The notes under the pieces: generated by a model
Databases searched by the model: none
The model's input: the letters and a program-made list of their open reading frames with translations, nothing else
Told to the model about the DNA's origin: nothing
Translations under genes and position numbers: made by a program
Origin: Candidatus Binatia bacterium
GTDB taxonomy: Bacteria; Desulfobacterota; Binatia; HRBIN30; BPIQ01
Assembly (NCBI GenBank): GCA_026004195.1
Contig: BPIQ01000003.1
Coordinates: 372,001 to 436,000, forward strand
DNA: 64,000 nucleotides
Reading direction: 5' to 3'
Shown: piece after piece, positions 1 to 64,000 of the stretch
Numbering within the stretch: position 1 is the stretch's first letter
How the letters are laid out: each line of letters starts with the position of its first letter

Positions 1-1644
1 GAAGAGGCAGAGGAGTGCGACGACGGGAACGACGCGGACGACGACGCCTGCCGGAACGATTGCCGCAGGGCGGAGTGCGAGGTGTTCCCGAGCACGTTCG
101 CCCTGATCCAGGCGGCCATTTTCGAGAAACGAGGCTGCACGAGCCAGGGCTGCCACGATTCGGCGAGCCGCCAGGGCGGCCTCGATCTCACCCGAGGGGC
201 GTCCTACGGGAACCTGCTTCGCATCCCCTCGCAGAGGGACCCGCGTATGGTCCGCCTGGAACCCGGAGCTCCCGACGAAAGCCTCCTCTACCTCAAGCTC
301 GCCGCCGCCACCATCCCCGAAAGTTACGACCCGGCGATCGGGGCTCCGATGCCCGTCGGGCTTCCTCCACTGCGCCGAAACGAGCTCGAAGCCGTGCGCA
401 TCTGGATTCGGGACGGCGCTCCCGAAACGGGAGTCGTCCAGGGCACGGGAGAACTCCTCGACGCTTGCCTCCCGCCGCCCGATCCCGTCGAGATTCCGCC
501 CCCACCGCCTCCCGCACCCGGGGAAGGCGTCCAGCTCCGCATGCCGAGATTCCTCGCACCCCCGCACAGCGAAACCGAGGTGTGCTTCGCTTCCTATTAC
601 GACTTCACCGAGAAAGTGCCTGCCCGCTTTCTCGACCCTACGGGCACGCGCTTCCGGTACAAGAGCGAGGTCATGACGCAGGATCCCCTGAGCCATCACC
701 TCGTGCGACAACCCTACACGGGCAGCTACGGCCCCCGTGACCCCGTCTGGGGGAAGTGGACCTGCAAGGGAGGCGAGCGCGACGGCGAGGAATGCGACCC
801 GCTCGACCTGGACTTTTGCGGCCCCGAAGGCACCTGTGGCAGCGAGCCTCGCCGCTCGGTCGCCTGTATCGGTTACGGTCCCCCGGACCACAACGCCGTC
901 GCGCAGCAGTCCTTCACGGGAATCGGGGAAACGCGAGGCCTCACGCGGTGGGCCCCCGGCGTCTACGACGAATTCCCGGTGCGCGGCATCGTGATCTGGA
1001 ATTCCCACAACTTCAACCTGAGCGACCGCCCCGGGAAGGTGGAAGCCTGGTCGAACTTCTACTTCGCGGAGCCCGAAGAGCAGCGGCATCGCGTCGAGCG
1101 GGTCACCGACGCGCGCTTCGTCTTCGTGATGAACGTGCCGCCTTTCGAGCAGCGGGAATACTGCGCCACCTACACCTTCCCCCGGGGCGTGCGCGTCTTC
1201 CAGGTATCCTCGCACACCCACAAAAGGGGGAAGCTCTTCCGGATCTGGAATCCGTCGGGAGAGCTCGTTTACCTGAACACCACCTACGAAGACCCCCTGC
1301 AGGTGAACTTCGACCCGCCTCTTCTTCTCGACGCCGAAGACCCCGCCGCACGCACGTTCCGGTACTGCGCCCTCTACGACAACGGTCTCACCGACCCCGG
1401 GGAGGTGAAGCGGCGCTCCACTTCCCCGCCGCCACCACCGCCCTTTCCCTTCGTACCCTGCACGGCCACGCACTGCGCCGAGGGTCGGGTCGGGGAGCCG
1501 TGCTCGGGGTCGACCGAGGAGGAAAGGAATCGGTCCTGCGATACGGCCCCGGGCGCGGGAGACGGACTCTGCGACGCCTGCGCCGTCACGGGAGGGGTGA
1601 CGACCGACGACGAAATGTTCGTTTTCCTCGCCGCTTACTACTGA
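1..1644 (+). CDS. Cys-rich/CX4CH plus type II copper monooxygenase-fold protein (5' partial)
   Basis: The reading frame is open from base 1, so the gene starts upstream of the window; an internal ATG at 82 is not the start. The first residues form a Myxococcus-type Cys-rich repeat (ECDDGN..DACRNDC). Then comes a heme-like CX4CH (CTSQGCH) and a C-terminal half with the copper ligand set of PHM/DBH-type monooxygenases: His-His (about 694-699), a His in WNSHNF, HTH in SSHTHKRG (about 1210), and a Met in DDEMF near the C terminus (about 1615). These match the CuH and CuM ligands of the family in order. It is closely similar to the next gene and is probably exported. Substrate unknown. The copper-fold call is from motif order alone. 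Confidence 0.6.
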   Translation, partial: EEAEECDDGNDADDDACRNDCRRAECEVFPSTFALIQAAIFEKRGCTSQGCHDSASRQGGLDLTRGASYGNLLRIPSQRDPRMVRLEPGAPDESLLYLKLAAATIPESYDPAIGAPMPVGLPPLRRNELEAVRIWIRDGAPETGVVQGTGELLDACLPPPDPVEIPPPPPPAPGEGVQLRMPRFLAPPHSETEVCFASYYDFTEKVPARFLDPTGTRFRYKSEVMTQDPLSHHLVRQPYTGSYGPRDPVWGKWTCKGGERDGEECDPLDLDFCGPEGTCGSEPRRSVACIGYGPPDHNAVAQQSFTGIGETRGLTRWAPGVYDEFPVRGIVIWNSHNFNLSDRPGKVEAWSNFYFAEPEEQRHRVERVTDARFVFVMNVPPFEQREYCATYTFPRGVRVFQVSSHTHKRGKLFRIWNPSGELVYLNTTYEDPLQVNFDPPLLLDAEDPAARTFRYCALYDNGLTDPGEVKRRSTSPPPPPPFPFVPCTATHCAEGRVGEPCSGSTEEERNRSCDTAPGAGDGLCDACAVTGGVTTDDEMFVFLAAYY

Positions 1645-1780
1645 GGCCCACGCCCCGCATCGCCCTCTCCGAGGGCAGCGGGAGTTGCTGCGGAGCTACC
1701 GAACAGGCGTGCTTTCGGGTCGTTGGCAGGCCCGAAAAGGCCGCTTGCCAGCTCCGAGGTCGACCCGTCCCCGGGGTGCG

Positions 1781-1817
1781 GGATATACAAAGCGCAGCTC
1801 CTGTGTTTTTTGTATCC
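1781..1817 (+). other. Imperfect inverted repeat before the second copper-fold gene
   Basis: GGATATACAAA (1781-1791) and TTTGTATCC (1809-1817) form an imperfect inverted repeat with a one-base bulge, 23 bases upstream of the ATG at 1840. The left arm contains TATACA, a fair -10 hexamer, with TCGACC 18 bases before it. It could be an operator, a 5' hairpin or chance. The rest of the 195-base gap shows nothing else. Confidence 0.25.
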
Positions 1818-1839
1818 AGGAGAAGCCGGGGGTAAGTCC

Positions 1840-4371
1840 ATGCGGGATTTTCGAGCGCTTTTTCTCGTTTTCGCGGCGGCCTCCCTTTTGGCTTCGCCGC
1901 CCCGAGTCGGAGCGCACGGGGATCCTCCGCCCCTCGAGTTTTACGGAAACTTCGAGAGTGCCGCGACCTGCCAGAGGCTCGTCTCCCGTGCGATGCGGGC
2001 CTGCTTCGATCGCGCCTCGAAGGTCGTACTCCGTTGCGCACACGCGGCGTTGGCCGGCATGCCCTGCGACCCCGACGAAGAAACCCGCCAGCTCGACCGG
2101 GCTGCGGAAAGAGCGCGGGCGGTCGTCCAGCGCGGCTGCACGGCCACGGAAATCTCCATCGTGGGCTACACGACACTCGCCGACGCGGCCGACGACATCG
2201 CTCGGACGTGCAAGGACGAAGCCGAAGCGCTGGCCTCCCTTCTCTACGGTCCCGCCATGTTCACGGGTTCTCCGGCTCCCGGCCCCACGCCGAGGGACCG
2301 GTGTTTGAACACGGCGGCGCGCTTCGCCTGGCGGGTCGCCCGGGCAGCCGTCCGCTACCGTTCGCGGGCGCTCGACCGCATCGCCTCGCAAGCGATGACC
2401 CCCGACGAGAAACGCGCGGCGCTCTCGGCCGAGGAAGCGCGCGTCCAACGACTCGAACAGGCCGGGATGGCGGCCGTCGAGCGGATGTGTACGCGCGAGG
2501 AGTTCGTCGGAGACTACGGGATGTCGCCCCTCGACTTCTTCGAGCGGTTGAGCGCCCGGGCCGACTGTGTCGTCGGGGCGAGCCACGTGCAGAGCGCGAT
2601 CACCTGTCCGCCTCCTGTCTGCGGCAACGCAGTCAAGGAGCGCGGCGAAGAGTGCGACGACGGCAACCGCAACGACGACGCCTGCACTGCCGAGTGTCGA
2701 AAGACCGACTGCCCCACCTTCGCGAACACGTTCGACCTCATCCAGGAAGCCATCTTCGAGAAGAAAGGCTGCACGTCGTTCGGCTGCCACGACGGCGTCG
2801 CACGCCAGGGCGGACTCGACCTCACCCGGGGGAATTCGTACCAGAACCTCGTCGGCGTGCCGTCCCAGCGCAATCCCGAGTACCCCCGCGTCCGTATCGG
2901 CGACCGGGACGGCAGCATGCTCTACTTGAAGCTCGCGGCCGCGACGCTGCCCGGGAGCGTCGACCCCGGGCTCGTCGGCAGCCCGATGCCCGTCGGGCTT
3001 CCGCCTCTGACCGCCGACGAGCTCGAAGCCGTGCGCCTCTGGATCCGTGACGGAGCGCCGAGGACGGGCGTGGTGGAAGGAACCGGAGACCTGCTCGACG
3101 CCTGCCTGCCCGAGGCCGACCCGATCCAGATCGAGCCGCCGGCGCCGCCACCCGAGGGCCAGGGCGTCCAACTTCGTATGCCTCCGAACCCCCTTCCCCC
3201 GCGGAGCGAAACGGAGGTGTGTTTCGCCTCCTATTACAACGTGAGGGACCTCGTCCCGGCCGAGGCCCTGGGCCCGGGGATTTGCGTCGGTGAGCGCATC
3301 GGTCGGCGTTGCGACGTCGGCGATCCGGGAGCCTGCGGCAGCGAGGGGCGCTGCGTCGAAACGTTCCGGGTGAAAAAGCGCACCGAAACCCAGGACCCCC
3401 TGAGCCACCACCTGATCGTGAACCTCTACCTGGGAAAATACGGGCTCGACCATCCATCGTGGGGAGCCTGGACCTGCAAAGGCGGGCGCTACGACGGGCA
3501 AACCTGCGACCCGACCGACCCTGCCTCGTGCGGGGTGGAAGGGGTCTGCGGGAGCGAGCCCAAGCGGAGCGTCGCCTGCATCGGATTCGGTCCACCCGAC
3601 TTCAACCAGCTCACGGCGCCTGCCATCGGAGGGACGCAGGAAAGCGTCGTCTCGACGAACTACCCGCACGGAGTCTACCAGGAGCTTCCCGTCGAGGGCG
3701 TCGTCGTGTGGAACTCCCACGCTTTCAACCTCACCGACCGCCCCGCGGCCGTCCGGGCCTGGATGGACCTTTTCTTCGCCGGCCCCGACGAACAGCTCTA
3801 TCCCGTGCAGGGAGGGCTCCTCGAAGTCGACCACATCTTCGACATGAGCCAGGGAGGAGGCGTGCCGCCTTTCGGCACGAAAGAGGTCTGCAACACCCTG
3901 ACCTTTCCCAAGGGGACGCGACTCTTCGAGTTGAGCTCGCATACCCACAAGCGCGGGAAACTCTTCCGTTACTGGAATCCCCAGGGCGAACTGATCTACC
4001 AGAGCACGCAGTACAACGACCCGGTACAGCTCGTCTTCGACCCGCCGCTCGCCCTGGACAGCGACGACCCGGCAGACCGGACGTTCCGCTACTGCGCGCT
4101 CTACGACAACGGAGCCACGAACCCGGCCGAGGTAAAGCGACGCTCGACCTCGCCCCTGCCACCGCCTCCGGCTCCGCCCGTTCCGTGCCATCCGACCCAC
4201 TGTGCCGAAGGCAGGATCGGAGCGCCGTGCGGGGGGCCGACGGATCACGCGACCTGCGACACGGAACCGGGTAAAGGCGACGGGATGTGCGACGCTTGCC
4301 CGCTCCTGGGCGGCTTTACGACGGAAGACGAAATGTTCTTGCCGATCGCCTTCTACTACGTGGTCGGCTGA
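1840..4371 (+). CDS. Exported CX4CH-domain / type II copper monooxygenase-fold protein
   Basis: 843 aa, second of two tandem paralogues. The ATG at 1840 gives a signal peptide (MRDFRALFLVFAAASLLAS) and follows AGGAG. An earlier in-frame ATG at 1723 gives no signal peptide. Residues about 25-260 are a Cys-containing helical region. A Myxococcus Cys-rich repeat (ECDDGN..DACTAEC) follows, then CTSFGCH (Cys311-X4-Cys316-His317), a variant c-type heme motif. The C-terminal half carries PHM/DBH-like copper ligands in order: His523-His524, His627, His701-X-His703, and Met832 in EDEMF beside the C terminus. Family members hydroxylate substrates with ascorbate and O2. The donor here may be the heme domain, which is inference. 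The substrate is not known. Confidence 0.65.
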   Translation: MRDFRALFLVFAAASLLASPPRVGAHGDPPPLEFYGNFESAATCQRLVSRAMRACFDRASKVVLRCAHAALAGMPCDPDEETRQLDRAAERARAVVQRGCTATEISIVGYTTLADAADDIARTCKDEAEALASLLYGPAMFTGSPAPGPTPRDRCLNTAARFAWRVARAAVRYRSRALDRIASQAMTPDEKRAALSAEEARVQRLEQAGMAAVERMCTREEFVGDYGMSPLDFFERLSARADCVVGASHVQSAITCPPPVCGNAVKERGEECDDGNRNDDACTAECRKTDCPTFANTFDLIQEAIFEKKGCTSFGCHDGVARQGGLDLTRGNSYQNLVGVPSQRNPEYPRVRIGDRDGSMLYLKLAAATLPGSVDPGLVGSPMPVGLPPLTADELEAVRLWIRDGAPRTGVVEGTGDLLDACLPEADPIQIEPPAPPPEGQGVQLRMPPNPLPPRSETEVCFASYYNVRDLVPAEALGPGICVGERIGRRCDVGDPGACGSEGRCVETFRVKKRTETQDPLSHHLIVNLYLGKYGLDHPSWGAWTCKGGRYDGQTCDPTDPASCGVEGVCGSEPKRSVACIGFGPPDFNQLTAPAIGGTQESVVSTNYPHGVYQELPVEGVVVWNSHAFNLTDRPAAVRAWMDLFFAGPDEQLYPVQGGLLEVDHIFDMSQGGGVPPFGTKEVCNTLTFPKGTRLFELSSHTHKRGKLFRYWNPQGELIYQSTQYNDPVQLVFDPPLALDSDDPADRTFRYCALYDNGATNPAEVKRRSTSPLPPPPAPPVPCHPTHCAEGRIGAPCGGPTDHATCDTEPGKGDGMCDACPLLGGFTTEDEMFLPIAFYYVVG

Positions 4372-4385
4372 GCGGGCGCTGCGGC

Positions 4386-4415
4386 TTGCCGCGAGAAGAC
4401 CGGGTCGAGTAGAGA
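4386..4415 (+). promoter_or_regulatory. Sigma70-like promoter for the small membrane protein gene
   Basis: TTGCCG, an 18-base spacer, then TAGAGA, ending 15 bases before the ATG at 4431. It fits the TTGNCN/TAGNNN pattern seen repeatedly in this window. Confidence 0.4.
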
Positions 4416-4430
4416 AAGGGCGGGGTCCCG

Positions 4431-4805
4431 ATGCTGGCCTGGCTTCTCCGCGCAACGGCGTTCGTGTGTCTCTTCTGGAGCGCGGCTCTCTTCGCGGGGC
4501 GCGATCTTTTCTCGGAAGCGGGTGGGGGTGGGCCTCTTTTCGAATTCGTGGCCAACGGTCTCGCAGCTTCGCAGTTCGCTTTCGCTTTCTTGGTCTGGCG
4601 GGCCGCCGGCGAGGCGACCCCCAACCGCACCGTCGTCTACGGCGTTCTCCTCCTCCTCGCCCTGAAAGTCGCCCTCGACCTCTACGCGCTTCTCGACGGG
4701 CTCGCGGGGACTCCGGCCGTGCTCGTCCTCGCGGATCTCGTGACGAGCCTGGCTCTCGTGACGGCGCTCGTGGAAGCCTTGCCGAGAGCGCTCCGGGGCC
4801 GCTGA
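4431..4805 (+). CDS. Four-helix small membrane protein, unknown function
   Basis: 124 aa. Four hydrophobic segments are visible: about residues 2-22, 42-64, 67-90 and 95-117, joined by short polar loops (for example AAGEATPNR). There is no signal peptide cleavage site and no recognised motif. It lies alone between the copper-fold pair and a bidirectional terminator. It resembles generic small integral membrane proteins, and I cannot assign a family. Confidence 0.6.
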   Translation: MLAWLLRATAFVCLFWSAALFAGRDLFSEAGGGGPLFEFVANGLAASQFAFAFLVWRAAGEATPNRTVVYGVLLLLALKVALDLYALLDGLAGTPAVLVLADLVTSLALVTALVEALPRALRGR

Positions 4806-4815
4806 GCAAAAAAAA

Positions 4816-4842
4816 CGGGGAGCCCGACCTTCGGGCCCCCCG
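4816..4842. terminator. Bidirectional intrinsic terminator
   Basis: CGGGGAGCCCGA pairs with TCGGGCCCCCCG around a 3-base loop, with one mismatch in 12 pairs. An A-run at 4808-4815 gives a U-tract for - strand transcripts; on the + side only CCCCTTCTTC follows. It separates two convergent genes (stop at 4805 and stop at 4870). Confidence 0.65.
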
Positions 4843-4869
4843 CCCCTTCTTCGCCGATTTTCTTCCCGA

Positions 4870-5208
4870 TCAAGCGGGCGGGCGGAAAAGGTTCTGCATC
4901 TTCATCGCCAGACCCATGTCGCCGGCGATCTTCAGCTTTCCGCTCATGAACGCCATCTGCCCGTTCAGCTTCCCCTGGATCATGTCGACGTAGTCCTGGG
5001 CTGCCATCGTCATGGTCATGTTGGGCGAGGCATGGCTTCCCTGGTGAACCGTGCAGGTCCCGTCCTTGATTTCCACGTACCAGTTTCCCCCTCCGTCACC
5101 CGTCAGGTTGAACTGGATCACGGCATTCATCCCTTTGGCCGCGTCCGGGTTCAAGCTGGAGGGCATCTGGTCGAAAATTTCTTTGACTGCCGCTGCCGTG
5201 TCTGCCAT
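4870..5208 (-). CDS. SCP2 sterol-binding domain protein
   Basis: 112 aa, the size of a single SCP2 domain. The order of features fits the family: an N-terminal helix (KEIFDQMPSSL), a beta strand with GNWYVEIKDGTCTVHQG, SPNMTMTM, then AAQDYVDMIQGKLNGQMAFMSGKLKIAGDMGLAMKMQNLF, which is the typical C-terminal helix and hydrophobic tail. SCP2 domains bind acyl-CoA or sterol-like lipids in a hydrophobic pocket. The start follows AAGGAGG with good spacing. Probably cytoplasmic. A role in lipid handling is inferred from the family alone. Confidence 0.85.
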   Translation of the reverse strand: MADTAAAVKEIFDQMPSSLNPDAAKGMNAVIQFNLTGDGGGNWYVEIKDGTCTVHQGSHASPNMTMTMAAQDYVDMIQGKLNGQMAFMSGKLKIAGDMGLAMKMQNLFRPPA

Positions 5209-5319
5209 CTCTCTCCTCCTTCTCGCGGGAGCGCTTCTCTCCTCCCGTTCGGTTGTAGGACACTGCCGGCCGCCCTGCCCCGCCCCCCGCGCCCGTTCCT
5301 CCGTGCGGCCGCGTCTCTT

Positions 5320-5925
5320 CTAGGGAAGCCGGGGCGAGTTGTCAATGCGGGCCACTCTCGGGGCGACCTCGAGCTGGTCCACCAGGACGACGCCCTCGGG
5401 AAGCCCGACGAGCGCCTTCTCTACCGCGGCGCGGGCCGCCGAATCCACGTTCCCTCGCAACCACACCCAACCGTCCCGAACGGAAACGTCGATGCGCTCC
5501 CCTGCGAGTTCCGGCAGCGCACGAAGGCGACGCTCGACCTCCCCGGCGATCTCTCCGTCGGAAAGCTTCGCTTCACCGAGCCCGAAACCCCAGCTGCCGA
5601 AGCGCAGGATCGCAGCCTGGCCCGGCGGTGGCGCGGGTGGGGTGGCGTCGGCGGACCAGGGTTCGTGGAGCAAGGCCCGGGGCATCAGGAAAACCGCGAA
5701 AAACGCCGCGGCCGCCGGCAGCCGAGTCCGCCGTCGCCGACCCCGGGAAGCCGCGCGGGGGCGCGGAGGAGTTCCGTCCCCGTGCTCGCGAAGAAGTCTC
5801 ACGCAGAGCTCGACCTCCGCGCGAAGCCTTTCCACTTCTCTTTCCAGACTCACGATCCGGTCTTCGTCGACCGCACGGATCCAGCGGCGGAGCAACCCTC
5901 CGAGCCCCCGAGTCCATTCAGCCAT
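5320..5925 (-). CDS. Membrane-anchored BON-domain protein
   Basis: 201 aa. The ATG at 5925 overlaps the end of the upstream L,D-transpeptidase gene by 8 bases, so this start is preferred over longer ORF versions. Residues about 18-45 look like a coiled coil (IVSLEREVERLRAEVELCVRLL). A basic stretch is followed by a hydrophobic segment (LPAAAAFFAVFLM), and the C-terminal 75 residues fit a BON domain: LSDGEIAGEVERRLRAL..DVSVRDGWVWLRGNV..AAVEKALVGLPEGVVLVDQL. BON domains bind lipid headgroups or envelope partners. The operon context points to an envelope role. Confidence 0.7.
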   Translation of the reverse strand: MAEWTRGLGGLLRRWIRAVDEDRIVSLEREVERLRAEVELCVRLLREHGDGTPPRPRAASRGRRRRTRLPAAAAFFAVFLMPRALLHEPWSADATPPAPPPGQAAILRFGSWGFGLGEAKLSDGEIAGEVERRLRALPELAGERIDVSVRDGWVWLRGNVDSAARAAVEKALVGLPEGVVLVDQLEVAPRVARIDNSPRLP

Positions 5926-7519
5926 CTCGTTCCCCTCCGGATTTTGCGGCGACGCCCGCGGCGACGTCGGGCTCGAAGCGGATGCGCCACACCCTGCCTT
6001 CGCGTTCCGTCCGGTGTCGCGCGCTCTCGCCGAGCGATACGACGATCCGCGTCCGCGGCCACTTGCGGCCGCTCGGAAGGATCGCGACCTCCTCGATCGG
6101 ACGGCCGTCTCCCGGCAAAACGAGCGGCGACCCTCCGGAGGGAAGACCTTCGATCTCGAAGTACGCTCGACGTGCGTATCCGGAGTGCAGCCCGCGCAAC
6201 CGCACCGGCCAGGAAGTCTCGATCTCGACGAACGCGACGTCGTCCTCCCGTCCGACACGCGCGCCGAGCAACTCCGCTCGGGCGCGGCCCCGAAGTTCTC
6301 GGAAGAGGGCCGACCAGCGGAGGGGCGGAATCGCCCGCACCACCTCTCGAAGAATCTCGCCGCCGTCCGCCGGGGCGTAGGTCACGACCGTACCGTCGTC
6401 CGTGCGCTCCATGGTGGCCGTGAATCCGGGGAACTCGACCACGGCGACGAGCGAGCGCGCCGAGTCCGAAAGGAAGCGGGACGCGCGGCCCTCCCAGCGA
6501 TCGGCGGGAACGAAACCCACTCGTTCCGCCACCACCACGGGGGTGCCGCCGGGTTCGAGTCTCTCGGCGAGTTCGAGAAGGTCGGAGTTCCGCAGGACGA
6601 TGCACCCCCTCGTTTCCCGCGCCCACGACGCTTGCGCGAGCCGATCCGTCCCGTGGATCCAGATGCCGTGGCCGGTCCTCCCTTCGCGTCGATCCCAAGC
6701 GTTCGGGTAGTTCAGCGGGAGGGCGAAATCCCCGTAGAACTCCGCCAACCTGTTCCCCGGGAGAAAATCCGTGATCAGGTAGACTCCGTCGGGAGTTTTT
6801 CCGTCGCCTTCGAGTTTTTTCGCCCCTACACCTCGTCCCGTGGAACAGGGGAACACCTCCTCGAGCACCAGGCGGTCCCCCACCTTGCGGTAAAGCCGCA
6901 AGGTCTGCGCGCTCTTCTCCACCACGACCACCCGATCTCCCGCGGGTCCCAGGTAGACGGGCGGCAACCAGCCGACCATCTCTTGTCCGTCGCCGAGTTC
7001 GGCGCCGAGTTCGATGAACCGATCCGCTTCGGGTGCGATCTCGCGCACCGCCGCGAGGGCGCGCAACCGGTCCTCGAGATCCCTCCTCGGGTCGGCGGCC
7101 CAGATCGCCTTGCGGTATTCGAACCAGGCCTGAGCGAGACGGAAGTCCCCGAGGAGAACCCTTGCTTCCGGATCGGCACCGGCAGCCCGCTCGAGCGCCG
7201 CGACCGCGCGAGCTTCGTCGCCCCGCAGGGCCGCGAGGATTCCCACCAGCCGCCGGAACTGCGGGGCGTCCGGGGCCAGTCGAACGGCTTCCTGCGCGGC
7301 CTCGAGGGCACGCGCGACCTCCCCGCGGCGGAGGAGCCAGGTCGCCAGATCGGCGAAAACCTGCGGGTCCGTGGGGTGCGACCGAAGCCGTGCGAGAAGC
7401 CGTTCCTTTTCCGCCACGGGTTCTCCGGCGTGGCAGGCGGCCGACACGGCGACGAGAAAAAGGGCGACCCAGAAAAGGACGAGACCGTGCGAGCCCCGAC
7501 GCTCCCTCCCGGGCCTCAT
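5918..7519 (-). CDS. L,D-transpeptidase (YkuD fold) with N-terminal TPR region
   Basis: 533 aa. The ATG at 7519 overlaps the preceding stop (ATGA). A hydrophobic signal (LVLFWVALFLVAVSAACHAG) is followed by TPR-like repeats (residues about 35-130: ADLATWLLRRGEVARALEAAQEAVRL). The catalytic domain has VVVVEKSAQTLRLY, TPDGVYLITDF, HGIWIHGT and the nucleophile motif ETRGCIVL, i.e. His then T-R-G-Cys, as in YkuD enzymes. These make 3-3 crosslinks or attach proteins to peptidoglycan. The last 170 residues form an extra domain I do not recognise. Acts in the periplasm. Confidence 0.85.
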   Translation of the reverse strand: MRPGRERRGSHGLVLFWVALFLVAVSAACHAGEPVAEKERLLARLRSHPTDPQVFADLATWLLRRGEVARALEAAQEAVRLAPDAPQFRRLVGILAALRGDEARAVAALERAAGADPEARVLLGDFRLAQAWFEYRKAIWAADPRRDLEDRLRALAAVREIAPEADRFIELGAELGDGQEMVGWLPPVYLGPAGDRVVVVEKSAQTLRLYRKVGDRLVLEEVFPCSTGRGVGAKKLEGDGKTPDGVYLITDFLPGNRLAEFYGDFALPLNYPNAWDRREGRTGHGIWIHGTDRLAQASWARETRGCIVLRNSDLLELAERLEPGGTPVVVAERVGFVPADRWEGRASRFLSDSARSLVAVVEFPGFTATMERTDDGTVVTYAPADGGEILREVVRAIPPLRWSALFRELRGRARAELLGARVGREDDVAFVEIETSWPVRLRGLHSGYARRAYFEIEGLPSGGSPLVLPGDGRPIEEVAILPSGRKWPRTRIVVSLGESARHRTEREGRVWRIRFEPDVAAGVAAKSGGERDG

Positions 7520-8349
7520 TCTTCCGGCTCTCCGGCTCGCGCTCGCTGGAGTTTTCGATAGGCGAGAAAATGCCTGCGGGCCTCCGAGCGCTTCCCGTTG
7601 CGTTCGTAGAGCAAAGCCAGGTTGTAGTGGGCGTCGGCAAGTCGGGGATCGCGCCGCAGAGCGTTCCGGTACATCCGGATGGCTTCGAGCGGCCGTCCCA
7701 GGTCCTCCAGGACGACCCCGAGGTTGAAAGCCGCAATCGGGTCCAGGGGATCGAGTCTCATGGCCCGCGCGTAGTGCTCCCGAGCGGCTTCGCATTCTCC
7801 GCGCAGGTGCAAGAGCCGTCCCAGATTGATATGGGCCTCCGCCATCCCGGGCGCATGCCGGAGCGCGAGACGGTAGGCCTCGATGGCGCGCTCGACCGAC
7901 ACGCTCTCCTGCTCGACGCCGATGTTGTACCATTCGCGGCCCGTCAAAGGGCGGTCTCCCGGAGAGAAGAAAATCACGCGGGCAGGCTCCCTCTGTCCGG
8001 TCGCGAAGTCGAACAGGAGCTGGCCGTCTTCGACACGCCACCGCCGCCGGCGAGCCAGGGCGAGAATCGCCTTGCCCTCTCGAACGAGCGACACTCCGGG
8101 CGGCTCCACACCCGCACGGCGGAGCGTCACGAACGCGCGGCGAATCCTCTGCCACGGGAGGCCCGCGTCGCGCAGGCGCTTGGCGGCGCGAAGGACCAGG
8201 AGATCGTGGAAGGAGTACCGGTAGGTACGCAGGGTCCTCCGGACACCCCGCAGGATTCCCCAGCGCGCGTAGAGCCGAACCTGCGTAGGAGTGAGACCCG
8301 TGAGCCGCGCCACTTCCCGGGTCGTGTACCCCCCGACCAACTCCGCCAT
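7516..8349 (-). CDS. MerR-type HTH plus TPR fusion regulator
   Basis: 277 aa from the ATG at 8349, which follows GCAGGAGGGG; a longer start at 8394 would lie inside the promoter. Residues 5-75 are a MerR-like winged helix (YTTREVARLTGLTPTQVRLYARWGIL..FHDLLVLRAAKRLRDAGL). A linker of about 75 residues follows, then three to four TPR units (NIGVEQESVSVERAIEAY, INLGRLLHLRGECEAAREHY, FNLGVVLEDLGRPLEAI). No metal-binding Cys pair of classical MerR sensors is visible. It is first in the operon with the L,D-transpeptidase and BON genes, so it may sense a protein or wall-derived partner through the TPRs. That role is inference. Confidence 0.75.
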   Translation of the reverse strand: MAELVGGYTTREVARLTGLTPTQVRLYARWGILRGVRRTLRTYRYSFHDLLVLRAAKRLRDAGLPWQRIRRAFVTLRRAGVEPPGVSLVREGKAILALARRRRWRVEDGQLLFDFATGQREPARVIFFSPGDRPLTGREWYNIGVEQESVSVERAIEAYRLALRHAPGMAEAHINLGRLLHLRGECEAAREHYARAMRLDPLDPIAAFNLGVVLEDLGRPLEAIRMYRNALRRDPRLADAHYNLALLYERNGKRSEARRHFLAYRKLQRARAGEPEE

Positions 8350-8382
8350 CGCCTCCACCCCTCCTGCAACGGGCGTGGCCCT

Positions 8383-8410
8383 TTTATACTGCACGCGCCC
8401 GAATTTGCAA
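8383..8410 (-). promoter_or_regulatory. Sigma70-like promoter of the MerR/TPR - L,D-transpeptidase - BON operon
   Basis: On the - strand: TTGCAA (8410-8405), a 16-base spacer, TATAAA (8388-8383). The predicted transcription start is about 25 bases before the ATG at 8349, leaving room for the GGAGG site. Confidence 0.6.
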
Positions 8411-8430
8411 CGGAGCGAAGAACGCTCCGC

Positions 8431-8709
8431 TCAGCGCTTGAGCACGACGAAGTGGCGGCGAAGCTCCGCTACCTGATCCTGGACCGACTCGAAACGGCGC
8501 GACCGGTAGAGAACGTCGAAGAGCTCGCCGTCGCTCGCCTCCCTTTTCTGCTCGAGCCGGGCGAGCACGTTCACGATCTCGTGGATCACCCGCGGGATTT
8601 CCCGCTGGGGGATCACGAGATCTCCACGACCCAACGACCCGCTGAAATTCGACGCGTAGGGACGCAGGACGTGCAGGATCGAGTCCGTCACTTCCCGCTC
8701 GCTGGCCAT
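8431..8709 (-). CDS. Small conserved-looking protein, unknown function
   Basis: 92 aa, ATG at 8709 preceded by AAGGAG at good spacing. It is hydrophilic and largely helical: IPRVIHEIVNVLARLEQKREASDGELFDVLYRSRRFESVQDQVAELRRHFVVL. No membrane segment, Cys or recognised motif. It stops about 80 bases before the operon promoter on the same strand. The strong ribosome site and clean codon use support a real gene. No function assigned. Confidence 0.55.
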   Translation of the reverse strand: MASEREVTDSILHVLRPYASNFSGSLGRGDLVIPQREIPRVIHEIVNVLARLEQKREASDGELFDVLYRSRRFESVQDQVAELRRHFVVLKR

Positions 8710-8818
8710 CGAGTCGCTCCTTCGCGAACCTTCACGTTTCGCAGGATACCACAGCGAGGGCGCGGGCAAAACGTCCCGGGGCTCGCGCGAGCCGGGTTTC
8801 CCCGCGGTGCAGGGCGAG

Positions 8819-8847
8819 TTGCCGCGTTCCTGCCAGCGTGCTAGTCG
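8819..8847 (+). promoter_or_regulatory. Promoter of the ferredoxin fusion gene
   Basis: TTGCCG, 17-base spacer, TAGTCG, then 18 bases to the ATG at 8866 containing GAGGA as ribosome site. Confidence 0.45.
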
Positions 8848-8865
8848 CTCGGACGAGGACGAACC

Positions 8866-9687
8866 ATGGCGACCGTCATCACCAGCGAGTGCATCAACTG
8901 CGGGGCGTGCGAGCCCGAGTGTCCCAACACGGCCATCTACCCGGGTGGCGTCGAGTGGGAGCTCGACGGCGTGAAACATCCTCCGCTCGCCACCGACATC
9001 TTCTACATCGTTCCCGACAAGTGCACCGAATGCGTCGGCTTCTACGACCACGAAGCATGTGCCGCCGTCTGTCCCGTCGACTGCTGCGTGCCCGACCCCG
9101 AGCGGCCCGAAACCGAAGACGTCCTGATCGAGCGCGCGAAGCGGCTCCACCCGGACAAAGAGTTCCCGCCCGACTTCCCCTCCCGATTCCGAAAGGCCGG
9201 CGCGCCCGCGCCGGAGACGAAAGGCCAGCCGGCCACCCCGCCCGAACAGGCGCCGCAAAGGGCTCCCGAGCCACCCGCGCCGACCGCCGCGCCCGCGCCC
9301 GCTGCCGCACCGGCGGCGGAGTCTACTCTCCGCCTTCCGAGCCTCGAAGAATGGGAAGTCCCGGTGGAGTGCTTCCGCTGCGGCGGCGTCTACGCCGTGG
9401 CCTTCCGCCACTTTCGCGCCGGCGTGGTCTTCTACTGCCCCTTCTGCAACGGCTCGCTCGTCGTCACGCTACCCATGCACCAGCGAGTGGCCGAAGCCCT
9501 CGAGGAATTCCACCGAGAGTGGACCGCCGACTTCGAGGCCTTCGAAGAAAAGCGACGCCGAGAGCTCGCCGAGTTCGAGGAACGCCAGCGCCGGCGTCTC
9601 GAAGGATTCCAGGAGCGTCTCAGGCAGGTCTCGAAAGAGGCCCGTCCGCCGGGAGCACCGCGTCGGCGCAGCTGGCTCTTCGGTTGA
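8866..9687 (+). CDS. 2[4Fe-4S]-type ferredoxin fused to a zinc-ribbon/coiled-coil tail
   Basis: 273 aa. Residues 1-85 form a bacterial ferredoxin of the Allochromatium (Alvin) type: CINCGACEPECPNTA for cluster I and CTECVGFYDHEACAAVCPVDCC for cluster II with the usual insertion between the Cys pairs. A Pro/Ala-rich linker (about 110-150) leads to a CFRCG..CPFCNG zinc ribbon (about 167-195) and a charged coiled coil (EALEEFHREWTADFEAFEEKRRRELAEFEERQ). Ferredoxins carry electrons. The ribbon and coil are not part of that family and suggest docking to a partner. The linker and tail could be lineage specific. Confidence 0.85.
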   Translation: MATVITSECINCGACEPECPNTAIYPGGVEWELDGVKHPPLATDIFYIVPDKCTECVGFYDHEACAAVCPVDCCVPDPERPETEDVLIERAKRLHPDKEFPPDFPSRFRKAGAPAPETKGQPATPPEQAPQRAPEPPAPTAAPAPAAAPAAESTLRLPSLEEWEVPVECFRCGGVYAVAFRHFRAGVVFYCPFCNGSLVVTLPMHQRVAEALEEFHREWTADFEAFEEKRRRELAEFEERQRRRLEGFQERLRQVSKEARPPGAPRRRSWLFG

Positions 9688-9689
9688 AA

Positions 9690-10064
9690 TCAGGGACCCG
9701 GAAATCCGGCGGCGTTCTCGGGTGGCGGCCCTGCCGCCCCGAGCGGCGGCGAGCCGGCTGCACCGGCCGGAGGGGGTCCACCCGCTCGCAAGGGTGGCGG
9801 TCCGGCCGCTCGCGCCGGCGGTGGTCCCGAAGCTCCCGTGGGGGGAGAACCTGCCGCGCCGAACCCTCGCGGGTCTCGCAAGCAAGAACGGACGAAGCTT
9901 GCGGGAAGACCGGTCTTCTTCGCGACGTCGGCGATGCCGACGCCCCTGCGCAAGAGGGCGCGGACGTGGGCGCAACGGTCGGCACGAGCTTCGTCCGCGG
10001 AACCGACGAGCAGCGCGAAAAAGAAACCCACGGCTGCCGTGCGCGCAAAGGCCGCCTTGGTCAT
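9690..10064 (-). CDS. Small exported protein with Pro/Gly/Ala-rich repeat tail
   Basis: 124 aa. N-terminal signal peptide (AAVGFFFALLVGSADEARA). Residues 30-62 resemble a short helix-turn-helix-like helical unit with two Cys (CAHVRALLRRGVGIADVAKKTGLPASFVRSCL). The rest is about seven degenerate repeats of 7-8 residues with PP cores (GAAGSPPTGASGPPPARAAG). A -10-like TAGAGT lies 6 bases before the ATG but there is no good -35. The gene ends 2 bases from the convergent ferredoxin gene. The repeat tail is probably disordered. Function unknown; moderate confidence that it is expressed. Confidence 0.5.
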   Translation of the reverse strand: MTKAAFARTAAVGFFFALLVGSADEARADRCAHVRALLRRGVGIADVAKKTGLPASFVRSCLRDPRGFGAAGSPPTGASGPPPARAAGPPPLRAGGPPPAGAAGSPPLGAAGPPPENAAGFPGP

Positions 10065-10103
10065 GCCGCCACTCTAGCACGAGCGGTCGGCCGGCCGCCA
10101 GCT

Positions 10104-10132
10104 TTGCACGGCCCGGGAAGCGGTGTTAGCTG
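10104..10132 (+). promoter_or_regulatory. Promoter of the ldcA-mpl operon, near-leaderless
   Basis: TTGCAC, 17-base spacer, TAGCTG, then only 8 bases to the ATG at 10141. The expected transcription start is therefore at or just before the start codon. Confidence 0.5.
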
Positions 10133-10140
10133 AGGGGCGG

Positions 10141-11043
10141 ATGCGCTTACCCGAAGCCCTGCCTCGAGGGGGCACGATCGGCATCGTGAGTCCCGCTGGC
10201 GCGACCGACGAAAGCCGCCTCGAGCAGGGGATCCGCTGGCTCGAGGCCCGCGGGTTCCGCGTCCGCGTGGGGGCGCACGCGTCGTCGCGGTACCGCTATC
10301 TCGCCGGGCGGGATTCCGAACGCCTCGAGGACCTCCGCCGGATGTTCGCGGACGACGAGATCGACGCCGTCTTTTCGGCTCGCGGCGGCTTCGGCTCGGG
10401 CCGCCTTCTTCCCTCGCTCGAACCGTCTTTTTTCGCGCGGGCCGTGCCCTTCGTCGGCCACAGCGATCTCACGTTTCTTCTCACCTACCTGGTGCAGGAC
10501 TCGCGCCTGGTCGCGTTCCACGGCCCCACGGTCTCGGAGTTCGCCGAACGCCCCGAAGCCGCCGAGGCTCTGGTCGAACTTCTCTCCGGAGAGCGGGAAG
10601 CCCGCTTCCGAGCCCCCTGGGTACTCCGAGAGGGGAAGGCGACGGGCGCGCTCGTCGGGGGGTGCCTTTCGATCGTCGCCTCCCTTTGCGGAACCCCCTG
10701 GTCCCTCCGAACGAGCGGCTGTCTTCTCTTTCTCGAAGACGTCGGCGAAAAACCTTTTCGGCTCGAGAGGATGCTCGTGCAGTTGAGGCAAGCCGGGATG
10801 CTCGCACACGTCGCGGGGCTCGTCTTCGGGGAAATGCCACGGTGCTTCGAAAACGCGCCGGACGACCTCGCCGAGCTTCTTTCCGAAGTGTGTCCCGACG
10901 GGCACTATCCCGTCGTGGCGGGCCTCCCGAGCGGCCACGGCACCGGAACCGTCACCTTGCCACTCGGTGTGCGCGCGACTCTCGCCGGCGACGAGCTCCG
11001 GGTCGTCGAACCCTTTCTCCGTCTCCCCGGGAAACGCTCGTGA
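10141..11043 (+). CDS. ldcA: LD-carboxypeptidase (muropeptide recycling, S66 family)
   Basis: 300 aa. Family marks in order: GGTIGIVSPAGA at the N terminus, SARGGFGSGRLL, the nucleophile motif VGHSDLT (Ser), AFHGP, GALVGGCLSI, LFLEDVGE with the Glu, and GLPSGHGTG with the His of the Ser-Glu-His triad. S66 enzymes cleave the L-Lys/mDAP-D-Ala bond of murein tetrapeptide in the cytoplasm, giving tripeptide. The product is the substrate of Mpl, encoded two genes downstream in the same operon. Start at 10141 (ATG after GAGGGG) is preferred over a GTG at 10123, which would lie upstream of the -10. The homologous MccF group is the main alternative. Confidence 0.88.
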   Translation: MRLPEALPRGGTIGIVSPAGATDESRLEQGIRWLEARGFRVRVGAHASSRYRYLAGRDSERLEDLRRMFADDEIDAVFSARGGFGSGRLLPSLEPSFFARAVPFVGHSDLTFLLTYLVQDSRLVAFHGPTVSEFAERPEAAEALVELLSGEREARFRAPWVLREGKATGALVGGCLSIVASLCGTPWSLRTSGCLLFLEDVGEKPFRLERMLVQLRQAGMLAHVAGLVFGEMPRCFENAPDDLAELLSEVCPDGHYPVVAGLPSGHGTGTVTLPLGVRATLAGDELRVVEPFLRLPGKRS

Positions 11044-12167
11044 GTTTCGAGTCCGTAGAGCGAGAAATCGACGCCGCGATCGAACGACGCGTGTTCCCGG
11101 GGGCCGTTCTCCTCGTCCGGCAGGGCAATCGGGTTTTCTACCACCGCGCGTTCGGCTACCGCACCCTGGAGCCCGAACGAACGCCGATGAAGGAAGACAC
11201 GATTTTCGACCTTTCGTCCCTCACCAAGCCGCTCGCCACGACGCTCGCGATTCTCGTGCTCGTACGCGAGGGAAAGCTCGCGCTCGACGACCGCTTCACC
11301 CGCTTCTTCCACAACTTCGGCGTCCACGGAAAAACGCACGTCACCTTCCGGCACCTGCTGAGCCATTCCTCGGGGCTTCCGGCGTGGCGCCCGTACTACA
11401 AGAAAATCCTGCAAGTCGAACGGAAGCGGGGCAGGATCAATTTCCTCGGAAGTCCGGCCGCAAAAGCCTTCGTCTACCAGGAAATCCACCGTGAGCGTCC
11501 GGAATTTCCACCCGGAACGAGGGCACTCTACAGCGACCTCGGCTTCATGCTGCTCGGGGAGACGGTCGAAGAAATCAGCGGGGTGTCGCTCGATCGGTTC
11601 TGCCAGGACCGGATCTACCGGCCGCTCGGGCTCCGCGCTCTCTCCTTCGTCGACCTCTCGCTCGTGCGGACTCGGCGGGTCGAACTGGTCCTCGACATGA
11701 TCGCGCCCACCGAACGCTGCCCGTGGCGGAAAAAACTTCTCTGGGGCGAGGTCCACGACGACAACGCCTACGCCATGGGGGGCGTCGCCGGGCACGCGGG
11801 GCTTTTCGGTTCGGCGCGGGACATCGAGGCACTCGTCACCCGACTCCAGCGCTGCTACGAGGGCAAGGATTCGTTCTTTCCTCCCGACCTCGTGCGGACC
11901 TTCTGGACGCGAGACGAGTCCGTGCCGGGCTCGACGTGGGCGCTCGGCTGGGACACCCCGAGCCCGCGGGGGTCGAGCACCGGGAGCCGGTTCTCGCCGC
12001 ACACCGTGGGTCACCTCGGCTTTACGGGCACGTCGGTCTGGCTCGACCTGGAAAAGGACCTCCTCGTCGTGTTCCTCACCAACCGCGTCCACCCGACGCG
12101 GGAGAACGACGAGATCCGAGAGTTCCGCCCTCGACTCCACGACCTCGTCGTGGAGGCGGTCCGGTGA
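11040..12167 (+). CDS. Serine hydrolase, beta-lactamase/penicillin-binding fold
   Basis: 375 aa, GTG start overlapping the ldcA stop (GTGA). Class C beta-lactamase-like marks: SLTK (Ser-X-X-Lys) about residue 58-61, a Tyr motif YSDLG at about 161 in place of YSN, and HLGFTG (His-X-Gly) near the C terminus. HLLSHSSGLPAW is typical of the family. No signal peptide is visible, so it is probably cytoplasmic. Positioned between ldcA and mpl it may hydrolyse a muropeptide or D-amino acid amide. That is inference from context; the family also includes esterases. Confidence 0.8.
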   Translation: MSFESVEREIDAAIERRVFPGAVLLVRQGNRVFYHRAFGYRTLEPERTPMKEDTIFDLSSLTKPLATTLAILVLVREGKLALDDRFTRFFHNFGVHGKTHVTFRHLLSHSSGLPAWRPYYKKILQVERKRGRINFLGSPAAKAFVYQEIHRERPEFPPGTRALYSDLGFMLLGETVEEISGVSLDRFCQDRIYRPLGLRALSFVDLSLVRTRRVELVLDMIAPTERCPWRKKLLWGEVHDDNAYAMGGVAGHAGLFGSARDIEALVTRLQRCYEGKDSFFPPDLVRTFWTRDESVPGSTWALGWDTPSPRGSSTGSRFSPHTVGHLGFTGTSVWLDLEKDLLVVFLTNRVHPTRENDEIREFRPRLHDLVVEAVR

Positions 12168-13633
12168 GCGCGAACGGCCCCGGCATCCCACTTCCCGCTC
12201 CCGGCACGGCCCGCCGTGCCCTCGGGTCGGGCGGGAGCGTCCACCTGATCGGAATCGGGGGCGTCGGGATGAGCGCGCTCGCCGGGATGCTCCGGAGTCG
12301 GGGTTACCGCGTCCGCGGTTCGGACACGGGCGTCTACCCTCCGGCGAGCCTTCTCCTCCAACGACTGGGCATCCCGGTGTTCGAAGGGTTCGACCCTGTC
12401 CACCTCGCGGACCGTCCCGACCTGGTCGTCGTGGGGAACGTGGCGACCGCTCGCAACCCCGAAGTGCAGGCTCTCCTGGAAGCGCGTCTTCCGTACGTCT
12501 CTTTTCCGCAGGCACTGCGGGAGCTCTTCCTCGAAGGACGCGTGCCCGTCGTGGTCGCGGGCACGCACGGCAAGACGACGTCGACCGCCATGCTGGCGCG
12601 GGTTCTCGAGTCCGCGGACCGCGACCCGAGCTTTTTCGTGGGCGGCCACTCGCTCGACTTCGACACGAACTTCCGCCTCGGACGAGGACCCCTCTTCGTC
12701 GTCGAGGGCGACGAGTACGACTCGGCATGTTTCGACAAACGACCCAAGTTCCTCCACTACGGAGCCCGCGCTCTTCTCCTGACGGCCGTCGAGTTCGACC
12801 ACGCCGACATCTACCGCGACCTCGAAGCCGTCGGGCGAGCCTTCCGCCGCCTCGTCGCTTCCCTGCCCCACGATTCCCCGCTCGTCGTCTGTGCCGATTT
12901 TCCCCACGCTCTCGAGGTCGCCTCGGGAAGAAGGGGCGAGACCTTCGGCTTCGCCCCCTCGGCGGACTGGCGGCCCGCCGACGTCCGGACGGGAGAGGAC
13001 GGGGTGCGGTTCACCGTCGTCCACGGAGGGCGGAGGGTCTGCGAGATCCGGCTCGCGCTCGCGGGCGACATCAACGTGCGGAACGCCCTCGGCGTGTTCG
13101 CGCTGGCGCGACGCCTCGGGCTCTCGAGAGAAGAGATCGCGGCCGGACTCGCGCGTTTCCGGGGCGTCGCGCGCAGGCAGGAGATCGTGGGCACGTTCGG
13201 CGGCGTCACGATCGTCGACGATTTCGCGCACCATCCCACCGCGGTCGCCGGGACCCTCCGGGCGCTCCGCGCCCGTTTCCCCGGCCGGCGGCTCTGGGCG
13301 CTCTTCGAACCCCGGTCGAACACGAGCCGCCGGAGGGTTTTCCAGAAGGAGTACGCGTCCGCCCTCGCTCCGGCGGACCGGGTCGTCGTCGCCCGCGTCC
13401 CCACGAAGCCGAACGACCCCGTGCCTCCGGCGGAGCTTTTCTCCCCCGAGGAGCTCGTCTCCGATCTCCGGATGCGCGACGTCCCGGCCGTGGCGGCGAG
13501 CGAGGTTTCCGAGATCGTGGAGCTCGTGCGGCGGGAAGCCCGCCCGGGCGACGTGGTGGTCCTCCTTTCGAACGGCTCGTTCGGGGGTCTCCGGGGACTT
13601 CTCGAAGCGGCCCTCTCGGGCTCTTCCGCTTGA
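12164..13633 (+). CDS. mpl: UDP-MurNAc:L-Ala-gamma-D-Glu-mDAP ligase
   Basis: 489 aa, GTG start in a GTGA overlap with the previous gene. The Mur ligase order is clear: HLIGIGGVGMSALAGML (UDP binding), VVVAGTHGKTTSTAML (ATP P-loop), VEGDEYDSACFDKRPKFLHY, which is diagnostic of Mpl against MurC, DFAHHPTAVAGTL, and FEPRSNTSRR near the C terminus. Mpl rejoins recycled murein tripeptide to UDP-MurNAc in the cytoplasm. LdcA in the same operon supplies the tripeptide, so the two form a recycling route. Confidence 0.92.
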   Translation: MSANGPGIPLPAPGTARRALGSGGSVHLIGIGGVGMSALAGMLRSRGYRVRGSDTGVYPPASLLLQRLGIPVFEGFDPVHLADRPDLVVVGNVATARNPEVQALLEARLPYVSFPQALRELFLEGRVPVVVAGTHGKTTSTAMLARVLESADRDPSFFVGGHSLDFDTNFRLGRGPLFVVEGDEYDSACFDKRPKFLHYGARALLLTAVEFDHADIYRDLEAVGRAFRRLVASLPHDSPLVVCADFPHALEVASGRRGETFGFAPSADWRPADVRTGEDGVRFTVVHGGRRVCEIRLALAGDINVRNALGVFALARRLGLSREEIAAGLARFRGVARRQEIVGTFGGVTIVDDFAHHPTAVAGTLRALRARFPGRRLWALFEPRSNTSRRRVFQKEYASALAPADRVVVARVPTKPNDPVPPAELFSPEELVSDLRMRDVPAVAASEVSEIVELVRREARPGDVVVLLSNGSFGGLRGLLEAALSGSSA

Positions 13634-13657
13634 ACGGGCTCCGGAGCGGCGTATATT
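13630..13657 (+). promoter_or_regulatory. Sigma70-like promoter overlapping the palindromic operator
   Basis: TTGAAC (13630-13635, overlapping the mpl stop codon), a 16-base spacer, then TATATT (13652-13657). The -10 lies inside the palindrome at 13653-13674, a layout typical of repression. Confidence 0.6.
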
Positions 13658-13674
13658 GTATGGCCGTACAATAT
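13653..13674. promoter_or_regulatory. 22-bp palindromic operator, likely bound by the TetR-family protein
   Basis: ATATTGTA, TGGCCG, TACAATAT: 10 of 11 base pairs are symmetric; the only mismatch is T13661/G13666. It stands out as AT-rich in a GC-rich region and covers the -10 of the promoter for the small membrane peptide, TetR and amidohydrolase genes. TetR dimers bind such palindromes, so autoregulation is likely. Confidence 0.7.
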
Positions 13675-13696
13675 CACACGCTCGGGAGGAACTTCG

Positions 13697-13807
13697 GTGG
13701 ACGTCCTTCGCGAAATCCACCTGGTGTGGTGGGGCGTCGTCGCGGCGCTGGTCGTGGTGTGCGTCGTGGGATTCTACCTGCTCCGCGACCGGCCGGAAAA
13801 AAGCTGA
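13697..13807 (+). CDS. 36-aa single-helix membrane peptide
   Basis: GTG start after GGGAGGAAC at ideal spacing. The peptide reads MDVLREIHLVWWGVVAALVV followed by VCVVGFYLLRDRPEKS. One hydrophobic helix (about residues 9-29) is flanked by an acidic/His N terminus and a basic C terminus, which suggests N-out/C-in or a regulatory peptide. It is the first gene after the operator and promoter. It resembles no family I recognise. Too short for routine gene callers, so it is probably missed elsewhere. Confidence 0.6.
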   Translation: MDVLREIHLVWWGVVAALVVVCVVGFYLLRDRPEKS

Positions 13808-14430
13808 CGGCCCGTGGCCCCGGACGGCGCCCGGCCGCCGAGGCGGCTCGCACCCGCCGGCGCATTCTCCGCGTCGCGCGGCGGGAATTCGCACGTCACG
13901 GTTTCCGGGGCGTGTCGCTCCGTTCTCTCGCCCGGCTCTGCGGGGTCCAGGTCCACACGATCCAGCACCACTTCGGGTCGAAGAGGAACCTCTTCGCGGA
14001 AGTGCTGGATTCCTGGAACCGCGAACTCCGGAGTCTCGTGCGCCGGGCGCTCGAGAACGAACCCGCACGGCCACGGCTTTTCGAGCACGTCGTCGACGAG
14101 GTTTTCGACTTCTTTCTCCGGAATCCGGAACAGGTCCGCCTCGCGACGCGCGCTCTCCTCGGCGAAGGCATCCCCTCGAGGGATCGGAGCTGGGTGCGCT
14201 TCATGAGCGAGGCGGCTCGCGGGGCCGGTGTGGCGACGAGAGGCTTCGACCTGCGCCTCCTCCTGGTCACCCTGGAGGGGATCCTGCACCACCACGCCCT
14301 GGCCGCGCACCACTACCGGAACCTCTTCGGCCGCGACATTCGCCGAGACCCGTCCCTCGCGAGAAAAACGAAACGCCACCTCCAGCGGGTTCTCCGGTCC
14401 CTTTTCGCGATCCCGGAGGCGACGTCGTGA
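13759..14430 (+). CDS. TetR-family transcriptional regulator
   Basis: Up to 223 aa. The DNA-binding domain is clear: RTRRRILRVARREFARHGFRGVSLRSLARLCGVQVHTIQHHFGSKRNLFAEVL, including the TetR H-T-I-Q-H-H-F-G-S-K recognition helix. The remaining 130 residues form the ligand/dimer domain. The start is unclear. The only in-frame standard start near the domain is GTG 13759, which overlaps the membrane peptide gene. A CTG at 13804 overlaps that gene's TGA. A GTG at 13814 would need a frameshift. Probably represses its own promoter via the palindrome at 13653. Confidence 0.8.
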   Translation: MRRGILPAPRPAGKKLTARGPGRRPAAEAARTRRRILRVARREFARHGFRGVSLRSLARLCGVQVHTIQHHFGSKRNLFAEVLDSWNRELRSLVRRALENEPARPRLFEHVVDEVFDFFLRNPEQVRLATRALLGEGIPSRDRSWVRFMSEAARGAGVATRGFDLRLLLVTLEGILHHHALAAHHYRNLFGRDIRRDPSLARKTKRHLQRVLRSLFAIPEATS

Positions 14431-15986
14431 CCCGCCCGCGCCGCATCGCCTTTTTCGGGGGGCGAATCCTCACGATGGAGCCCGGGTGTCCGCGGGCGGA
14501 GGTCCTGCTCGTCGAGGGAGATCGGATCGCCCGCGTGGGGGGCCCGGAGCTGCTCTCCCTCCCCGGGCTCGAACGGCGGGACCTGCGGGGCCGCTTCCTC
14601 CTTCCCGGATTCGTCGACGCTCACAACCACCTCTCGATCGCCGCGCTCCACCCTCTCTGGGCCGATCTTTCCACGGCTCGGACCCCCGAAGATTTCGCGC
14701 GGGCCCTGCGGGAGCAGGCCCGACGAGAGCCCGAGGCGCCGTGGATCCGCGGCTTCGGGTGGGACGAGGGCCATGGAGGCTTCGTCCCCGATCGCGGTTT
14801 CCTCGATTCTCTGGACCTCGGGCGTCCGACGTTGGTCGCCCACTACTCGCTTCACCAGGGAGTCGTCGACTCCCGGGGCCTCGCGGAGCTCGGAATCGGC
14901 AGGTCCACGCCCGACCCGCCCGGAGGCGAGATCGTCCGAGACGCGCGGGGAGAACCCACGGGGCTGCTCGTCGAACGGGCGTGGAGCGAAGCGCACGCTC
15001 GCTCCCTTGCCGCTTACCGGGATCCGGAGCGCTGGCCGGAGCTCGTCCTCGGCCGGGCGAGGACTCTCCTCTCCGAGGGGGTCACGTGCGTGCACGACGC
15101 CGCCTGTTCCCCGCGTGCCGAAGCCCTGTACGGCTCGATGCTCCGGGACTTGCCGCTTTCCGTCCTCGCCATGCCGCACCCCGAAGCTCTCTTTTTCCCT
15201 CCGGAGCTCTCGCGTCTCGGGGGCGCGGTGACCGGAGAAGGAACCGAGGTGCTCCGCGTCGGCGCCTGGAAGCTCTTCGCCGACGGCGGCGCCGCTCCGG
15301 CCATCGACGGTTGCCTCGGCGGGGAGCGGGTCCGCTACGGCACCCTCTTTCCGGACCTCGAGGTCGCCGTTCGGGAGGTGGCGGAACGTGGATTCGACGT
15401 CGCCATCCACGCGATCGGAAACGCCGGGCTCGAAGCGGCGCTCGACGCGATCGAGGCATATCGGCGGAAGCGGAAAGCCCGCCCCGTTCGATTCCGCATC
15501 GAGCACGTCGTGCTCGCTTCTCCGCGCCAGATCCGGCGCATGGCGACCCTGGGCGTGACACCCGTCGTCCAGCCGGCTTTCGTCGACCACATCGGGCGTG
15601 CGGTCCGAGACGTCCGGTTCGAGGACCTCCTGTGGCTCCCTTTCGCGAGTCTCCGGGATGCCGGACTCGAGCTCGCCGCCTCCTCGGACCATCCTTGTGC
15701 CTTTTCCGCGCCGCTCCTCGGCGCCGCGCGCGGGTCCACCCGCAGAACCGCCGGAGGGGAAGTTCTCCTGGCCGAAGAAGCAGTTCCTTTCGAAGAGTGG
15801 CTCCGAGCCTTCACGCTCGGCGCGGCCCGCGCGGGCGGGCAGGAAAACGAGCGTGGCAGTCTCAGGGAGGGAAAAAGAGCGGACCTGGTCGTCCTCGAGG
15901 GGGAGCTCGACCCGGAGCGTCCCCCCGCCGTGGTCGAAACCTGGGTCGGCGGCACGTGTGCCTTCTCGGTCGAGCAAGACGGCTAG
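14427..15986 (+). CDS. Amidohydrolase family 3 (YtcJ-like metal-dependent hydrolase)
   Basis: 519 aa, GTG start overlapping the TetR stop (GTGA). Features: an N-terminal beta sandwich (FFGGRILTMEPG), metal ligands LPGFVDAHNHLS (His-X-His), IRGFGWDEGH typical of YtcJ, KLFADGGAAP, VAIHAIGNAG (His), RIEHV (His), ASSDHPC (Asp), and the closing GSLREGKRADLVVLEGE. The family hydrolyses C-N bonds of amides or cyclic ureas. Substrate unknown; control by the neighbouring TetR protein is likely since they share an operon. Confidence 0.85.
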   Translation: MTRPRRIAFFGGRILTMEPGCPRAEVLLVEGDRIARVGGPELLSLPGLERRDLRGRFLLPGFVDAHNHLSIAALHPLWADLSTARTPEDFARALREQARREPEAPWIRGFGWDEGHGGFVPDRGFLDSLDLGRPTLVAHYSLHQGVVDSRGLAELGIGRSTPDPPGGEIVRDARGEPTGLLVERAWSEAHARSLAAYRDPERWPELVLGRARTLLSEGVTCVHDAACSPRAEALYGSMLRDLPLSVLAMPHPEALFFPPELSRLGGAVTGEGTEVLRVGAWKLFADGGAAPAIDGCLGGERVRYGTLFPDLEVAVREVAERGFDVAIHAIGNAGLEAALDAIEAYRRKRKARPVRFRIEHVVLASPRQIRRMATLGVTPVVQPAFVDHIGRAVRDVRFEDLLWLPFASLRDAGLELAASSDHPCAFSAPLLGAARGSTRRTAGGEVLLAEEAVPFEEWLRAFTLGAARAGGQENERGSLREGKRADLVVLEGELDPERPPAVVETWVGGTCAFSVEQDG

Positions 15987-16018
15987 CCGAAGCGGCCTTT
16001 CGCGAAAAAACCACCGGA

Positions 16019-16048
16019 TTGACAGCCCCTTCCGAACTGCCCTAGCCT
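16019..16048 (+). promoter_or_regulatory. Promoter of the CX3C-repeat protein gene
   Basis: TTGACA, 18-base spacer, TAGCCT, then 32 bases to the ATG at 16081 with AAAGGGGGG as ribosome site. Confidence 0.55.
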
Positions 16049-16080
16049 GGGAGAAGGAAAAACGCGAAAGGGGGGCGAAC

Positions 16081-16752
16081 ATGCGAAAGCTTTCCGGGAT
16101 GTTTTTTGCCGCACTGCTCGGCGCCCTGGTCGCGGGGTGGGCAACCGCGGACGCCCATACCTGCCGGAGCGTTTGCAACCAGATCCGCCGCGCCTGTGTC
16201 CACTCGGAGCAGGCGACCCGGCGCGTCGCGCGCGCCGACTGCACGGAGCAGCGGGACCTCTGCCGGTCCGCGTGCGAAGCGAACGCGGAAACGTGCCCGG
16301 CCGACTGCGAGAGCGCCCACCAGGCCTGTCTCGGTCAGTGCGCGGAAGGCGACACGACCTGCCAGGAAGCCTGTTCGACGAACCTCGAGGCCTGTCTCGA
16401 CGATTGCGAGAACTGCCGCTCGAACTGCAATCTCGCGCGCCGCGACTGTCTGGACCTCGCTCAGGCGTCCTGGCTCGAGGCGCGCGAAGCCTGCGATGGG
16501 TCCCGGACGACGTGCCGCGAGACGTGCGTGGACCCCATCGACGGAGAGTGTGTCCGAGACTGTCGCGACGCCTCGCGAGCCTGTGCCCGCTCGGCCAAGC
16601 AGGACGAAAAGCAGTGCAAGGCCACTTGCCCGAGAGGGCCCGAGCGGCGGCCGTGCTTCCGGGACTGCCGCCGCCAGAAGGACTCGGCCCTTCGAGCGTG
16701 TGCCGACGCCGAAGTGCTCTGCCTGGCCGGGTGCGCCGGGGTCACGCCCTAG
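16081..16752 (+). CDS. Secreted protein with twelve CX3C motifs
   Basis: 223 aa. Signal peptide (MFFAALLGALVAGWATADA) then about 199 residues with 30 Cys. Twelve are CX3C pairs: CRSVC, CRSAC, CPADC, CLGQC, CQEAC, CLDDC, CRSNC, CRETC, CVRDC, CKATC, CFRDC, CLAGC, spaced by about 8-15 charged, helix-favouring residues. This looks like a chain of disulfide-stapled helical hairpins as in CX3C proteins of other compartments, but no homology is claimed. Could bind metal or act structurally in the periplasm. The 3' end overlaps the convergent slt gene by 11 bases. Confidence 0.75.
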   Translation: MRKLSGMFFAALLGALVAGWATADAHTCRSVCNQIRRACVHSEQATRRVARADCTEQRDLCRSACEANAETCPADCESAHQACLGQCAEGDTTCQEACSTNLEACLDDCENCRSNCNLARRDCLDLAQASWLEAREACDGSRTTCRETCVDPIDGECVRDCRDASRACARSAKQDEKQCKATCPRGPERRPCFRDCRRQKDSALRACADAEVLCLAGCAGVTP

Positions 16753-18862
16753 GCACGGCCGCCTCGACGAGCCGCAGCGGGGCCCGGGGAGAGAGGCCGC
16801 CGTAGTAGGCGCGGTAGGCGCGGTAGTGCGTCAGCACCCGCTTCACGTAGTCACGGGTTTCGCGATACGTGATGCTCTCGACGAACTCGTCGAGTTCCAG
16901 GTCGCCGAAGCGGGCCACCCACCGTTCCACGGCAGGCCACCCACCGTTGTAGGAAGCCAGCGCCTTCACGACGTCCCCCTTCCACCGGTCGAGCTGCCGC
17001 CGGAGGTGTCGGACGCCGAGAGCGACGTTGATTTCCGGGTCGTCGAGCTTTGCGGTCACCTCCGACCCGAGCCCGGCCGCGGCTCCTTCTTCGGCGGCCA
17101 CCGTGGGGAGAAGCTGCATGAGCCCGCGAGCGTCGGCAGGAGAGTGCGCGCGGGGATCGAAGAAACTCTCCTGCCGAATCAAGGCGAGCACGAGGAAGGG
17201 ATCGAGGTCGTGACGCTCCGCCTCCCGGCGGACGACGTCCCAGAAAGCCAGCGGGTACCGCAGCCGAAGGCCGAGTTCCGCGGGGAGGGAACCGAGCCCT
17301 CCGTCCAGGCGGCGCACCAGGGCCCACGCGCCCGGATAGTCGTCCGAGGCAAGACTCTCGACGAGCACGTAGAGGATCTCGGAACGCGTGCGGGCGGCCC
17401 TCCGTAGCGCCGCGAGCTCCTCCCAGGCGAACTCCCGGAAATTCCAGCGCCTCCAGATGCGGTAGCGCCGGAGGTGGTAGTCCGGCAGCCCCGGCGGGGG
17501 TTCCAGGTCGGGGAGCGGCCCCGGCGGGGTACCGGTCCTCGGGGCCGAGCCCAGTCCCAGCCGCAGCTCGCCGAGCCACGCGTAGTAGTCGTGCGGCGAC
17601 TCGCGAACCAACCGCGCGAAAAGGCGCACCGCGTCGCCGCGCTTCCCGCTCCTCTCGAGCGCCCGAGCCTGCCAGTACAGCGCGCCCGAGGACCCGCGGC
17701 GCGCCGCTTGCCCGAAGGCGCGGGATGCCTCGACCCAACGACCCGCGCGGTAGAGAACCCAGCCGATCCTCCACCCGGCCTCTTCCCGCAGACGCGCGGA
17801 CGGTCGGGACGCGAGCGTCCTTTCGTAGAACCGCCTCGCCTCCCCGAAGCGTCCCTTCGACTCCGCGATCCGGCCGAGCGCGTACCAGGCGTCGGCGGCG
17901 AGCTCGTGGGCAGGAAACCGACGCAGGAACGCCCGGAACGCCGCTTCCGCCGCCACGTCCTCGTCCGCGTTCCAGAGGAGCGAGGCGAGCTCGAAGAGCG
18001 CTCGGGGAACCCGCGCGTCCCCAGGGTGCAGCGCCGCGAACCGGCCGTAGACGGTGGCGGCTGCCGCGCGCTTTTTCTGCCCGCGGAGGGCCCGGGCCAG
18101 CGCCCAGAGGGCGTCGGCGTCCGCTTCCGCGGGATCGGCGTTCCGGGCAGCCGCCTCCGCCGCGACAAAGTCTCTCTCCTCGAGAAGAACCTCGGCTTCG
18201 CGGAGCCAGTCCTCCCGGCCCCACCGGGGTGCCTCCGGCAGGCCGAGGATGCGCCGTTGCAGCTCCTTGGCCGAGCGGGCCGCGGACGTTCCTACGCCCC
18301 GAAGACGGACCTCCCGGAGCTCCCCGAGCGCGCCGGCGATGTCCCCCCGGAGCACGAAAACCTTGGCGAGTTCCACGCGCGCCTCGAGGACCGTGTCGCG
18401 GCTTGCCTCCCCCTCCAAAGCCATCCGGAGGAACTTCTCGCCCTCGTCGGGACGGCCCTCGACCACGGCCAGGCGCCCGAGCTCGAGAAGGGCCCTCGGC
18501 CTCCACACGCTTTCCGGGTGCCGGTCGACGACCGCGAGCCAGGCCTCACGGGCTTTTCCGGTCTCGCCCGTTCTCGCGAGGGACAGGCCGAGAAAGTATC
18601 CGCAGGCGTCCTCCGTCGCGGGCTCGACGCTCGCGAGCGCCTCGAAAAGGGAAGCCGCGGTGCGCGCTTCTCCGCGCTCGAGCCGCGCGAGAGCTTCGCG
18701 TAGCGCCGCGGGCGGATCTTCCACCGAGGGCGCGGACACGACCGGCGGGACCGGAAGGCGGCCCGGACAGCCGGCGAGCAGCATCGCCACGAGAAACCCG
18801 AAAAACGCTCGCCGCAGGCACGAGTTGACAACCGCCGCACCCCAAGGGAACAAACCCAGCAT
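16742..18862 (-). CDS. slt: Soluble lytic murein transglycosylase, lipoprotein, with long TPR-like superhelix
   Basis: 706 aa. ATG at 18862 gives a lipoprotein signal with lipobox LLAGC. Residues about 45-480 are helical repeats (LFELASLLWNADEDVAAEAAF, WYALGRIAESKGRFGEARRFY). The C-terminal GH23 domain has the catalytic Glu in LIRQESFFDPRAHSPADARGLMQLLP, INVALGVRHLRRQL and ALASYNGG. Slt cuts the MurNAc-GlcNAc bond to 1,6-anhydro products that feed recycling (LdcA, Mpl). Its ATG directly abuts the divergent maf ATG (CATATG). If that start is wrong, a TTG three codons downstream would also keep the signal. Confidence 0.88.
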   Translation of the reverse strand: MLGLFPWGAAVVNSCLRRAFFGFLVAMLLAGCPGRLPVPPVVSAPSVEDPPAALREALARLERGEARTAASLFEALASVEPATEDACGYFLGLSLARTGETGKAREAWLAVVDRHPESVWRPRALLELGRLAVVEGRPDEGEKFLRMALEGEASRDTVLEARVELAKVFVLRGDIAGALGELREVRLRGVGTSAARSAKELQRRILGLPEAPRWGREDWLREAEVLLEERDFVAAEAAARNADPAEADADALWALARALRGQKKRAAAATVYGRFAALHPGDARVPRALFELASLLWNADEDVAAEAAFRAFLRRFPAHELAADAWYALGRIAESKGRFGEARRFYERTLASRPSARLREEAGWRIGWVLYRAGRWVEASRAFGQAARRGSSGALYWQARALERSGKRGDAVRLFARLVRESPHDYYAWLGELRLGLGSAPRTGTPPGPLPDLEPPPGLPDYHLRRYRIWRRWNFREFAWEELAALRRAARTRSEILYVLVESLASDDYPGAWALVRRLDGGLGSLPAELGLRLRYPLAFWDVVRREAERHDLDPFLVLALIRQESFFDPRAHSPADARGLMQLLPTVAAEEGAAAGLGSEVTAKLDDPEINVALGVRHLRRQLDRWKGDVVKALASYNGGWPAVERWVARFGDLELDEFVESITYRETRDYVKRVLTHYRAYRAYYGGLSPRAPLRLVEAAVPRA

Positions 18863-19441
18863 ATGCTCGTCCTCGCTTCCTCCTCCCCCAGACGCCACCG
18901 GTTGCTCGCGAGCTTGCGCGTACCCTTCGAGGTGGTACCTCCCGACGCCGAAGAGTCACCCCGGCCCGGCGAGAGACCCGAAGAGTTCGTGCGGCGCGCG
19001 GCGCGCGACAAAGCCGCGCAGGTCCGCCGCCTGCGTCCGAACTCGTGGATCCTCGCCGCGGACACGGAGGTCGCGCTCGGCGCGAGGATCCTCGGCAAAC
19101 CCCGCGACGCGCTCCACGCCCGCCGGATGCTCGAGTCGCTCTCCGGCCGCGAACACACGGTCTGGACCGGTGTCGTCCTCCTCGACCCCGACGGTACGGC
19201 CCGGCTCGACGAGGCCTGCGCGAGCGTGGTGCGCTTTCGCGAGCTCCGGAGCGAGGAAATCGACCGTTACGTGCGGAGCGGAGAGCCCTTGGACAAGGCC
19301 GGAGCCTATGCGCTCCAGGGAGGGGCTTCCGAGTTCGTCCTCGAAGTACGGGGATCCCGTTCCAACGTCGTGGGACTCCCTCTCGGCACCGTACGGCGGG
19401 CCCTCGAAGAGCACGGTCTTCTCGATGGCCGAACGACCTGA
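18863..19441 (+). CDS. maf: Maf-like nucleotide pyrophosphatase
   Basis: 192 aa. Starts with the family signature LVLASSSPRRHRLL, followed by RPGERPEEFVRRAARDKA, WILAADTEVALGARILGKP (the catalytic DTEV), and ARRMLESLSGREHTVWTGV and DKAGAYALQG. Maf proteins hydrolyse non-canonical or modified nucleoside triphosphates to monophosphates. Position inside a maf-yggS-proC-yggT cluster is a common arrangement. Start fixed by the conserved N terminus. Confidence 0.92.
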   Translation: MLVLASSSPRRHRLLASLRVPFEVVPPDAEESPRPGERPEEFVRRAARDKAAQVRRLRPNSWILAADTEVALGARILGKPRDALHARRMLESLSGREHTVWTGVVLLDPDGTARLDEACASVVRFRELRSEEIDRYVRSGEPLDKAGAYALQGGASEFVLEVRGSRSNVVGLPLGTVRRALEEHGLLDGRTT

Positions 19442-20180
19442 CGTGCGGGCGAACGTTCGCGCCGTCCTCGCCGCCATGGCCGCCGCGGCGCGCGGAGCCG
19501 GAAGGGACCCGTCGGACGTGCGGCTCGTGGCGGTCGCGAAGGGCAAGCCCGCCCCGCTCGTCCGTGCCGCCATCGAAGCCGGGGTGCGCATCGTCGGGGA
19601 AAATTACGTGCAGGAAGCGGAAAAGAAAAGACCGCTCGTGGGCTTACCCGCGCAGTGGCACTTCGTCGGCAGGCTGCAGCGGAACAAGGCGGGGAAAGCC
19701 GCCGCGCTCTTCGACGTGATCGAAAGCGCGGACCGGCTCGACCTCCTCCGCACCCTCGACCGAATCGGTCGGTGCAGGGAGCGTCCCGTGCCCGTCCTTC
19801 TCGAAGTGAACGTGGCGCGGGAGCCGACGAAGGCCGGCTTTCTCCCCGAAGAGCTTCCCGCCGCGGTCGAGGAAGCGGCGAACCTCGGCGGAATCCGGCT
19901 CGAGGGCCTGATGACGATCGGGCCGCTCGGCGCGAGCGAAGAAGAGAAACGGCGGGTGTTCCGGAGATTGCGCGAACTCCGCGACGACCTCTGCCGGCTC
20001 GCTCCGCTCCCGGAGCTTTCGATGGGAATGTCGGACGACTTCGCCCTCGCCGTCGCCGAGGGCGCCACGCTCGTCCGAATCGGCCGCGCGATCTTCGGCC
20101 CGCGCGAGAAAGACCCCGAAGAAGGAGGCAGCACCCCATGTCCGAGACCCGGCACCGAATGCCCCGCGTCGGAATCGTAG
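19425..20180 (+). CDS. yggS: PLP homeostasis protein, YggS/PROSC family
   Basis: 251 aa, overlapping maf by 17 bases. Marks: VRLVAVAKGKPAP with the PLP Lys (usually SKTKP), GENYVQEAEKK, WHFVGRLQRNKAGKA, VIESADR, VLLEVNVAREPTKAGF, LEGLMTIGP, LSMGMSDDFALAVAEGATLVRIGRAIFG. Members buffer pyridoxal phosphate and affect amino acid metabolism. The last 25 residues are a low-complexity tail that overlaps proC by 43 bases. yggS next to proC and yggT is a widespread synteny. Confidence 0.9.
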   Translation: MAERPDVRANVRAVLAAMAAAARGAGRDPSDVRLVAVAKGKPAPLVRAAIEAGVRIVGENYVQEAEKKRPLVGLPAQWHFVGRLQRNKAGKAAALFDVIESADRLDLLRTLDRIGRCRERPVPVLLEVNVAREPTKAGFLPEELPAAVEEAANLGGIRLEGLMTIGPLGASEEEKRRVFRRLRELRDDLCRLAPLPELSMGMSDDFALAVAEGATLVRIGRAIFGPREKDPEEGGSTPCPRPGTECPASES

Positions 20181-20968
20181 GGGCGGGGAACATGGCCACG
20201 GCGCTCGTCCGCGGCTTTTTGCGCGCTCGGCTCTACCGCCCGAAGGAAATCCTCGTGAGCGATACGGACCCCGTGAAACGCCGGCTCGCCTCGCGCCGCC
20301 TCGGGGTGAGAACGACGGCGGAGAACGTCGAAGTGGTCGAGAAAACTCGCACGGTGGTGCTCGCGGTCAAGCCTCAGGTCCTCGACTCGGTGCTCGAAGA
20401 GATCCGGCCGGCCGTCACGGGCCGACACCTGGTCGTGTCCATCGCTGCCGGGGTGAGCACGGCGCGCATCGAAGGGCGGCTCGGAGAGGCCGCGCGCGTC
20501 GTCCGGGTCATGCCGAACACCCCTGCGCTCCTAGGGCGGGGCATGTCGGTCCTCGTGCGCGGGAGACGGGCCACGGTCGGCGACCAGCGGCTCGCGCTGA
20601 AGCTCTTTCGAGCCGTGGGCTCGGCGCTCGCCGTCGAGCGGGAAGACCTTCTGGACCCCGTGACGGGGCTCGCGGGTAGCGGACCCGCCTACGTCTATCG
20701 GTTCGCCGAGGCTCTGATCGCCGGGGGAGAGAAAGCCGGCCTCCCGCTCCCGCTCGCACAGAAACTCGCCCTCGAGACGCTGCTCGGCGCGGCGCACATG
20801 CTCGTGGAGTCCGGGGAGTCCCCCCAACGCCTGCGGGAGATGGTCACCTCACCCGGCGGGACGACGCTCGCCGGTCTCGAAGAGCTCGAGCGGCGGGGAT
20901 TCTTCGAGGCCGTCGTCGCGGCGATCGAGGCCGCCACCAGGCGCTCCCGCGAGCTGGGTGGGAGCTGA
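20138..20968 (+). CDS. proC: Pyrroline-5-carboxylate reductase
   Basis: 276 aa. ATG at 20138 after GAAGGAGG. Rossmann motif VGIVGAGNMATALVRGFL, VVLAVKPQVLDSVL, MPNTPALLGRGMSVL, GLAGSGPAYVYRFAEALI, and REMVTSPGGTTLAGLEELERRGF are all canonical. Catalyses the last step of proline synthesis, reducing P5C with NAD(P)H in the cytoplasm. Confidence 0.95.
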   Translation: MSETRHRMPRVGIVGAGNMATALVRGFLRARLYRPKEILVSDTDPVKRRLASRRLGVRTTAENVEVVEKTRTVVLAVKPQVLDSVLEEIRPAVTGRHLVVSIAAGVSTARIEGRLGEAARVVRVMPNTPALLGRGMSVLVRGRRATVGDQRLALKLFRAVGSALAVEREDLLDPVTGLAGSGPAYVYRFAEALIAGGEKAGLPLPLAQKLALETLLGAAHMLVESGESPQRLREMVTSPGGTTLAGLEELERRGFFEAVVAAIEAATRRSRELGGS

Positions 20969-20976
20969 AAGCGAGC

Positions 20977-21005
20977 TTGTCCGGGGCCCGGGAGGCGGCT
21001 AAAAG
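20977..21005 (+). promoter_or_regulatory. Promoter of yggT, predicted leaderless
   Basis: TTGTCC, 17-base spacer, TAAAAG, then exactly 6 bases to the ATG at 21012. The expected transcription start coincides with the start codon. Confidence 0.45.
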
Positions 21006-21011
21006 CGGGAC

Positions 21012-21311
21012 ATGCTCGTCCTCGCCAACTTCCTCCTGGCGCTCGCAAGGGCACTGGACCTCGTCCTCTGGCTCTACCTCTGGATCGTCGTCGCCCGAGC
21101 GCTCGTATCCTGGGTCAACCCGGACCCTTACAATCCGATCGTCCGCTTCCTCTACGGCGCGACCGAACCCGTGTTGTCGCGCGTCCGCCGCGCGCTTCCC
21201 GTCTTCGCGGGAGGGATCGATTTTTCGCCGCTCGTCGTGATCGTGGGGATCTACTTCCTGCAGATCTTCCTCGTCGGGAGCCTACACGACCTCGCGCGCA
21301 GCCTCCGCTGA
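21012..21311 (+). CDS. yggT: YggT-family membrane protein
   Basis: 99 aa. Two hydrophobic regions: ANFLLALARALDLVLWLYLWIVVARALVSWV and PLVVIVGIYFLQIFLVGSL. The family signature NPDPYNPIVRFLYGATEPVLSRVRRALP lies between. YggT proteins are inner-membrane proteins linked to osmotic tolerance and cell division in various bacteria. The 3' end overlaps convergent bioB by 30 bases. Confidence 0.88.
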   Translation: MLVLANFLLALARALDLVLWLYLWIVVARALVSWVNPDPYNPIVRFLYGATEPVLSRVRRALPVFAGGIDFSPLVVIVGIYFLQIFLVGSLHDLARSLR

Positions 21312-22298
21312 CGGTTCCGCCTCCACCTCGAGGCCCAGAGCCTCCACCATCCTGCGAGTCGGCTCGGCCGGGTCGCCCGGAGTCGTGAGGTACCCGTCGA
21401 CGAAGAGCGAGTTCGCCGGAAAGAGAGCGAGGGGCTGGAACCACCCGAGGTGGAGTTCCCGTCCCCCCGCGGCGCGAAGATCCGCCCGGGGGTGCGCGAA
21501 GCGGGCCATGCACAGGATCGCGAGACAGCGCGCCGGGTCGAGCTCGTTCTTGCCCTCGAGCGGGGTCCCGGGGATGGGGTGGAGGAAGTTCACGGGCAGG
21601 GAGTCGACCTCGAGCTCTCTCAGCGCCAGGGCCAGGTCCACGAGATCCTCGTCCTGCTCGCCCATCCCGGCGATGAAACCCGAGCAGGTGCGAAGCCCCG
21701 CGCGAGCCACGTTCCGGACCGTGCGCACGCGGTCCTGGTACGTGTGCGTCGTGCAAATGCGAGCGTAAAAGCGCTCGCTCGTGTTCAGGTTGTGGTTGAC
21801 CCAGCCCACCCCGGCCTCGCCGAGCCGCCGCGCCTGCTCCTCGGAGAGAATGCCGAGCGAGACGCAGATTTCCAGGGAGGGGAACTCCGCCTTGAGCCGC
21901 CGAGCGGCTTCGGCGAAGTGTTCCACGTCGCGATCGCTGGGCCCCCGCCCGCTCGCGACCATGCAGTACCGCCGGGCTCCCGCAGCCACGGCCCGGCGCC
22001 CGGCCTCCACGAGCTCCTCGAGTCCCTGGAGGCGATAGCGCGGGATCGGCGCCCGGGAAACGGCGGACTGCGAGCAGTAGTGGCAGTCCTCCGGACAGAG
22101 GCCGCTCCGCGCGTTCCGCAGCATGCAGAGCTTGACCCGGCGCCCCCAGTACCGCTCCCGCACCTCGCGCGCGGCCCGGAGAAGCCGGGGTAGTTCCTCG
22201 GCAGGCCAGGCGAGGATGCGAAGCAGGTCCTCGCGCGTGGCCGCATCTCCGGCGAGCGTCCTCGCCGTGAGCGCCCGGAGCCAGTCCTCGTCCCGCAT
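21282..22298 (-). CDS. bioB: Biotin synthase
   Basis: 338 aa radical-SAM enzyme. The cluster motif CPEDCHYCSQS (CX3CX2C) is present, with MLRNARSGLC before it and YCMVASGRGPSDRD, NHNLNTSERFY, TYQDRVRTV, CSGFIAGMGEQ, LPVNFLHPIPGTPLEG and FPANSLFVDGYLTTPG after it. It inserts sulfur into dethiobiotin using SAM and [4Fe-4S]/[2Fe-2S] clusters. No other bio genes are nearby. Confidence 0.94.
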   Translation of the reverse strand: MRDEDWLRALTARTLAGDAATREDLLRILAWPAEELPRLLRAAREVRERYWGRRVKLCMLRNARSGLCPEDCHYCSQSAVSRAPIPRYRLQGLEELVEAGRRAVAAGARRYCMVASGRGPSDRDVEHFAEAARRLKAEFPSLEICVSLGILSEEQARRLGEAGVGWVNHNLNTSERFYARICTTHTYQDRVRTVRNVARAGLRTCSGFIAGMGEQDEDLVDLALALRELEVDSLPVNFLHPIPGTPLEGKNELDPARCLAILCMARFAHPRADLRAAGGRELHLGWFQPLALFPANSLFVDGYLTTPGDPAEPTRRMVEALGLEVEAEPSAEAAREVV

Positions 22299-22348
22299 CG
22301 GGCCCCGGATACCTCAGGGCCCCGCTCGCGTCCAGGGCCCGGCCGGCC

Positions 22349-23968
22349 TCAAGAGCCCAAGGCCAGGCCGTCTTTGCGCCGGTCGGCACCCCCCCAGTAG
22401 ACGCGGGTACGCGGATGGACCATCACGCCCTGGCCCCCGCCGAATCCGCCGCGAAGGAGGGCCGCGTCCTCCGGCTCGACCCTGTGGCCGCGCCGCGCGA
22501 GGTCCCTCTTCGTCGCTTCCTCGAACGAGTCCTCGAGCGCCACGCGGTTCGCCTCGAGGTAGTGGAATCTCGGCTCGTCGAGCGCCTCCTGGACGTTCCA
22601 GCCGCCGTCGACGAGGTTCGAGACCACCTGCACGTGCGCCTGCGCCTGCATGTCGCCACCCATGACCCCGAAGGCCACGAGCGGCCTCTCGCCGTCGAAA
22701 AGCATGGCAGGGATGATCGTGTGGAAAGGCCTCTTCCCCGGGGCGAGACAGTTCGGGTGCGCGGGGTCGAGTACGAACCCGCGCCCGCGGTTCTGGAGCG
22801 CGACACCCGTGCCGGGCACGACCAGTCCGGAGCCGAACGGCCCGTAGAGGCTCGAGAGAAGGGAGACCACGTTGCCGGACGCGTCGGCCACCACGAGGCA
22901 CACCGTGTCGCCTCCGGTCGCGACCCGTCCGGGACTCGCACCGGGAAGAGCTCGGGCGGGATGCACGAGGGCGGCCCTTCCTTGCGCGTAATCTTTCGAG
23001 AGCAGCTCGTCGACGGGGACCGGAGCGTGTTCGGGGTCCGCGACGTACCGCCCGCGGTCCGCGTACGCGAGCTTCACCGCCTCGATCCGGTAGTGGATGC
23101 CGTCGGGAGAAGCCGGGTCCACGTCGAAGTTCTCCAGGATGTTGAGCCCGAGGAGCGCGGCAATTCCCTGCCCGTTCGGGGGGATCTCGAAAAGCCGGTA
23201 GCCACGGTACGTCGTCGAGATCGGCTCGACCCAACTCGAACGGTGGCTCCGGAGATCCTCCTCGTCGAGAAGTCCGCCCTCGGCCCGAGAGAAGGCGACG
23301 AGCTCGCGCGCGAGCTCGCCCTCGTAGAATTCGTCGCGCCCTCCCTCCGCGAGGCGCCGGAACGTGCGGGCGAGCTCGGGAAACCTCACGCACTCCCCCG
23401 GTGACGGCGCACGCCCCTCGGGCGCGAAGACCCTCCTGGCTTCCGCCTGCCTGAGAAGGCCCGACGCGACGATCAGTCCCCATTCGTAGGCCACCACTTC
23501 CCCGACCGGGACTCCCTCTTCCGCCCGGGCAATGGCCGGTTCGAGAACACGTGCGAGGCCGAGCCGCCCGAAGCGGTCGAGCGCACAGCACCAGGCGTCG
23601 ACGGCGCCCGGAACGGTGACCGAGAAGATCCCGTGGTAGGGGACTTCCTGGAATCCCCGCTCGCGGTACGCCTCGAGAGTGGCGCGCCGCGGTGCCCGGC
23701 CGCTTCCGTTGAGACCGTAGAGCTTTTTTTCCTCCTCCCACCACACCAGCAGAAAGCAATCCCCCCCGGGACCCGTGTTGTAAGGCTCGAGGACCGAAAG
23801 AAGCGCCGACGCCGCCACCGCCGCATCCACGGCGCTTCCTCCGGCACGGAGGATGTCCAGGGCGGCGAGCGATGCCAGGGGCTGGCTCGTCGAGGCCATG
23901 CCGTTTCGGCCGAAAACGACCGACCGCTGGCTCCGGCTCCCCGGGGTCCGGCGGCGCGAAGAAAACAT
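22349..23968 (-). CDS. Gamma-glutamyltransferase family protein, no signal peptide
   Basis: 539 aa from ATG 23968; a GTG at 23992 is possible. Ntn-hydrolase marks: GMASTSQPLASLAALDILRAGGSAVDAAVAA, EPYNTGPGGDCFLLVW, and the autoprocessing nucleophile in TGGDTVCLVV (Thr), then SSLYGPFGSGLVVPGTGVALQNRG and FGVMGGDMQAQAHVQVVSNLVDGG. No export signal, unlike classical GGT, so it fits the cytoplasmic YwrD-like branch. Cleaves or transfers gamma-glutamyl groups; true substrate unknown. Divergent from the subtilisin gene. Confidence 0.85.
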   Translation of the reverse strand: MFSSRRRTPGSRSQRSVVFGRNGMASTSQPLASLAALDILRAGGSAVDAAVAASALLSVLEPYNTGPGGDCFLLVWWEEEKKLYGLNGSGRAPRRATLEAYRERGFQEVPYHGIFSVTVPGAVDAWCCALDRFGRLGLARVLEPAIARAEEGVPVGEVVAYEWGLIVASGLLRQAEARRVFAPEGRAPSPGECVRFPELARTFRRLAEGGRDEFYEGELARELVAFSRAEGGLLDEEDLRSHRSSWVEPISTTYRGYRLFEIPPNGQGIAALLGLNILENFDVDPASPDGIHYRIEAVKLAYADRGRYVADPEHAPVPVDELLSKDYAQGRAALVHPARALPGASPGRVATGGDTVCLVVADASGNVVSLLSSLYGPFGSGLVVPGTGVALQNRGRGFVLDPAHPNCLAPGKRPFHTIIPAMLFDGERPLVAFGVMGGDMQAQAHVQVVSNLVDGGWNVQEALDEPRFHYLEANRVALEDSFEEATKRDLARRGHRVEPEDAALLRGGFGGGQGVMVHPRTRVYWGGADRRKDGLALGS

Positions 23969-24019
23969 GCCCGGCACGCTTGACGCGTCCACGGGGGGTG
24001 ATTGTATGCCACCGCACCC

Positions 24020-25768
24020 GTGCGCTCCGCAAACGGAAAAACCCGCGCCGCTCTCGCGCTCGCCGCACTCGGTATCTCTTTCTGCGCCTGGGCGCGCGCC
24101 GGCGAAAGAAGCGAAGAGGTTTTTTTCCTGCTCGCACGAGGGCCGGCGCAGCCCCGCGCGGAAATACGGCTCCGGCAGCGGCGGCTTTTGCGCCGCGTCG
24201 GTACCCGTTTCGGGCTCGTGCGCCTCTACCGCAGCGTCGCGGCGCTCGCCCTACGCATCCCGGCGGAAGACGTCCGCCGTCTCGCCCGAGAAGCCACGGC
24301 TTTCTCCCCTCTGATCGAGGGCGGGGGAGCCCTCGCCGAGAGCGGGCCTCTGGTAGGCGCACCCACGGCACATGCCCTGGGGCTGCGGGGCGCGGGGACG
24401 CTCGTCGCCGTACTCGACACCGGAGTGGACAGCTCTCACCCCGACGTCGAGGGCCGAATCGTCGACGAGGAGTGCTTCTGCACCCGCAGCTGCTGCCCGG
24501 ACGGCGGCACGCGCATGAGCGGCGGTGGGAGCGCTGCGTCCCACGCCGTGCACGGTCCCCACGTCGCCGGAATCGTCGCCTCGGCGGGACGCGTCTCCGC
24601 ACCGGGGATCGCCCCGGAAGCGCGGCTTTTGGCCGTCCGGGTCCTCGACGACACGACGCGAGGGAATCTGGCGGACTGGATCGCGGCCCTCGACTGGATC
24701 GCGACGCGAAGGCCCGACGTGGACGTCGTGAACATGAGCCTCGTGAGCGACGCCCTCTTCCAGCCGCCTTGCGACGAAGCCAACGCCTTCACGATGGCCT
24801 TCGCGGATCTCGCGCGCACCCTACGGGAAAGGGGGACGGTCGTCGTGGCAGCCACGGGAAATCTGGGTCGGGACGGCGTTCTTCCCGCCCCCGCCTGCGT
24901 GAGCGGGTTCGCCGCCGTGGGCGCGACCACGAAGGAGGACGATATCGCTTCGTTCACGAACCTCGCCCCCGGCGTGGCGCTTCTCGCCCCCGGCGTGGGG
25001 ATCGTCTCGGACAGTCCGGGAGGGGGCACGGCGGTCCTGAGCGGAACGTCCATGGCCACGCCCCACGTAGCCGGGGCCCTGGCGCTCCTCGCCCCTCTCG
25101 TCCCCCGCCTGCACCTGCCCGCCCTGGTCGACGTGCTCTCCGCCTCGGGTCACCCTCTGGAGAACCGGCGCCTCTGCCGAGCGGATTGCGCCACGTTTCC
25201 GCGCCTGGACATCGCAGCCGCGCTAGCGCGGCTCGAGCGCTTCCGGACCCTCACGCCCGGCGGCGCGGGGCGCCGCCGCGACTGCCAGGTGGAGTGGGAC
25301 ATCGCGGGGGTCGAGCTGCCTCCGCGGAGCTCGCGCGTCCGCATCCCGTGCGAGGACGGCGACCCTTCCTGCGATGCCGACGCGACTCCGGGCCAGTGCA
25401 CGTTCCTCTTTTCCGCTTGCCTGAACGTCGTCGACCTTCGCACTCCCGAATGCGATCCCACGGCCCCCATCGACGCCTACAGGCTCGTCCGCCCGAGCCC
25501 TTTCGATTCGCGCGATCCCACGGACCTCGCCAACGTGACCGGGCTGCTCTCGCGCCTGCCCGCACTCCCCCACGGGTCGGCGGCCACGTGCACGTCCTTC
25601 GTCCCCTTCGTCGTCCCTCGCGGGACTTCGATCGGGTCCCGGTCCCTCCTGTTCGCCGCGGAAACCCGGCTCGGGCGCGACGCGGACCGCTTGCGGTTCG
25701 TCTGCCTCCCGCCCGGCGGCCTCAAAGGTCGAGCAGCAACCGGGCCGGGTCCTCGAGGCGTTCCTTGA
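24020..25768 (+). CDS. Secreted subtilisin-like serine protease (S8)
   Basis: 582 aa from GTG 24020, which gives a signal peptide ([18 protein letters not shown]); TTG 24002 is the alternative. After a propeptide-like region of about 80 residues the catalytic triad is clear: [11 protein letters not shown] (Asp), [11 protein letters not shown] (His) and [14 protein letters not shown] (Ser), with NMSLVSD and AATGNLG (oxyanion Asn) between. A CFCTRSCC Cys cluster sits between Asp and His. The C-terminal 190 residues carry about nine Cys and are not a known domain to me. The 3' end overlaps convergent sucB by 47 bases. Confidence 0.9.
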
Positions 25769-27014
25769 CCCGCACGAGAAAGGTCACCGCCTGCTCGCCG
25801 TCGACGAGCCGGTGGTCGTAGGAAAGCGCGACGTACATCATGGGCCGGACGGCGATCTGCCCGTCGACGACCACGGGCCGCTCCTGGATCTTGTGCATCC
25901 CGAGAATCCCGCTCTGGGGCGGGTTGAGCAGTGGGGTCGAGAGAAGGGATCCGAAGACCCCGCCGTTCGTGATCGTGAACGTGCCGCCCGTCACTTCGTC
26001 CACGGAGAGCTTTCCCTCTCGTGCGCGCGCAGCGAGCCGCGCGATCTCGGTCTCGAGCTCCGCGAACGAGAGCCGGTCGGCGTAACGCACCACGGGAACC
26101 ACGAGGCCGCGCGGGGTGCTCACGGCAATGCCGAGATGGACGTGCTTTTTGTACACCACGTCGGCCCCGTCGATCTGTGCGTTGAGAACGGGGATCTCGC
26201 GCAGCGCCGCGATGCAACTGCGGGCGAAGAACGAGAGGAGCCCGAGGCGAATCCCGTGCTTTCGCTCGAACGCCTCCCGATACCGACGACGGAGTTCGTT
26301 GACGGCGCTCATGTCCACCTCGTTGAAGGTGGTCAGCGTCGCCGTCTCGCGGCGTGCGGCGAGAAGCCGTTCCGCGATCCGCCGCCGGATGGGTGTCATC
26401 GGGACCCGCTCCTCTTCGGCCTCGCCCTCCGCCGAAGGAGTCGGCACCCGCCGAACCCGCCCCTCCTCGCCCACCTCTGCGCCCGAGGGCGTGGGCACCC
26501 GTGCGAGGACGTCGCTCTTGGTCACCCTCCCACCGGGCCCCGACCCCGAGATTCTCGCCGCGTCGACCCCGTGTTCCGCCGCGACGCGGCGTGCCAGGGG
26601 GGTGACCTTCGCCGCAGGAGCGGTCGTGGAACGTTCGGGAGGCTTCGCCGCGGGCGTCTCTTTCGCGGTCCCCGTCCCGGGTGTCTCCTGCGGCACCTCG
26701 CGCCGCTCCGCCGGACGCGCTGGCTTCGACTCCGAAGCGGGCTTCGCCGGCGCACCCTGCGGGGCGCGCCGTTCCCCCGCAGGAGCGATCCGTGCCACCA
26801 CGTCGCCCACGCGCACCGTCTCACCCTCCTGGCGCAGGATCTCGAGCACCCCCTCCCGCTCGGCAGGGATTTCCACGTTCGCCTTTTCCGTCTCGAGCTC
26901 GACGAGGATCTCGTCCGCGCGCACCTCGGCCCCGTGCTCCTTGAGCCACCGAACGATCACGGCCTCCGTGATCGACTCGCCGAGCGGCGGGACCCGTACT
27001 TCAACCGCTTCCAT
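25722..27014 (-). CDS. sucB: 2-oxoglutarate dehydrogenase E2 (dihydrolipoyl succinyltransferase)
   Basis: 430 aa, ATG at 27014 overlapping the sucA end by 14 bases. Lipoyl domain with the modified Lys in [15 protein letters not shown]; Pro/Ala/Lys linker; peripheral subunit-binding domain ([32 protein letters not shown]); second linker; catalytic core with [31 protein letters not shown]-like segment, [14 protein letters not shown], and [13 protein letters not shown] with the catalytic His. TCA cycle enzyme. The E3 subunit gene is not in this window. A direct repeat of RVPTPS sits in the second linker. Confidence 0.93.
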
Positions 27015-29775
27015 GGGCCTCGTCTCGATACTCCGCACCTCCGGACATCGCAACCGGCCCCTGCCAAGCGTCGCCCCCGAGGGCCTGGCGGACGAGTTCC
27101 GCCTCCTCCACCTCGTGCACGGCGTAGACGCCGGTGGCCGGGCTCGCCGCCTCGTCCCTCCCGACGTAAACGATCGGCCGGTCCCCGAGGACCGACCCGA
27201 TGCGGTCGCGTACGAATTGCCACGCTCCCATGTTCCGGGGTTCCTCCTGGACCCAGAACACCTCGGCGGCGTGGCGGTACCGTTCGAGCAGCGCGGCAAG
27301 CTCCCGCGAGGGAAACGGGTAGAGCTGCTCGAGCCTCACGAGCGCCACGCCTTCCACTTCGCGCCCGCGGCGGGCCTCCAGGAGGGTGTAGAACACCTTG
27401 CCGCTGCAGAGGATCAACCGCCGTACGCGCGCCGGGTCATGGACTTCGGGGTCGTCGAGAACCGTGCGGAAGCACCCGTCCGTGAATTCGCGCACGGGCG
27501 AGACCACGAGCGGGTGGCGCAGGAGACTTTTGGGCGTCATGAGGACCAGCGGCTTGCGGAATTTCCTCGCGAGCTGTCGCCGCAAAACGTGGAAGTACTG
27601 CGCCGGAGTCGTGGGGTTGGCGACCTGGAGGTTTTCCTCCGCGCAGAGCTGGAGAAACCGCTCGAGCCGGGCGCTGGAGTGCTCGGGTCCCTGGCCCTCG
27701 TAGCCGTGCGGCAGAAGCAGGACGATGCCGCTCATCCGGTGCCACTTCGACTCGGCGCTCGCGAGGAACTGATCGATGAAAACCTGGGCGACGTTGCAGA
27801 AGTCGCCGTACTGCGCCTCCCAGAGAACGAGCCGATGCGGGTCGGCGAGACTCATCCCGTACTCGAAGCCGAGGACGCCGGCCTCGGAAAGCGGGCTGTC
27901 GACCACCTCGAAGCGACCCTGTTCCGGGGCGATGTGGTCGAGAGGGACATAGGGCTCGCCCGTTTCGTAGTCGTACCAGACGGCGTGCCGCTGACTGAAC
28001 GTCCCACGGCCGCTGTCCTGCCCGCAAAGCCTCACGTTCCGCTTTTCGAGCAGAAGCGAGCCGATCGCGAGAGCTTCCGCGCAGGCCCAGTCGACGCGCC
28101 CTTCCCCCTCGAGCATGCGGGCCCGGTTGCGCATGAGACGCAGCAGCCGGGGATGCGGCCGGAAGCCGTCGGGGACACGCTCGAAGACGCGAACGATCTT
28201 CTCGAGTACCTCCCTGGGGACCGCCGTGTCCGCACCCCAGTCCCCCGACGCCCACCCGAGCCCCTGCCACAGGCCGCCGAACGCGAAAACCTGCTGGCGC
28301 GGACGGAATTGTCGCGCGTATTCCAGCGCCGCCTCGAGAAGCTCCCGCCGCGACCGCTCGGCATCCTCGACCTGCACGGGGTCGAGCACTCCCTCGGCAA
28401 CGAGCCGAGCCTCGTAGAGAGTGCGCACCGTGGGGTGCTCGGCGATCTTCTTGTAGAGCACGGGCTGCGTGTACGTCGGGTCGTCGAGTTCGTTGTGGCC
28501 GTGCCTGCGATAGCACACGAGGTCGATGATCACGTCCTTCCGGAACTTCTGCCGAAAGCGAGCAGCGAGCCGCGCGACGTGCACGACCGCCTCCGGGTCG
28601 TCGGCGTTCACGTGGAAGACCGGCACGCGAATCGTCTTCGCCAGGTCGCTCGCGTAAGGCGTCGCACGGCAGTTCTCGGGGGGAGTCGTGAAGCCGATCT
28701 GGTTGTTCAAGATGACGTGGATCGTTCCGCCCGTGCGGAACCCCCGCAGGCCGGAGAGCATGAGGGTCTCGGCGACGATCCCTTGCCCGGTGAAGGCCGC
28801 GTCGCCGTGGATCAGAAGAGGGACGACTCTCCGCCGCTCGGTATCTCGCAGGTGCTCCTGTTTGGCGCGGACGATCCCCTCGACGACAGGGTCGACCCAC
28901 TCCAGGTGGCTCGGGTTCGGGCTCAGGGAGAGATGGATCTTGCGCCCGCTTTCCGTGGTGTGGTCGTGCGAAAAACCCTGGTGGTACTTCACGTCACCGT
29001 CGCCGTGGGCGTCCTCGGCGAGGCCCGTCCCCTCGAACTCCGCGAGAATCATTTCGACCGGTTTGCGCAGCACGTGGGCGAGGACGTTGAGCCGCCCGCG
29101 GTGAGCCATCCCGATCACGATTTCTTCGGCGCCCTCGTTCGCGGCGGTCTCGACGAGGGTGTCGAGCAGAGGAATGAGGGATTCGCCCCCCTCGAGGGAA
29201 AAACGTTTCTGCGTCGGGTACTTCAGCTGCAGAAACTTCTCGAAGCTCTCCGCGACCAGGAGCCTTTCGAAGATCTTTCTCTTCTCCCCCGCCGAGAGAG
29301 CGGGCCGATTGCGGCAGGGCTCCATCTGCTCCTGGAGCCACTCGCGCTCTTCCTTGACGGGAAGATCGCTGTACTCGACGCCCACGGTACGGCAGTAGGT
29401 CTCACGGAGAGCCCCGAGGAGATCGCGGAGCCGCACCTGCCCGAGACCGCGGAAGCCGCCCGGCGGAACGATCCGGTCGAGGTCCGAGGGGCGAAAACCG
29501 AACTGCCCCAGGTCGAGCAGCGGATGCTCGGTCGGATTCCCACCGAGAGGGTTCAGCTCCGCCGCAAGGTGCCCGAGCTCCCGGTACGCCTGGACGAGAC
29601 CGTACACACCCACGGCGACGGGCTCGCTCTCCGCCCGGGTCCTCCCCGGACCTCCGTCCCCCTCGATTTCCGCGAAAAACCGCGCCAAAGTAGGGTCCAC
29701 CTCGGCCCGGTTTCTCCGGAAGTCCTCGTAGAGTTTTTCCCAGTAGGCTATGCTTTCGTACGTGAGCTCGCGCAT
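27001..29775 (-). CDS. sucA: 2-oxoglutarate dehydrogenase E1
   Basis: 924 aa from ATG 29775 (GGAG 5 bases upstream); ATG 29808 would add 11 residues. Marks: [76 protein letters not shown] (ThDP/Mg region), [27 protein letters not shown] and [21 protein letters not shown]. Decarboxylates 2-oxoglutarate with thiamine diphosphate and passes succinyl to SucB. Divergent from dnaA. Confidence 0.95.
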
Positions 29776-29898
29776 GGGTGCTCCGGTCGACTGCGGGACA
29801 AAATACATCCTGCTGCTCGCTGCGTCACCCCCGACGGTCCCTGCACTCCCTTGCGCGGGTGTAGTGGGGGATCCAGGTCGGGACGCGTCTCGTAAATA

Positions 29899-31053
29899 GT
29901 GGATTCCACGTGCATTTCCAAAAATTCACAGGCTGTGGATAATCCTGTGGAAAAAAGGTCGGGCCCGAAACAGCAAGAGCTTTTCTCCAGGGTTCCGCCC
30001 CATCGCAACTCGGAAACCCACCGACCCGACGGTCTGGTTCCGCGTTACACCTTCGCGAGCTTCGTGGTGGGGTCGGGTAACCAGTTCGCCCATGCCGCCG
30101 CGCTCGCCGTGGCGCACCAGCCAGGGGAGCGCTACAACCCGCTCTTCCTCTACGGTGGGGTCGGCCTCGGAAAAACCCACCTCGCCAACGCCATCGGCCA
30201 CGAGCTCCTCGCGCGCCGCCCCGAAGCACGCGTCCTCTACCTCTCGGCCGAGGCCTTCATGAACGAGCTCATCACGGCACTCCGGAAAAACCGCGTCGAG
30301 GAATTCAAAGCGCGCTTCCGGCGCGTGGACCTCCTCATCCTCGACGACGTCGAGTTCCTCGCCGGCCGCGAGAGGACGCAGGAGGAGTTTTTTCACACCT
30401 TCAACACTCTCTGGGCATCGCAGCGCCAGATCGTCCTCACGTCGGACAAGTCGCCGAAAGAGCTCGAGGCACTCGAGGAGCGACTTCGGAGCCGCTTCGA
30501 GTGGGGCCTCACCGTCGACATCCAACCACCGGACCTCGAAACCCGCGTGGCCATCGTCGAGAAAAAAGCCGACGCGCAGGGACTCCGCCTGCCGCACGAG
30601 GTCGCCCTCCTGGTCGCCAACCATGCGCGGGCGAACGTAAGAGAGCTCGAGAGTTGCCTGAACCGTCTCGAGGCCGTCGCATCGCTCGAGGGCGTCGAAA
30701 TCACGGCCGACCTCGCGCGGCGCGTGCTGGAAAGCATGGGTCAGGGAAAGACCGGAAGCATGGTGACGATCGACGAAATCAAGCGCGTCGTCTGCGAGCA
30801 TTTCCGCCTCTCCCCCTCGCACCTCCTGTCCCGCCGCCGCTCCAGGAACCTGACCTTTCCCCGTCAGCTCGCCATGTACCTCTGCCGCAAGCACACCCCG
30901 GCGTCCTACCCCGTCATCGGAAACGAGTTCGGCGGCCGGGACCACACCACGGTCATCCACGCGATCAACGTCGTCGAAGCGAAGCTGCGAAAAGACCCGG
31001 CCCTGCGGCTTCTCCTTGACAAGCTCGAGCAGTCTCTGCAGGACGGGGCCTGA
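29899..31053 (+). CDS. dnaA: Chromosomal replication initiator DnaA, lacking domain I
   Basis: At most 384 aa (family usually 440-470). Domain III AAA+: YTFASFVVGSGNQFAHAAA, Walker A GGVGLGKTHL (residues 86-95), Walker B LLILDDVEFL, sensor and box VII segments. Domain IV: RNLTFPRQLAMYL and the DNA-binding signature GGRDHTTVIHA. Only about 45 residues precede domain III, so the N-terminal domain I that contacts DnaB and regulators is absent. A stop (TAA, 29893-29895) closes the frame upstream. Possible starts are GTG 29899, 29935 and 29947; the last two overlap the DnaA boxes. Confidence 0.9.
   Translation: MDSTCISKNSQAVDNPVEKRSGPKQQELFSRVPPHRNSETHRPDGLVPRYTFASFVVGSGNQFAHAAALAVAHQPGERYNPLFLYGGVGLGKTHLANAIGHELLARRPEARVLYLSAEAFMNELITALRKNRVEEFKARFRRVDLLILDDVEFLAGRERTQEEFFHTFNTLWASQRQIVLTSDKSPKELEALEERLRSRFEWGLTVDIQPPDLETRVAIVEKKADAQGLRLPHEVALLVANHARANVRELESCLNRLEAVASLEGVEITADLARRVLESMGQGKTGSMVTIDEIKRVVCEHFRLSPSHLLSRRRSRNLTFPRQLAMYLCRKHTPASYPVIGNEFGGRDHTTVIHAINVVEAKLRKDPALRLLLDKLEQSLQDGA
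29934..29954. promoter_or_regulatory. DnaA box pair at the 5' end of dnaA (candidate oriC / autoregulatory site)
   Basis: Read on the - strand: TTTTCCACA, 3 bases, TTATCCACA. The second is a perfect consensus DnaA 9-mer (29934-29942) and the first a common variant (29946-29954). A weaker AAATTCACA lies just upstream and the flanking stretch is locally AT-rich. Location between divergent sucA and dnaA fits an origin or the dnaA autoregulatory region. Confidence 0.7.
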
Positions 31054-31251
31054 GGAAAAGACCGTGGGAAGAGGATGGGAAGAGGCAAGAGAGGACCGCG
31101 ATACGGAAATTCCCCCGCACGGATTCCACACGAGAGGCACCACAAGTCGCCGTCCTACCTCCTCTTTCCCGTCCGTATCCCCAGTCCAGCGTCCCTACGA
31201 TTACGCCTGGACTTTTTTCTTTTTCCCTAGGAGCCAGCGCCAGGAGAACCT
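31054..31251. other. dnaA-dnaN intergenic region, possible part of oriC
   Basis: 198 bases without a gene. It has purine-rich direct repeats (GGGAAGAGG twice, 31072-31086), an inverted repeat GATACGG (31100-31106) / CCGTATC (31173-31179), a degenerate DnaA box in GGATTCCACA (31121-31130; GGATTCCAC also occurs at 29901) and a pyrimidine tract CTTTTTTCTTTTTCCC before dnaN. No consensus DnaA box. Confidence 0.4.
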
Positions 31252-32367
31252 ATGGAATTCACCGTAGAGCGAGAAAATCTCCTCGGGGCTCTCTACCTCG
31301 CTCAGGGCGTCGTCGAGCGCCGCACCCCCATTCCGGTCCTTTCCCACGTCATGCTGATCGCGGACGGCCAGAGCGTGACGATCGCGGCCACGGACCAGCA
31401 GGTCGGCATCCGCCGGAGAATCGAGGCCGGGGTGAGGAAAAAAGGCAGGGCGACGGGGAACGGCCGGATGCTCTACGAGATCGTTCGTGAGCTTCCCGAG
31501 GGCGAGGTGACGGTCAAGGCCACGGAAAACCGGTGGCTCGAGATCGTGGGCGGCAAGGCGCGTTTCAAGGTCGTCGGGGTGGATCCCGAGGAGTTTCCCG
31601 CGATGCCGGAGATGCCCCGCTCGAAAAAGGGGGTCGAACGTCTCGGTGCCGAAGTCCTTCGCGAAATGATCGTGCGCACGCAGTTCGCGGTCGCGAGCGA
31701 CGAGACCCGAATCAACCTCGCCGGAATCTACGTGGAAAAACTGGGGGAGGCGTCCCTGCGCATGGTGGCCACCGACGGGCATCGCCTTGCCATGGTCACG
31801 AGAGAGGTAGGGTCCTGTGCCGGTCCCTGGGGCGTGATTCTCCCGCGGAAAGGCGTGGGGGAGCTCAGGCGTCTTCTCGAAGCGGGCCCGGAGGGACTGG
31901 AGGTGTCGCTCGTGCACGACGGGGGGCTCGTCCATGTGGGCGCGGGGGACGTGGAGTTGAGCATGCGGCTCGTCGAGGGGGAGTTCCCGGATTACAAACA
32001 GGTGCTTCCCAAGAAGCTTCCGCGGAGGGTCGTCGTTTCCGCGCGCGACCTCGCCGGTGCGCTGCGCCGTGTTTCGCTGGTCTCGAGCGACGTTTCGCAC
32101 GGGGTGCGGCTGTCCTTCGCGGACTCGACGCTGAAGGTATCCTCGATGAACCCCGAACGCGGGGAAGCCGAGGAGGAGGTCGAGGTGTCCCTCGAGGGGG
32201 AGCCCGTCTCGGTCGGTTTCAACGCCCGCTACCTCCTCGACGTCCTCGGGGTGGTGGCGCCGGATGCCTCCATCACCCTCTGGCTCGGGGACGAGCTGAG
32301 TCCGGCGAAACTCGAGGCGGACGACGACCCGGACTTCGCTTACGTGGTCATGCCCATGCGGCTTTAG
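31252..32367 (+). CDS. dnaN: DNA polymerase III beta sliding clamp
   Basis: 371 aa. N terminus MEFTVERENLLGALYLAQGVVERRTPIPVLSHV, SDETRINLAGIYVE, RMVATDGHRLAM, LVEGEFPDYKQVLP, LSFADSTLKVSSMNPERGEAEEEV, FNARYLLDVLGV and the C-terminal MPMRL are canonical. Three clamp domains fit the length. Forms the ring that tethers polymerase to DNA. CAGGAG precedes the ATG. recF, usually next, is absent; gyrB follows directly. Confidence 0.96.
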   Translation: MEFTVERENLLGALYLAQGVVERRTPIPVLSHVMLIADGQSVTIAATDQQVGIRRRIEAGVRKKGRATGNGRMLYEIVRELPEGEVTVKATENRWLEIVGGKARFKVVGVDPEEFPAMPEMPRSKKGVERLGAEVLREMIVRTQFAVASDETRINLAGIYVEKLGEASLRMVATDGHRLAMVTREVGSCAGPWGVILPRKGVGELRRLLEAGPEGLEVSLVHDGGLVHVGAGDVELSMRLVEGEFPDYKQVLPKKLPRRVVVSARDLAGALRRVSLVSSDVSHGVRLSFADSTLKVSSMNPERGEAEEEVEVSLEGEPVSVGFNARYLLDVLGVVAPDASITLWLGDELSPAKLEADDDPDFAYVVMPMRL

Positions 32368-32390
32368 ACAGCGGCTGGATATCGGCGTAA

Positions 32391-37416
<5,026 letters not shown>

Positions 37417-37420
<4 letters not shown>

Positions 37421-39124
37421 CGGCTTCGCGCCGTGCGCTCGCGCTGCTTCTTCTTCTGTTCTCCGTCTCCGGATGCGCGGGGCGCTCCGCGCATCCGGTC
37501 GAGAAAGCGCCCGTCTCGTTCGTCGCCCGCGGCCGGAGCGCCGTCGTAGCCACGGCCCATCCCGCGGCCACCGCCGCGGCCCTGGAAATGCTGCAGTTCG
37601 GGGGCAACCTCGTCGATGCCCTGGCCGCGAGCTCGCTCGCCGTCGGCGTCGTGCGGCCTCAGTCGACGGGACTCGGCGGCGGCGGCTTCGCGGTCCTGGT
37701 GCTCCGCGGTGCCGACGGGGAGCTCGACGCTCGCGCGTTCGACTTCCGGGAGCGCGCCCCGCGGAAAGCGACCCGCGAACTCTACCGTCGCGCTCCTCGG
37801 GACGCGAGCCTTTTCGGAGCCCTCGCAGTGGCGACGCCGGGGCTCGTGGCGGGCATTCTCGAGATCCACCAGCGTTTCGGTCGCCTGCCACGACAGCGGG
37901 TTTTCGAACCCGCGATCCGCCTGGCCGAGGAGGGGTTCGCGGTCTACCCGGGGCTCGCCAGGGCCTCGGCGCGGATGCGCTCCCTTCTCGAGCGGCACCC
38001 CGAGAGTCGGCGCCTCTTTCTTCCGGGTGGCGAGCCCTTGCGGGAAGGGCAGCGTCTCCGGCAACCCGAACTTGCGGCAACGTTGCGGCGGATCGCGGCG
38101 GAAGGTGCGGACGGCTTCTACCGGGGGCCCGTCGCTCGCGCCATCGCAGAGGAGGTCCGGAGGCTCGGGGGCGTGCTCGACGAGAAGGATCTTCGGGCCT
38201 ATCGGGTGGTGGAGCGACCCGTCCTCCGCAGAGCCTGGCGGGGATTCGAGATTTTCGCCATGCCTCCTCCGAGCGCGGGTGGAGTTCTCTGGTTCGAGAT
38301 GCTCGCCATGCTCGACGCGGCCGGCCTCGATGTCTCGCGTCTTTCCGTGGCACGCCGGGCGCACCTGCTCGCGGAAGTGATGCGAAGAGCGTACGAGGAT
38401 CGGGCTCGCTACCTGGGAGATCCCGATTTCGTCGACATCCCCCTCGAACGGCTTCTCTCGGCCGACTACGCCGCCTCGCGCATGAGCAGCTTTCGTCCCG
38501 ACCGCGCCACTCCGGCTCCGGTCGGGGCGGCGTCCCTGGGCGGGGTGAACACGACGCACATTTCGATTCTCGACGCCGAGGGAAATGCCGTCGCGGCGAC
38601 GGAGACGATCAACTACGCGTTCGGGTCGGGGATCACCGTTCCGGGGACGGGCGTCGTGCTCAACAACGAAATGGACGATTTCGTGACCCGGCCGGGAGAG
38701 CCGAACGTCTACGGGCTCCTCGGGTCGGAGGCGAACGCGGTGGCGCCGGGCAAGACCCCGCTTTCGAGCATGTCACCCACCGTCGTTTGCCGGGACGGCA
38801 GCCCCTTTTCTGGTCCTCGGCAGCCCCGGCGGCTCGCGCATCGTCACGGCCACGCTCGAGACCTTCCTGAACGTCGTCTTGCTCCGGATGGGGCTGCCCG
38901 AGGCGGTCGCGGCCCCTCGCATCCACCACCAGGCGTTCCCGAACCGCATCTTCTACGAAGCCGGAGCGCTCCCCGCCGACGCGAGGGCGGAGCTCGAGCG
39001 AATGGGGCACGAGCTCGAGGAGACCGAACCCATGGGGGACGTGCAGGCCGCCATGCGGGAAGCCGACGGGTCCCTCGTCGCGGTCTCCGACCCGAGGGGA
39101 GACGGCAGACCGGGAGGTTTCTGA
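37417..39124 (+). CDS. ggt: Gamma-glutamyltransferase lipoprotein, with an apparent +1 frameshift
   Basis: About 569 aa if corrected; ATG overlaps the gyrA stop. Lipoprotein signal with lipobox SVSGC. GGT marks: [39 protein letters not shown], nucleophile Thr in [43 protein letters not shown]. After SPF the frame shifts. Removing one T from the TTTT run at 38,815-38,818 gives [20 protein letters not shown] and continues to the stop at 39,124. A periplasmic enzyme that cleaves gamma-glutamyl bonds such as those of glutathione. The frameshift may be a sequencing error. Confidence 0.88.
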
Positions 39125-39175
39125 GGGCTCGGTTCGGGCTGGCCTCTCTCGCCGACAGGTGCTAGGCGTTTTTCG

Positions 39176-40294
39176 GTGCTCTCCTGGCACGTTGCGCGTC
39201 GGGCTCTCGGTGTCTTCTCGGGCGCGTTTCTCGCGATCCTGGCCTCGTGTGGCTCGGGCGACGACCCGCCGCCGAACCCGCTTTTCGTGAGCACGGCCGG
39301 CGCCGATGCGAACCGTGGCGACGCGACGGCGCCGCTGCGGACGCTTTCGCGCGCCCTCGAGATCGCCCGCGACGGTTACACGATCGTGGTGGCTCCGGGG
39401 GAGTACCGCGAGCGGGTGACCACCGACCGTGTGGGTCGAGCGGCGCGGGCGCTCCAGATCCTCGCGGACACGGACGGCAGGCTTTTTCCCGGCGGAAGTC
39501 CGGGTGCGGTCACGGTGCGGGGGGCCGGGGGCCCGAACTCCGAGGTGATCAAGATCAACAACAGTCCGGACACTCTCCTGAGCGGCTTCGTCGTCACCGG
39601 AGGGGGTGGTGGGGGCATCGTGGTGAACCGCAGCGACGGAGTCCGGATCCAGAACTGCGTGGTGCGCGAGAACCGGGGGGAGGCGGGCGACGGCATCCGC
39701 GTCCAGAGCTCGAGGGGCGTCCTCCTCTTCAACAACCTCGTGGTCCGGAATTCCGGGGCGGGGGTGGTGCTCGCGGGCGACGAGGGTTCTCCGGCGGCTC
39801 TTCTCGTGAACAACACGATCGCCTTGAACGGCTTCGTCGGCATCCGCATCGGTTCGTCCCAGGCAGCCTCGCCCGGCGCCCGCCTGCGGGCGAACATCCT
39901 CTACCGCAACGGCGAAGCCACGACCCCGGCACGGGAGAATTTCTCGGTGCGCACCGATCCCCCGAGCGAGGCGGGGCTCGATTCGAACTTCAACCTCGTG
40001 TTTCCGCCCACCTACGTCCCGGCACGGGTCGAAGGACCGAACGACCTCGGCGTGGATCCGGTGTTCGCGCGTTCGAGTCCGCAGGAAGCCGCGGACTTTC
40101 TCCTTCGCGCGGCGAGTCCGGCTCGCGACCGCAGCCCCAACACGCAAATTCCCGAGGACCTACGCCTCTGTCTGCAGAGGTGGAGCGCTCTCGAGAGCCT
40201 TGCCGTGGACACGGGGCCCGTCGACCTCGGGTATCACCTCCCGCTCACGGCTCCCCACTGTGGCGTGATCCTGCCGCCCCGGGGCGATGGCTAG
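39176..40294 (+). CDS. Right-handed beta-helix lipoprotein
   Basis: 372 aa, GTG start. Lipobox LAILASC. FVSTAGADANRGDATAPLRTLSRALEIARDGYTIVVAPGEYRE is the typical opening of DUF1565/Pel-type beta-helix proteins. Repeated coils follow (LLSGFVVTGGGGGGIVVNRSDGVRIQNCVV, VLLFNNLVVRNSGAGVVLAG, ALLVNNTIALNGFVGIRIGS). The family includes polysaccharide lyases and adhesins; no catalytic site is evident. Probably on the outer membrane. Confidence 0.8.
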   Translation: MLSWHVARRALGVFSGAFLAILASCGSGDDPPPNPLFVSTAGADANRGDATAPLRTLSRALEIARDGYTIVVAPGEYRERVTTDRVGRAARALQILADTDGRLFPGGSPGAVTVRGAGGPNSEVIKINNSPDTLLSGFVVTGGGGGGIVVNRSDGVRIQNCVVRENRGEAGDGIRVQSSRGVLLFNNLVVRNSGAGVVLAGDEGSPAALLVNNTIALNGFVGIRIGSSQAASPGARLRANILYRNGEATTPARENFSVRTDPPSEAGLDSNFNLVFPPTYVPARVEGPNDLGVDPVFARSSPQEAADFLLRAASPARDRSPNTQIPEDLRLCLQRWSALESLAVDTGPVDLGYHLPLTAPHCGVILPPRGDG

Positions 40295-40824
40295 TGGAGC
40301 CGCTCGCGGCGAGCCGCGCGCACTTCGGCCGCGAACTGCCGGAGGCCCGAGCCGAATTCACGTCGATTCCGCGCGAGTCGCGCCGCGAGTTCCCGGGCTT
40401 GGCCGTCGGTCCGGCCCTGCTCCCGTAGCGCGAGGAGCCGTCGCTGGAGTTGCTCTCGTTCCGCGAGCAGGCGTTCGATCTTCGCGAGTCCGAGAGACCG
40501 CACGGGACCGGCCTGTGCTCGGTCGGCGATGGCTGCGAGCCGTCCGAGGAGGGCCCCGTGGAGCCGTCCGACGTCGGCGAGCGTACGCCGGTCGCTCCGC
40601 ACCACGCCGAGGAAGAAGGCGGAAGAAAATTCCCGCAACGCGCGCTCGAGCTCCCCGCGGCGGAGGTACGCGTCTCCCCGCTCCAGGCGGCGAAATGCGC
40701 TCCCGAGCCTCCGCCGCTCCCAGGCACGCCGAAGCGGGGCCCGGAGCGGTGCCACGAGGAGGGCCAGGACGACGCCGAGAAGCGCGAGGGCCGCGAGCGC
40801 CAGGAGCAGGGAGAGAGCGGCCAT
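40291..40824 (-). CDS. Membrane-anchored helical protein, unknown
   Basis: 177 aa. One N-terminal membrane helix (MAALSLLLALAALALLGVVLALLVAPL) followed by a basic helical region with a TPR-like unit (FRRLERGDAYLRRGELERALREFSSAF) and a coiled coil (LAKIERLLAEREQLQRRLLALREQ). It overlaps the convergent beta-helix gene by 4 bases. Possibly a scaffolding protein; no family recognised. Confidence 0.55.
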   Translation of the reverse strand: MAALSLLLALAALALLGVVLALLVAPLRAPLRRAWERRRLGSAFRRLERGDAYLRRGELERALREFSSAFFLGVVRSDRRTLADVGRLHGALLGRLAAIADRAQAGPVRSLGLAKIERLLAEREQLQRRLLALREQGRTDGQARELAARLARNRREFGSGLRQFAAEVRAARRERLH

Positions 40825-40845
40825 CTCCTCCGTGGTCGCCCGGAC

Positions 40846-41604
40846 TCAGCGCGGAGGCATGCGGAGGGCGCCGTCGAGTCGGATCGTCTCTCCGTTCAGC
40901 ATCGGGTTCTCGACGATGTGGCAGACCAGCGAAGCGAACTCCTCGGGGCGGCCGAGCCGGCGCGGAAAGGGGATTTGCGCGGCCAGGTGGTCGCGTGCTT
41001 CCCGGGGGAGCAGCGCGAGCATCGGCGTGTCGAACGTCCCCGGTGCCACCGTCACGCACCGGATCCCGAGCGACGCGAGGTCGCGTGCCACGGGCAAAGT
41101 CAGCCCGACGACGCCGGCCTTCGATGCCGCGTAGGCGACCTGGCCGATCTGGCCGTCGAAGGCCGCAATCGAGGCCGTGTTCACGATGACGCCCCGCTCG
41201 CCGTCTTCCTCGGGCTGGTTTTTCGCCATCTCGGCGGCAGCGAGCCTGAGGACGTTGAACGTGCCGACGAGGTTCACCTCGACGACCTTCCGGAAGAGAT
41301 CGAGCGGCATCGGTCCCTCCTTGGTCACGGTCCGCATGGCGGCGCCCACCCCGGCACAATTCACGAGCACGCGCAGGGGGCCGAACCGCTCCGCCGTCCG
41401 AGCAAGGGCCTCGCGCACCCCGGCTTCCTCGGTGACGTCGGTCCGGAAGAACAGGCCGAGCTCGCCCAGGGCTTCGAGGAACCCCGGCTCCTGCCGGTCG
41501 AGGATGGCGACCTTCGCGCCGCGGCGCACGAGCAGCCGAACGGTGGCTTCTCCTAGACCCGAGGCCCCTCCGGTGACGACGGCCACGCTGTTTTCGAGCC
41601 GCAC
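40846..41604 (-). CDS. Short-chain dehydrogenase, 3-hydroxyacyl-CoA dehydrogenase type 2-like
   Basis: 252 aa, GTG start. NAD site [38 protein letters not shown]; catalytic Ser in [24 protein letters not shown] with Tyr-X3-Lys; [15 protein letters not shown]; the ending [41 protein letters not shown] closely fits the HSD17B10/3-hydroxyacyl-CoA dehydrogenase group. Oxidises 3-hydroxyacyl-CoA with NAD, so fatty acid or branched-chain degradation is likely. Follows the Rieske gene by 11 bases. Confidence 0.88.
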
Positions 41605-41615
41605 GGGCGTCCCCC

Positions 41616-41930
41616 TCAGCTTTCGAGCTCGACTTCGACGTCGGAGCCCACCACCCTCGTTGCGTACGCGCGTACCCCTTCGCGAGCGGGACCCGAGAGC
41701 ACCTCGCCGGTACGGAGGTCGAAGTTCGCCGCATGCCACGGGCAGGTGACTTCCGTGCCCTGGACCTCTCCTTCGGAGAGAGGCCCGCCTTGGTGCGGGC
41801 ACGCGTCGTCGATGGCGAAAAAAGTCCCCTCGACGTGGAAGAGCGCTATGGTCCTGCCTTCGACCTCGACGGCTTTGGCCGTCCCTGGAGGGAGTTCGTC
41901 CGCGCTGGCGACCTTGACCCATCGACCCAT
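41616..41930 (-). CDS. Rieske-type [2Fe-2S] ferredoxin
   Basis: 104 aa, ATG after GGAGGT. Cluster ligands CPHQGG (Cys-X-His) and CPWHAANF (Cys-X2-His), spaced 16 residues apart. [26 protein letters not shown] is typical of NirD/dioxygenase-ferredoxin proteins. It passes electrons to an oxygenase or reductase not encoded nearby. Operon partner of the SDR gene downstream. Confidence 0.9.
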
Positions 41931-42020
41931 GGAAAGACCTCCGGGAAAATTCCGTTGCTCGGGCTCCGGAGTCCCTAGCAGGTTTTTCCGCGAGTGGGGA
42001 GAGGTTCGGCAGCCGCGAAA

Positions 42021-42049
42021 TTGACACGGCGCGCGGGTGGCCCTAGACT
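42021..42049 (+). promoter_or_regulatory. Promoter of the DUF4412-like gene, very short leader
   Basis: TTGACA, 17-base spacer, TAGACT, then 10 bases to the ATG at 42060. A strong -35 and no visible ribosome site. Confidence 0.6.
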
Positions 42050-42059
42050 TCCGCCCCCC

Positions 42060-42839
42060 ATGCGAGAAGCGCGACTCCTCGGCCTGCCGCTCCTGCTCTT
42101 GTGTTGGCTCGCTTCGCCGGCAGCGGCGGGGTGGGTCATCGAGCAAGTCCACTCCTCGATCGGCCCGAAGGGCAGGACGGCCTTCGAGCAGACGAGCACG
42201 GTGTTCGTGTCGGGCAACAAGGTGTACGCGCGACACGAGCCTCTCGAGCTCGTCGCCGACTTCTCGAAGGGGGAGCTCTTGCTCCTCTTGCAGGAAAAGA
42301 AGCTCTACTGGCGGGGGCTGATTTCGGAGTACGTCGACGAGGTTCGCGAGCTCGTGCGGGGCCCGGCGTTCCAGCGGCCGCCCTCCGGTGAGGGCGAAAA
42401 GGAAAAGCGCCGCGAGGTGAAGATTCGGGTGGAAGCCACGGGGTCCGAAGAGACGGTGGCCGGGTATCCCGCCGAGAAGTACATCGTGTACGCGGACGGA
42501 AAGGTCTTTCAGGAAATCTGGATCGCTCCCGGTGTCGGCATTGCCGCGGAGCTCGACGTCGAGAAGCTCAACGAATTCCAGCACGAGGCGAGCGGCGGCA
42601 TCCGCGGCAGGACGGCCGACGCGTACCGCGCACTCGTGAAGGACCGTGAGTACCGGAAACTCTACCGCAAGGGGTTCCCCGTTCGTATCCAGGCCCGCTT
42701 GGGCGAGTCGATCCTCAGGACCGAGGTACGGAGGATCGAGAAGCGCGCCCTGGACGAGGGCCTTTTTTCGCCACCGGCGGGTTTTGCGCGCGTGAGCCTG
42801 GCCCGCCTCTTCGACGAGCGGAATGCTGTCGGTCGGTGA
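42060..42839 (+). CDS. Exported DUF4412-like protein
   Basis: 259 aa. Signal peptide (LLGLPLLLLCWLASPAAA). Mature part: VIEQVHSS..VFVSGNKVYARHEPLELVADFSKGELLLLLQEKKLYWRGLISEYVDEV, VAGYPAEKYIVYADGKVFQEIWIAPGV, pattern-like with DUF4412/LolA-type beta proteins that report 'tracked' soluble periplasmic lipoprotein-like folds. No Cys after the signal. Function unknown. The end overlaps the peroxiredoxin gene by 17 bases, so the two are co-translated. Confidence 0.6.
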   Translation: MREARLLGLPLLLLCWLASPAAAGWVIEQVHSSIGPKGRTAFEQTSTVFVSGNKVYARHEPLELVADFSKGELLLLLQEKKLYWRGLISEYVDEVRELVRGPAFQRPPSGEGEKEKRREVKIRVEATGSEETVAGYPAEKYIVYADGKVFQEIWIAPGVGIAAELDVEKLNEFQHEASGGIRGRTADAYRALVKDREYRKLYRKGFPVRIQARLGESILRTEVRRIEKRALDEGLFSPPAGFARVSLARLFDERNAVGR

Positions 42840-43284
42840 CCGCGCGCCCGAGATCGAGGGCACGCTCTCCACGGGAGAGCCCTTCCGGCTCGGGGAGCTC
42901 AGGGGAAAGAAGCACGTCGTTCTCTATTTTTTTCCGAGGGCGTTCACACCGGGCTGCACGCGCGAGACCTGCTCCTTCCGCGACCGCACGTCGGAATTCC
43001 ACGCCCTCGACGCGGAGATCGTCGGGGTAAGTCCCGATCCACCCGAAAAGCAACAGGCCTTCGCGCGGGAGTACGGCGTGAGCTTTCCTTTTCTCACGGA
43101 CAGGTCGGGCGAGATCGCCCGCGCCTTCGGCGTCGCCCGGCTCGGCGGATGGTTGCCTCCGAGGCGCGTCACCTTCGTCGTCGACAAGGACGGGACCATC
43201 CGCGAGGTGATCCACGCGGAGCTCGCGATCGGGCACCATATCGAGCGGGCGCTCGAAGCCCTGCGGGCTCTCCAGGCGGGCTGA
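42823..43284 (+). CDS. bcp: Peroxiredoxin, BCP/PrxQ type
   Basis: 153 aa. GDRAPEIEGTLSTGEPFRLGELRGKKHVVLYFFPRAFTPGCTRETCSF has the peroxidatic Cys in T-P-G-C and the resolving Cys five residues on, as in BCP/PrxQ. Then VGVSPDPPEKQQAFAREYGVSFPFLTD and RVTFVVDKDGTIREV. Reduces hydroperoxides with thioredoxin in the cytoplasm. Confidence 0.92.
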   Translation: MLSVGDRAPEIEGTLSTGEPFRLGELRGKKHVVLYFFPRAFTPGCTRETCSFRDRTSEFHALDAEIVGVSPDPPEKQQAFAREYGVSFPFLTDRSGEIARAFGVARLGGWLPPRRVTFVVDKDGTIREVIHAELAIGHHIERALEALRALQAG

Positions 43285-43416
43285 CACCGCACAGAAGTGG
43301 CCTCCCGTCCGGACGGTCCTGGGCCGCCCGGGAAAAATGGCGCCCCGTTAGGATTTTCCTGGAAGAAAGGCCCGATTCTTGCTCAGAATGACCGGAGGCA
43401 AGGGAAAAGGCGCGGA

Positions 43417-43833
43417 ATGCGGGTTCGTCTTTTTCTCGTGGCTCTCGCGGTGCTCGTGGGCGCTTCCGTCCAGATCGCCCTCGGGCAGGAAAAGGGGGCG
43501 TCGAGGCCCGGTCACACCGAGGACTGGCCTTCCGTGATCGTTTCGCCTCGCGGCTTTTCGACCTCGGGGCTCCGGGTTCGGGCCGCTCCGCAGGAGCTCC
43601 CCCCACCCGGGAGCCGCCGTTGGTGGGCTTCCCTCGTGGCGCAGCTAGCCGTGGGGCTCCGCCTGGCCGACTCCTCCGAGCGTGGCCGCGTCGCCACCTG
43701 GGCCGAGTCCGCCCTCGAGGACCGGAGGTTCCAGTTCGACCTGGGCCGGTCCCCTCGCCGCGGCCTGCGCCTCCGCCTCGTCGTGGGCGAACGCGGAGGC
43801 GGCCCTTCGGCCGGTTTGAAGGTCATCTGGTAA
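43417..43833 (+). CDS. Small exported protein, unknown
   Basis: 138 aa. Signal peptide (MRVRLFLVALAVLVGASVQIALG). The mature part is basic with Pro-rich segments and a possible helix (WWASLVAQLAVGLRLADSSERGRVATWAESALE). No Cys, no motif. The 132-base gap before it holds only a short palindrome CCGTCCGGACGG. Convergent with murE, overlapping by 11 bases. I do not recognise it. Confidence 0.5.
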   Translation: MRVRLFLVALAVLVGASVQIALGQEKGASRPGHTEDWPSVIVSPRGFSTSGLRVRAAPQELPPPGSRRWWASLVAQLAVGLRLADSSERGRVATWAESALEDRRFQFDLGRSPRRGLRLRLVVGERGGGPSAGLKVIW

Positions 43834-45331
43834 GCTTTTTCGGGATTTTGCGAAGCCGCGCGAGTGCCTCCCGGGCCACCTCGCGGTCGTCGAACGGAAG
43901 CCGCCGGGAGCCCACGATCTGGTAGGTTTCGTGGCCTTTTCCGGCCACGAGCACGACGTCTCCCGGCCGGGCCAGCTCCACTGCACGCTCGATCGCCCGC
44001 CGCCGATCCGGCTCTACGAGAGTCCGGGGCAGCGCGTCCCCGGGGATTCCCGTCAGGATCTCCCCGATGATGGCCTCGGGGTCCTCCGTGCGCGGATTGT
44101 CGGAGGTCACCACTACGAGGTCGGCCAGCCGAGCCGCCACCCGCCCCATTTGCGGCCGCTTGCTGCGGTCCCGGTCACCGCCGCAGCCGAAAACGCAGAG
44201 GACGCGTCCCGACGCGAGCTTTCGGGCCGTTCGGAGCACGGTCTCGAGGGCTGCGGGCTTGTGGGCATAGTCCACGACGACCAGGAAGTCCGCCCCGGGG
44301 TCCACCACCTCGAAGCGTCCCGGGACCTGTGGGGTCGTCTCCAGGCCCCGGACCGCGACCTCGAGCGGCAGGCCGAGCCCGATCCCGGTGGCGAGAGCCC
44401 CGAGCGCGTTTTCCACGGAAAAGTCGGCGACCGAGCGAAGCTCGACCTCCGCCGTGCCCACGGGTGTCCGGGCGGAGAAAACGAGTCCCCGGCCTCCGAG
44501 GCGCACGTCTTCCGCCCGCACGTCGCAAGTCGTTCCGCGTCCGTACGTGAGCACGGTGGCGCGGCGTGCGGCTTTTCGCACGGCGGCGGAAGCCGGGTCG
44601 TCGGCGTGAAGGACGGCGAGCCCCCGGCCGAGGAGCTCGAAAAGCCTGAGCTTCGCCGAAAGGTACTCCTCCATGCTTTCGTGGAAGTTCAGGTGGTCCT
44701 GGCTCAGGTTCGTGAAGACGGCGGCGTCGAACTCGATGCCGTCCACCCTGTGGAGTGCGAGGGCGTGGGAAGACACCTCCATCACGGCCGCGCGCCCCCC
44801 CTGTTGCCGCGCCTCGCGAAGAAGGGCCTGGAGCTCGGGTGCTTCCGGGGTGGTCTGCGGAGCCGCACGGGTCTCGAGCGGGAGCTTGTACTCGACGGTT
44901 CCGATGCGCGCCGTCGGCTTGCCGGAGGCGAGGAGGATGCCTTCGACGTAGTAAGCCGTGGACGTCTTCCCACTCGTTCCCGTGATCCCGACGACCAGGA
45001 GTTCCCGCGACGGGTGGTCGTAAAAACGACAGGAAAGCTCCGCGATGGCCCTCCAGGCATGAGCGACCCGAACGACCGTCACCGTCTCGGGAAGGGGAAG
45101 ATCGCGTTCGACGACGAAGGCACTCGCCCCCCGCGCGAGCGCTTCGGGGACGAACTCGTGCCGGTCGGCTCTCGTTTCCCCGCCCGGCTTGCGGTAGCCC
45201 GGGAGGCAGACGAAGAGGTCTCCGGGCTCCACCTTGCGGGAGTCTTCCTTGATCCCCCGCACCGGCACGTCGAGAGACCCTCTGGCTTCGAGCACGGGGA
45301 GGTCGGCGAGGATTTCTCGCAGCGTCTTCAT
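43823..45331 (-). CDS. murE: UDP-MurNAc-L-Ala-D-Glu:mDAP ligase
   Basis: 502 aa. GIKEDSRKVEPGDLFVCLPG, P-loop VVGITGTSGKTSTAYYV, IGTVEYKLPLETRAAPQTTPEA, VMEVSSHALALHRVDGIEFDAAVFTNLSQDHLNFH, DYAHKPAALETVL, VFGCGGDRDRSKRPQMG and SDNPRTEDP. The DNPR motif marks meso-DAP specificity. Essential wall precursor enzyme. It stands apart from the usual dcw cluster here. Confidence 0.95.
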   Translation of the reverse strand: MKTLREILADLPVLEARGSLDVPVRGIKEDSRKVEPGDLFVCLPGYRKPGGETRADRHEFVPEALARGASAFVVERDLPLPETVTVVRVAHAWRAIAELSCRFYDHPSRELLVVGITGTSGKTSTAYYVEGILLASGKPTARIGTVEYKLPLETRAAPQTTPEAPELQALLREARQQGGRAAVMEVSSHALALHRVDGIEFDAAVFTNLSQDHLNFHESMEEYLSAKLRLFELLGRGLAVLHADDPASAAVRKAARRATVLTYGRGTTCDVRAEDVRLGGRGLVFSARTPVGTAEVELRSVADFSVENALGALATGIGLGLPLEVAVRGLETTPQVPGRFEVVDPGADFLVVVDYAHKPAALETVLRTARKLASGRVLCVFGCGGDRDRSKRPQMGRVAARLADLVVVTSDNPRTEDPEAIIGEILTGIPGDALPRTLVEPDRRRAIERAVELARPGDVVLVAGKGHETYQIVGSRRLPFDDREVAREALARLRKIPKKLTR

Positions 45332-45409
45332 CGGGAAGGGGCTTGGCGACCTTTTAACTCAGGCCCCGGCTTGACGCGAAGCGTGCCCGGGAGCAAATGC
45401 GCGGTTCGT

Positions 45410-46909
45410 ATGCGTCGCTTTGCTTGGACGGCGGCCCTTCTTCTCGGTTTGGCCGTCGCGCCGAGCCTCGGCGCGAGCGCGCCCCTCGATTTCGAATCCG
45501 TCGTCGCAAGGGCGCGGGAGAGGGCGGCGTCCGCTTTCGAGGATCGGACCCGGCGCGTGCCACCGTGGCTCCTCGAGATCACCTACGACCAGTGGCGCGA
45601 CATCCGCTTTCGGCCGCCGCTTTCGCTCTGGAGGGACCGGAACCTCCCCTTCGAAGTGCAGTTCTTCCATCCCGGCCTCTTCTACGACCGGGTCGTCGAA
45701 ATTCACGAAGTCGACGCCGAAGGCGCGCACCGCGTCGCATTTTCCCCCTCTCTTTTCGACTACGGCAAGAACAACTTCGCGAGTCGGGTTCCGCAAGATC
45801 TCGGCTTCGCGGGGTTTCGCCTCCACTATCCGATCAAGCGTCCCGACTACCGCGACGAGGTGATCGTGTTTCTCGGAGCTTCGTACTTCCGGGCGGTGGG
45901 GCGCGACAACGTTTTCGGCGTCTCCGCCCGGGGACTCGCCCTCGACACGGCCGAGCCTCGGGGAGAGGAGTTCCCCTTTTTCGAGGAGTTCTGGCTCGTG
46001 CGACCGAGCCGCCGGGCCGAGGCCGCCGAAATCTGGGCCCTGCTCGAAAGCCCGCGGGCAGCGGGTGCCTACCGGTTCGTCGTCTATCCGGGCATCGAGA
46101 CGGTGGTGCGAGTGGACGCCCGGCTCTTTTTTCGCGAAGAGGTGGGCAAAGTGGGCCTGGCCCCGCTCACGGGGATGTTCTTTTACGGCGAGAACAGCCG
46201 GGAAAGGCCCGACGACTACCGGCCCGAGGTCCACGACGTCGACGGCCTCTCGATTCTCACCAAGGAGGGCGAGTGGCTCTGGCGGCCTCTCGACAACCCG
46301 CCCCGGCTACGGGTCACCTCGTTCGAGGCCGCCGACGTCGGCGGTTTCGGGCTCTTTCAGAGGGATCGGGACTTCGACCACTATCAGGATCTCGAGACCC
46401 GGCCCGACTTGCGGCCGAGCGTGTGGGTGGCACCGAGTGGAAAGTGGGGAGAGGGACGGGTGGAGCTCGTGGAAATCCCCGTCAAGGAAGAAACGAACGA
46501 CAACGTCGTGGCGTACTGGGTGCCCTCCCGAGCACTCGAGCCCGGAAAAGAACACCGGTTCCGGTACGACGTGTCGTGGTTTTCCGACCATCCCGCCCGC
46601 CCGCCCGGGGGGAGGGCCGTGGCGACGCGGGTGGACCGCGGGACGGGAGAGGACCTTCGGCGAATCATCGTGGACTTCGAGGGCGGAGCGTTGAAGAAAA
46701 TCCCCCGGGACCACGTCCTGGAAGGTGTGTTGACCCTTGGCGACCCTTCTCGCTTCGTCGAGCAGCAGGTGATCCCCAACCCGGTGAGCGGCGGCTGGAG
46801 GCTCGTTTTCCAGGTCCGGAGACCTTCGCAGCCTCTCGAGATGCGGGCCTTTCTCCGCAAGGGAAGGGACGCCTTGACGGAAACCTGGAGCTACCTTCTC
46901 GAGCCATGA
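45410..46909 (+). CDS. opgG: Periplasmic glucan biosynthesis protein OpgG (MdoG)
   Basis: 499 aa. Signal peptide (WTAALLLGLAVAPSLGASA). Family marks: LLEITYDQWRDIRFRPPLSLWRD, FEVQFFHPGLFYDRVVEIHEV, GFAGFRLHYPIKRPDYRDEVIVFLGASYFRAVG, GMFFYGENSRERPDDYRPEVHDVDGL, FGLFQRDRDFDHYQDLETRPDLRPSVWV. It works on osmoregulated periplasmic glucan made by OpgH. ATGA overlap with opgH. Confidence 0.94.
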   Translation: MRRFAWTAALLLGLAVAPSLGASAPLDFESVVARARERAASAFEDRTRRVPPWLLEITYDQWRDIRFRPPLSLWRDRNLPFEVQFFHPGLFYDRVVEIHEVDAEGAHRVAFSPSLFDYGKNNFASRVPQDLGFAGFRLHYPIKRPDYRDEVIVFLGASYFRAVGRDNVFGVSARGLALDTAEPRGEEFPFFEEFWLVRPSRRAEAAEIWALLESPRAAGAYRFVVYPGIETVVRVDARLFFREEVGKVGLAPLTGMFFYGENSRERPDDYRPEVHDVDGLSILTKEGEWLWRPLDNPPRLRVTSFEAADVGGFGLFQRDRDFDHYQDLETRPDLRPSVWVAPSGKWGEGRVELVEIPVKEETNDNVVAYWVPSRALEPGKEHRFRYDVSWFSDHPARPPGGRAVATRVDRGTGEDLRRIIVDFEGGALKKIPRDHVLEGVLTLGDPSRFVEQQVIPNPVSGGWRLVFQVRRPSQPLEMRAFLRKGRDALTETWSYLLEP

Positions 46910-49545
46910 GCGCCGCGGCACCGGAGCGGGCCGAGCTCCCGGACTGGCTTTCGGGGCCGCTCTCTCCCGAGCGGCTTCTCTGCGATTGGGCGTCGCTGCA
47001 CCGTCAGTTCGTGGCGTACGCGGAGTCACTCGGGTTTCCCGCCGACACGGCTCGCCGGTGCGCCACGGAAGCGTGCTACGCCCTTCTCGGTCGCGAGGAC
47101 TGGAAGCCCGAGGACTTCGTCCGCGCGGGCTTCGAAAGCCTCCGTGACACGCTCGAGCGTTTCGCTCCGGCGCCGGAGGGGGTCGTGGGCGGGCGCGACC
47201 GGTTTCTCTTCTGGCGGCTCTGGCGTGCCGCGCTGGCTCACGCCGGCTCGCCCGACGAAGTGCGGAAGGCCGTGGAGCACGGCAGGCTTTCCCTGCCCCC
47301 GGCGCCGACCCCGCCCCTGGCTCGAGCGAGCTTCGTTCCGAACCGCCTGGTTCGGAGCGGGCTTTTCTGGAGGATCGAGGACGGTAGGAACACCCCTCCG
47401 AGCCGCCGCTCCTACGCTCGAGAGCGGCGTGGGAAGCCCTGGACGCGCGTGGCGCGTCGCCGGCGCGCCGTGCTTTTGTCGCTGGTCTTCCTCCCCACGC
47501 TCGTCGCCACCAACTTCATGCTCGACGTTCTTCCGCAGAGGGGGGCGACGTACCTCGAGCTTGCCATCGCGCTTTTCTTCGGCGCGCTCTTCGGCTGGAT
47601 TTCGGTGGGTTTCTGGACGGCGGTCACGGGGTTTTTCCTGCTCCTCCGTAAAGCCGACCGCTTCGCCGTCCTGCGGGACGTACCCGAAGAAGGGCCCCTT
47701 CCCTCTCCGGAGGCGAGGACCGCGGTCGTCATGCCGGTCTGCGAGGAGCCGCCGGCCAGGGTCTTCGCGGCCTTGCGGACGATGGAGCGATCGTTGCGAC
47801 GCCTCGGCGCGGCGGATCGGTTCGACTTCTTCGTCCTGAGCGACACCGCCGATCCCGCGCGCTGGCTCGACGAGGAGTTCGCCTGGTTCCGCTGGCGCCT
47901 CTCGGAGGGACTCCCGGAAGGCGTTTTCTACCGCCGGCGCCGCGCGAGGGTGGAACGCAAGAGCGGCAACATCGCGGATTTCTGCCGGCGCTGGGGCGGG
48001 CGCTACCGGTACATGGTGGTCCTCGATGCCGACAGCCTGATGGCGGGCGAAACCCTGCTCCGGCTCGTCCGGGCGATGGAGGCCAACCCCCGGGTCGGCA
48101 TGATCCAGACGGCGCCTCGCGCCTTCGGCCGGCGGTCTCTCTTCGGCCGCATCCAACAGTTCGGCTCGCGCCTGTACGGCCCCGTCTTCGCGGCGGGGCT
48201 CCATTTCTGGGAGTTGGGCGACGGTCACTACTGGGGTCACAATGCCATCATCCGCCTCGAGCCCTTTCTCCGCTTCTGCGGCCTGCCGCGGCTTCCGGGC
48301 GAGCCGCCGCTCGGCGGAGAGATTCTGAGCCACGACTTCGTCGAGGCGGCGCTGATGGGGCGCGCGGGCTGGGAGATCTGGCTCGCCTACGACGCGGAGG
48401 GCACCTACGAGGAGGTGCCGTCCTCGCTCCTCGAGGAAATGCAGCGCGACCGTCGCTGGTGCCAGGGAAATCTCCAGCACCTGCGGCTTCTCTTCGCGCG
48501 CGGCGTCTTCGGCGCGCACCGGGCGCTTTTTCTGAACGGCGCCATGGCCTACGTCTCGGCCGCTCTCTGGTTCGTCTTTCTCGTGCTCTCGAGCGCCGAG
48601 GCAATCTGGCAGGTCCTGCGCGAGCCCGACTATTTCCCCCACGGCCGGAGCCTTTTCCCGGAGTGGCCCGTCTGGCGCCCCGACTGGGCCGTGGCTCTCG
48701 TGTTCGTGACGGCCGCGATCCTTTTCCTCCCGAAAGTGCTCGCGCTCGCCCTCGTGTTCGTGCGGGGGCGGAGCCGGGATTTCGGGGGTGCGGCGAAACT
48801 CGTGGGGAGCGCCCTTCTCGAGTCGGTTTTCTCGGCCCTGCTCGCGCCGATTCGGATGGTGTTCCACACGCGCTTCGTCCTGGGGAATCTTTTCGGGAAA
48901 AGCACGGGCTGGCGCTCGCAGAGGCGCGAAGACGCGGAGACGAGCTGGACCGAGGCTCTCACGCGGCACGGAGGCGACACGCTGCTCGCGACCGTGTGGG
49001 GAGCCGGCCTCCTCTGGCTCAACCCGGAATTTTTCTGGTGGCTCACGCCGGTTCTCGGGGCGCTTCTCTTCTCGGTCCCCCTCTCCGTCTGGGCGAGCCG
49101 CGTTCGCTGGGGAGAAACGGCGCGCAGGCTCGGGCTTTTTCTCGTGCCCGAGGAAACCCGTCCCCCGGCGCTGCTGCGCGACTTCGAGCTCGAGCTCCGG
49201 CGGGAAGAGGAAGCGGGGCGACGTCTGCCCGGGGGTGTCGAGGGGGCCGTTGCGGACCCTCTGCGGAGCGCCGTGCACGCCGTCCTTCGCCGCAATCCCC
49301 GCTCGCTCGCGCCGCGTCTGCGCGAGCGGCGGGAAGAGCTTCTGCGTCGGGCGCTCGCGGGCGGGCCTGCGGCTCTCGAGCCGCGGGAACTCTCGATGCT
49401 TCTCCGGTATCCCAGGATGGTCGAGGCCCTGCACCGCTCTCTCTGGGAGGTTCTCCGCCCCGAAGAAAGCCCGTGGTTCCGAGGCGCCGGGCTCGCTTCA
49501 GCCCACGGGCGGGAGATTGCCGTCGAAGGGGCGCTTGGCCCTTGA
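46906..49545 (+). CDS. opgH: Osmoregulated periplasmic glucan glucosyltransferase OpgH (MdoH)
   Basis: 879 aa inner-membrane GT2 enzyme. An N-terminal cytoplasmic region of about 185 residues precedes two membrane helices (RRAVLLSLVFLPTLVATNFMLDVL, LELAIALFFGALFGWISVGFW). Catalytic domain: AVVMPVCEEPPARVFAALRTMERSL, KSGNIADFCRRWGGRYRYMVVLDADSLM, GHNAIIRLEPF, GGEILSHDFVEAALMGRAGWE and the RDRRWCQGN (Q-X-X-R-W-like) motif. Further helices follow. Polymerises UDP-glucose into the glucan and exports it. Overlaps the convergent SDR by 48 bases. Confidence 0.94.
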   Translation: MSAAAPERAELPDWLSGPLSPERLLCDWASLHRQFVAYAESLGFPADTARRCATEACYALLGREDWKPEDFVRAGFESLRDTLERFAPAPEGVVGGRDRFLFWRLWRAALAHAGSPDEVRKAVEHGRLSLPPAPTPPLARASFVPNRLVRSGLFWRIEDGRNTPPSRRSYARERRGKPWTRVARRRRAVLLSLVFLPTLVATNFMLDVLPQRGATYLELAIALFFGALFGWISVGFWTAVTGFFLLLRKADRFAVLRDVPEEGPLPSPEARTAVVMPVCEEPPARVFAALRTMERSLRRLGAADRFDFFVLSDTADPARWLDEEFAWFRWRLSEGLPEGVFYRRRRARVERKSGNIADFCRRWGGRYRYMVVLDADSLMAGETLLRLVRAMEANPRVGMIQTAPRAFGRRSLFGRIQQFGSRLYGPVFAAGLHFWELGDGHYWGHNAIIRLEPFLRFCGLPRLPGEPPLGGEILSHDFVEAALMGRAGWEIWLAYDAEGTYEEVPSSLLEEMQRDRRWCQGNLQHLRLLFARGVFGAHRALFLNGAMAYVSAALWFVFLVLSSAEAIWQVLREPDYFPHGRSLFPEWPVWRPDWAVALVFVTAAILFLPKVLALALVFVRGRSRDFGGAAKLVGSALLESVFSALLAPIRMVFHTRFVLGNLFGKSTGWRSQRREDAETSWTEALTRHGGDTLLATVWGAGLLWLNPEFFWWLTPVLGALLFSVPLSVWASRVRWGETARRLGLFLVPEETRPPALLRDFELELRREEEAGRRLPGGVEGAVADPLRSAVHAVLRRNPRSLAPRLRERREELLRRALAGGPAALEPRELSMLLRYPRMVEALHRSLWEVLRPEESPWFRGAGLASAHGREIAVEGALGP

Positions 49546-50304
49546 CGGCATGATGCCGTACTTGCGGCGGAGCTCCTGCATGCTCGCGAGCTGGCCCGTG
49601 TAGTCGGGCGGCTGCCGGAGCATCCAGACGATGCCCTCGGCGGGGACCTCCGTCGGTTCCCAGCTCGAGTGGTCGGCGTCGGGCAGGTTCGCGACGAACC
49701 CCTCGGACGCCACCGGCACGTCGATCCGGAAGCAGTTGACGGCGATGCCGTGGGGCCGGAGCTGCTCGGCGACATCCAGCGTGAGCCGTTCGAGCGCCGC
49801 CTTCGACATCCCGTAGGCCATGAGCCCGGGAAAAGGATGGAGGGCAGCGGCCGAGGAGACGTTCACGATGGCCCCGGATTTCTGCGCCGTGAGAAACGGG
49901 ACGACCGTGCGGATCGCCACGAAGGGCGCCCGGAGATTCACGTTCATGATCAGGTCGTAGCGCTTGAGGGGAATGTGCAGGTCCCCCGGAAAGGTGATGG
50001 CGGCGTTGTTGACCAGGATGTCGATGCGGCCGAAGTGCTCGACCGTCTTCTCGACCATGCGGACCACTTCGTCTTCGACGGCGAGGTTGGTGGGCACGGC
50101 GAGCGCTTCGCCCCCGAGGGCGCGGCACTCCCGCACGGTCTCGTCGATCGTGCCGGGAAGCTTGAGGGGCGAAGCGTCCGTCGCGCGCGCCGCGCAGGCG
50201 ACCCGGACCCCTTCGCGGACCAGGGCCAGCGCGAGCGCCTTGCCCACGCCGCGGCTCGCCCCGGTGACGAGCGCGACTTTCCCCGCGAGCTCCACGGCCC
50301 GCAT
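49498..50304 (-). CDS. Short-chain dehydrogenase/reductase
   Basis: 268 aa. VALVTGASRGVGKALALALVREGVRVACAAR, NNAAITF, catalytic VNVSSAAALHPFPGLMAYGMSKAAL (Ser, Tyr-X3-Lys) and a 60-residue C-terminal extension. It resembles the SDRs with an unusually long substrate-binding tail (ADHSSWEPTEVPAEGIVWML). Substrate unknown. Confidence 0.85.
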   Translation of the reverse strand: MRAVELAGKVALVTGASRGVGKALALALVREGVRVACAARATDASPLKLPGTIDETVRECRALGGEALAVPTNLAVEDEVVRMVEKTVEHFGRIDILVNNAAITFPGDLHIPLKRYDLIMNVNLRAPFVAIRTVVPFLTAQKSGAIVNVSSAAALHPFPGLMAYGMSKAALERLTLDVAEQLRPHGIAVNCFRIDVPVASEGFVANLPDADHSSWEPTEVPAEGIVWMLRQPPDYTGQLASMQELRRKYGIMPSRAKRPFDGNLPPVG

Positions 50305-50334
50305 CCTGTCAGACGGGACGGCCGCGGGTCAACT

Positions 50335-50706
50335 TCAGTTGCCGCCGTAGGTGTCGTCGGCTTGCTGGAGGGCGTACTCGAGGAGCCGGCGCTCGGCCTG
50401 CTGGTAGGCGAGCGTCCGCAGGAGCTCCTGCCCCTTGTGGACGAGCGGGATGGAGGCGAGATAGGCGACGACCTCGCTCGGCGAGAGCTCGTCGATCGCC
50501 TTTTCCATTTCCTCGATCACCTCGTCCGGGATCTTCTCGATGCGGAGCGCGTCGAGAGCTTCGAGACCTGCCGCGAAGCGGCGGGCGAAATTCTCGCGCG
50601 CCTCGGACACGTCCTTTTCCGTGTACCGAACCCCGAGCTTGTGCGCCGCCTTGGCATAGAGGCGCTCGAAGGCTTCGAGGATCGCGTCTTTGGTCGTCCG
50701 CACCAT
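50335..50706 (-). CDS. Small helical cytoplasmic protein, unknown
   Basis: 123 aa from ATG 50706; an ATG at 50715 lies inside the -10 and is rejected. All-helical and acidic: KDAILEAFERLYAKAAHKLGVRYTEKDVSEARENFARRFAAGLEALDAL, IPDEVIEEMEKAIDELSPSEVVAYLASIP, LLRTLAYQQAERRLLEYALQQADDTY. No known motif. Divergent from the DUF4124 gene, each with a promoter of the leaderless type. Confidence 0.6.
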   Translation of the reverse strand: MVRTTKDAILEAFERLYAKAAHKLGVRYTEKDVSEARENFARRFAAGLEALDALRIEKIPDEVIEEMEKAIDELSPSEVVAYLASIPLVHKGQELLRTLAYQQAERRLLEYALQQADDTYGGN

Positions 50707-50713
50707 GGCTACC

Positions 50714-50741
50714 ATCCTAAGCACCAATCCCGCCTCGGCAA
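50714..50741 (-). promoter_or_regulatory. Leaderless-type promoter of the helical protein gene
   Basis: On the - strand TTGCCG (50741-50736), 16-base spacer, TAGGAT (50719-50714), then 7 bases to the ATG at 50706. Confidence 0.5.
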
Positions 50742-50803
50742 GGGGCCAGGTCGGCCCACCTGGCGTATCGCATGGAATTTACGTGACTTTTTTCGATTGT
50801 GAT

Positions 50804-50832
50804 TTGACTGCCTCCGCCCGGGCTCCTAGAGT
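50804..50832 (+). promoter_or_regulatory. Leaderless-type promoter of the DUF4124 gene
   Basis: TTGACT, 17-base spacer, TAGAGT, then exactly 6 bases (GGAGCC) to the ATG at 50839, so transcription should start at the start codon. Confidence 0.6.
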
Positions 50833-50838
50833 GGAGCC

Positions 50839-51369
50839 ATGAAGACCGCGGCCGCCGCCCTTTTCGTCCTCGTGCTCGGAGCCACGGCCCTCGCGGGCCA
50901 GCGCGTTTACACCTGGCAGGACGAGAGAGGCGTGTTGCATTTTTCCGATCAGCCTCCCCCTCCCGGAGCGAAAGCTTCCGAGAAGTGGGTCGAGCCCCTC
51001 GAACCGGTGGGTTCTTCCGCCCCCGAATCCGGCACCTCTCCTGCGGGCGAAGCCGAGGCCCCTCGTCCCGCCCCGGCCGAAGATGGGCGCCCGCAGGTCG
51101 TCGTCACGAGCCGCATGGCCTCGCCCGTGGCCGAGCGGGTGTGGCGGATCTCGGGCGAAGTTCGGAACACGGGCGGCGGAGAAGCCAGGCGCGTGGCCGT
51201 GATCGTGCGGGTGACGGACCCGGGTCAGGGGACGGAGTGCCTCACGACGGCGCTCCCGGTCGAGCCCGCGGACCTGCCGCCCGGTGCGACCGGCAAGTTC
51301 GAGGACTACCTCGAGAGTCCGTGTTTTCTCGGAAACGCCGGCGTCGAGGTCGTCCCCGAGTGGAACTGA
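50839..51369 (+). CDS. Exported DUF4124 / FxLYD-type protein
   Basis: 176 aa. Signal peptide (AAALFVLVLGATALA) then the DUF4124 signature RVYTWQDERGVLHFSDQPP. After a Pro-rich linker the C-terminal half (VWRISGEVRNTGGGEARRVAVIVRVTD..LPPGATGKFEDYLES) fits the FxLYD beta-sandwich found in envelope proteins. Function unknown; probably periplasmic. Confidence 0.75.
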   Translation: MKTAAAALFVLVLGATALAGQRVYTWQDERGVLHFSDQPPPPGAKASEKWVEPLEPVGSSAPESGTSPAGEAEAPRPAPAEDGRPQVVVTSRMASPVAERVWRISGEVRNTGGGEARRVAVIVRVTDPGQGTECLTTALPVEPADLPPGATGKFEDYLESPCFLGNAGVEVVPEWN

Positions 51370-51372
51370 GGC

Positions 51373-52713
51373 TCAGGCCGCCCGCGCCGCGAGCCGCGCT
51401 CGAATCTCCGCGTGCACTTCCTGCGTGATCGGATAGCGCTGGAAGAGGAGCAGCGCCGCGGCGTAGCAGCTCGCCGGGAAAAAGGAGTAGAGAAGCCGCA
51501 TCGTGAGGACCACGTCGGGCGACTGCTCCACGTTGGGCACGTAGCCCGCCAGGTGGAGGACCTGCATGGCCACGAAGAGCGTGACGGCCGCCGAGGATTT
51601 CGTCACGAGGGACCAGAGGCCGAAGTAGGCCCCCTCGCGGCGCTTCCCCGTGAGGAGCTCGTCCTGGTCGATCACGTCGGCCTGCATGGAAGCCGGAAAG
51701 GCGAGGCTTCCGCCGAGACTCACGCCGCCCACGGCGAGCAGAAAGAAAAACAGCGTCGACCGACCCGGGCCGAGAAAGAAAAGGCCCGAGGTCACGAACA
51801 CCGCGATCAGGAGCGCGAAGGACCACGCCTTTTTCTTTCCGATGCGGCGCGAGATCCTCACCCAGAGCGGGAGGGTGAGGATGCCCATCAGGAGATAAAC
51901 GAGGATGTAGGCGGGAAGAAGGTGCGGAGTCTTGACGACGTACTCCGAGATGTAGGGGATGAGCGGCCCTGGCACGGCGCCGGCCACGCTCGTGAAAAAA
52001 TAGGTGACGAGGAGGACGCGGAAGGCCGGGTTGCGCAGCGTCGTGACGAGGCCCGTCCACGGCGGGAGCACGTGCACGCCCTCGGGGATGCGGGGCTCGC
52101 GCAAGAAAAGGGCGGGGACGAGGATCGTCGCGGCCCCGGCCGCTCCGACCGCCGCCCCCATGGCGGCGTAGGCTTGGCGCGTGTCGTCGAAGAGGTGGAG
52201 GGCGAGCGGCACGCCGAGCGTGCCCAGGATGATGCCGCTCACCGAGAACATCTCGCGCACGCCCACGAGCCGCGTGCGCTCGTAGTAGTCGGGGGAAAGT
52301 TCCGCGCCGAAGGAGTAGTAGGGAATCGCGCCGATCGTCCAGCAGAGAAAAAGCCCCATGTAGGCCGCGAGGAAGTAGAAAAAGAGCGCCTCGCCCTGGA
52401 ATTCCGGGGGCGGGCTCCAGAGAAGGGCGAAGCAGAGGCCAGCGGGAATGCTGCTCGCCACGAGGTAGGGCCTTCTGCGGCCGAGCCTCGTTCGGGTGCG
52501 GTCCGACACGTAGCCCATCACGGGGTCCGTGACGGCATCCCACACCCGGGCGATCAGCACCACGAGGCCCACGAGAGCCGGCGAGAGGAGTGCCACGTCC
52601 GTGTAGAACTTGGGCAGGTGGACGTAAACGGCGAGCCCCATCATGGAGTAGCCGAGTTGCCCCACGCCGTAGCGGAGCAGCACGGAAACGGGCAAGGGCC
52701 CCGGGGCGCTCAT
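51373..52713 (-). CDS. GPH-family (MelB-like) sugar/cation symporter
   Basis: 446 aa with about 12 membrane helices. Family signature DAVTDPVMGYVSDRTRTRLGRRRPYLV in the first cytoplasmic loop with ALLWSPP after it; AIPYYSFGAELSPDYYERTRLVGVREMF in the second, and DVIDQDELLTGKRREGAYFGLW near the C-terminal half. GPH proteins move glycosides or other polyols with Na+ or H+. The substrate cannot be told from sequence. Stops 3 bases from the convergent gene end. Confidence 0.88.
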   Translation of the reverse strand: MSAPGPLPVSVLLRYGVGQLGYSMMGLAVYVHLPKFYTDVALLSPALVGLVVLIARVWDAVTDPVMGYVSDRTRTRLGRRRPYLVASSIPAGLCFALLWSPPPEFQGEALFFYFLAAYMGLFLCWTIGAIPYYSFGAELSPDYYERTRLVGVREMFSVSGIILGTLGVPLALHLFDDTRQAYAAMGAAVGAAGAATILVPALFLREPRIPEGVHVLPPWTGLVTTLRNPAFRVLLVTYFFTSVAGAVPGPLIPYISEYVVKTPHLLPAYILVYLLMGILTLPLWVRISRRIGKKKAWSFALLIAVFVTSGLFFLGPGRSTLFFFLLAVGGVSLGGSLAFPASMQADVIDQDELLTGKRREGAYFGLWSLVTKSSAAVTLFVAMQVLHLAGYVPNVEQSPDVVLTMRLLYSFFPASCYAAALLLFQRYPITQEVHAEIRARLAARAA

Positions 52714-52904
52714 GCCCTCGGGCTTCTAACCAGCTTCTCGGGGCCAGGCAATGCGCGCGGCTCGCGGGTGCGGGCATTTCTCTTCTCCTGCCCGGGCCGC
52801 GTCCCGAGCGGTCGCGACCGCTTGCCTTCCGGCGGCCGGTGCAGGCAGAAGGCCCGGGCGGGGAAAGCGCGAGACGGCTCGGGCCCGGCCTCCTCGTCGA
52901 GACG

Positions 52905-53786
52905 ATGAACTTCGACCGCCCAAACCGGCGCAGCGTCCCGCTGGGATTCGGCCGCGTGGGCTGCGTCGAGGCGGGGTCCGGGGAGGCGACGGTTCTCCTC
53001 CACGACTTCGCCGAGGACTCTTCGCTCTGGCCTCTTTCGTCGCTGCCCGCCGGCCGGCGCTATCTCGCCCCCGACCTCCCCGGCCACGGAGCGTCGGAAA
53101 AGCCGCGCGTGGAGTATGCCCCGGAACTCTACCTGGGCGCGCTCCGCGAGCTCCTGGACGCGCTCGAGATCGCGCAGGCGGACTTCGTGGGTCACGGCCT
53201 CGGGGCGGCTCTCGCTCTCGGGCTCGCACGGCGAGAGCCCGGGCGCGTCCGCTCGCTCGCTTTTCTCGGCCCGATGACGCCCGCCGCCTTTCCCGGCGGC
53301 CGGGTCACCGAGGTGCTCTTCGAGCTTTCCCGGCGCCCGAGGATTCTTCTCGGGCTCGTCCGCCTGCTCCGGGGTGCTCTCGCGCGTCTCGAGCTCGGCC
53401 CGCCGGGGATGCCGCGCGGGAGCGTGCCGAGCGGGGTGCTCGCATGCCGGGAGCGGCACTACCGCGACCGCGAATTCGCGCGCGTTTTCGTTTCGACCGT
53501 CGTCCACTGGACGCGGTGGGTCGCTTTCCAGCCGGACGTGGAGGAACTCGCGCAGCCGCTCCTTCTTCTCTGGGGCGAGCGCGACCTCGTCTATCCACCG
53601 CGACAGGCACCGCTTCTCCGAATTCTCCTGCCGCAGTCGCGGCTCGTCCTTCTTCCCTGCGGGCACTGGCCCCACCTCGAGCTTCCGGACCGCGTCCGCG
53701 CCGAACTCGAGGGCTTCTGGGAAGAAGTCAGGCTCGATAGCGCTCGTCGAGCCGGAAGTGGTCTTCGAGGCCCAGGATCGAGTTGA
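52905..53786 (+). CDS. Alpha/beta hydrolase-fold protein with altered nucleophile elbow
   Basis: 293 aa. Fold marks: TVLLHDFAEDSSLW, YLAPDLPGHGASEKP, elbow GHGLGAALALGL, LLLLWGERDLVYP (Asp) and LPCGHWPHLELPDRV (His). The nucleophile position in G-X-Ser-X-G is Gly (GGC), one base from Ser (AGC), so the triad lacks Ser. It may be inactive as an esterase, use other chemistry, or carry a base error. The 3' end overlaps the convergent gene by 59 bases. Confidence 0.8.
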   Translation: MNFDRPNRRSVPLGFGRVGCVEAGSGEATVLLHDFAEDSSLWPLSSLPAGRRYLAPDLPGHGASEKPRVEYAPELYLGALRELLDALEIAQADFVGHGLGAALALGLARREPGRVRSLAFLGPMTPAAFPGGRVTEVLFELSRRPRILLGLVRLLRGALARLELGPPGMPRGSVPSGVLACRERHYRDREFARVFVSTVVHWTRWVAFQPDVEELAQPLLLLWGERDLVYPPRQAPLLRILLPQSRLVLLPCGHWPHLELPDRVRAELEGFWEEVRLDSARRAGSGLRGPGSS

Positions 53787-54612
53787 GCTCCTCGAAAGAG
53801 AGAAGCTCCCCGAGGTGTTCCCGGAGCGTACCCTCCCGCCGGAGGATCTCGTAGACGCGACCGAGGGCTCGGGCGGCCGCGAGAATCGGCGCGAGCGGCG
53901 TGACCACGAGGTCGAAACCGAGCTCGTGGAGCTCCTTCGGGGAGAGGAGCGGCGTGCGGCCCCCTTCGATCATGTTCGCGACCCGCGGCGGCGGCACCGC
54001 CCGCGCGATGGCTTCGAGCTCGGCCCGGCTCCTCGGAGCCTCGACGAAGGTCGCGTCGGCGCCCAGGTCGTGCGCCGCCCGGGCACGTTCGATGGCTTCT
54101 TCGAGACCCACGGCATCGCGGGCATCGGTGCGGGCGACCAGGAAGAAGTCTCCGTCCTTGCGGGCGTCGGCGGCCGCGCGGAGCTTGGAGAGCCACTCCT
54201 TCCGTTCGACCACCTGCTTTCCCCGCATGTGGCCGCACCTCTTCGGCCACACCTGGTCTTCGAGGAAAAAGCCCGCAGCACCCGCCTGCCGGTAAAGCTC
54301 GACCGTGCGCAGCACGTTGCGGGCGTTCCCGTAGCCCGTGTCGGCGTCGACCAGGACGGGCTTTTTCGTGAGCCGGCAGATCCGGCGTGCCGCGTCCGCC
54401 ATTTCGGTCTGCGTCAGGTAGCCGAGGTCGGGCTCTCCGAGATAGGTCGCCGAGACGCTGAAACCGCCCACGAAGAGCACCTCGAAGCCCGCGCGGTCGG
54501 CGAGCCGCGTCGTGAGCCCGTCGTAGACGCCGCCCAGCACCAGCGGAGGCCGCTCGCGAAGCAGCGCGCGAATCCTCTCCGCCTTGCTTTGCGTCGGTTC
54601 CGCGGCGTTCAT
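53728..54612 (-). CDS. PEP mutase / isocitrate lyase superfamily lyase
   Basis: 294 aa. PPLVLGGVYDGLTTRLADRAGFEVLFVGGFSVSATYLG, PVLVDADTGYGNARNVLRTV (metal Asp), FLEDQVWPKRCGHMRGKQVV with the catalytic KRCGH (KKCGH in 2-methylisocitrate lyase), ARTDARDAVGLEEAIERA, FVEAPRS. Closest to methylisocitrate lyase/carboxyphosphonoenolpyruvate mutase members. Cleaves C-C bonds of 2-hydroxy acids; exact substrate uncertain. Confidence 0.82.
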   Translation of the reverse strand: MNAAEPTQSKAERIRALLRERPPLVLGGVYDGLTTRLADRAGFEVLFVGGFSVSATYLGEPDLGYLTQTEMADAARRICRLTKKPVLVDADTGYGNARNVLRTVELYRQAGAAGFFLEDQVWPKRCGHMRGKQVVERKEWLSKLRAAADARKDGDFFLVARTDARDAVGLEEAIERARAAHDLGADATFVEAPRSRAELEAIARAVPPPRVANMIEGGRTPLLSPKELHELGFDLVVTPLAPILAAARALGRVYEILRREGTLREHLGELLSFEELNSILGLEDHFRLDERYRA

Positions 54613-54627
54613 CGGAGCGTCGCTCGC

Positions 54628-55411
54628 CTAGGAGCTTTCCCGTATCTTGTCGAGCTCGCGGAGGATCGTCTCGGGGCTCGGCCGCACCCGGTAGTTCTCC
54701 GTGAGATTGCGCCACCGGATCGTGCCGTTCGAATCGAGGAGGAAGCTTGCCGGTCGGGCGATGTCGCCCGCGGGCGTGCCCGCGTGGCGGAGCCCGTACG
54801 CGTCGATCACCCGGAGTTCGGGGTCGGAAAGCACCCGGTACTCGAGACCCAGGTCCGCCACGACCTTTGCGTTGGTTTCGGGCGGGTCCACCACGACCGC
54901 CAGGATCTCACAGTCCCGCTTCCGAAACTCGTCGATGTTCAGCTGCAGACCCTGCAGCTCCGACATGCAGAACGGTCACCAGTGCCCCCTGTAGAAGACG
55001 AGAAGCACGTTCCGGCCGCGGAAGGAGGAGAGAGTCACCTCGCGGCCCGTGTGGTCTCGGAGCGTGAAGTCGGGGGCCACCGTGCCGACCTTCGGGCTCG
55101 AGGCCGCGGCCGGGAGTTTCGAGGAGTAGCCGACGAGGTAGTAGAGGAAAAACCCGGCGATGCCGAAGTTGAGGGCGGCCAGCACCGCGGCGGTGCGCCG
55201 TCCGGTGCCGCCGGGCGAGAGGGCTCGGCGCAACTCCCAGGAAGGAGAGGAAAAGCGCAGCGGCCAGGACGGCCAGGTTGAGCGCGGCCGAGTCCCGGAA
55301 CCAGGGGTAGCGGGGGGCGACGTAGCGGTTCACGAGCGTGAAGTACGAAATCACGCCGGCGACGCCGAGAAGGAGCCCTGCGAGGGGCGCCCAGTTTCGC
55401 TTCCGCGCCAC
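54628..55411 (-). CDS. Membrane-anchored redoxin, probable selenoprotein (in-frame TGA), with an apparent +1 frameshift
   Basis: About 261 aa if read through TGA and corrected for one base. GTG start at 55411. Three hydrophobic helices (WAPLAGLLLGVAGVISYFTL; LNLAVLAAALFLSFLG; AAVLAALNFGIAGFFLYYLVG) precede an AhpC/TSA redoxin domain: GTVAPDFTLRDHTGREVTLSSF, VLLVFYRGHW-[TGA]-PFCMSELQGL, ILAVVVDP, LSDPELRVIDAYG, PASFLLDSNGTIRW. The TGA (54978-54976) replaces the first Cys of the WCPFC motif usual in this family. A SECIS-like hairpin follows. The frame also shifts at about 55,230; deleting one G of a GGG run joins the halves. Probably periplasm-facing thiol/selenol redox enzyme. Confidence 0.75.
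54941..54959 (-). promoter_or_regulatory. SECIS-like hairpin after the in-frame TGA
   Basis: AGCTGCAGGGTCTGCAGCT: a perfect 8-bp stem with loop GGU. Its first base lies 17 bases after TGA 54978-54976, and the GGU 25-27 bases after, within the range of bacterial SECIS elements. The apical part UGCAGG(G)UCUGCA closely resembles that of E. coli fdhF. Confidence 0.75.
54976..54978 (-). other. Predicted selenocysteine codon (TGA)
   Basis: The codon between GHW and PFC of the redoxin. The frame continues for 116 further codons with full AhpC/TSA-like similarity. Confidence 0.75.
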
Positions 55412-55417
55412 GGGGTC

Positions 55418-55446
55418 TTGCTACCGCGGCGGCGCGGGAATGTCCA
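55418..55446 (-). promoter_or_regulatory. Leaderless-type promoter of the selenoredoxin gene
   Basis: On the - strand TGGACA (55446-55441), 17-base spacer, TAGCAA (55423-55418), then exactly 6 bases to GTG 55411. Confidence 0.5.
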
Positions 55447-55637
55447 ACGGGGGACGTCGTGGTCGTCTGCGGGTCCGCACCCGCCGGAGCGCACGCCTCC
55501 GGATCGGACGCGGGCGGCGTCATCCCGGCACATCGCGGGGAACGTTTCGAACGTTCGGTTCCTGGCGGAGGCGAGGGAGCGCGTCTTGTGGGGCGACCGT
55601 GGTTCGTTGGATGGAAGCGACCACTGCCGTGCACATT

Positions 55638-55666
55638 TTGACATGCAAATCGCAGGAAAGTAGGAA
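55638..55666 (+). promoter_or_regulatory. Leaderless-type promoter of the RHH/PIN toxin-antitoxin pair
   Basis: TTGACA, 17-base spacer, TAGGAA, then exactly 6 bases to the ATG at 55673. Confidence 0.6.
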
Positions 55667-55672
55667 CTTTTC

Positions 55673-55903
55673 ATGGCCACTGTGATCCAGATCCGCAACG
55701 TCCCCGAGGAACTTCACCGCCGCCTCAAGATGCGGGCTGCCGCCGAGGGAATCTCGGTGTCCGAGTACGTCCTCCGCGAGATCCGGAAGTCGCTCGACCG
55801 GCCGAGCCGCGAAGAGTGGCTCCGGCGAATCGCGCAGCTCCCGCGCACGAAGATCCGGCCGTCCGCGGCTGCGGTGATCCGGAGCGAACGGCGACGGCGG
55901 TGA
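55673..55903 (+). CDS. Ribbon-helix-helix antitoxin (FitA-like)
   Basis: 76 aa. N-terminal VIQIRNVPEELHRRLKMRAAAEGISVSEYVLREIRKSL is the FitA-type RHH domain; the C-terminal tail (PSREEWLRRIAQLPRTKIRPSAAAV) should bind the toxin. GTGA overlap with the PIN gene. Neutralises the toxin and represses the promoter. Confidence 0.88.
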   Translation: MATVIQIRNVPEELHRRLKMRAAAEGISVSEYVLREIRKSLDRPSREEWLRRIAQLPRTKIRPSAAAVIRSERRRR

Positions 55904-56292
55904 TCGTCCTCGATGCTTCCGCCGTCGTCGAGCTTCTGCTCAACACGGCGGTCGGTGCTGCCGTGGCGAGACGCATCCGGGGACGCCCGACCCTCGCGTC
56001 CCCCCATTTGATCGACGTCGAAGTCGCCCAGGCGGTCCGCCGGCTGGTTCGGCTGCGCCAGATCGAACCGTGGCGCGGTGCCGTGGCGATCCAGCATCTC
56101 GTGGAGTTCGATCTCGTCCGGTTCGATCACGTCGAGCTGCTGCCGCGCATCTGGGCGCTTCGAGCCAGCCTGAGCGCCTACGACGCGGCGTACCTGACGC
56201 TGGCCGAGGTCCTGGATGCGCCTCTTCTGACCTGCGACGGCAGGCTTGCCCGGGCGGCACGCGGGATCGCAAGGGTGGAGCTGCTGCGCTGA
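55900..56292 (+). CDS. PIN-domain toxin (VapC/FitB-like RNase)
   Basis: 130 aa, GTG start. Acidic active-site residues in order: VLDASAVVELL (Asp), LIDVEVAQAVRRL (Glu), LSAYDAAYLTLAEVL (Asp) and LLTCDGRLARAA (Asp). PIN toxins cleave RNA such as tRNA or rRNA. Translationally coupled to the RHH antitoxin. Confidence 0.9.
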   Translation: MIVLDASAVVELLLNTAVGAAVARRIRGRPTLASPHLIDVEVAQAVRRLVRLRQIEPWRGAVAIQHLVEFDLVRFDHVELLPRIWALRASLSAYDAAYLTLAEVLDAPLLTCDGRLARAARGIARVELLR

Positions 56293-56449
56293 CGCAGGGG
56301 TCGATCCGGTGGCCAACCCAAGCTGGGGGTGGGCAAAAGAGCAAAGTCCACCTCCCTCGGGCGCGCGATTCGGAGCTGCCGGCGTAGCGGGCACCGGGCA
56401 CCCGGCCGCGCAACTGCGACAACCGAGGCTCGCCAGGGGTCGCCGGCGA

Positions 56450-56478
56450 TTGACTCTCGCCCCCGAATGACCTAGCGT
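56450..56478 (+). promoter_or_regulatory. tRNA-Gly promoter
   Basis: TTGACT, 17-base spacer, TAGCGT, ending 14 bases before the mature tRNA 5' end. The rest of the 200-base gap after the PIN gene shows nothing else. Confidence 0.6.
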
Positions 56479-56492
56479 CGCCTTCCAGCAGG

Positions 56493-56564
<72 letters not shown>

Positions 56565-56572
56565 CTTTTTTC
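56565..56572 (+). terminator. T-run after tRNA-Gly
   Basis: CTCTTTTTTC follows the tRNA at once, a likely termination signal. The next 120 bases to 56,695 hold no gene. Confidence 0.4.
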
Positions 56573-56695
56573 TTGCTTCTCCGTGCGCCTCTCCGTGGAC
56601 TTTATCCTGCCCCGTTCGGCGTTCGAAGCCAGCGGGAGGATGGGGGGAACGCTACACGCGTCTCGCCGCCGGCACGCTTTCCGTGCGGGGCATGA

Positions 56696-59638
56696 TCAAG
56701 TCGTGGTCGAGGCCGTGTCGCAGCACATCGAGCCGCCCGGAGACCGAAGCCAGATGAGTCGCCGGAACACGACTGAGGTGGACGAACTCCTTCGTAGCGT
56801 TGTCGCCGAGCTGCCCCGGCGCGTGCTTCGTCTGCGCGTCGAAAGAAAGCGTCGAGACAGCCAAGGTCGATCGCCGCGACGGAAGGGCGCGTTACAGGGC
56901 GCAGCGCAGCCTTCCGTATCGAGTTTCAGCCCCAACTGCCGCGCGGCCTCCTTCATCGCCTTGAGCGCCGGATCGTTCTCGCTAAGCGGCCGGTCCTCAG
57001 GTAGCACCATCTCGAAATGCACGCCGAGCTGTAGCTTCTTCAGGTTCATCCGCGCGGCGGGTCCGACGAAACAGCGGAAAAGCTCGGCCCAGTTCTCGAC
57101 GGGAACCGCCCCGCGAACGACGAACCGGCGGACCATGCCCTTGGCCCCGGCCTTTGTTTCAGTGGTCGTCCCTGAGCTCCCGCCAGCGGTCGCGGCGGCT
57201 CCCGCTTCACCTTCGGCGCCTGTTTCGCCTGCACCGACCCCAGCTCCAGCGGTCTCCTCGCCCGCAGGAGCCTTGGCCGGCTCCGGTGTGAACGCCGGAA
57301 TGATCCACACGCCGTCCTCGCTCGGGTCGAGCGACACCGGCTCCCTGCAGTAGCGGGCCTGAAGGCTGGAAAGGCTCGCACCGCGACCGATACCTACGAG
57401 TCGTAGCCCCCCTTCCTTGGGGATGAGACCCGTGCTCTCGAGCGTCACCGAGCCCACACGCCGGAGAATCCATTCCTCGTCCTCGACGAGCGTGGTCCAC
57501 AGGTACCCGAGGTGTTCCTGGAAAGTGGGGCGCGCATCCGAGAGCGCGCACACTTCCACCTCGTGGCCGTGGACCCGAAGGGCAACGGTGTAGGCGGGCC
57601 CCAGCGCCTCCAGAGCGGCCTTACGCGCCGCCTCCAGGCGCTTCTTGAGATCTTCGCGCTGCTCGTCGTCGAGCTGATCCCAGAAGTCCCGGCGCACGGC
57701 CTCCAGGGCGGCCCGCTCCCGGTAGGCCTGGCGCAGCTTGCTCAAACCCCGGGCGGTTCCCGCCAGGAAAACAAGCGTGTTGCGGTACAGCCGCTCCTTT
57801 CCGCCGCACCGTGTGCTGATCGCCTTCACGTGCTCCTGGATCGCCTCGCTCGCCCCGCCGTTTTCGTCCCAGGCGAGTGAGGGTGGCAGGATGAGCAAGG
57901 TGAGGGACTTCTGCTCCGGCAGGTCCTCTGCAGGATCGACGATCACGCGCCAGGTCGCGCCGGCGACAGCGCTTTTCTGCGATTCCGCCCGGAGGTCCTC
58001 GAGGATCTCTTCGTCGAAGTTTTCTTTCGCCATCTGCTGGCGGTACTGGACGACCAGCTTGTTGAGTGTGGGCTTGGTGCCGAACCAGTAGCGCTTCCCG
58101 AGGCTTCCGGCGGTTGCGGTGTGAAGATAGAAGCACCGGTTCTCCAGTTCCAACAAGGCTCCGTCGGTGTAGTTCCAGTTGACTCCTTGTTTCGAGCAGG
58201 CCAGCTTCAAGTCCTTCGAACTGAATCCGCTTCGACCGCCCTGGCCGCCGAGCGAGCCGAGCAAGATGGCGGCCGCCAGCCCCTGGCCGATGGCCTCGCT
58301 TCGGTAGTCGCCGCCGCGTTCCTCGTCGAAGAGGCCGGCATTGGATCGCTCACCGACCACATCGGCTGCCGCCACCGACTGGTACGCGGGACCCCAGAGC
58401 CGCGTCAGGGCGGCTTGCAAGGCATCAATGGACCAGCGGATATGGCACGGCTGGATGAGGTGTTAGGTCTGGGTATTGCCCTGTCGGCGCTTCCAAAGGT
58501 CGCCGACGATGCTCGCCAGCAGCCGCAGGACACCCCGCGTCCGCTGGAAGTCCGGGTGGCTCCCCCAGCGGGTGTAAAGCGCGTCGATAAGCAGCGGATG
58601 GAAAGGATAAGCGCGCTCGATCAACTCGCGATAGCTCCCCTTCGTGGCCTCGGAAGGAACTTCACCCGGGTGGGCTGCGTACATGGCTTGATAGGCTTGG
58701 GCAACCTTCTTCGGATAATCCGGGTCGCTTTCGGGCGCGACCGATTCGAACAGGCGAGCCCGGACGACCTCGTAGATCTCCTCATCGGCGACGGGTTTGA
58801 CGTCGGCGCCCAGACGCTGGAACCGCTTCTCCAGGGTTACGAAGGCCTCTTGTCCTTTCTCGCTCTGCGCGACCTCGTATTTGCTGGCCGGGAGCGTTGC
58901 CACCACCACGGTTCCAGGGACCTGTTGCACGGATTCCGTAAGTTGCTGGATGAAAGAAATGGTCTGGTCCGCCAGCGTCGTATCGCCCACCTGGACCGCC
59001 GCCGCCCCGACGCAGTAGTCGGCCAGCTCGTCTAGGAGGATGAGGCATGGAGTGGCTTCACGAAGCACTTCTACAAAAATCCCTTGCGGCACGCGCTGGC
59101 TCTCATCGTTCGCCCGCACGCGCTGGTACAGGGCCTTCCCGCCAAGCTGGTACGCCAGTTCGCCCCACAACGTGCGCAGGTGAACCCCGTCTTCGACCAT
59201 ACGGCCCTGGGTCGCGTCGCACGTCTGGTTGGTGAAGACGGCCACGCCTTTCACGTTCTGCGGCAGTTGCCCGCCGATAGCCCTTCGAAGGCCTTCGGCA
59301 TGGGGCGAATCCTTCAACCGCTCCGCGTGCTTCGCCAGGTGCCACAGGGCGACCAGCGTGTGCGTCTTGCCGCCACCAAAGGCGGTCTGGAGGCTGATGA
59401 CGCGGTCACCCGCTTCGCCGCCACCGGATAACGCCCCCGCGACCCGACTCAGCACGCTGGACAGCCCAGTCGTGAGGTAGGTCTTGCGGAAGAACTCCTC
59501 GGGGTCGAGGTAAACCTCCGGCGCCGTGCCCTGGACGACGGCCCAGAGGTTCGTGGCGAAAACCGCCTCGGCAAGGCGACCTTCGCGGATGTCCTCGTGA
59601 GGTGTCGCGATGGCGTACCAGGGTCTGAGGTCTGTCAT
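56696..59638 (-). pseudogene. DUF499-type AAA ATPase of a defence locus, interrupted
   Basis: N-terminal part (59638-58466, 391 aa): WYAIATPHEDIREGRLAEAVFATNLWAVVQGTAPEVYLDPEEFF, P-loop LQTAFGGGKTHTLVALWH, LILLDELADYC (Walker B). An in-frame TAA at 58463-58465 follows GNTQT. The same frame then continues with HLIQPCHIRWSIDALQAALTRLWGP and 570 further residues of DUF499-like sequence, ending FEMVLPEDRPLSENDPALKAMKEAARQLGLKLDTEG. Beyond about 56,920 the frame is garbled to a stop at 56696. So one nonsense mutation and a lost native C terminus. The start is an ATGA overlap with the HEPN gene. Confidence 0.75.
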
Positions 59639-60027
59639 GGCTGATCGCCTCCCTTCTCCCGAAGCCAAGCTTCGGCGGCCTCGATGAATTCCTGAGCCCA
59701 CGAACAGACCGCCTCGGCATCGGCGTTTGATACGTGCGCTTCGATCCCGTAGTCGCCGACGTTGCGGTAGTTCTGTGCCGCGAGCAACCAGCGATGAAAC
59801 TTGGGATCGAGCTTGCCCGGCTTCGCGTACTCTCGGCCAAAGGCAGCGATGACAGCGGAATGCCTTCGATACGATTGGCCGAGGATACCGAGGAGCGCTT
59901 CTGCCACATAGAACATGGCGTAGTATGCGCGAGAGGCGGCAAAGTCCGCGTAGCCGTGCCTCAGCAAGATCCGCGCTGCAGCCAGGCTGTCCTTGGCTTT
60001 CTGCAAAAAGGTTTCGCCTTCCCTCAT
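59635..60027 (-). CDS. HEPN-domain protein (toxin of MNT/HEPN pair)
   Basis: 130 aa. FLQKAKDSLAAARILLRHGYADFAASRAYYAMFYVAEALLGILGQSYRRHSAVIAAFGREYAK is a typical minimal HEPN domain; RRHSAVIAAF matches the conserved basic-His motif of the COG1895 type. Overlaps both neighbours by ATGA. Family members are RNases or are inhibited by AMPylation from the MNT partner. Confidence 0.85.
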   Translation of the reverse strand: MREGETFLQKAKDSLAAARILLRHGYADFAASRAYYAMFYVAEALLGILGQSYRRHSAVIAAFGREYAKPGKLDPKFHRWLLAAQNYRNVGDYGIEAHVSNADAEAVCSWAQEFIEAAEAWLREKGGDQP

Positions 60028-60350
60028 ATGGCCACGCCCTCTCGCCGAACGTTCATGAGAAACGGGGTATTTCGGCTCCGGTAATCCTGGGACGTCACGA
60101 ACGCCGTGGAGATCGCCACGTCGTACTTCAGGCTGATTTCCGCCGCTGCCTCGGCCGTCTTCCGGATCAAGGCGCCATAGTCGAACGGCCCGCGCATGAC
60201 GCACAGCACATCGATATCGGAACCCGCTTCGGCATCTCCACGCGCATGGGACCCGTAGAGCACGACCGCTTCGAGGTCTTCCGCGAGGATCTCCGCCAAT
60301 CGAGCGCGATATTCTTCAACGATCTGTCTGACGCGGTCGGATTGGTTCAT
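60024..60350 (-). CDS. MNT minimal nucleotidyltransferase (antitoxin of MNT/HEPN pair)
   Basis: 108 aa. Catalytic motif GSHARGDAEAGSDIDVLCV with the GS and D-X-D of the pol-beta superfamily. Coupled by ATGA to the HEPN gene. Known MNT partners AMPylate their HEPN toxin. Confidence 0.88.
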   Translation of the reverse strand: MNQSDRVRQIVEEYRARLAEILAEDLEAVVLYGSHARGDAEAGSDIDVLCVMRGPFDYGALIRKTAEAAAEISLKYDVAISTAFVTSQDYRSRNTPFLMNVRREGVAI

Positions 60351-60360
60351 GTCGCGTCCC

Positions 60361-60822
60361 TCAATCTGTTTGGAAGAAGGCCTCCCGCATGACCGGAACG
60401 CCGTGCGCCTGCCCTCCGCGCGCAGGATCGGGCGCTCGCCGGGTAGGGCGTTGACCAACTGCCAGCCCCCCAGGTCCTACGGCAACACCTCGAAGAAGGC
60501 CTGCGCCAGATTCCAGAACGCCTGCCCGCCGGCAGGCGGGCCTGCCGGTCGGGCACACAGGTGCCCGCGGGCGACTCCAAGGGAGTTTCCGCGCTGAAAG
60601 CCTACCCTCCAAGCGCCCTGCAACCCGGCGCAGCATGGTGGACAGCCCTGTTGCGAGGCACATCTTCCGAAAGAACTCCTCGCGGTCGAGGTAGACTTCG
60701 GGCGCCGTGCCTTGGACGACGGCCCAGAGGTTCGCGGCGAACACCGCCTCGGCGAGGCGTCCTTCGCGGATGTCCTCGTGGGACGTCGCGACGGCGTACC
60801 AGGGTTTGAGGGTCTCACTCAT
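60361..60822 (-). pseudogene. Truncated second DUF499 copy
   Basis: The first 73 codons (60822-60604) encode an N terminus closely matching the DUF499 gene at 59638 (LKPWYAVATSHEDIREGRLAEAVFAANLW). Then similarity ends before the P-loop and the frame runs into palindromic sequence. The two copies differ at many positions, so this is an old paralogue, not a fresh duplication. It overlaps the CARF-HEPN gene by 8 bases. Confidence 0.75.
60520..60566. repeat. Two adjacent GC-rich hairpins
   Basis: GCCTGCC-cgcc-GGCAGGC (60520-60537) and GGGCAC-acag-GTGCCC (60551-60566), both perfect. They lie in the decayed part of the DUF499 fragment and resemble REP-type palindromes. Confidence 0.45.
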
Positions 60823-62296
60823 TGGCCTTGTTCCTCCCGAGTCGGTGCCCAAGGAGTCGGTCCCTCACCGTCTCTATGAGGTCATCACACAATCTCGACG
60901 GGCCCTCCACACCCAGCTCCTTTAGGACATCCTGCACAATCGCTTGCGTCAGGAATCGTGGATTGTTTCCGTTTGACCACAGGCCCACCGTGACCATCCT
61001 CTCCCGCGCGCTGTCCATAAGTTCCGGCGTAGGTTCGTTGTGTGCTACGTCGTTGCGAAGGTCCCGGACGCGGTTGATGACGTCGGTCAGTTTCTTGAGC
61101 GCGTCTTTTCCTACGTAGTCGCGGGCGAACCTACCGGCCCCATCCTCGAAAAAGATATATGTGCCGTCATCCAATTGTTCGAAGGGGCAGTTTCTTTTGT
61201 CTTTCTCGTCCGATTGTTTGTTGCGCAAAAGCTTTGGTTCCTGCGGCGGCGAAGCGTTCTGTTTGAGGCGAAGCACGTCCAGGCCGCGGTGCTTGCCACC
61301 TGTGCGCTCGAAGTGATCGAGCAGATGATCCCACAGAGCAGCTTCGAAAAACGACACGGTGCCGTGAACAGCTCTCGGTATGTCTTTTGCCCGGAGAGCA
61401 AGCTCCACGCGCAGCGCCGCGCGTACCGCCATGCGGGAATGCTTGAGTACCGGGATGTCGCAGTCCCCGGGTATCGGAAGCGCCGAGGCGAAGCGGGCAA
61501 GCCACTCGATGACCTTCGTCCACTCGCGCTCGGTCTCGTCGCTGTAAAGTGGCTCGGCGACCGCCCAGGCTCCGAGAGGGTTGCCCTTGTCGATCAATTG
61601 CAGCACACGCCGGCGTGCCTGAAATGAGACGATCGGTTCGGGCACCGACGTACGTGGGACTGCGCAGTCGGGAGTCGGTGGGCTTGCCTGCGCACCGTCA
61701 GCGACCTCGAGCACCTCGAGCGCCGCTGGCGGGGGTGCGTGCAACCCCACGATCTCTTCGACGAGATTGGTCACGACAGGAAAGCCGCCCGTCGCTGCGA
61801 CGACGATGCGGGACGGATTTACCGCCCTAAGGCTCTCGCGTATGGCATCCTCCAGGCGTTCGACAACCTCGCGCCGAATAACGGCATCACGGGGTTCGTT
61901 GGGATTCTCGAGACGCTCTGCGCCCTGCAGATAAACCCTTCGCCAAACCGTTTGGACCCCTTTGGCCTTCAGTCGAGCCTCGAGCACGGCACCAGCGAAG
62001 CGCGGATCACCAGGGGCAGACTCGGCGTCGCGGCGCGTTTCGAGAAGCACCACTGCCGTGGGAACAAACTTGCGCAAGACCGCGTCGAGCTTCGGCGTGC
62101 ACAGTTTCAGTTCACCTTCGGGGAGCCTGTCTACGGGTGCTCCCTTCGAAACAGGGGCGTCGCACAGAACATACCCGCGCCGCTCGATACCGTCGTGAAG
62201 AGCGGCGCAACGGTTCTTGCGCAACTCGTACCGGACACCGTCGAGCACAATCTGTACATCGGCTTGGCCGACCGTTAGAACAAGAAGCGTGCTCAT
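60815..62296 (-). CDS. CARF-HEPN ribonuclease, Csm6/Csx1-like (type III CRISPR effector)
   Basis: 493 aa. N terminus LLVLTVGQADVQIVLDGVRYEL is the first strand of a CARF-like fold; IVVAATGGFPVVTNLVEEIVGL (about 164-185) matches the ligand-binding loop of CARF domains. The C-terminal half is helical and holds RNDVAHNEP with Arg414-X4-His419, the HEPN RNase motif. Such proteins are activated by cyclic oligoadenylate from Cas10 and cut RNA. ATGA overlap with the RAMP gene. Individual CARF calls by eye are weak; the HEPN motif is clear. Confidence 0.7.
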   Translation of the reverse strand: MSTLLVLTVGQADVQIVLDGVRYELRKNRCAALHDGIERRGYVLCDAPVSKGAPVDRLPEGELKLCTPKLDAVLRKFVPTAVVLLETRRDAESAPGDPRFAGAVLEARLKAKGVQTVWRRVYLQGAERLENPNEPRDAVIRREVVERLEDAIRESLRAVNPSRIVVAATGGFPVVTNLVEEIVGLHAPPPAALEVLEVADGAQASPPTPDCAVPRTSVPEPIVSFQARRRVLQLIDKGNPLGAWAVAEPLYSDETEREWTKVIEWLARFASALPIPGDCDIPVLKHSRMAVRAALRVELALRAKDIPRAVHGTVSFFEAALWDHLLDHFERTGGKHRGLDVLRLKQNASPPQEPKLLRNKQSDEKDKRNCPFEQLDDGTYIFFEDGAGRFARDYVGKDALKKLTDVINRVRDLRNDVAHNEPTPELMDSARERMVTVGLWSNGNNPRFLTQAIVQDVLKELGVEGPSRLCDDLIETVRDRLLGHRLGRNKANE

Positions 62297-64000
62297 GGGT
62301 TGCCCTCCTGGCGATAGCGTCGAGCCCGGGTGTGCTCGGCGCGAAGCGTTGTATGGAACGTATAAATGTTCTCATTGCCGTGCCGGTCCGTCGCCCGCGG
62401 GTAGTCAGCCGCCTCAGGGTGCTTGCGCCGGTGTACGTCCAGCCATTCCGCCTGTGTCGCTGTTCTCTGGTGATGCGCCCTCACCCACGCGACGAGGTCC
62501 TGTTCCGGTCTGAACAGCGGCTTGCCGTCCTCTTCCGTGAGCCACAGGAGTGCTTTGGCCTCGATCCTCACGCTCCCCCAGCCGAGCGGCCTGGCATAGC
62601 CAAGCTTGGAGCAGTAGCCGTCGGGATCTGTGCCACCCAGCACTCCCCTAAACTGATCAGGGCACAGGGCAATCAGGATCGCGGCGAGCTCCGCGGCGTC
62701 CAGGTCGCGAAAACGAAGCGTGAATCGGAAGCGGCGTCCGGGCCGTGAGGCCTCAAGCACCAGTGTGCTCCGTTCGTTGGCACGGTTCGCCGCCGAGTCG
62801 TCTTTCCACGGCTCGCCCGAGTATGCGTCTTTGCGATCCAGGTAAAACTTGCGGCCTGCCAGCTCGCCGGGCTGGTCATAGCCGGCTGCATCGCCGTAGG
62901 TGACCAGTGTCGCCTTGTCCCAAGGCCGCGGGCCGGGATGATAGGGCTGTTTCAGATAGAACTCGACCGCACTCGGGCGCGGCATCCCCAGCTCCTTGAG
63001 AAAGGTGGGAGGCAAGAAGCGCTCCTCATCGGACTCGCCATCTTCGACCACCTCCAGAGCAGCATTAACCGAGATGCGGCCCATGAGCTGCGCATAGTCT
63101 TCCTTGCCAATTCCCGCGCTTCCCTCGTTGTCTCCGGTGTATCCGAAGAGGCGACGGACCGGCGACAAGCCCTGGGGAGCACCGTCGGCGTCGAGTTGGC
63201 GTTCCTCGGGAAGTGGAAACAGCCCGTGGCGTTCTTGGAGGTTCCCGTCCTTTCCGCTCTTTTTGCGGACCGTATCCGTGTATGCCCAGCGGTAGTAGTA
63301 GTGCCAGCCGAGCGAGACGATGGATTCCTTCTCGACGTCCCATTCCACCCAGATCAGATCGCCCGGCTGGAAAACCACGTCCTTCGCCGCCTTCAGGATT
63401 CGACTCCGTGCATCCTCGCCTCTGACGACGTTGGGCACGTCAGGGTGCCGCTCGGAAAAGTGACCGTGGTCGAGATCGATGAGATGGCGAAGTGTTGCGA
63501 GATAGCCCTCCTGCACGACGGTCGGGACCTCGACGGTCTCGGTCGCCGTGTCGGGATTCGCGGCCAGTTTCTCGTGCAGGTTTCGCTTCGAGTTGAGCCT
63601 CTCGCCTGCTCCCAGCCCCCCACGGTAGGGCGCGCCGTTTGGGTCGTCGAATCGGTAGTAGTTCGAAGTCTGATTCCCCCTTCTGTCGTACTTCAAGTTG
63701 TCCGACAGAAGTTCCAACCGCTTTGGGACCCGGACCTGATGCTGATCGTCGAGCGGCTCCAGCTCGACAGCGTCCTTATCGTCCGGCACACGCGCGAGTC
63801 GGGGAACGAGACGCGGATTGGGGGCGTTCGGATAGAGTGCATTCGGCCGGTACGAGTACGACCGCTCGGCGACGCGCTCCATCGGCGCGCCGAGAAGGGC
63901 GCCCAGCTCGTGCCGGAGGAGGCCCTTGAGCGAGTCGCCGGGGATGACGACGGGCCGCTTTCCCCATGGCGCGCGTAGTGGACAAAGCACGGCCTTGTTG
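62293..64000 (-). CDS. CRISPR-associated RAMP protein, TIGR03986-like (5' partial)
   Basis: At least 568 residues; the frame is open to the right edge (GTG at 63990 need not be the start). VVIPGDSLKGLLRHELGALLG is the typical RAMP 'IPGSSLKG' helix; near the C terminus SKLGYARPLGWGSVRIEAK is the RAMP glycine-rich loop. ALFPLPEERQ..SPVRRLFGYTGDN and LSPVRRLFG resemble the TIGR03986 family of Cas7-like type III proteins. Presumably binds crRNA or RNA. Confidence 0.75.
   Translation of the reverse strand, partial: NKAVLCPLRAPWGKRPVVIPGDSLKGLLRHELGALLGAPMERVAERSYSYRPNALYPNAPNPRLVPRLARVPDDKDAVELEPLDDQHQVRVPKRLELLSDNLKYDRRGNQTSNYYRFDDPNGAPYRGGLGAGERLNSKRNLHEKLAANPDTATETVEVPTVVQEGYLATLRHLIDLDHGHFSERHPDVPNVVRGEDARSRILKAAKDVVFQPGDLIWVEWDVEKESIVSLGWHYYYRWAYTDTVRKKSGKDGNLQERHGLFPLPEERQLDADGAPQGLSPVRRLFGYTGDNEGSAGIGKEDYAQLMGRISVNAALEVVEDGESDEERFLPPTFLKELGMPRPSAVEFYLKQPYHPGPRPWDKATLVTYGDAAGYDQPGELAGRKFYLDRKDAYSGEPWKDDSAANRANERSTLVLEASRPGRRFRFTLRFRDLDAAELAAILIALCPDQFRGVLGGTDPDGYCSKLGYARPLGWGSVRIEAKALLWLTEEDGKPLFRPEQDLVAWVRAHHQRTATQAEWLDVHRRKHPEAADYPRATDRHGNENIYTFHTTLRAEHTRARRYRQEGNP

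Follow-up and report, generated by a model that had tools for sequence, protein, structure and literature searches.

A dnaN-linked DnaA without domain I in a two-DnaA lineage of Candidatus Binatia

DnaA occurs in nearly all bacteria, and the recruitment of the helicase is attributed to its domain I. Several dnaA genes per genome are found in Chlamydia and Desulfovibrio, and the genome analyzed here likewise encodes more than one DnaA. We know of no report of complementary domain I loss in one DnaA copy together with a clamp motif, and none was found in the open-access literature. In E. coli, domains III and IV of DnaA are sufficient for oriC opening in vitro and domain I is required for DnaB loading, making contacts with DnaB via E21 and F46 and with DiaA via residues including W25, F46, and W50 (PMC5448010). 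Hda binds the clamp by an N-terminal motif, and clamp-bound Hda triggers the hydrolysis of DnaA-ATP, whereas in B. subtilis YabA bridges DnaA and DnaN in a replication-coupled control (PMC5295017). The DnaA encoded in the window (the whole stretch of 64,000 nucleotides that was analyzed), here called DnaA-a, shares domains III and IV, the ATPase motifs, a pair of DnaA boxes, and the dnaA-dnaN-gyrB-gyrA locus with canonical DnaA (E. coli; B. subtilis, PDB ID 8btg). In contrast to canonical DnaA, it has no domain I, carries a predicted clamp motif right before domain III, and is accompanied in the genome by a second full-length DnaA, DnaA-b. Like Hda (E. coli; HdaA in Caulobacter), it lacks domain I and has a short N terminus in which a motif resembling the clamp-binding one immediately precedes an AAA+ domain of the DnaA type, but it differs from Hda in having domain IV, in its position in the dnaA locus, and in a score of 125.7 bits with the Hda model (NCBIfam TIGR03420), which is under the cut-off of 194.8. 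A physical link between DnaA and the clamp would be shared with YabA, with the difference that the predicted link of DnaA-a would be built into DnaA itself. Phylogeny and synteny identify DnaA-a as a DnaA that has lost domain I.

The longest open reading frame of dnaA-a extends over 29899–31053 on the plus strand and encodes 384 amino acids from the first GTG. Pfam matches delimit domain III, the AAA+ ATPase (Bac_DnaA, residues 48–207, 30040–30519, 234.9 bits), and domain IV, which binds the DnaA box (Bac_DnaA_C, residues 291–357, 30769–30969, 102.1 bits), both on the plus strand. In an alignment with 8btg, the DnaA structure from B. subtilis, which covers residues 44–378 of DnaA-a, the signatures of Walker A, Walker B, the arginine finger, and domain IV are intact. 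In the AlphaFold2 model of a 372-residue form, the AAA+ domain and domain IV are confidently predicted and residues 1–28 are disordered. Domain I is absent, as a sequence-only reading of this DNA had claimed, with no Pfam match to DnaA_N in the protein. A comparison of the domain I sequences of eight relatives with 29301–30100 in every frame gave nothing significant (best E-value 0.054, on the minus strand), and the DnaA_N search of the whole genome returned one site only, inside the other dnaA. A frameshift hiding domain I upstream is ruled out by the lack of a match in any frame, and a separate domain I gene is ruled out by the location of the sole DnaA_N of the genome in DnaA-b. DnaA_N is the only part lost from DnaA-a, and by itself the protein is probably unable to make the contact between domain I and DnaB.

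There is also no room for domain I ahead of the frame, in agreement with the sequence-only reading. The open reading frames of the window place an in-frame stop codon immediately 5' of 29899, and the divergent sucA gene (27001–29808) has its annotated start at 29808 and a better start, judged by its N terminus, at 29775, resulting in a gap of ~125–160 bp to the DnaA boxes. The true start of dnaA-a is probably GTG 29935 (372 amino acids) or GTG 29947 (368 amino acids), which leaves only ~30–35 residues ahead of the AAA+ domain, probably fewer than the ~45 given in the sequence-only reading. Both candidate start codons are overlapped by DnaA boxes on the minus strand, as had been noticed before: box 1, TTATCCACA (29934–29942), contains GTG 29935, and box 2, TTTTCCACA (29946–29954), which lies 3 bp from box 1 in the same orientation, contains GTG 29947. 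The two boxes form the sole TTWTCCACA pair in the 3.63-Mb genome, in which the TTATCCACA of box 1 is the only copy and the remaining TTWTCCACA matches are about as numerous as those for a reversed control pattern. Inspection by eye revealed no convincing DnaA-trio elements beside the pair. The gene lies next to the likely chromosome origin; within the surrounding 100 kb, GC skew has its minimum, a shallow one, beside dnaA-a. An origin at the DnaA-b locus is unsupported, as GC skew does not change direction at that locus and the upstream region has no more than a near-match to a DnaA box. In two members of family f8 (G024 and G031, loci L069 and L070), dense DnaA-box clusters with 7–8 copies of TTATCCACA lie between dnaA and dnaN; such clusters are missing from the window genome, indicating that the layout of oriC varies within the class.

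The loss of domain I from DnaA-a is a derived deletion, because relatives have a longer DnaA at the same place. The f3 relatives carry a TGTGGATAA box that encloses a GTG at the equivalent place, the dnaA start, at -457 to -460 nt from Walker A, compared with -220 nt in the window genome. The distance of the linker motif from Walker A is constant at -61 to -63 codons in the f3 relatives and the window genome. The box being shifted toward Walker A while the linker motif is fixed indicates an in-frame loss of ~78 codons, equal in size to domain I, from the stretch that separates start and linker. Measured against one relative (G002) the loss is 78 codons, and its borders are the start and DnaA box on one side and the linker motif on the other. 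A full-length DnaA in close relatives had earlier been named as a sign of either a deletion or an assembly error; the longer proteins of the relatives are in line with the former, and nothing points to the latter.

DnaA-b is the second DnaA for which a search of the genome had been proposed. It is 480 amino acids long, is encoded on another contig (G000:C2, ~112.2–113.7 kb), and has a canonical domain I (DnaA_N, 67.6 bits). Two DnaAs are present in 13 of the 15 genomes of the order that were analyzed, a count that, like the other paralogue and motif counts given here, is drawn from related genomes and inflated by their kinship. In the tree, DnaA-a and DnaA-b fall into different clades (support for the DnaA-b clade, 100/99), and among the relatives examined in full dnaN directly follows every DnaA-a and never DnaA-b. 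The positions corresponding to W25, F46, and W50 are kept in 14 of 14 DnaA-b proteins of the order, whereas none of the three residues occurs in any DnaA-a of the order, and in three DnaA-a proteins domain I is no longer alignable. The Pfam DnaA_N scores of DnaA-a are 38 bits in G012, 17.7 bits in G007, and nothing in G002, G003, and G006, compared with 61–68 bits for DnaA-b. Domain I of DnaA-a is worn in the relatives from the order and gone in the window genome, which represents the end point. Families f10 and f11 display the same asymmetry between the copies, but both paralogues carry W25 in families f7, f13, and f15, so that having two DnaAs does not force such a split. W25 is kept in 21 of the 23 class genomes with a single dnaA; the completeness of the other two is 85% and 89%, and their second dnaA may therefore simply be missing. 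Three near-complete genomes of family f46 (G088, G124, and G184; loci L231, L232, and L233) have no Pfam DnaA_N match, and their single DnaA has a divergent N terminus that scores 26–29 bits with a home-made domain I model. Some class members among G015–G057 (e.g. G027, G034, G047, G054, and G019) encode yet another full-length protein resembling DnaA, a third one that is more divergent, with PF00308 matches of 90–133 bits and open frames of ~500 amino acids or more.

A second case of domain I loss was found in the phylum sample, in which DnaA_N is present in 116 of 120 good genomes and G132, a distant genome, is among those without it. In the dnaA-dnaN-gyrB-gyrA locus of G132, DnaA begins MLNTDLRFTFENFVVG, i.e. 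at domain III and with no domain I, behind a good ribosome-binding site, AGGAGAAGAAGTCTATATG; QxxLF is absent from this dnaN-linked protein. The second DnaA of G132, which is also present in G058 from the same genus, retains domain I, with F46- and W50-like residues in its N terminus (CPNAFSVQWL). The G132 loci are L228 and L238 on contig G132:C203 and L236 and L239 on G132:C142; in tetranucleotides the two contigs resemble each other as closely as pairs from one genome do (0.17 versus 0.13–0.18, with 0.29–0.42 for different genomes), though G132 is listed as 8% contaminated. Domain I has probably been lost at least twice, in both instances from the dnaN-linked one of two DnaAs. Since G132 lost domain I without having QxxLF, this loss and the clamp motif are not necessarily connected.

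The pentapeptide QQELF (29971–29985, plus strand), a predicted β-clamp-binding motif, has outlasted domain I in DnaA-a of the window. Its counterpart in relatives, conserved directly after domain I of DnaA-a, reads Q-[GQRH]-E-L-F, in many cases with P as the next residue. QxxLF is present in 29 of 29 DnaA-a proteins of two-dnaA genomes and in 0 of 29 DnaA-b proteins of the same genomes, in 2 of 79 unrelated DnaAs, and in 1.8% of proteins with shuffled linkers, so that neither chance nor a property common to DnaA linkers accounts for it. It also occurs in 12 of the 23 genomes with a single dnaA and hence does not depend on the duplication. Of the 42 carriers of QxxLF, 39 have glutamate at position 3, a residue that the pattern leaves free, and the flanking residues vary. 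The clamp-binding consensus is QL(S/D)LF (PMC9690074), and QQELF fits it. The motif probably ties DnaA-a to the replication clamp, in the manner of the N-terminal motif of Hda. No Hda scored over the model cut-off in 58 genomes (the window genome and 57 relatives), and a search of the open-access literature for deltaproteobacterial Hda or clamp control found nothing.

We place about even confidence in the reading that DnaA-a is a derived, domain I-less DnaA in a two-DnaA lineage with a division of labor, in which DnaA-b would recruit the helicase and DnaA-a would be a clamp-tethered, partly Hda-like initiator. This proposal starts from what the genomes display, namely the domain I loss, the second DnaA, the complementary domain I residues, the conservation of the motif, the lack of a detectable Hda, and the presence of DciA, and from these we infer clamp binding, mixed filaments, and a regulatory role in trans. 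DnaA-a would keep ATP binding, filament formation, and DnaA-box binding through domains III–IV, and both proteins would assemble at oriC, with DnaA-a opening and marking the origin and DnaA-b providing domain I for the recruitment of DnaB, together with DciA. After clamp loading, DnaA-a would be tethered to clamps via QQELF, and its AAA+ domain may act in trans on neighboring DnaA, which would be the job of Hda in genomes that have no Hda. A stricter two-initiator system, in which DnaA-a gave up helicase recruitment and became its own clamp sensor in the role of Hda, DnaA-b alone brings the helicase, and initiation and feedback are split between the two DnaAs, is less likely than not. An origin-linked DnaA without domain I and a second DnaA with it amount to a natural separation-of-function experiment, in which origin opening and helicase recruitment could each be assigned to one of the two proteins. 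Should the motif bind the clamp, DnaA would have a built-in feedback link coupled to replication, and this would add a third solution to those of Hda and YabA.

The division of labor could be correct and the linker motif could bind another partner, or the helicase side, instead of the clamp. Such a partner would be compatible with the loss of domain I in G132, which has no motif, and with the clamp role being drawn from the consensus, but we consider it unlikely given the fit of QQELF to the published QL(S/D)LF (PMC9690074), the same kind of pentapeptide (QIGLF) in DnaE1 of the window genome, and the clamp motif of Hda, which directly precedes the same AAA+ domain (PMC5295017). It is unlikely that DnaA-a is a decaying paralogue heading for loss, with a functionless truncation and DnaA-b as the sole true initiator. 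Domain I wear across the order and its disappearance in the window genome would be expected of a decaying copy, but domains III–IV are intact and no less conserved in DnaA-a than in DnaA-b (62% versus 59% for the closest relative; end branches of 0.47 versus 0.68), nothing apart from DnaA_N has been lost, and DnaA-a still has its place with dnaN-gyrB-gyrA, its linker motif, and the DnaA-box pair that is unique in the genome.

The sequence-only reading had suggested that initiation may use another loader, i.e. that helicase recruitment has moved off DnaA entirely, to DciA or a different protein, which we regard as very unlikely. The window genome encodes one DnaB and the helicase operator DciA, which is present in most bacteria, and the degenerate domain I of DnaA-a throughout the order would also be in keeping with such a move. 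However, the position of the DnaB contact F46 is kept within a canonical domain I in every DnaA-b of the order, and DciA also occurs in tested class members with one full-length DnaA (e.g. G015, G018, and G019), indicating no replacement specific to the window genome. The DnaC-like loader that was to be looked for did not emerge, as no DnaC/DnaI-like protein was found and the only PF01695 matches over the cut-off in the genome are the two DnaAs. With a second full-length DnaA that has domain I, plus DciA, another loader is not needed.

An assembly or sequencing artefact that removed domain I is extremely improbable: the frameshift in gyrB 3.4 kb downstream of dnaA indicates imperfect local accuracy, all relatives in the order have a longer DnaA-a, and the family is represented in the comparison by the window genome alone, but a base indel cannot delete ~240 bp, no remnant of domain I remains in any frame, the loss is in frame and lies exactly between the start with its DnaA box and the linker motif, and in the independent genome G132, where a clear ribosome-binding site precedes the gene, domain I has been lost in a like manner.

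The locus around DnaA-a has the order dnaA-dnaN-gyrB-gyrA, with dnaN, encoding the β-clamp, at 31252–32367 on the plus strand. Compared with its relatives, gyrB (32484–34932) switches from frame 3 to frame 1 between 34487 and 34516. Because gyrB is essential this is likely to be a sequencing indel, with a pseudogene or recoding as alternatives. The divergent neighbor of dnaA is sucA in the window genome only; several relatives have a hemL-like gene there, as judged by eye, with an atpB-like gene beyond. Further downstream, a γ-glutamyltranspeptidase-like open reading frame (37417–39165) apparently loses its frame near 38740–38880, and its C terminus apparently resumes in the open reading frame 38879–39124, both as seen by eye.
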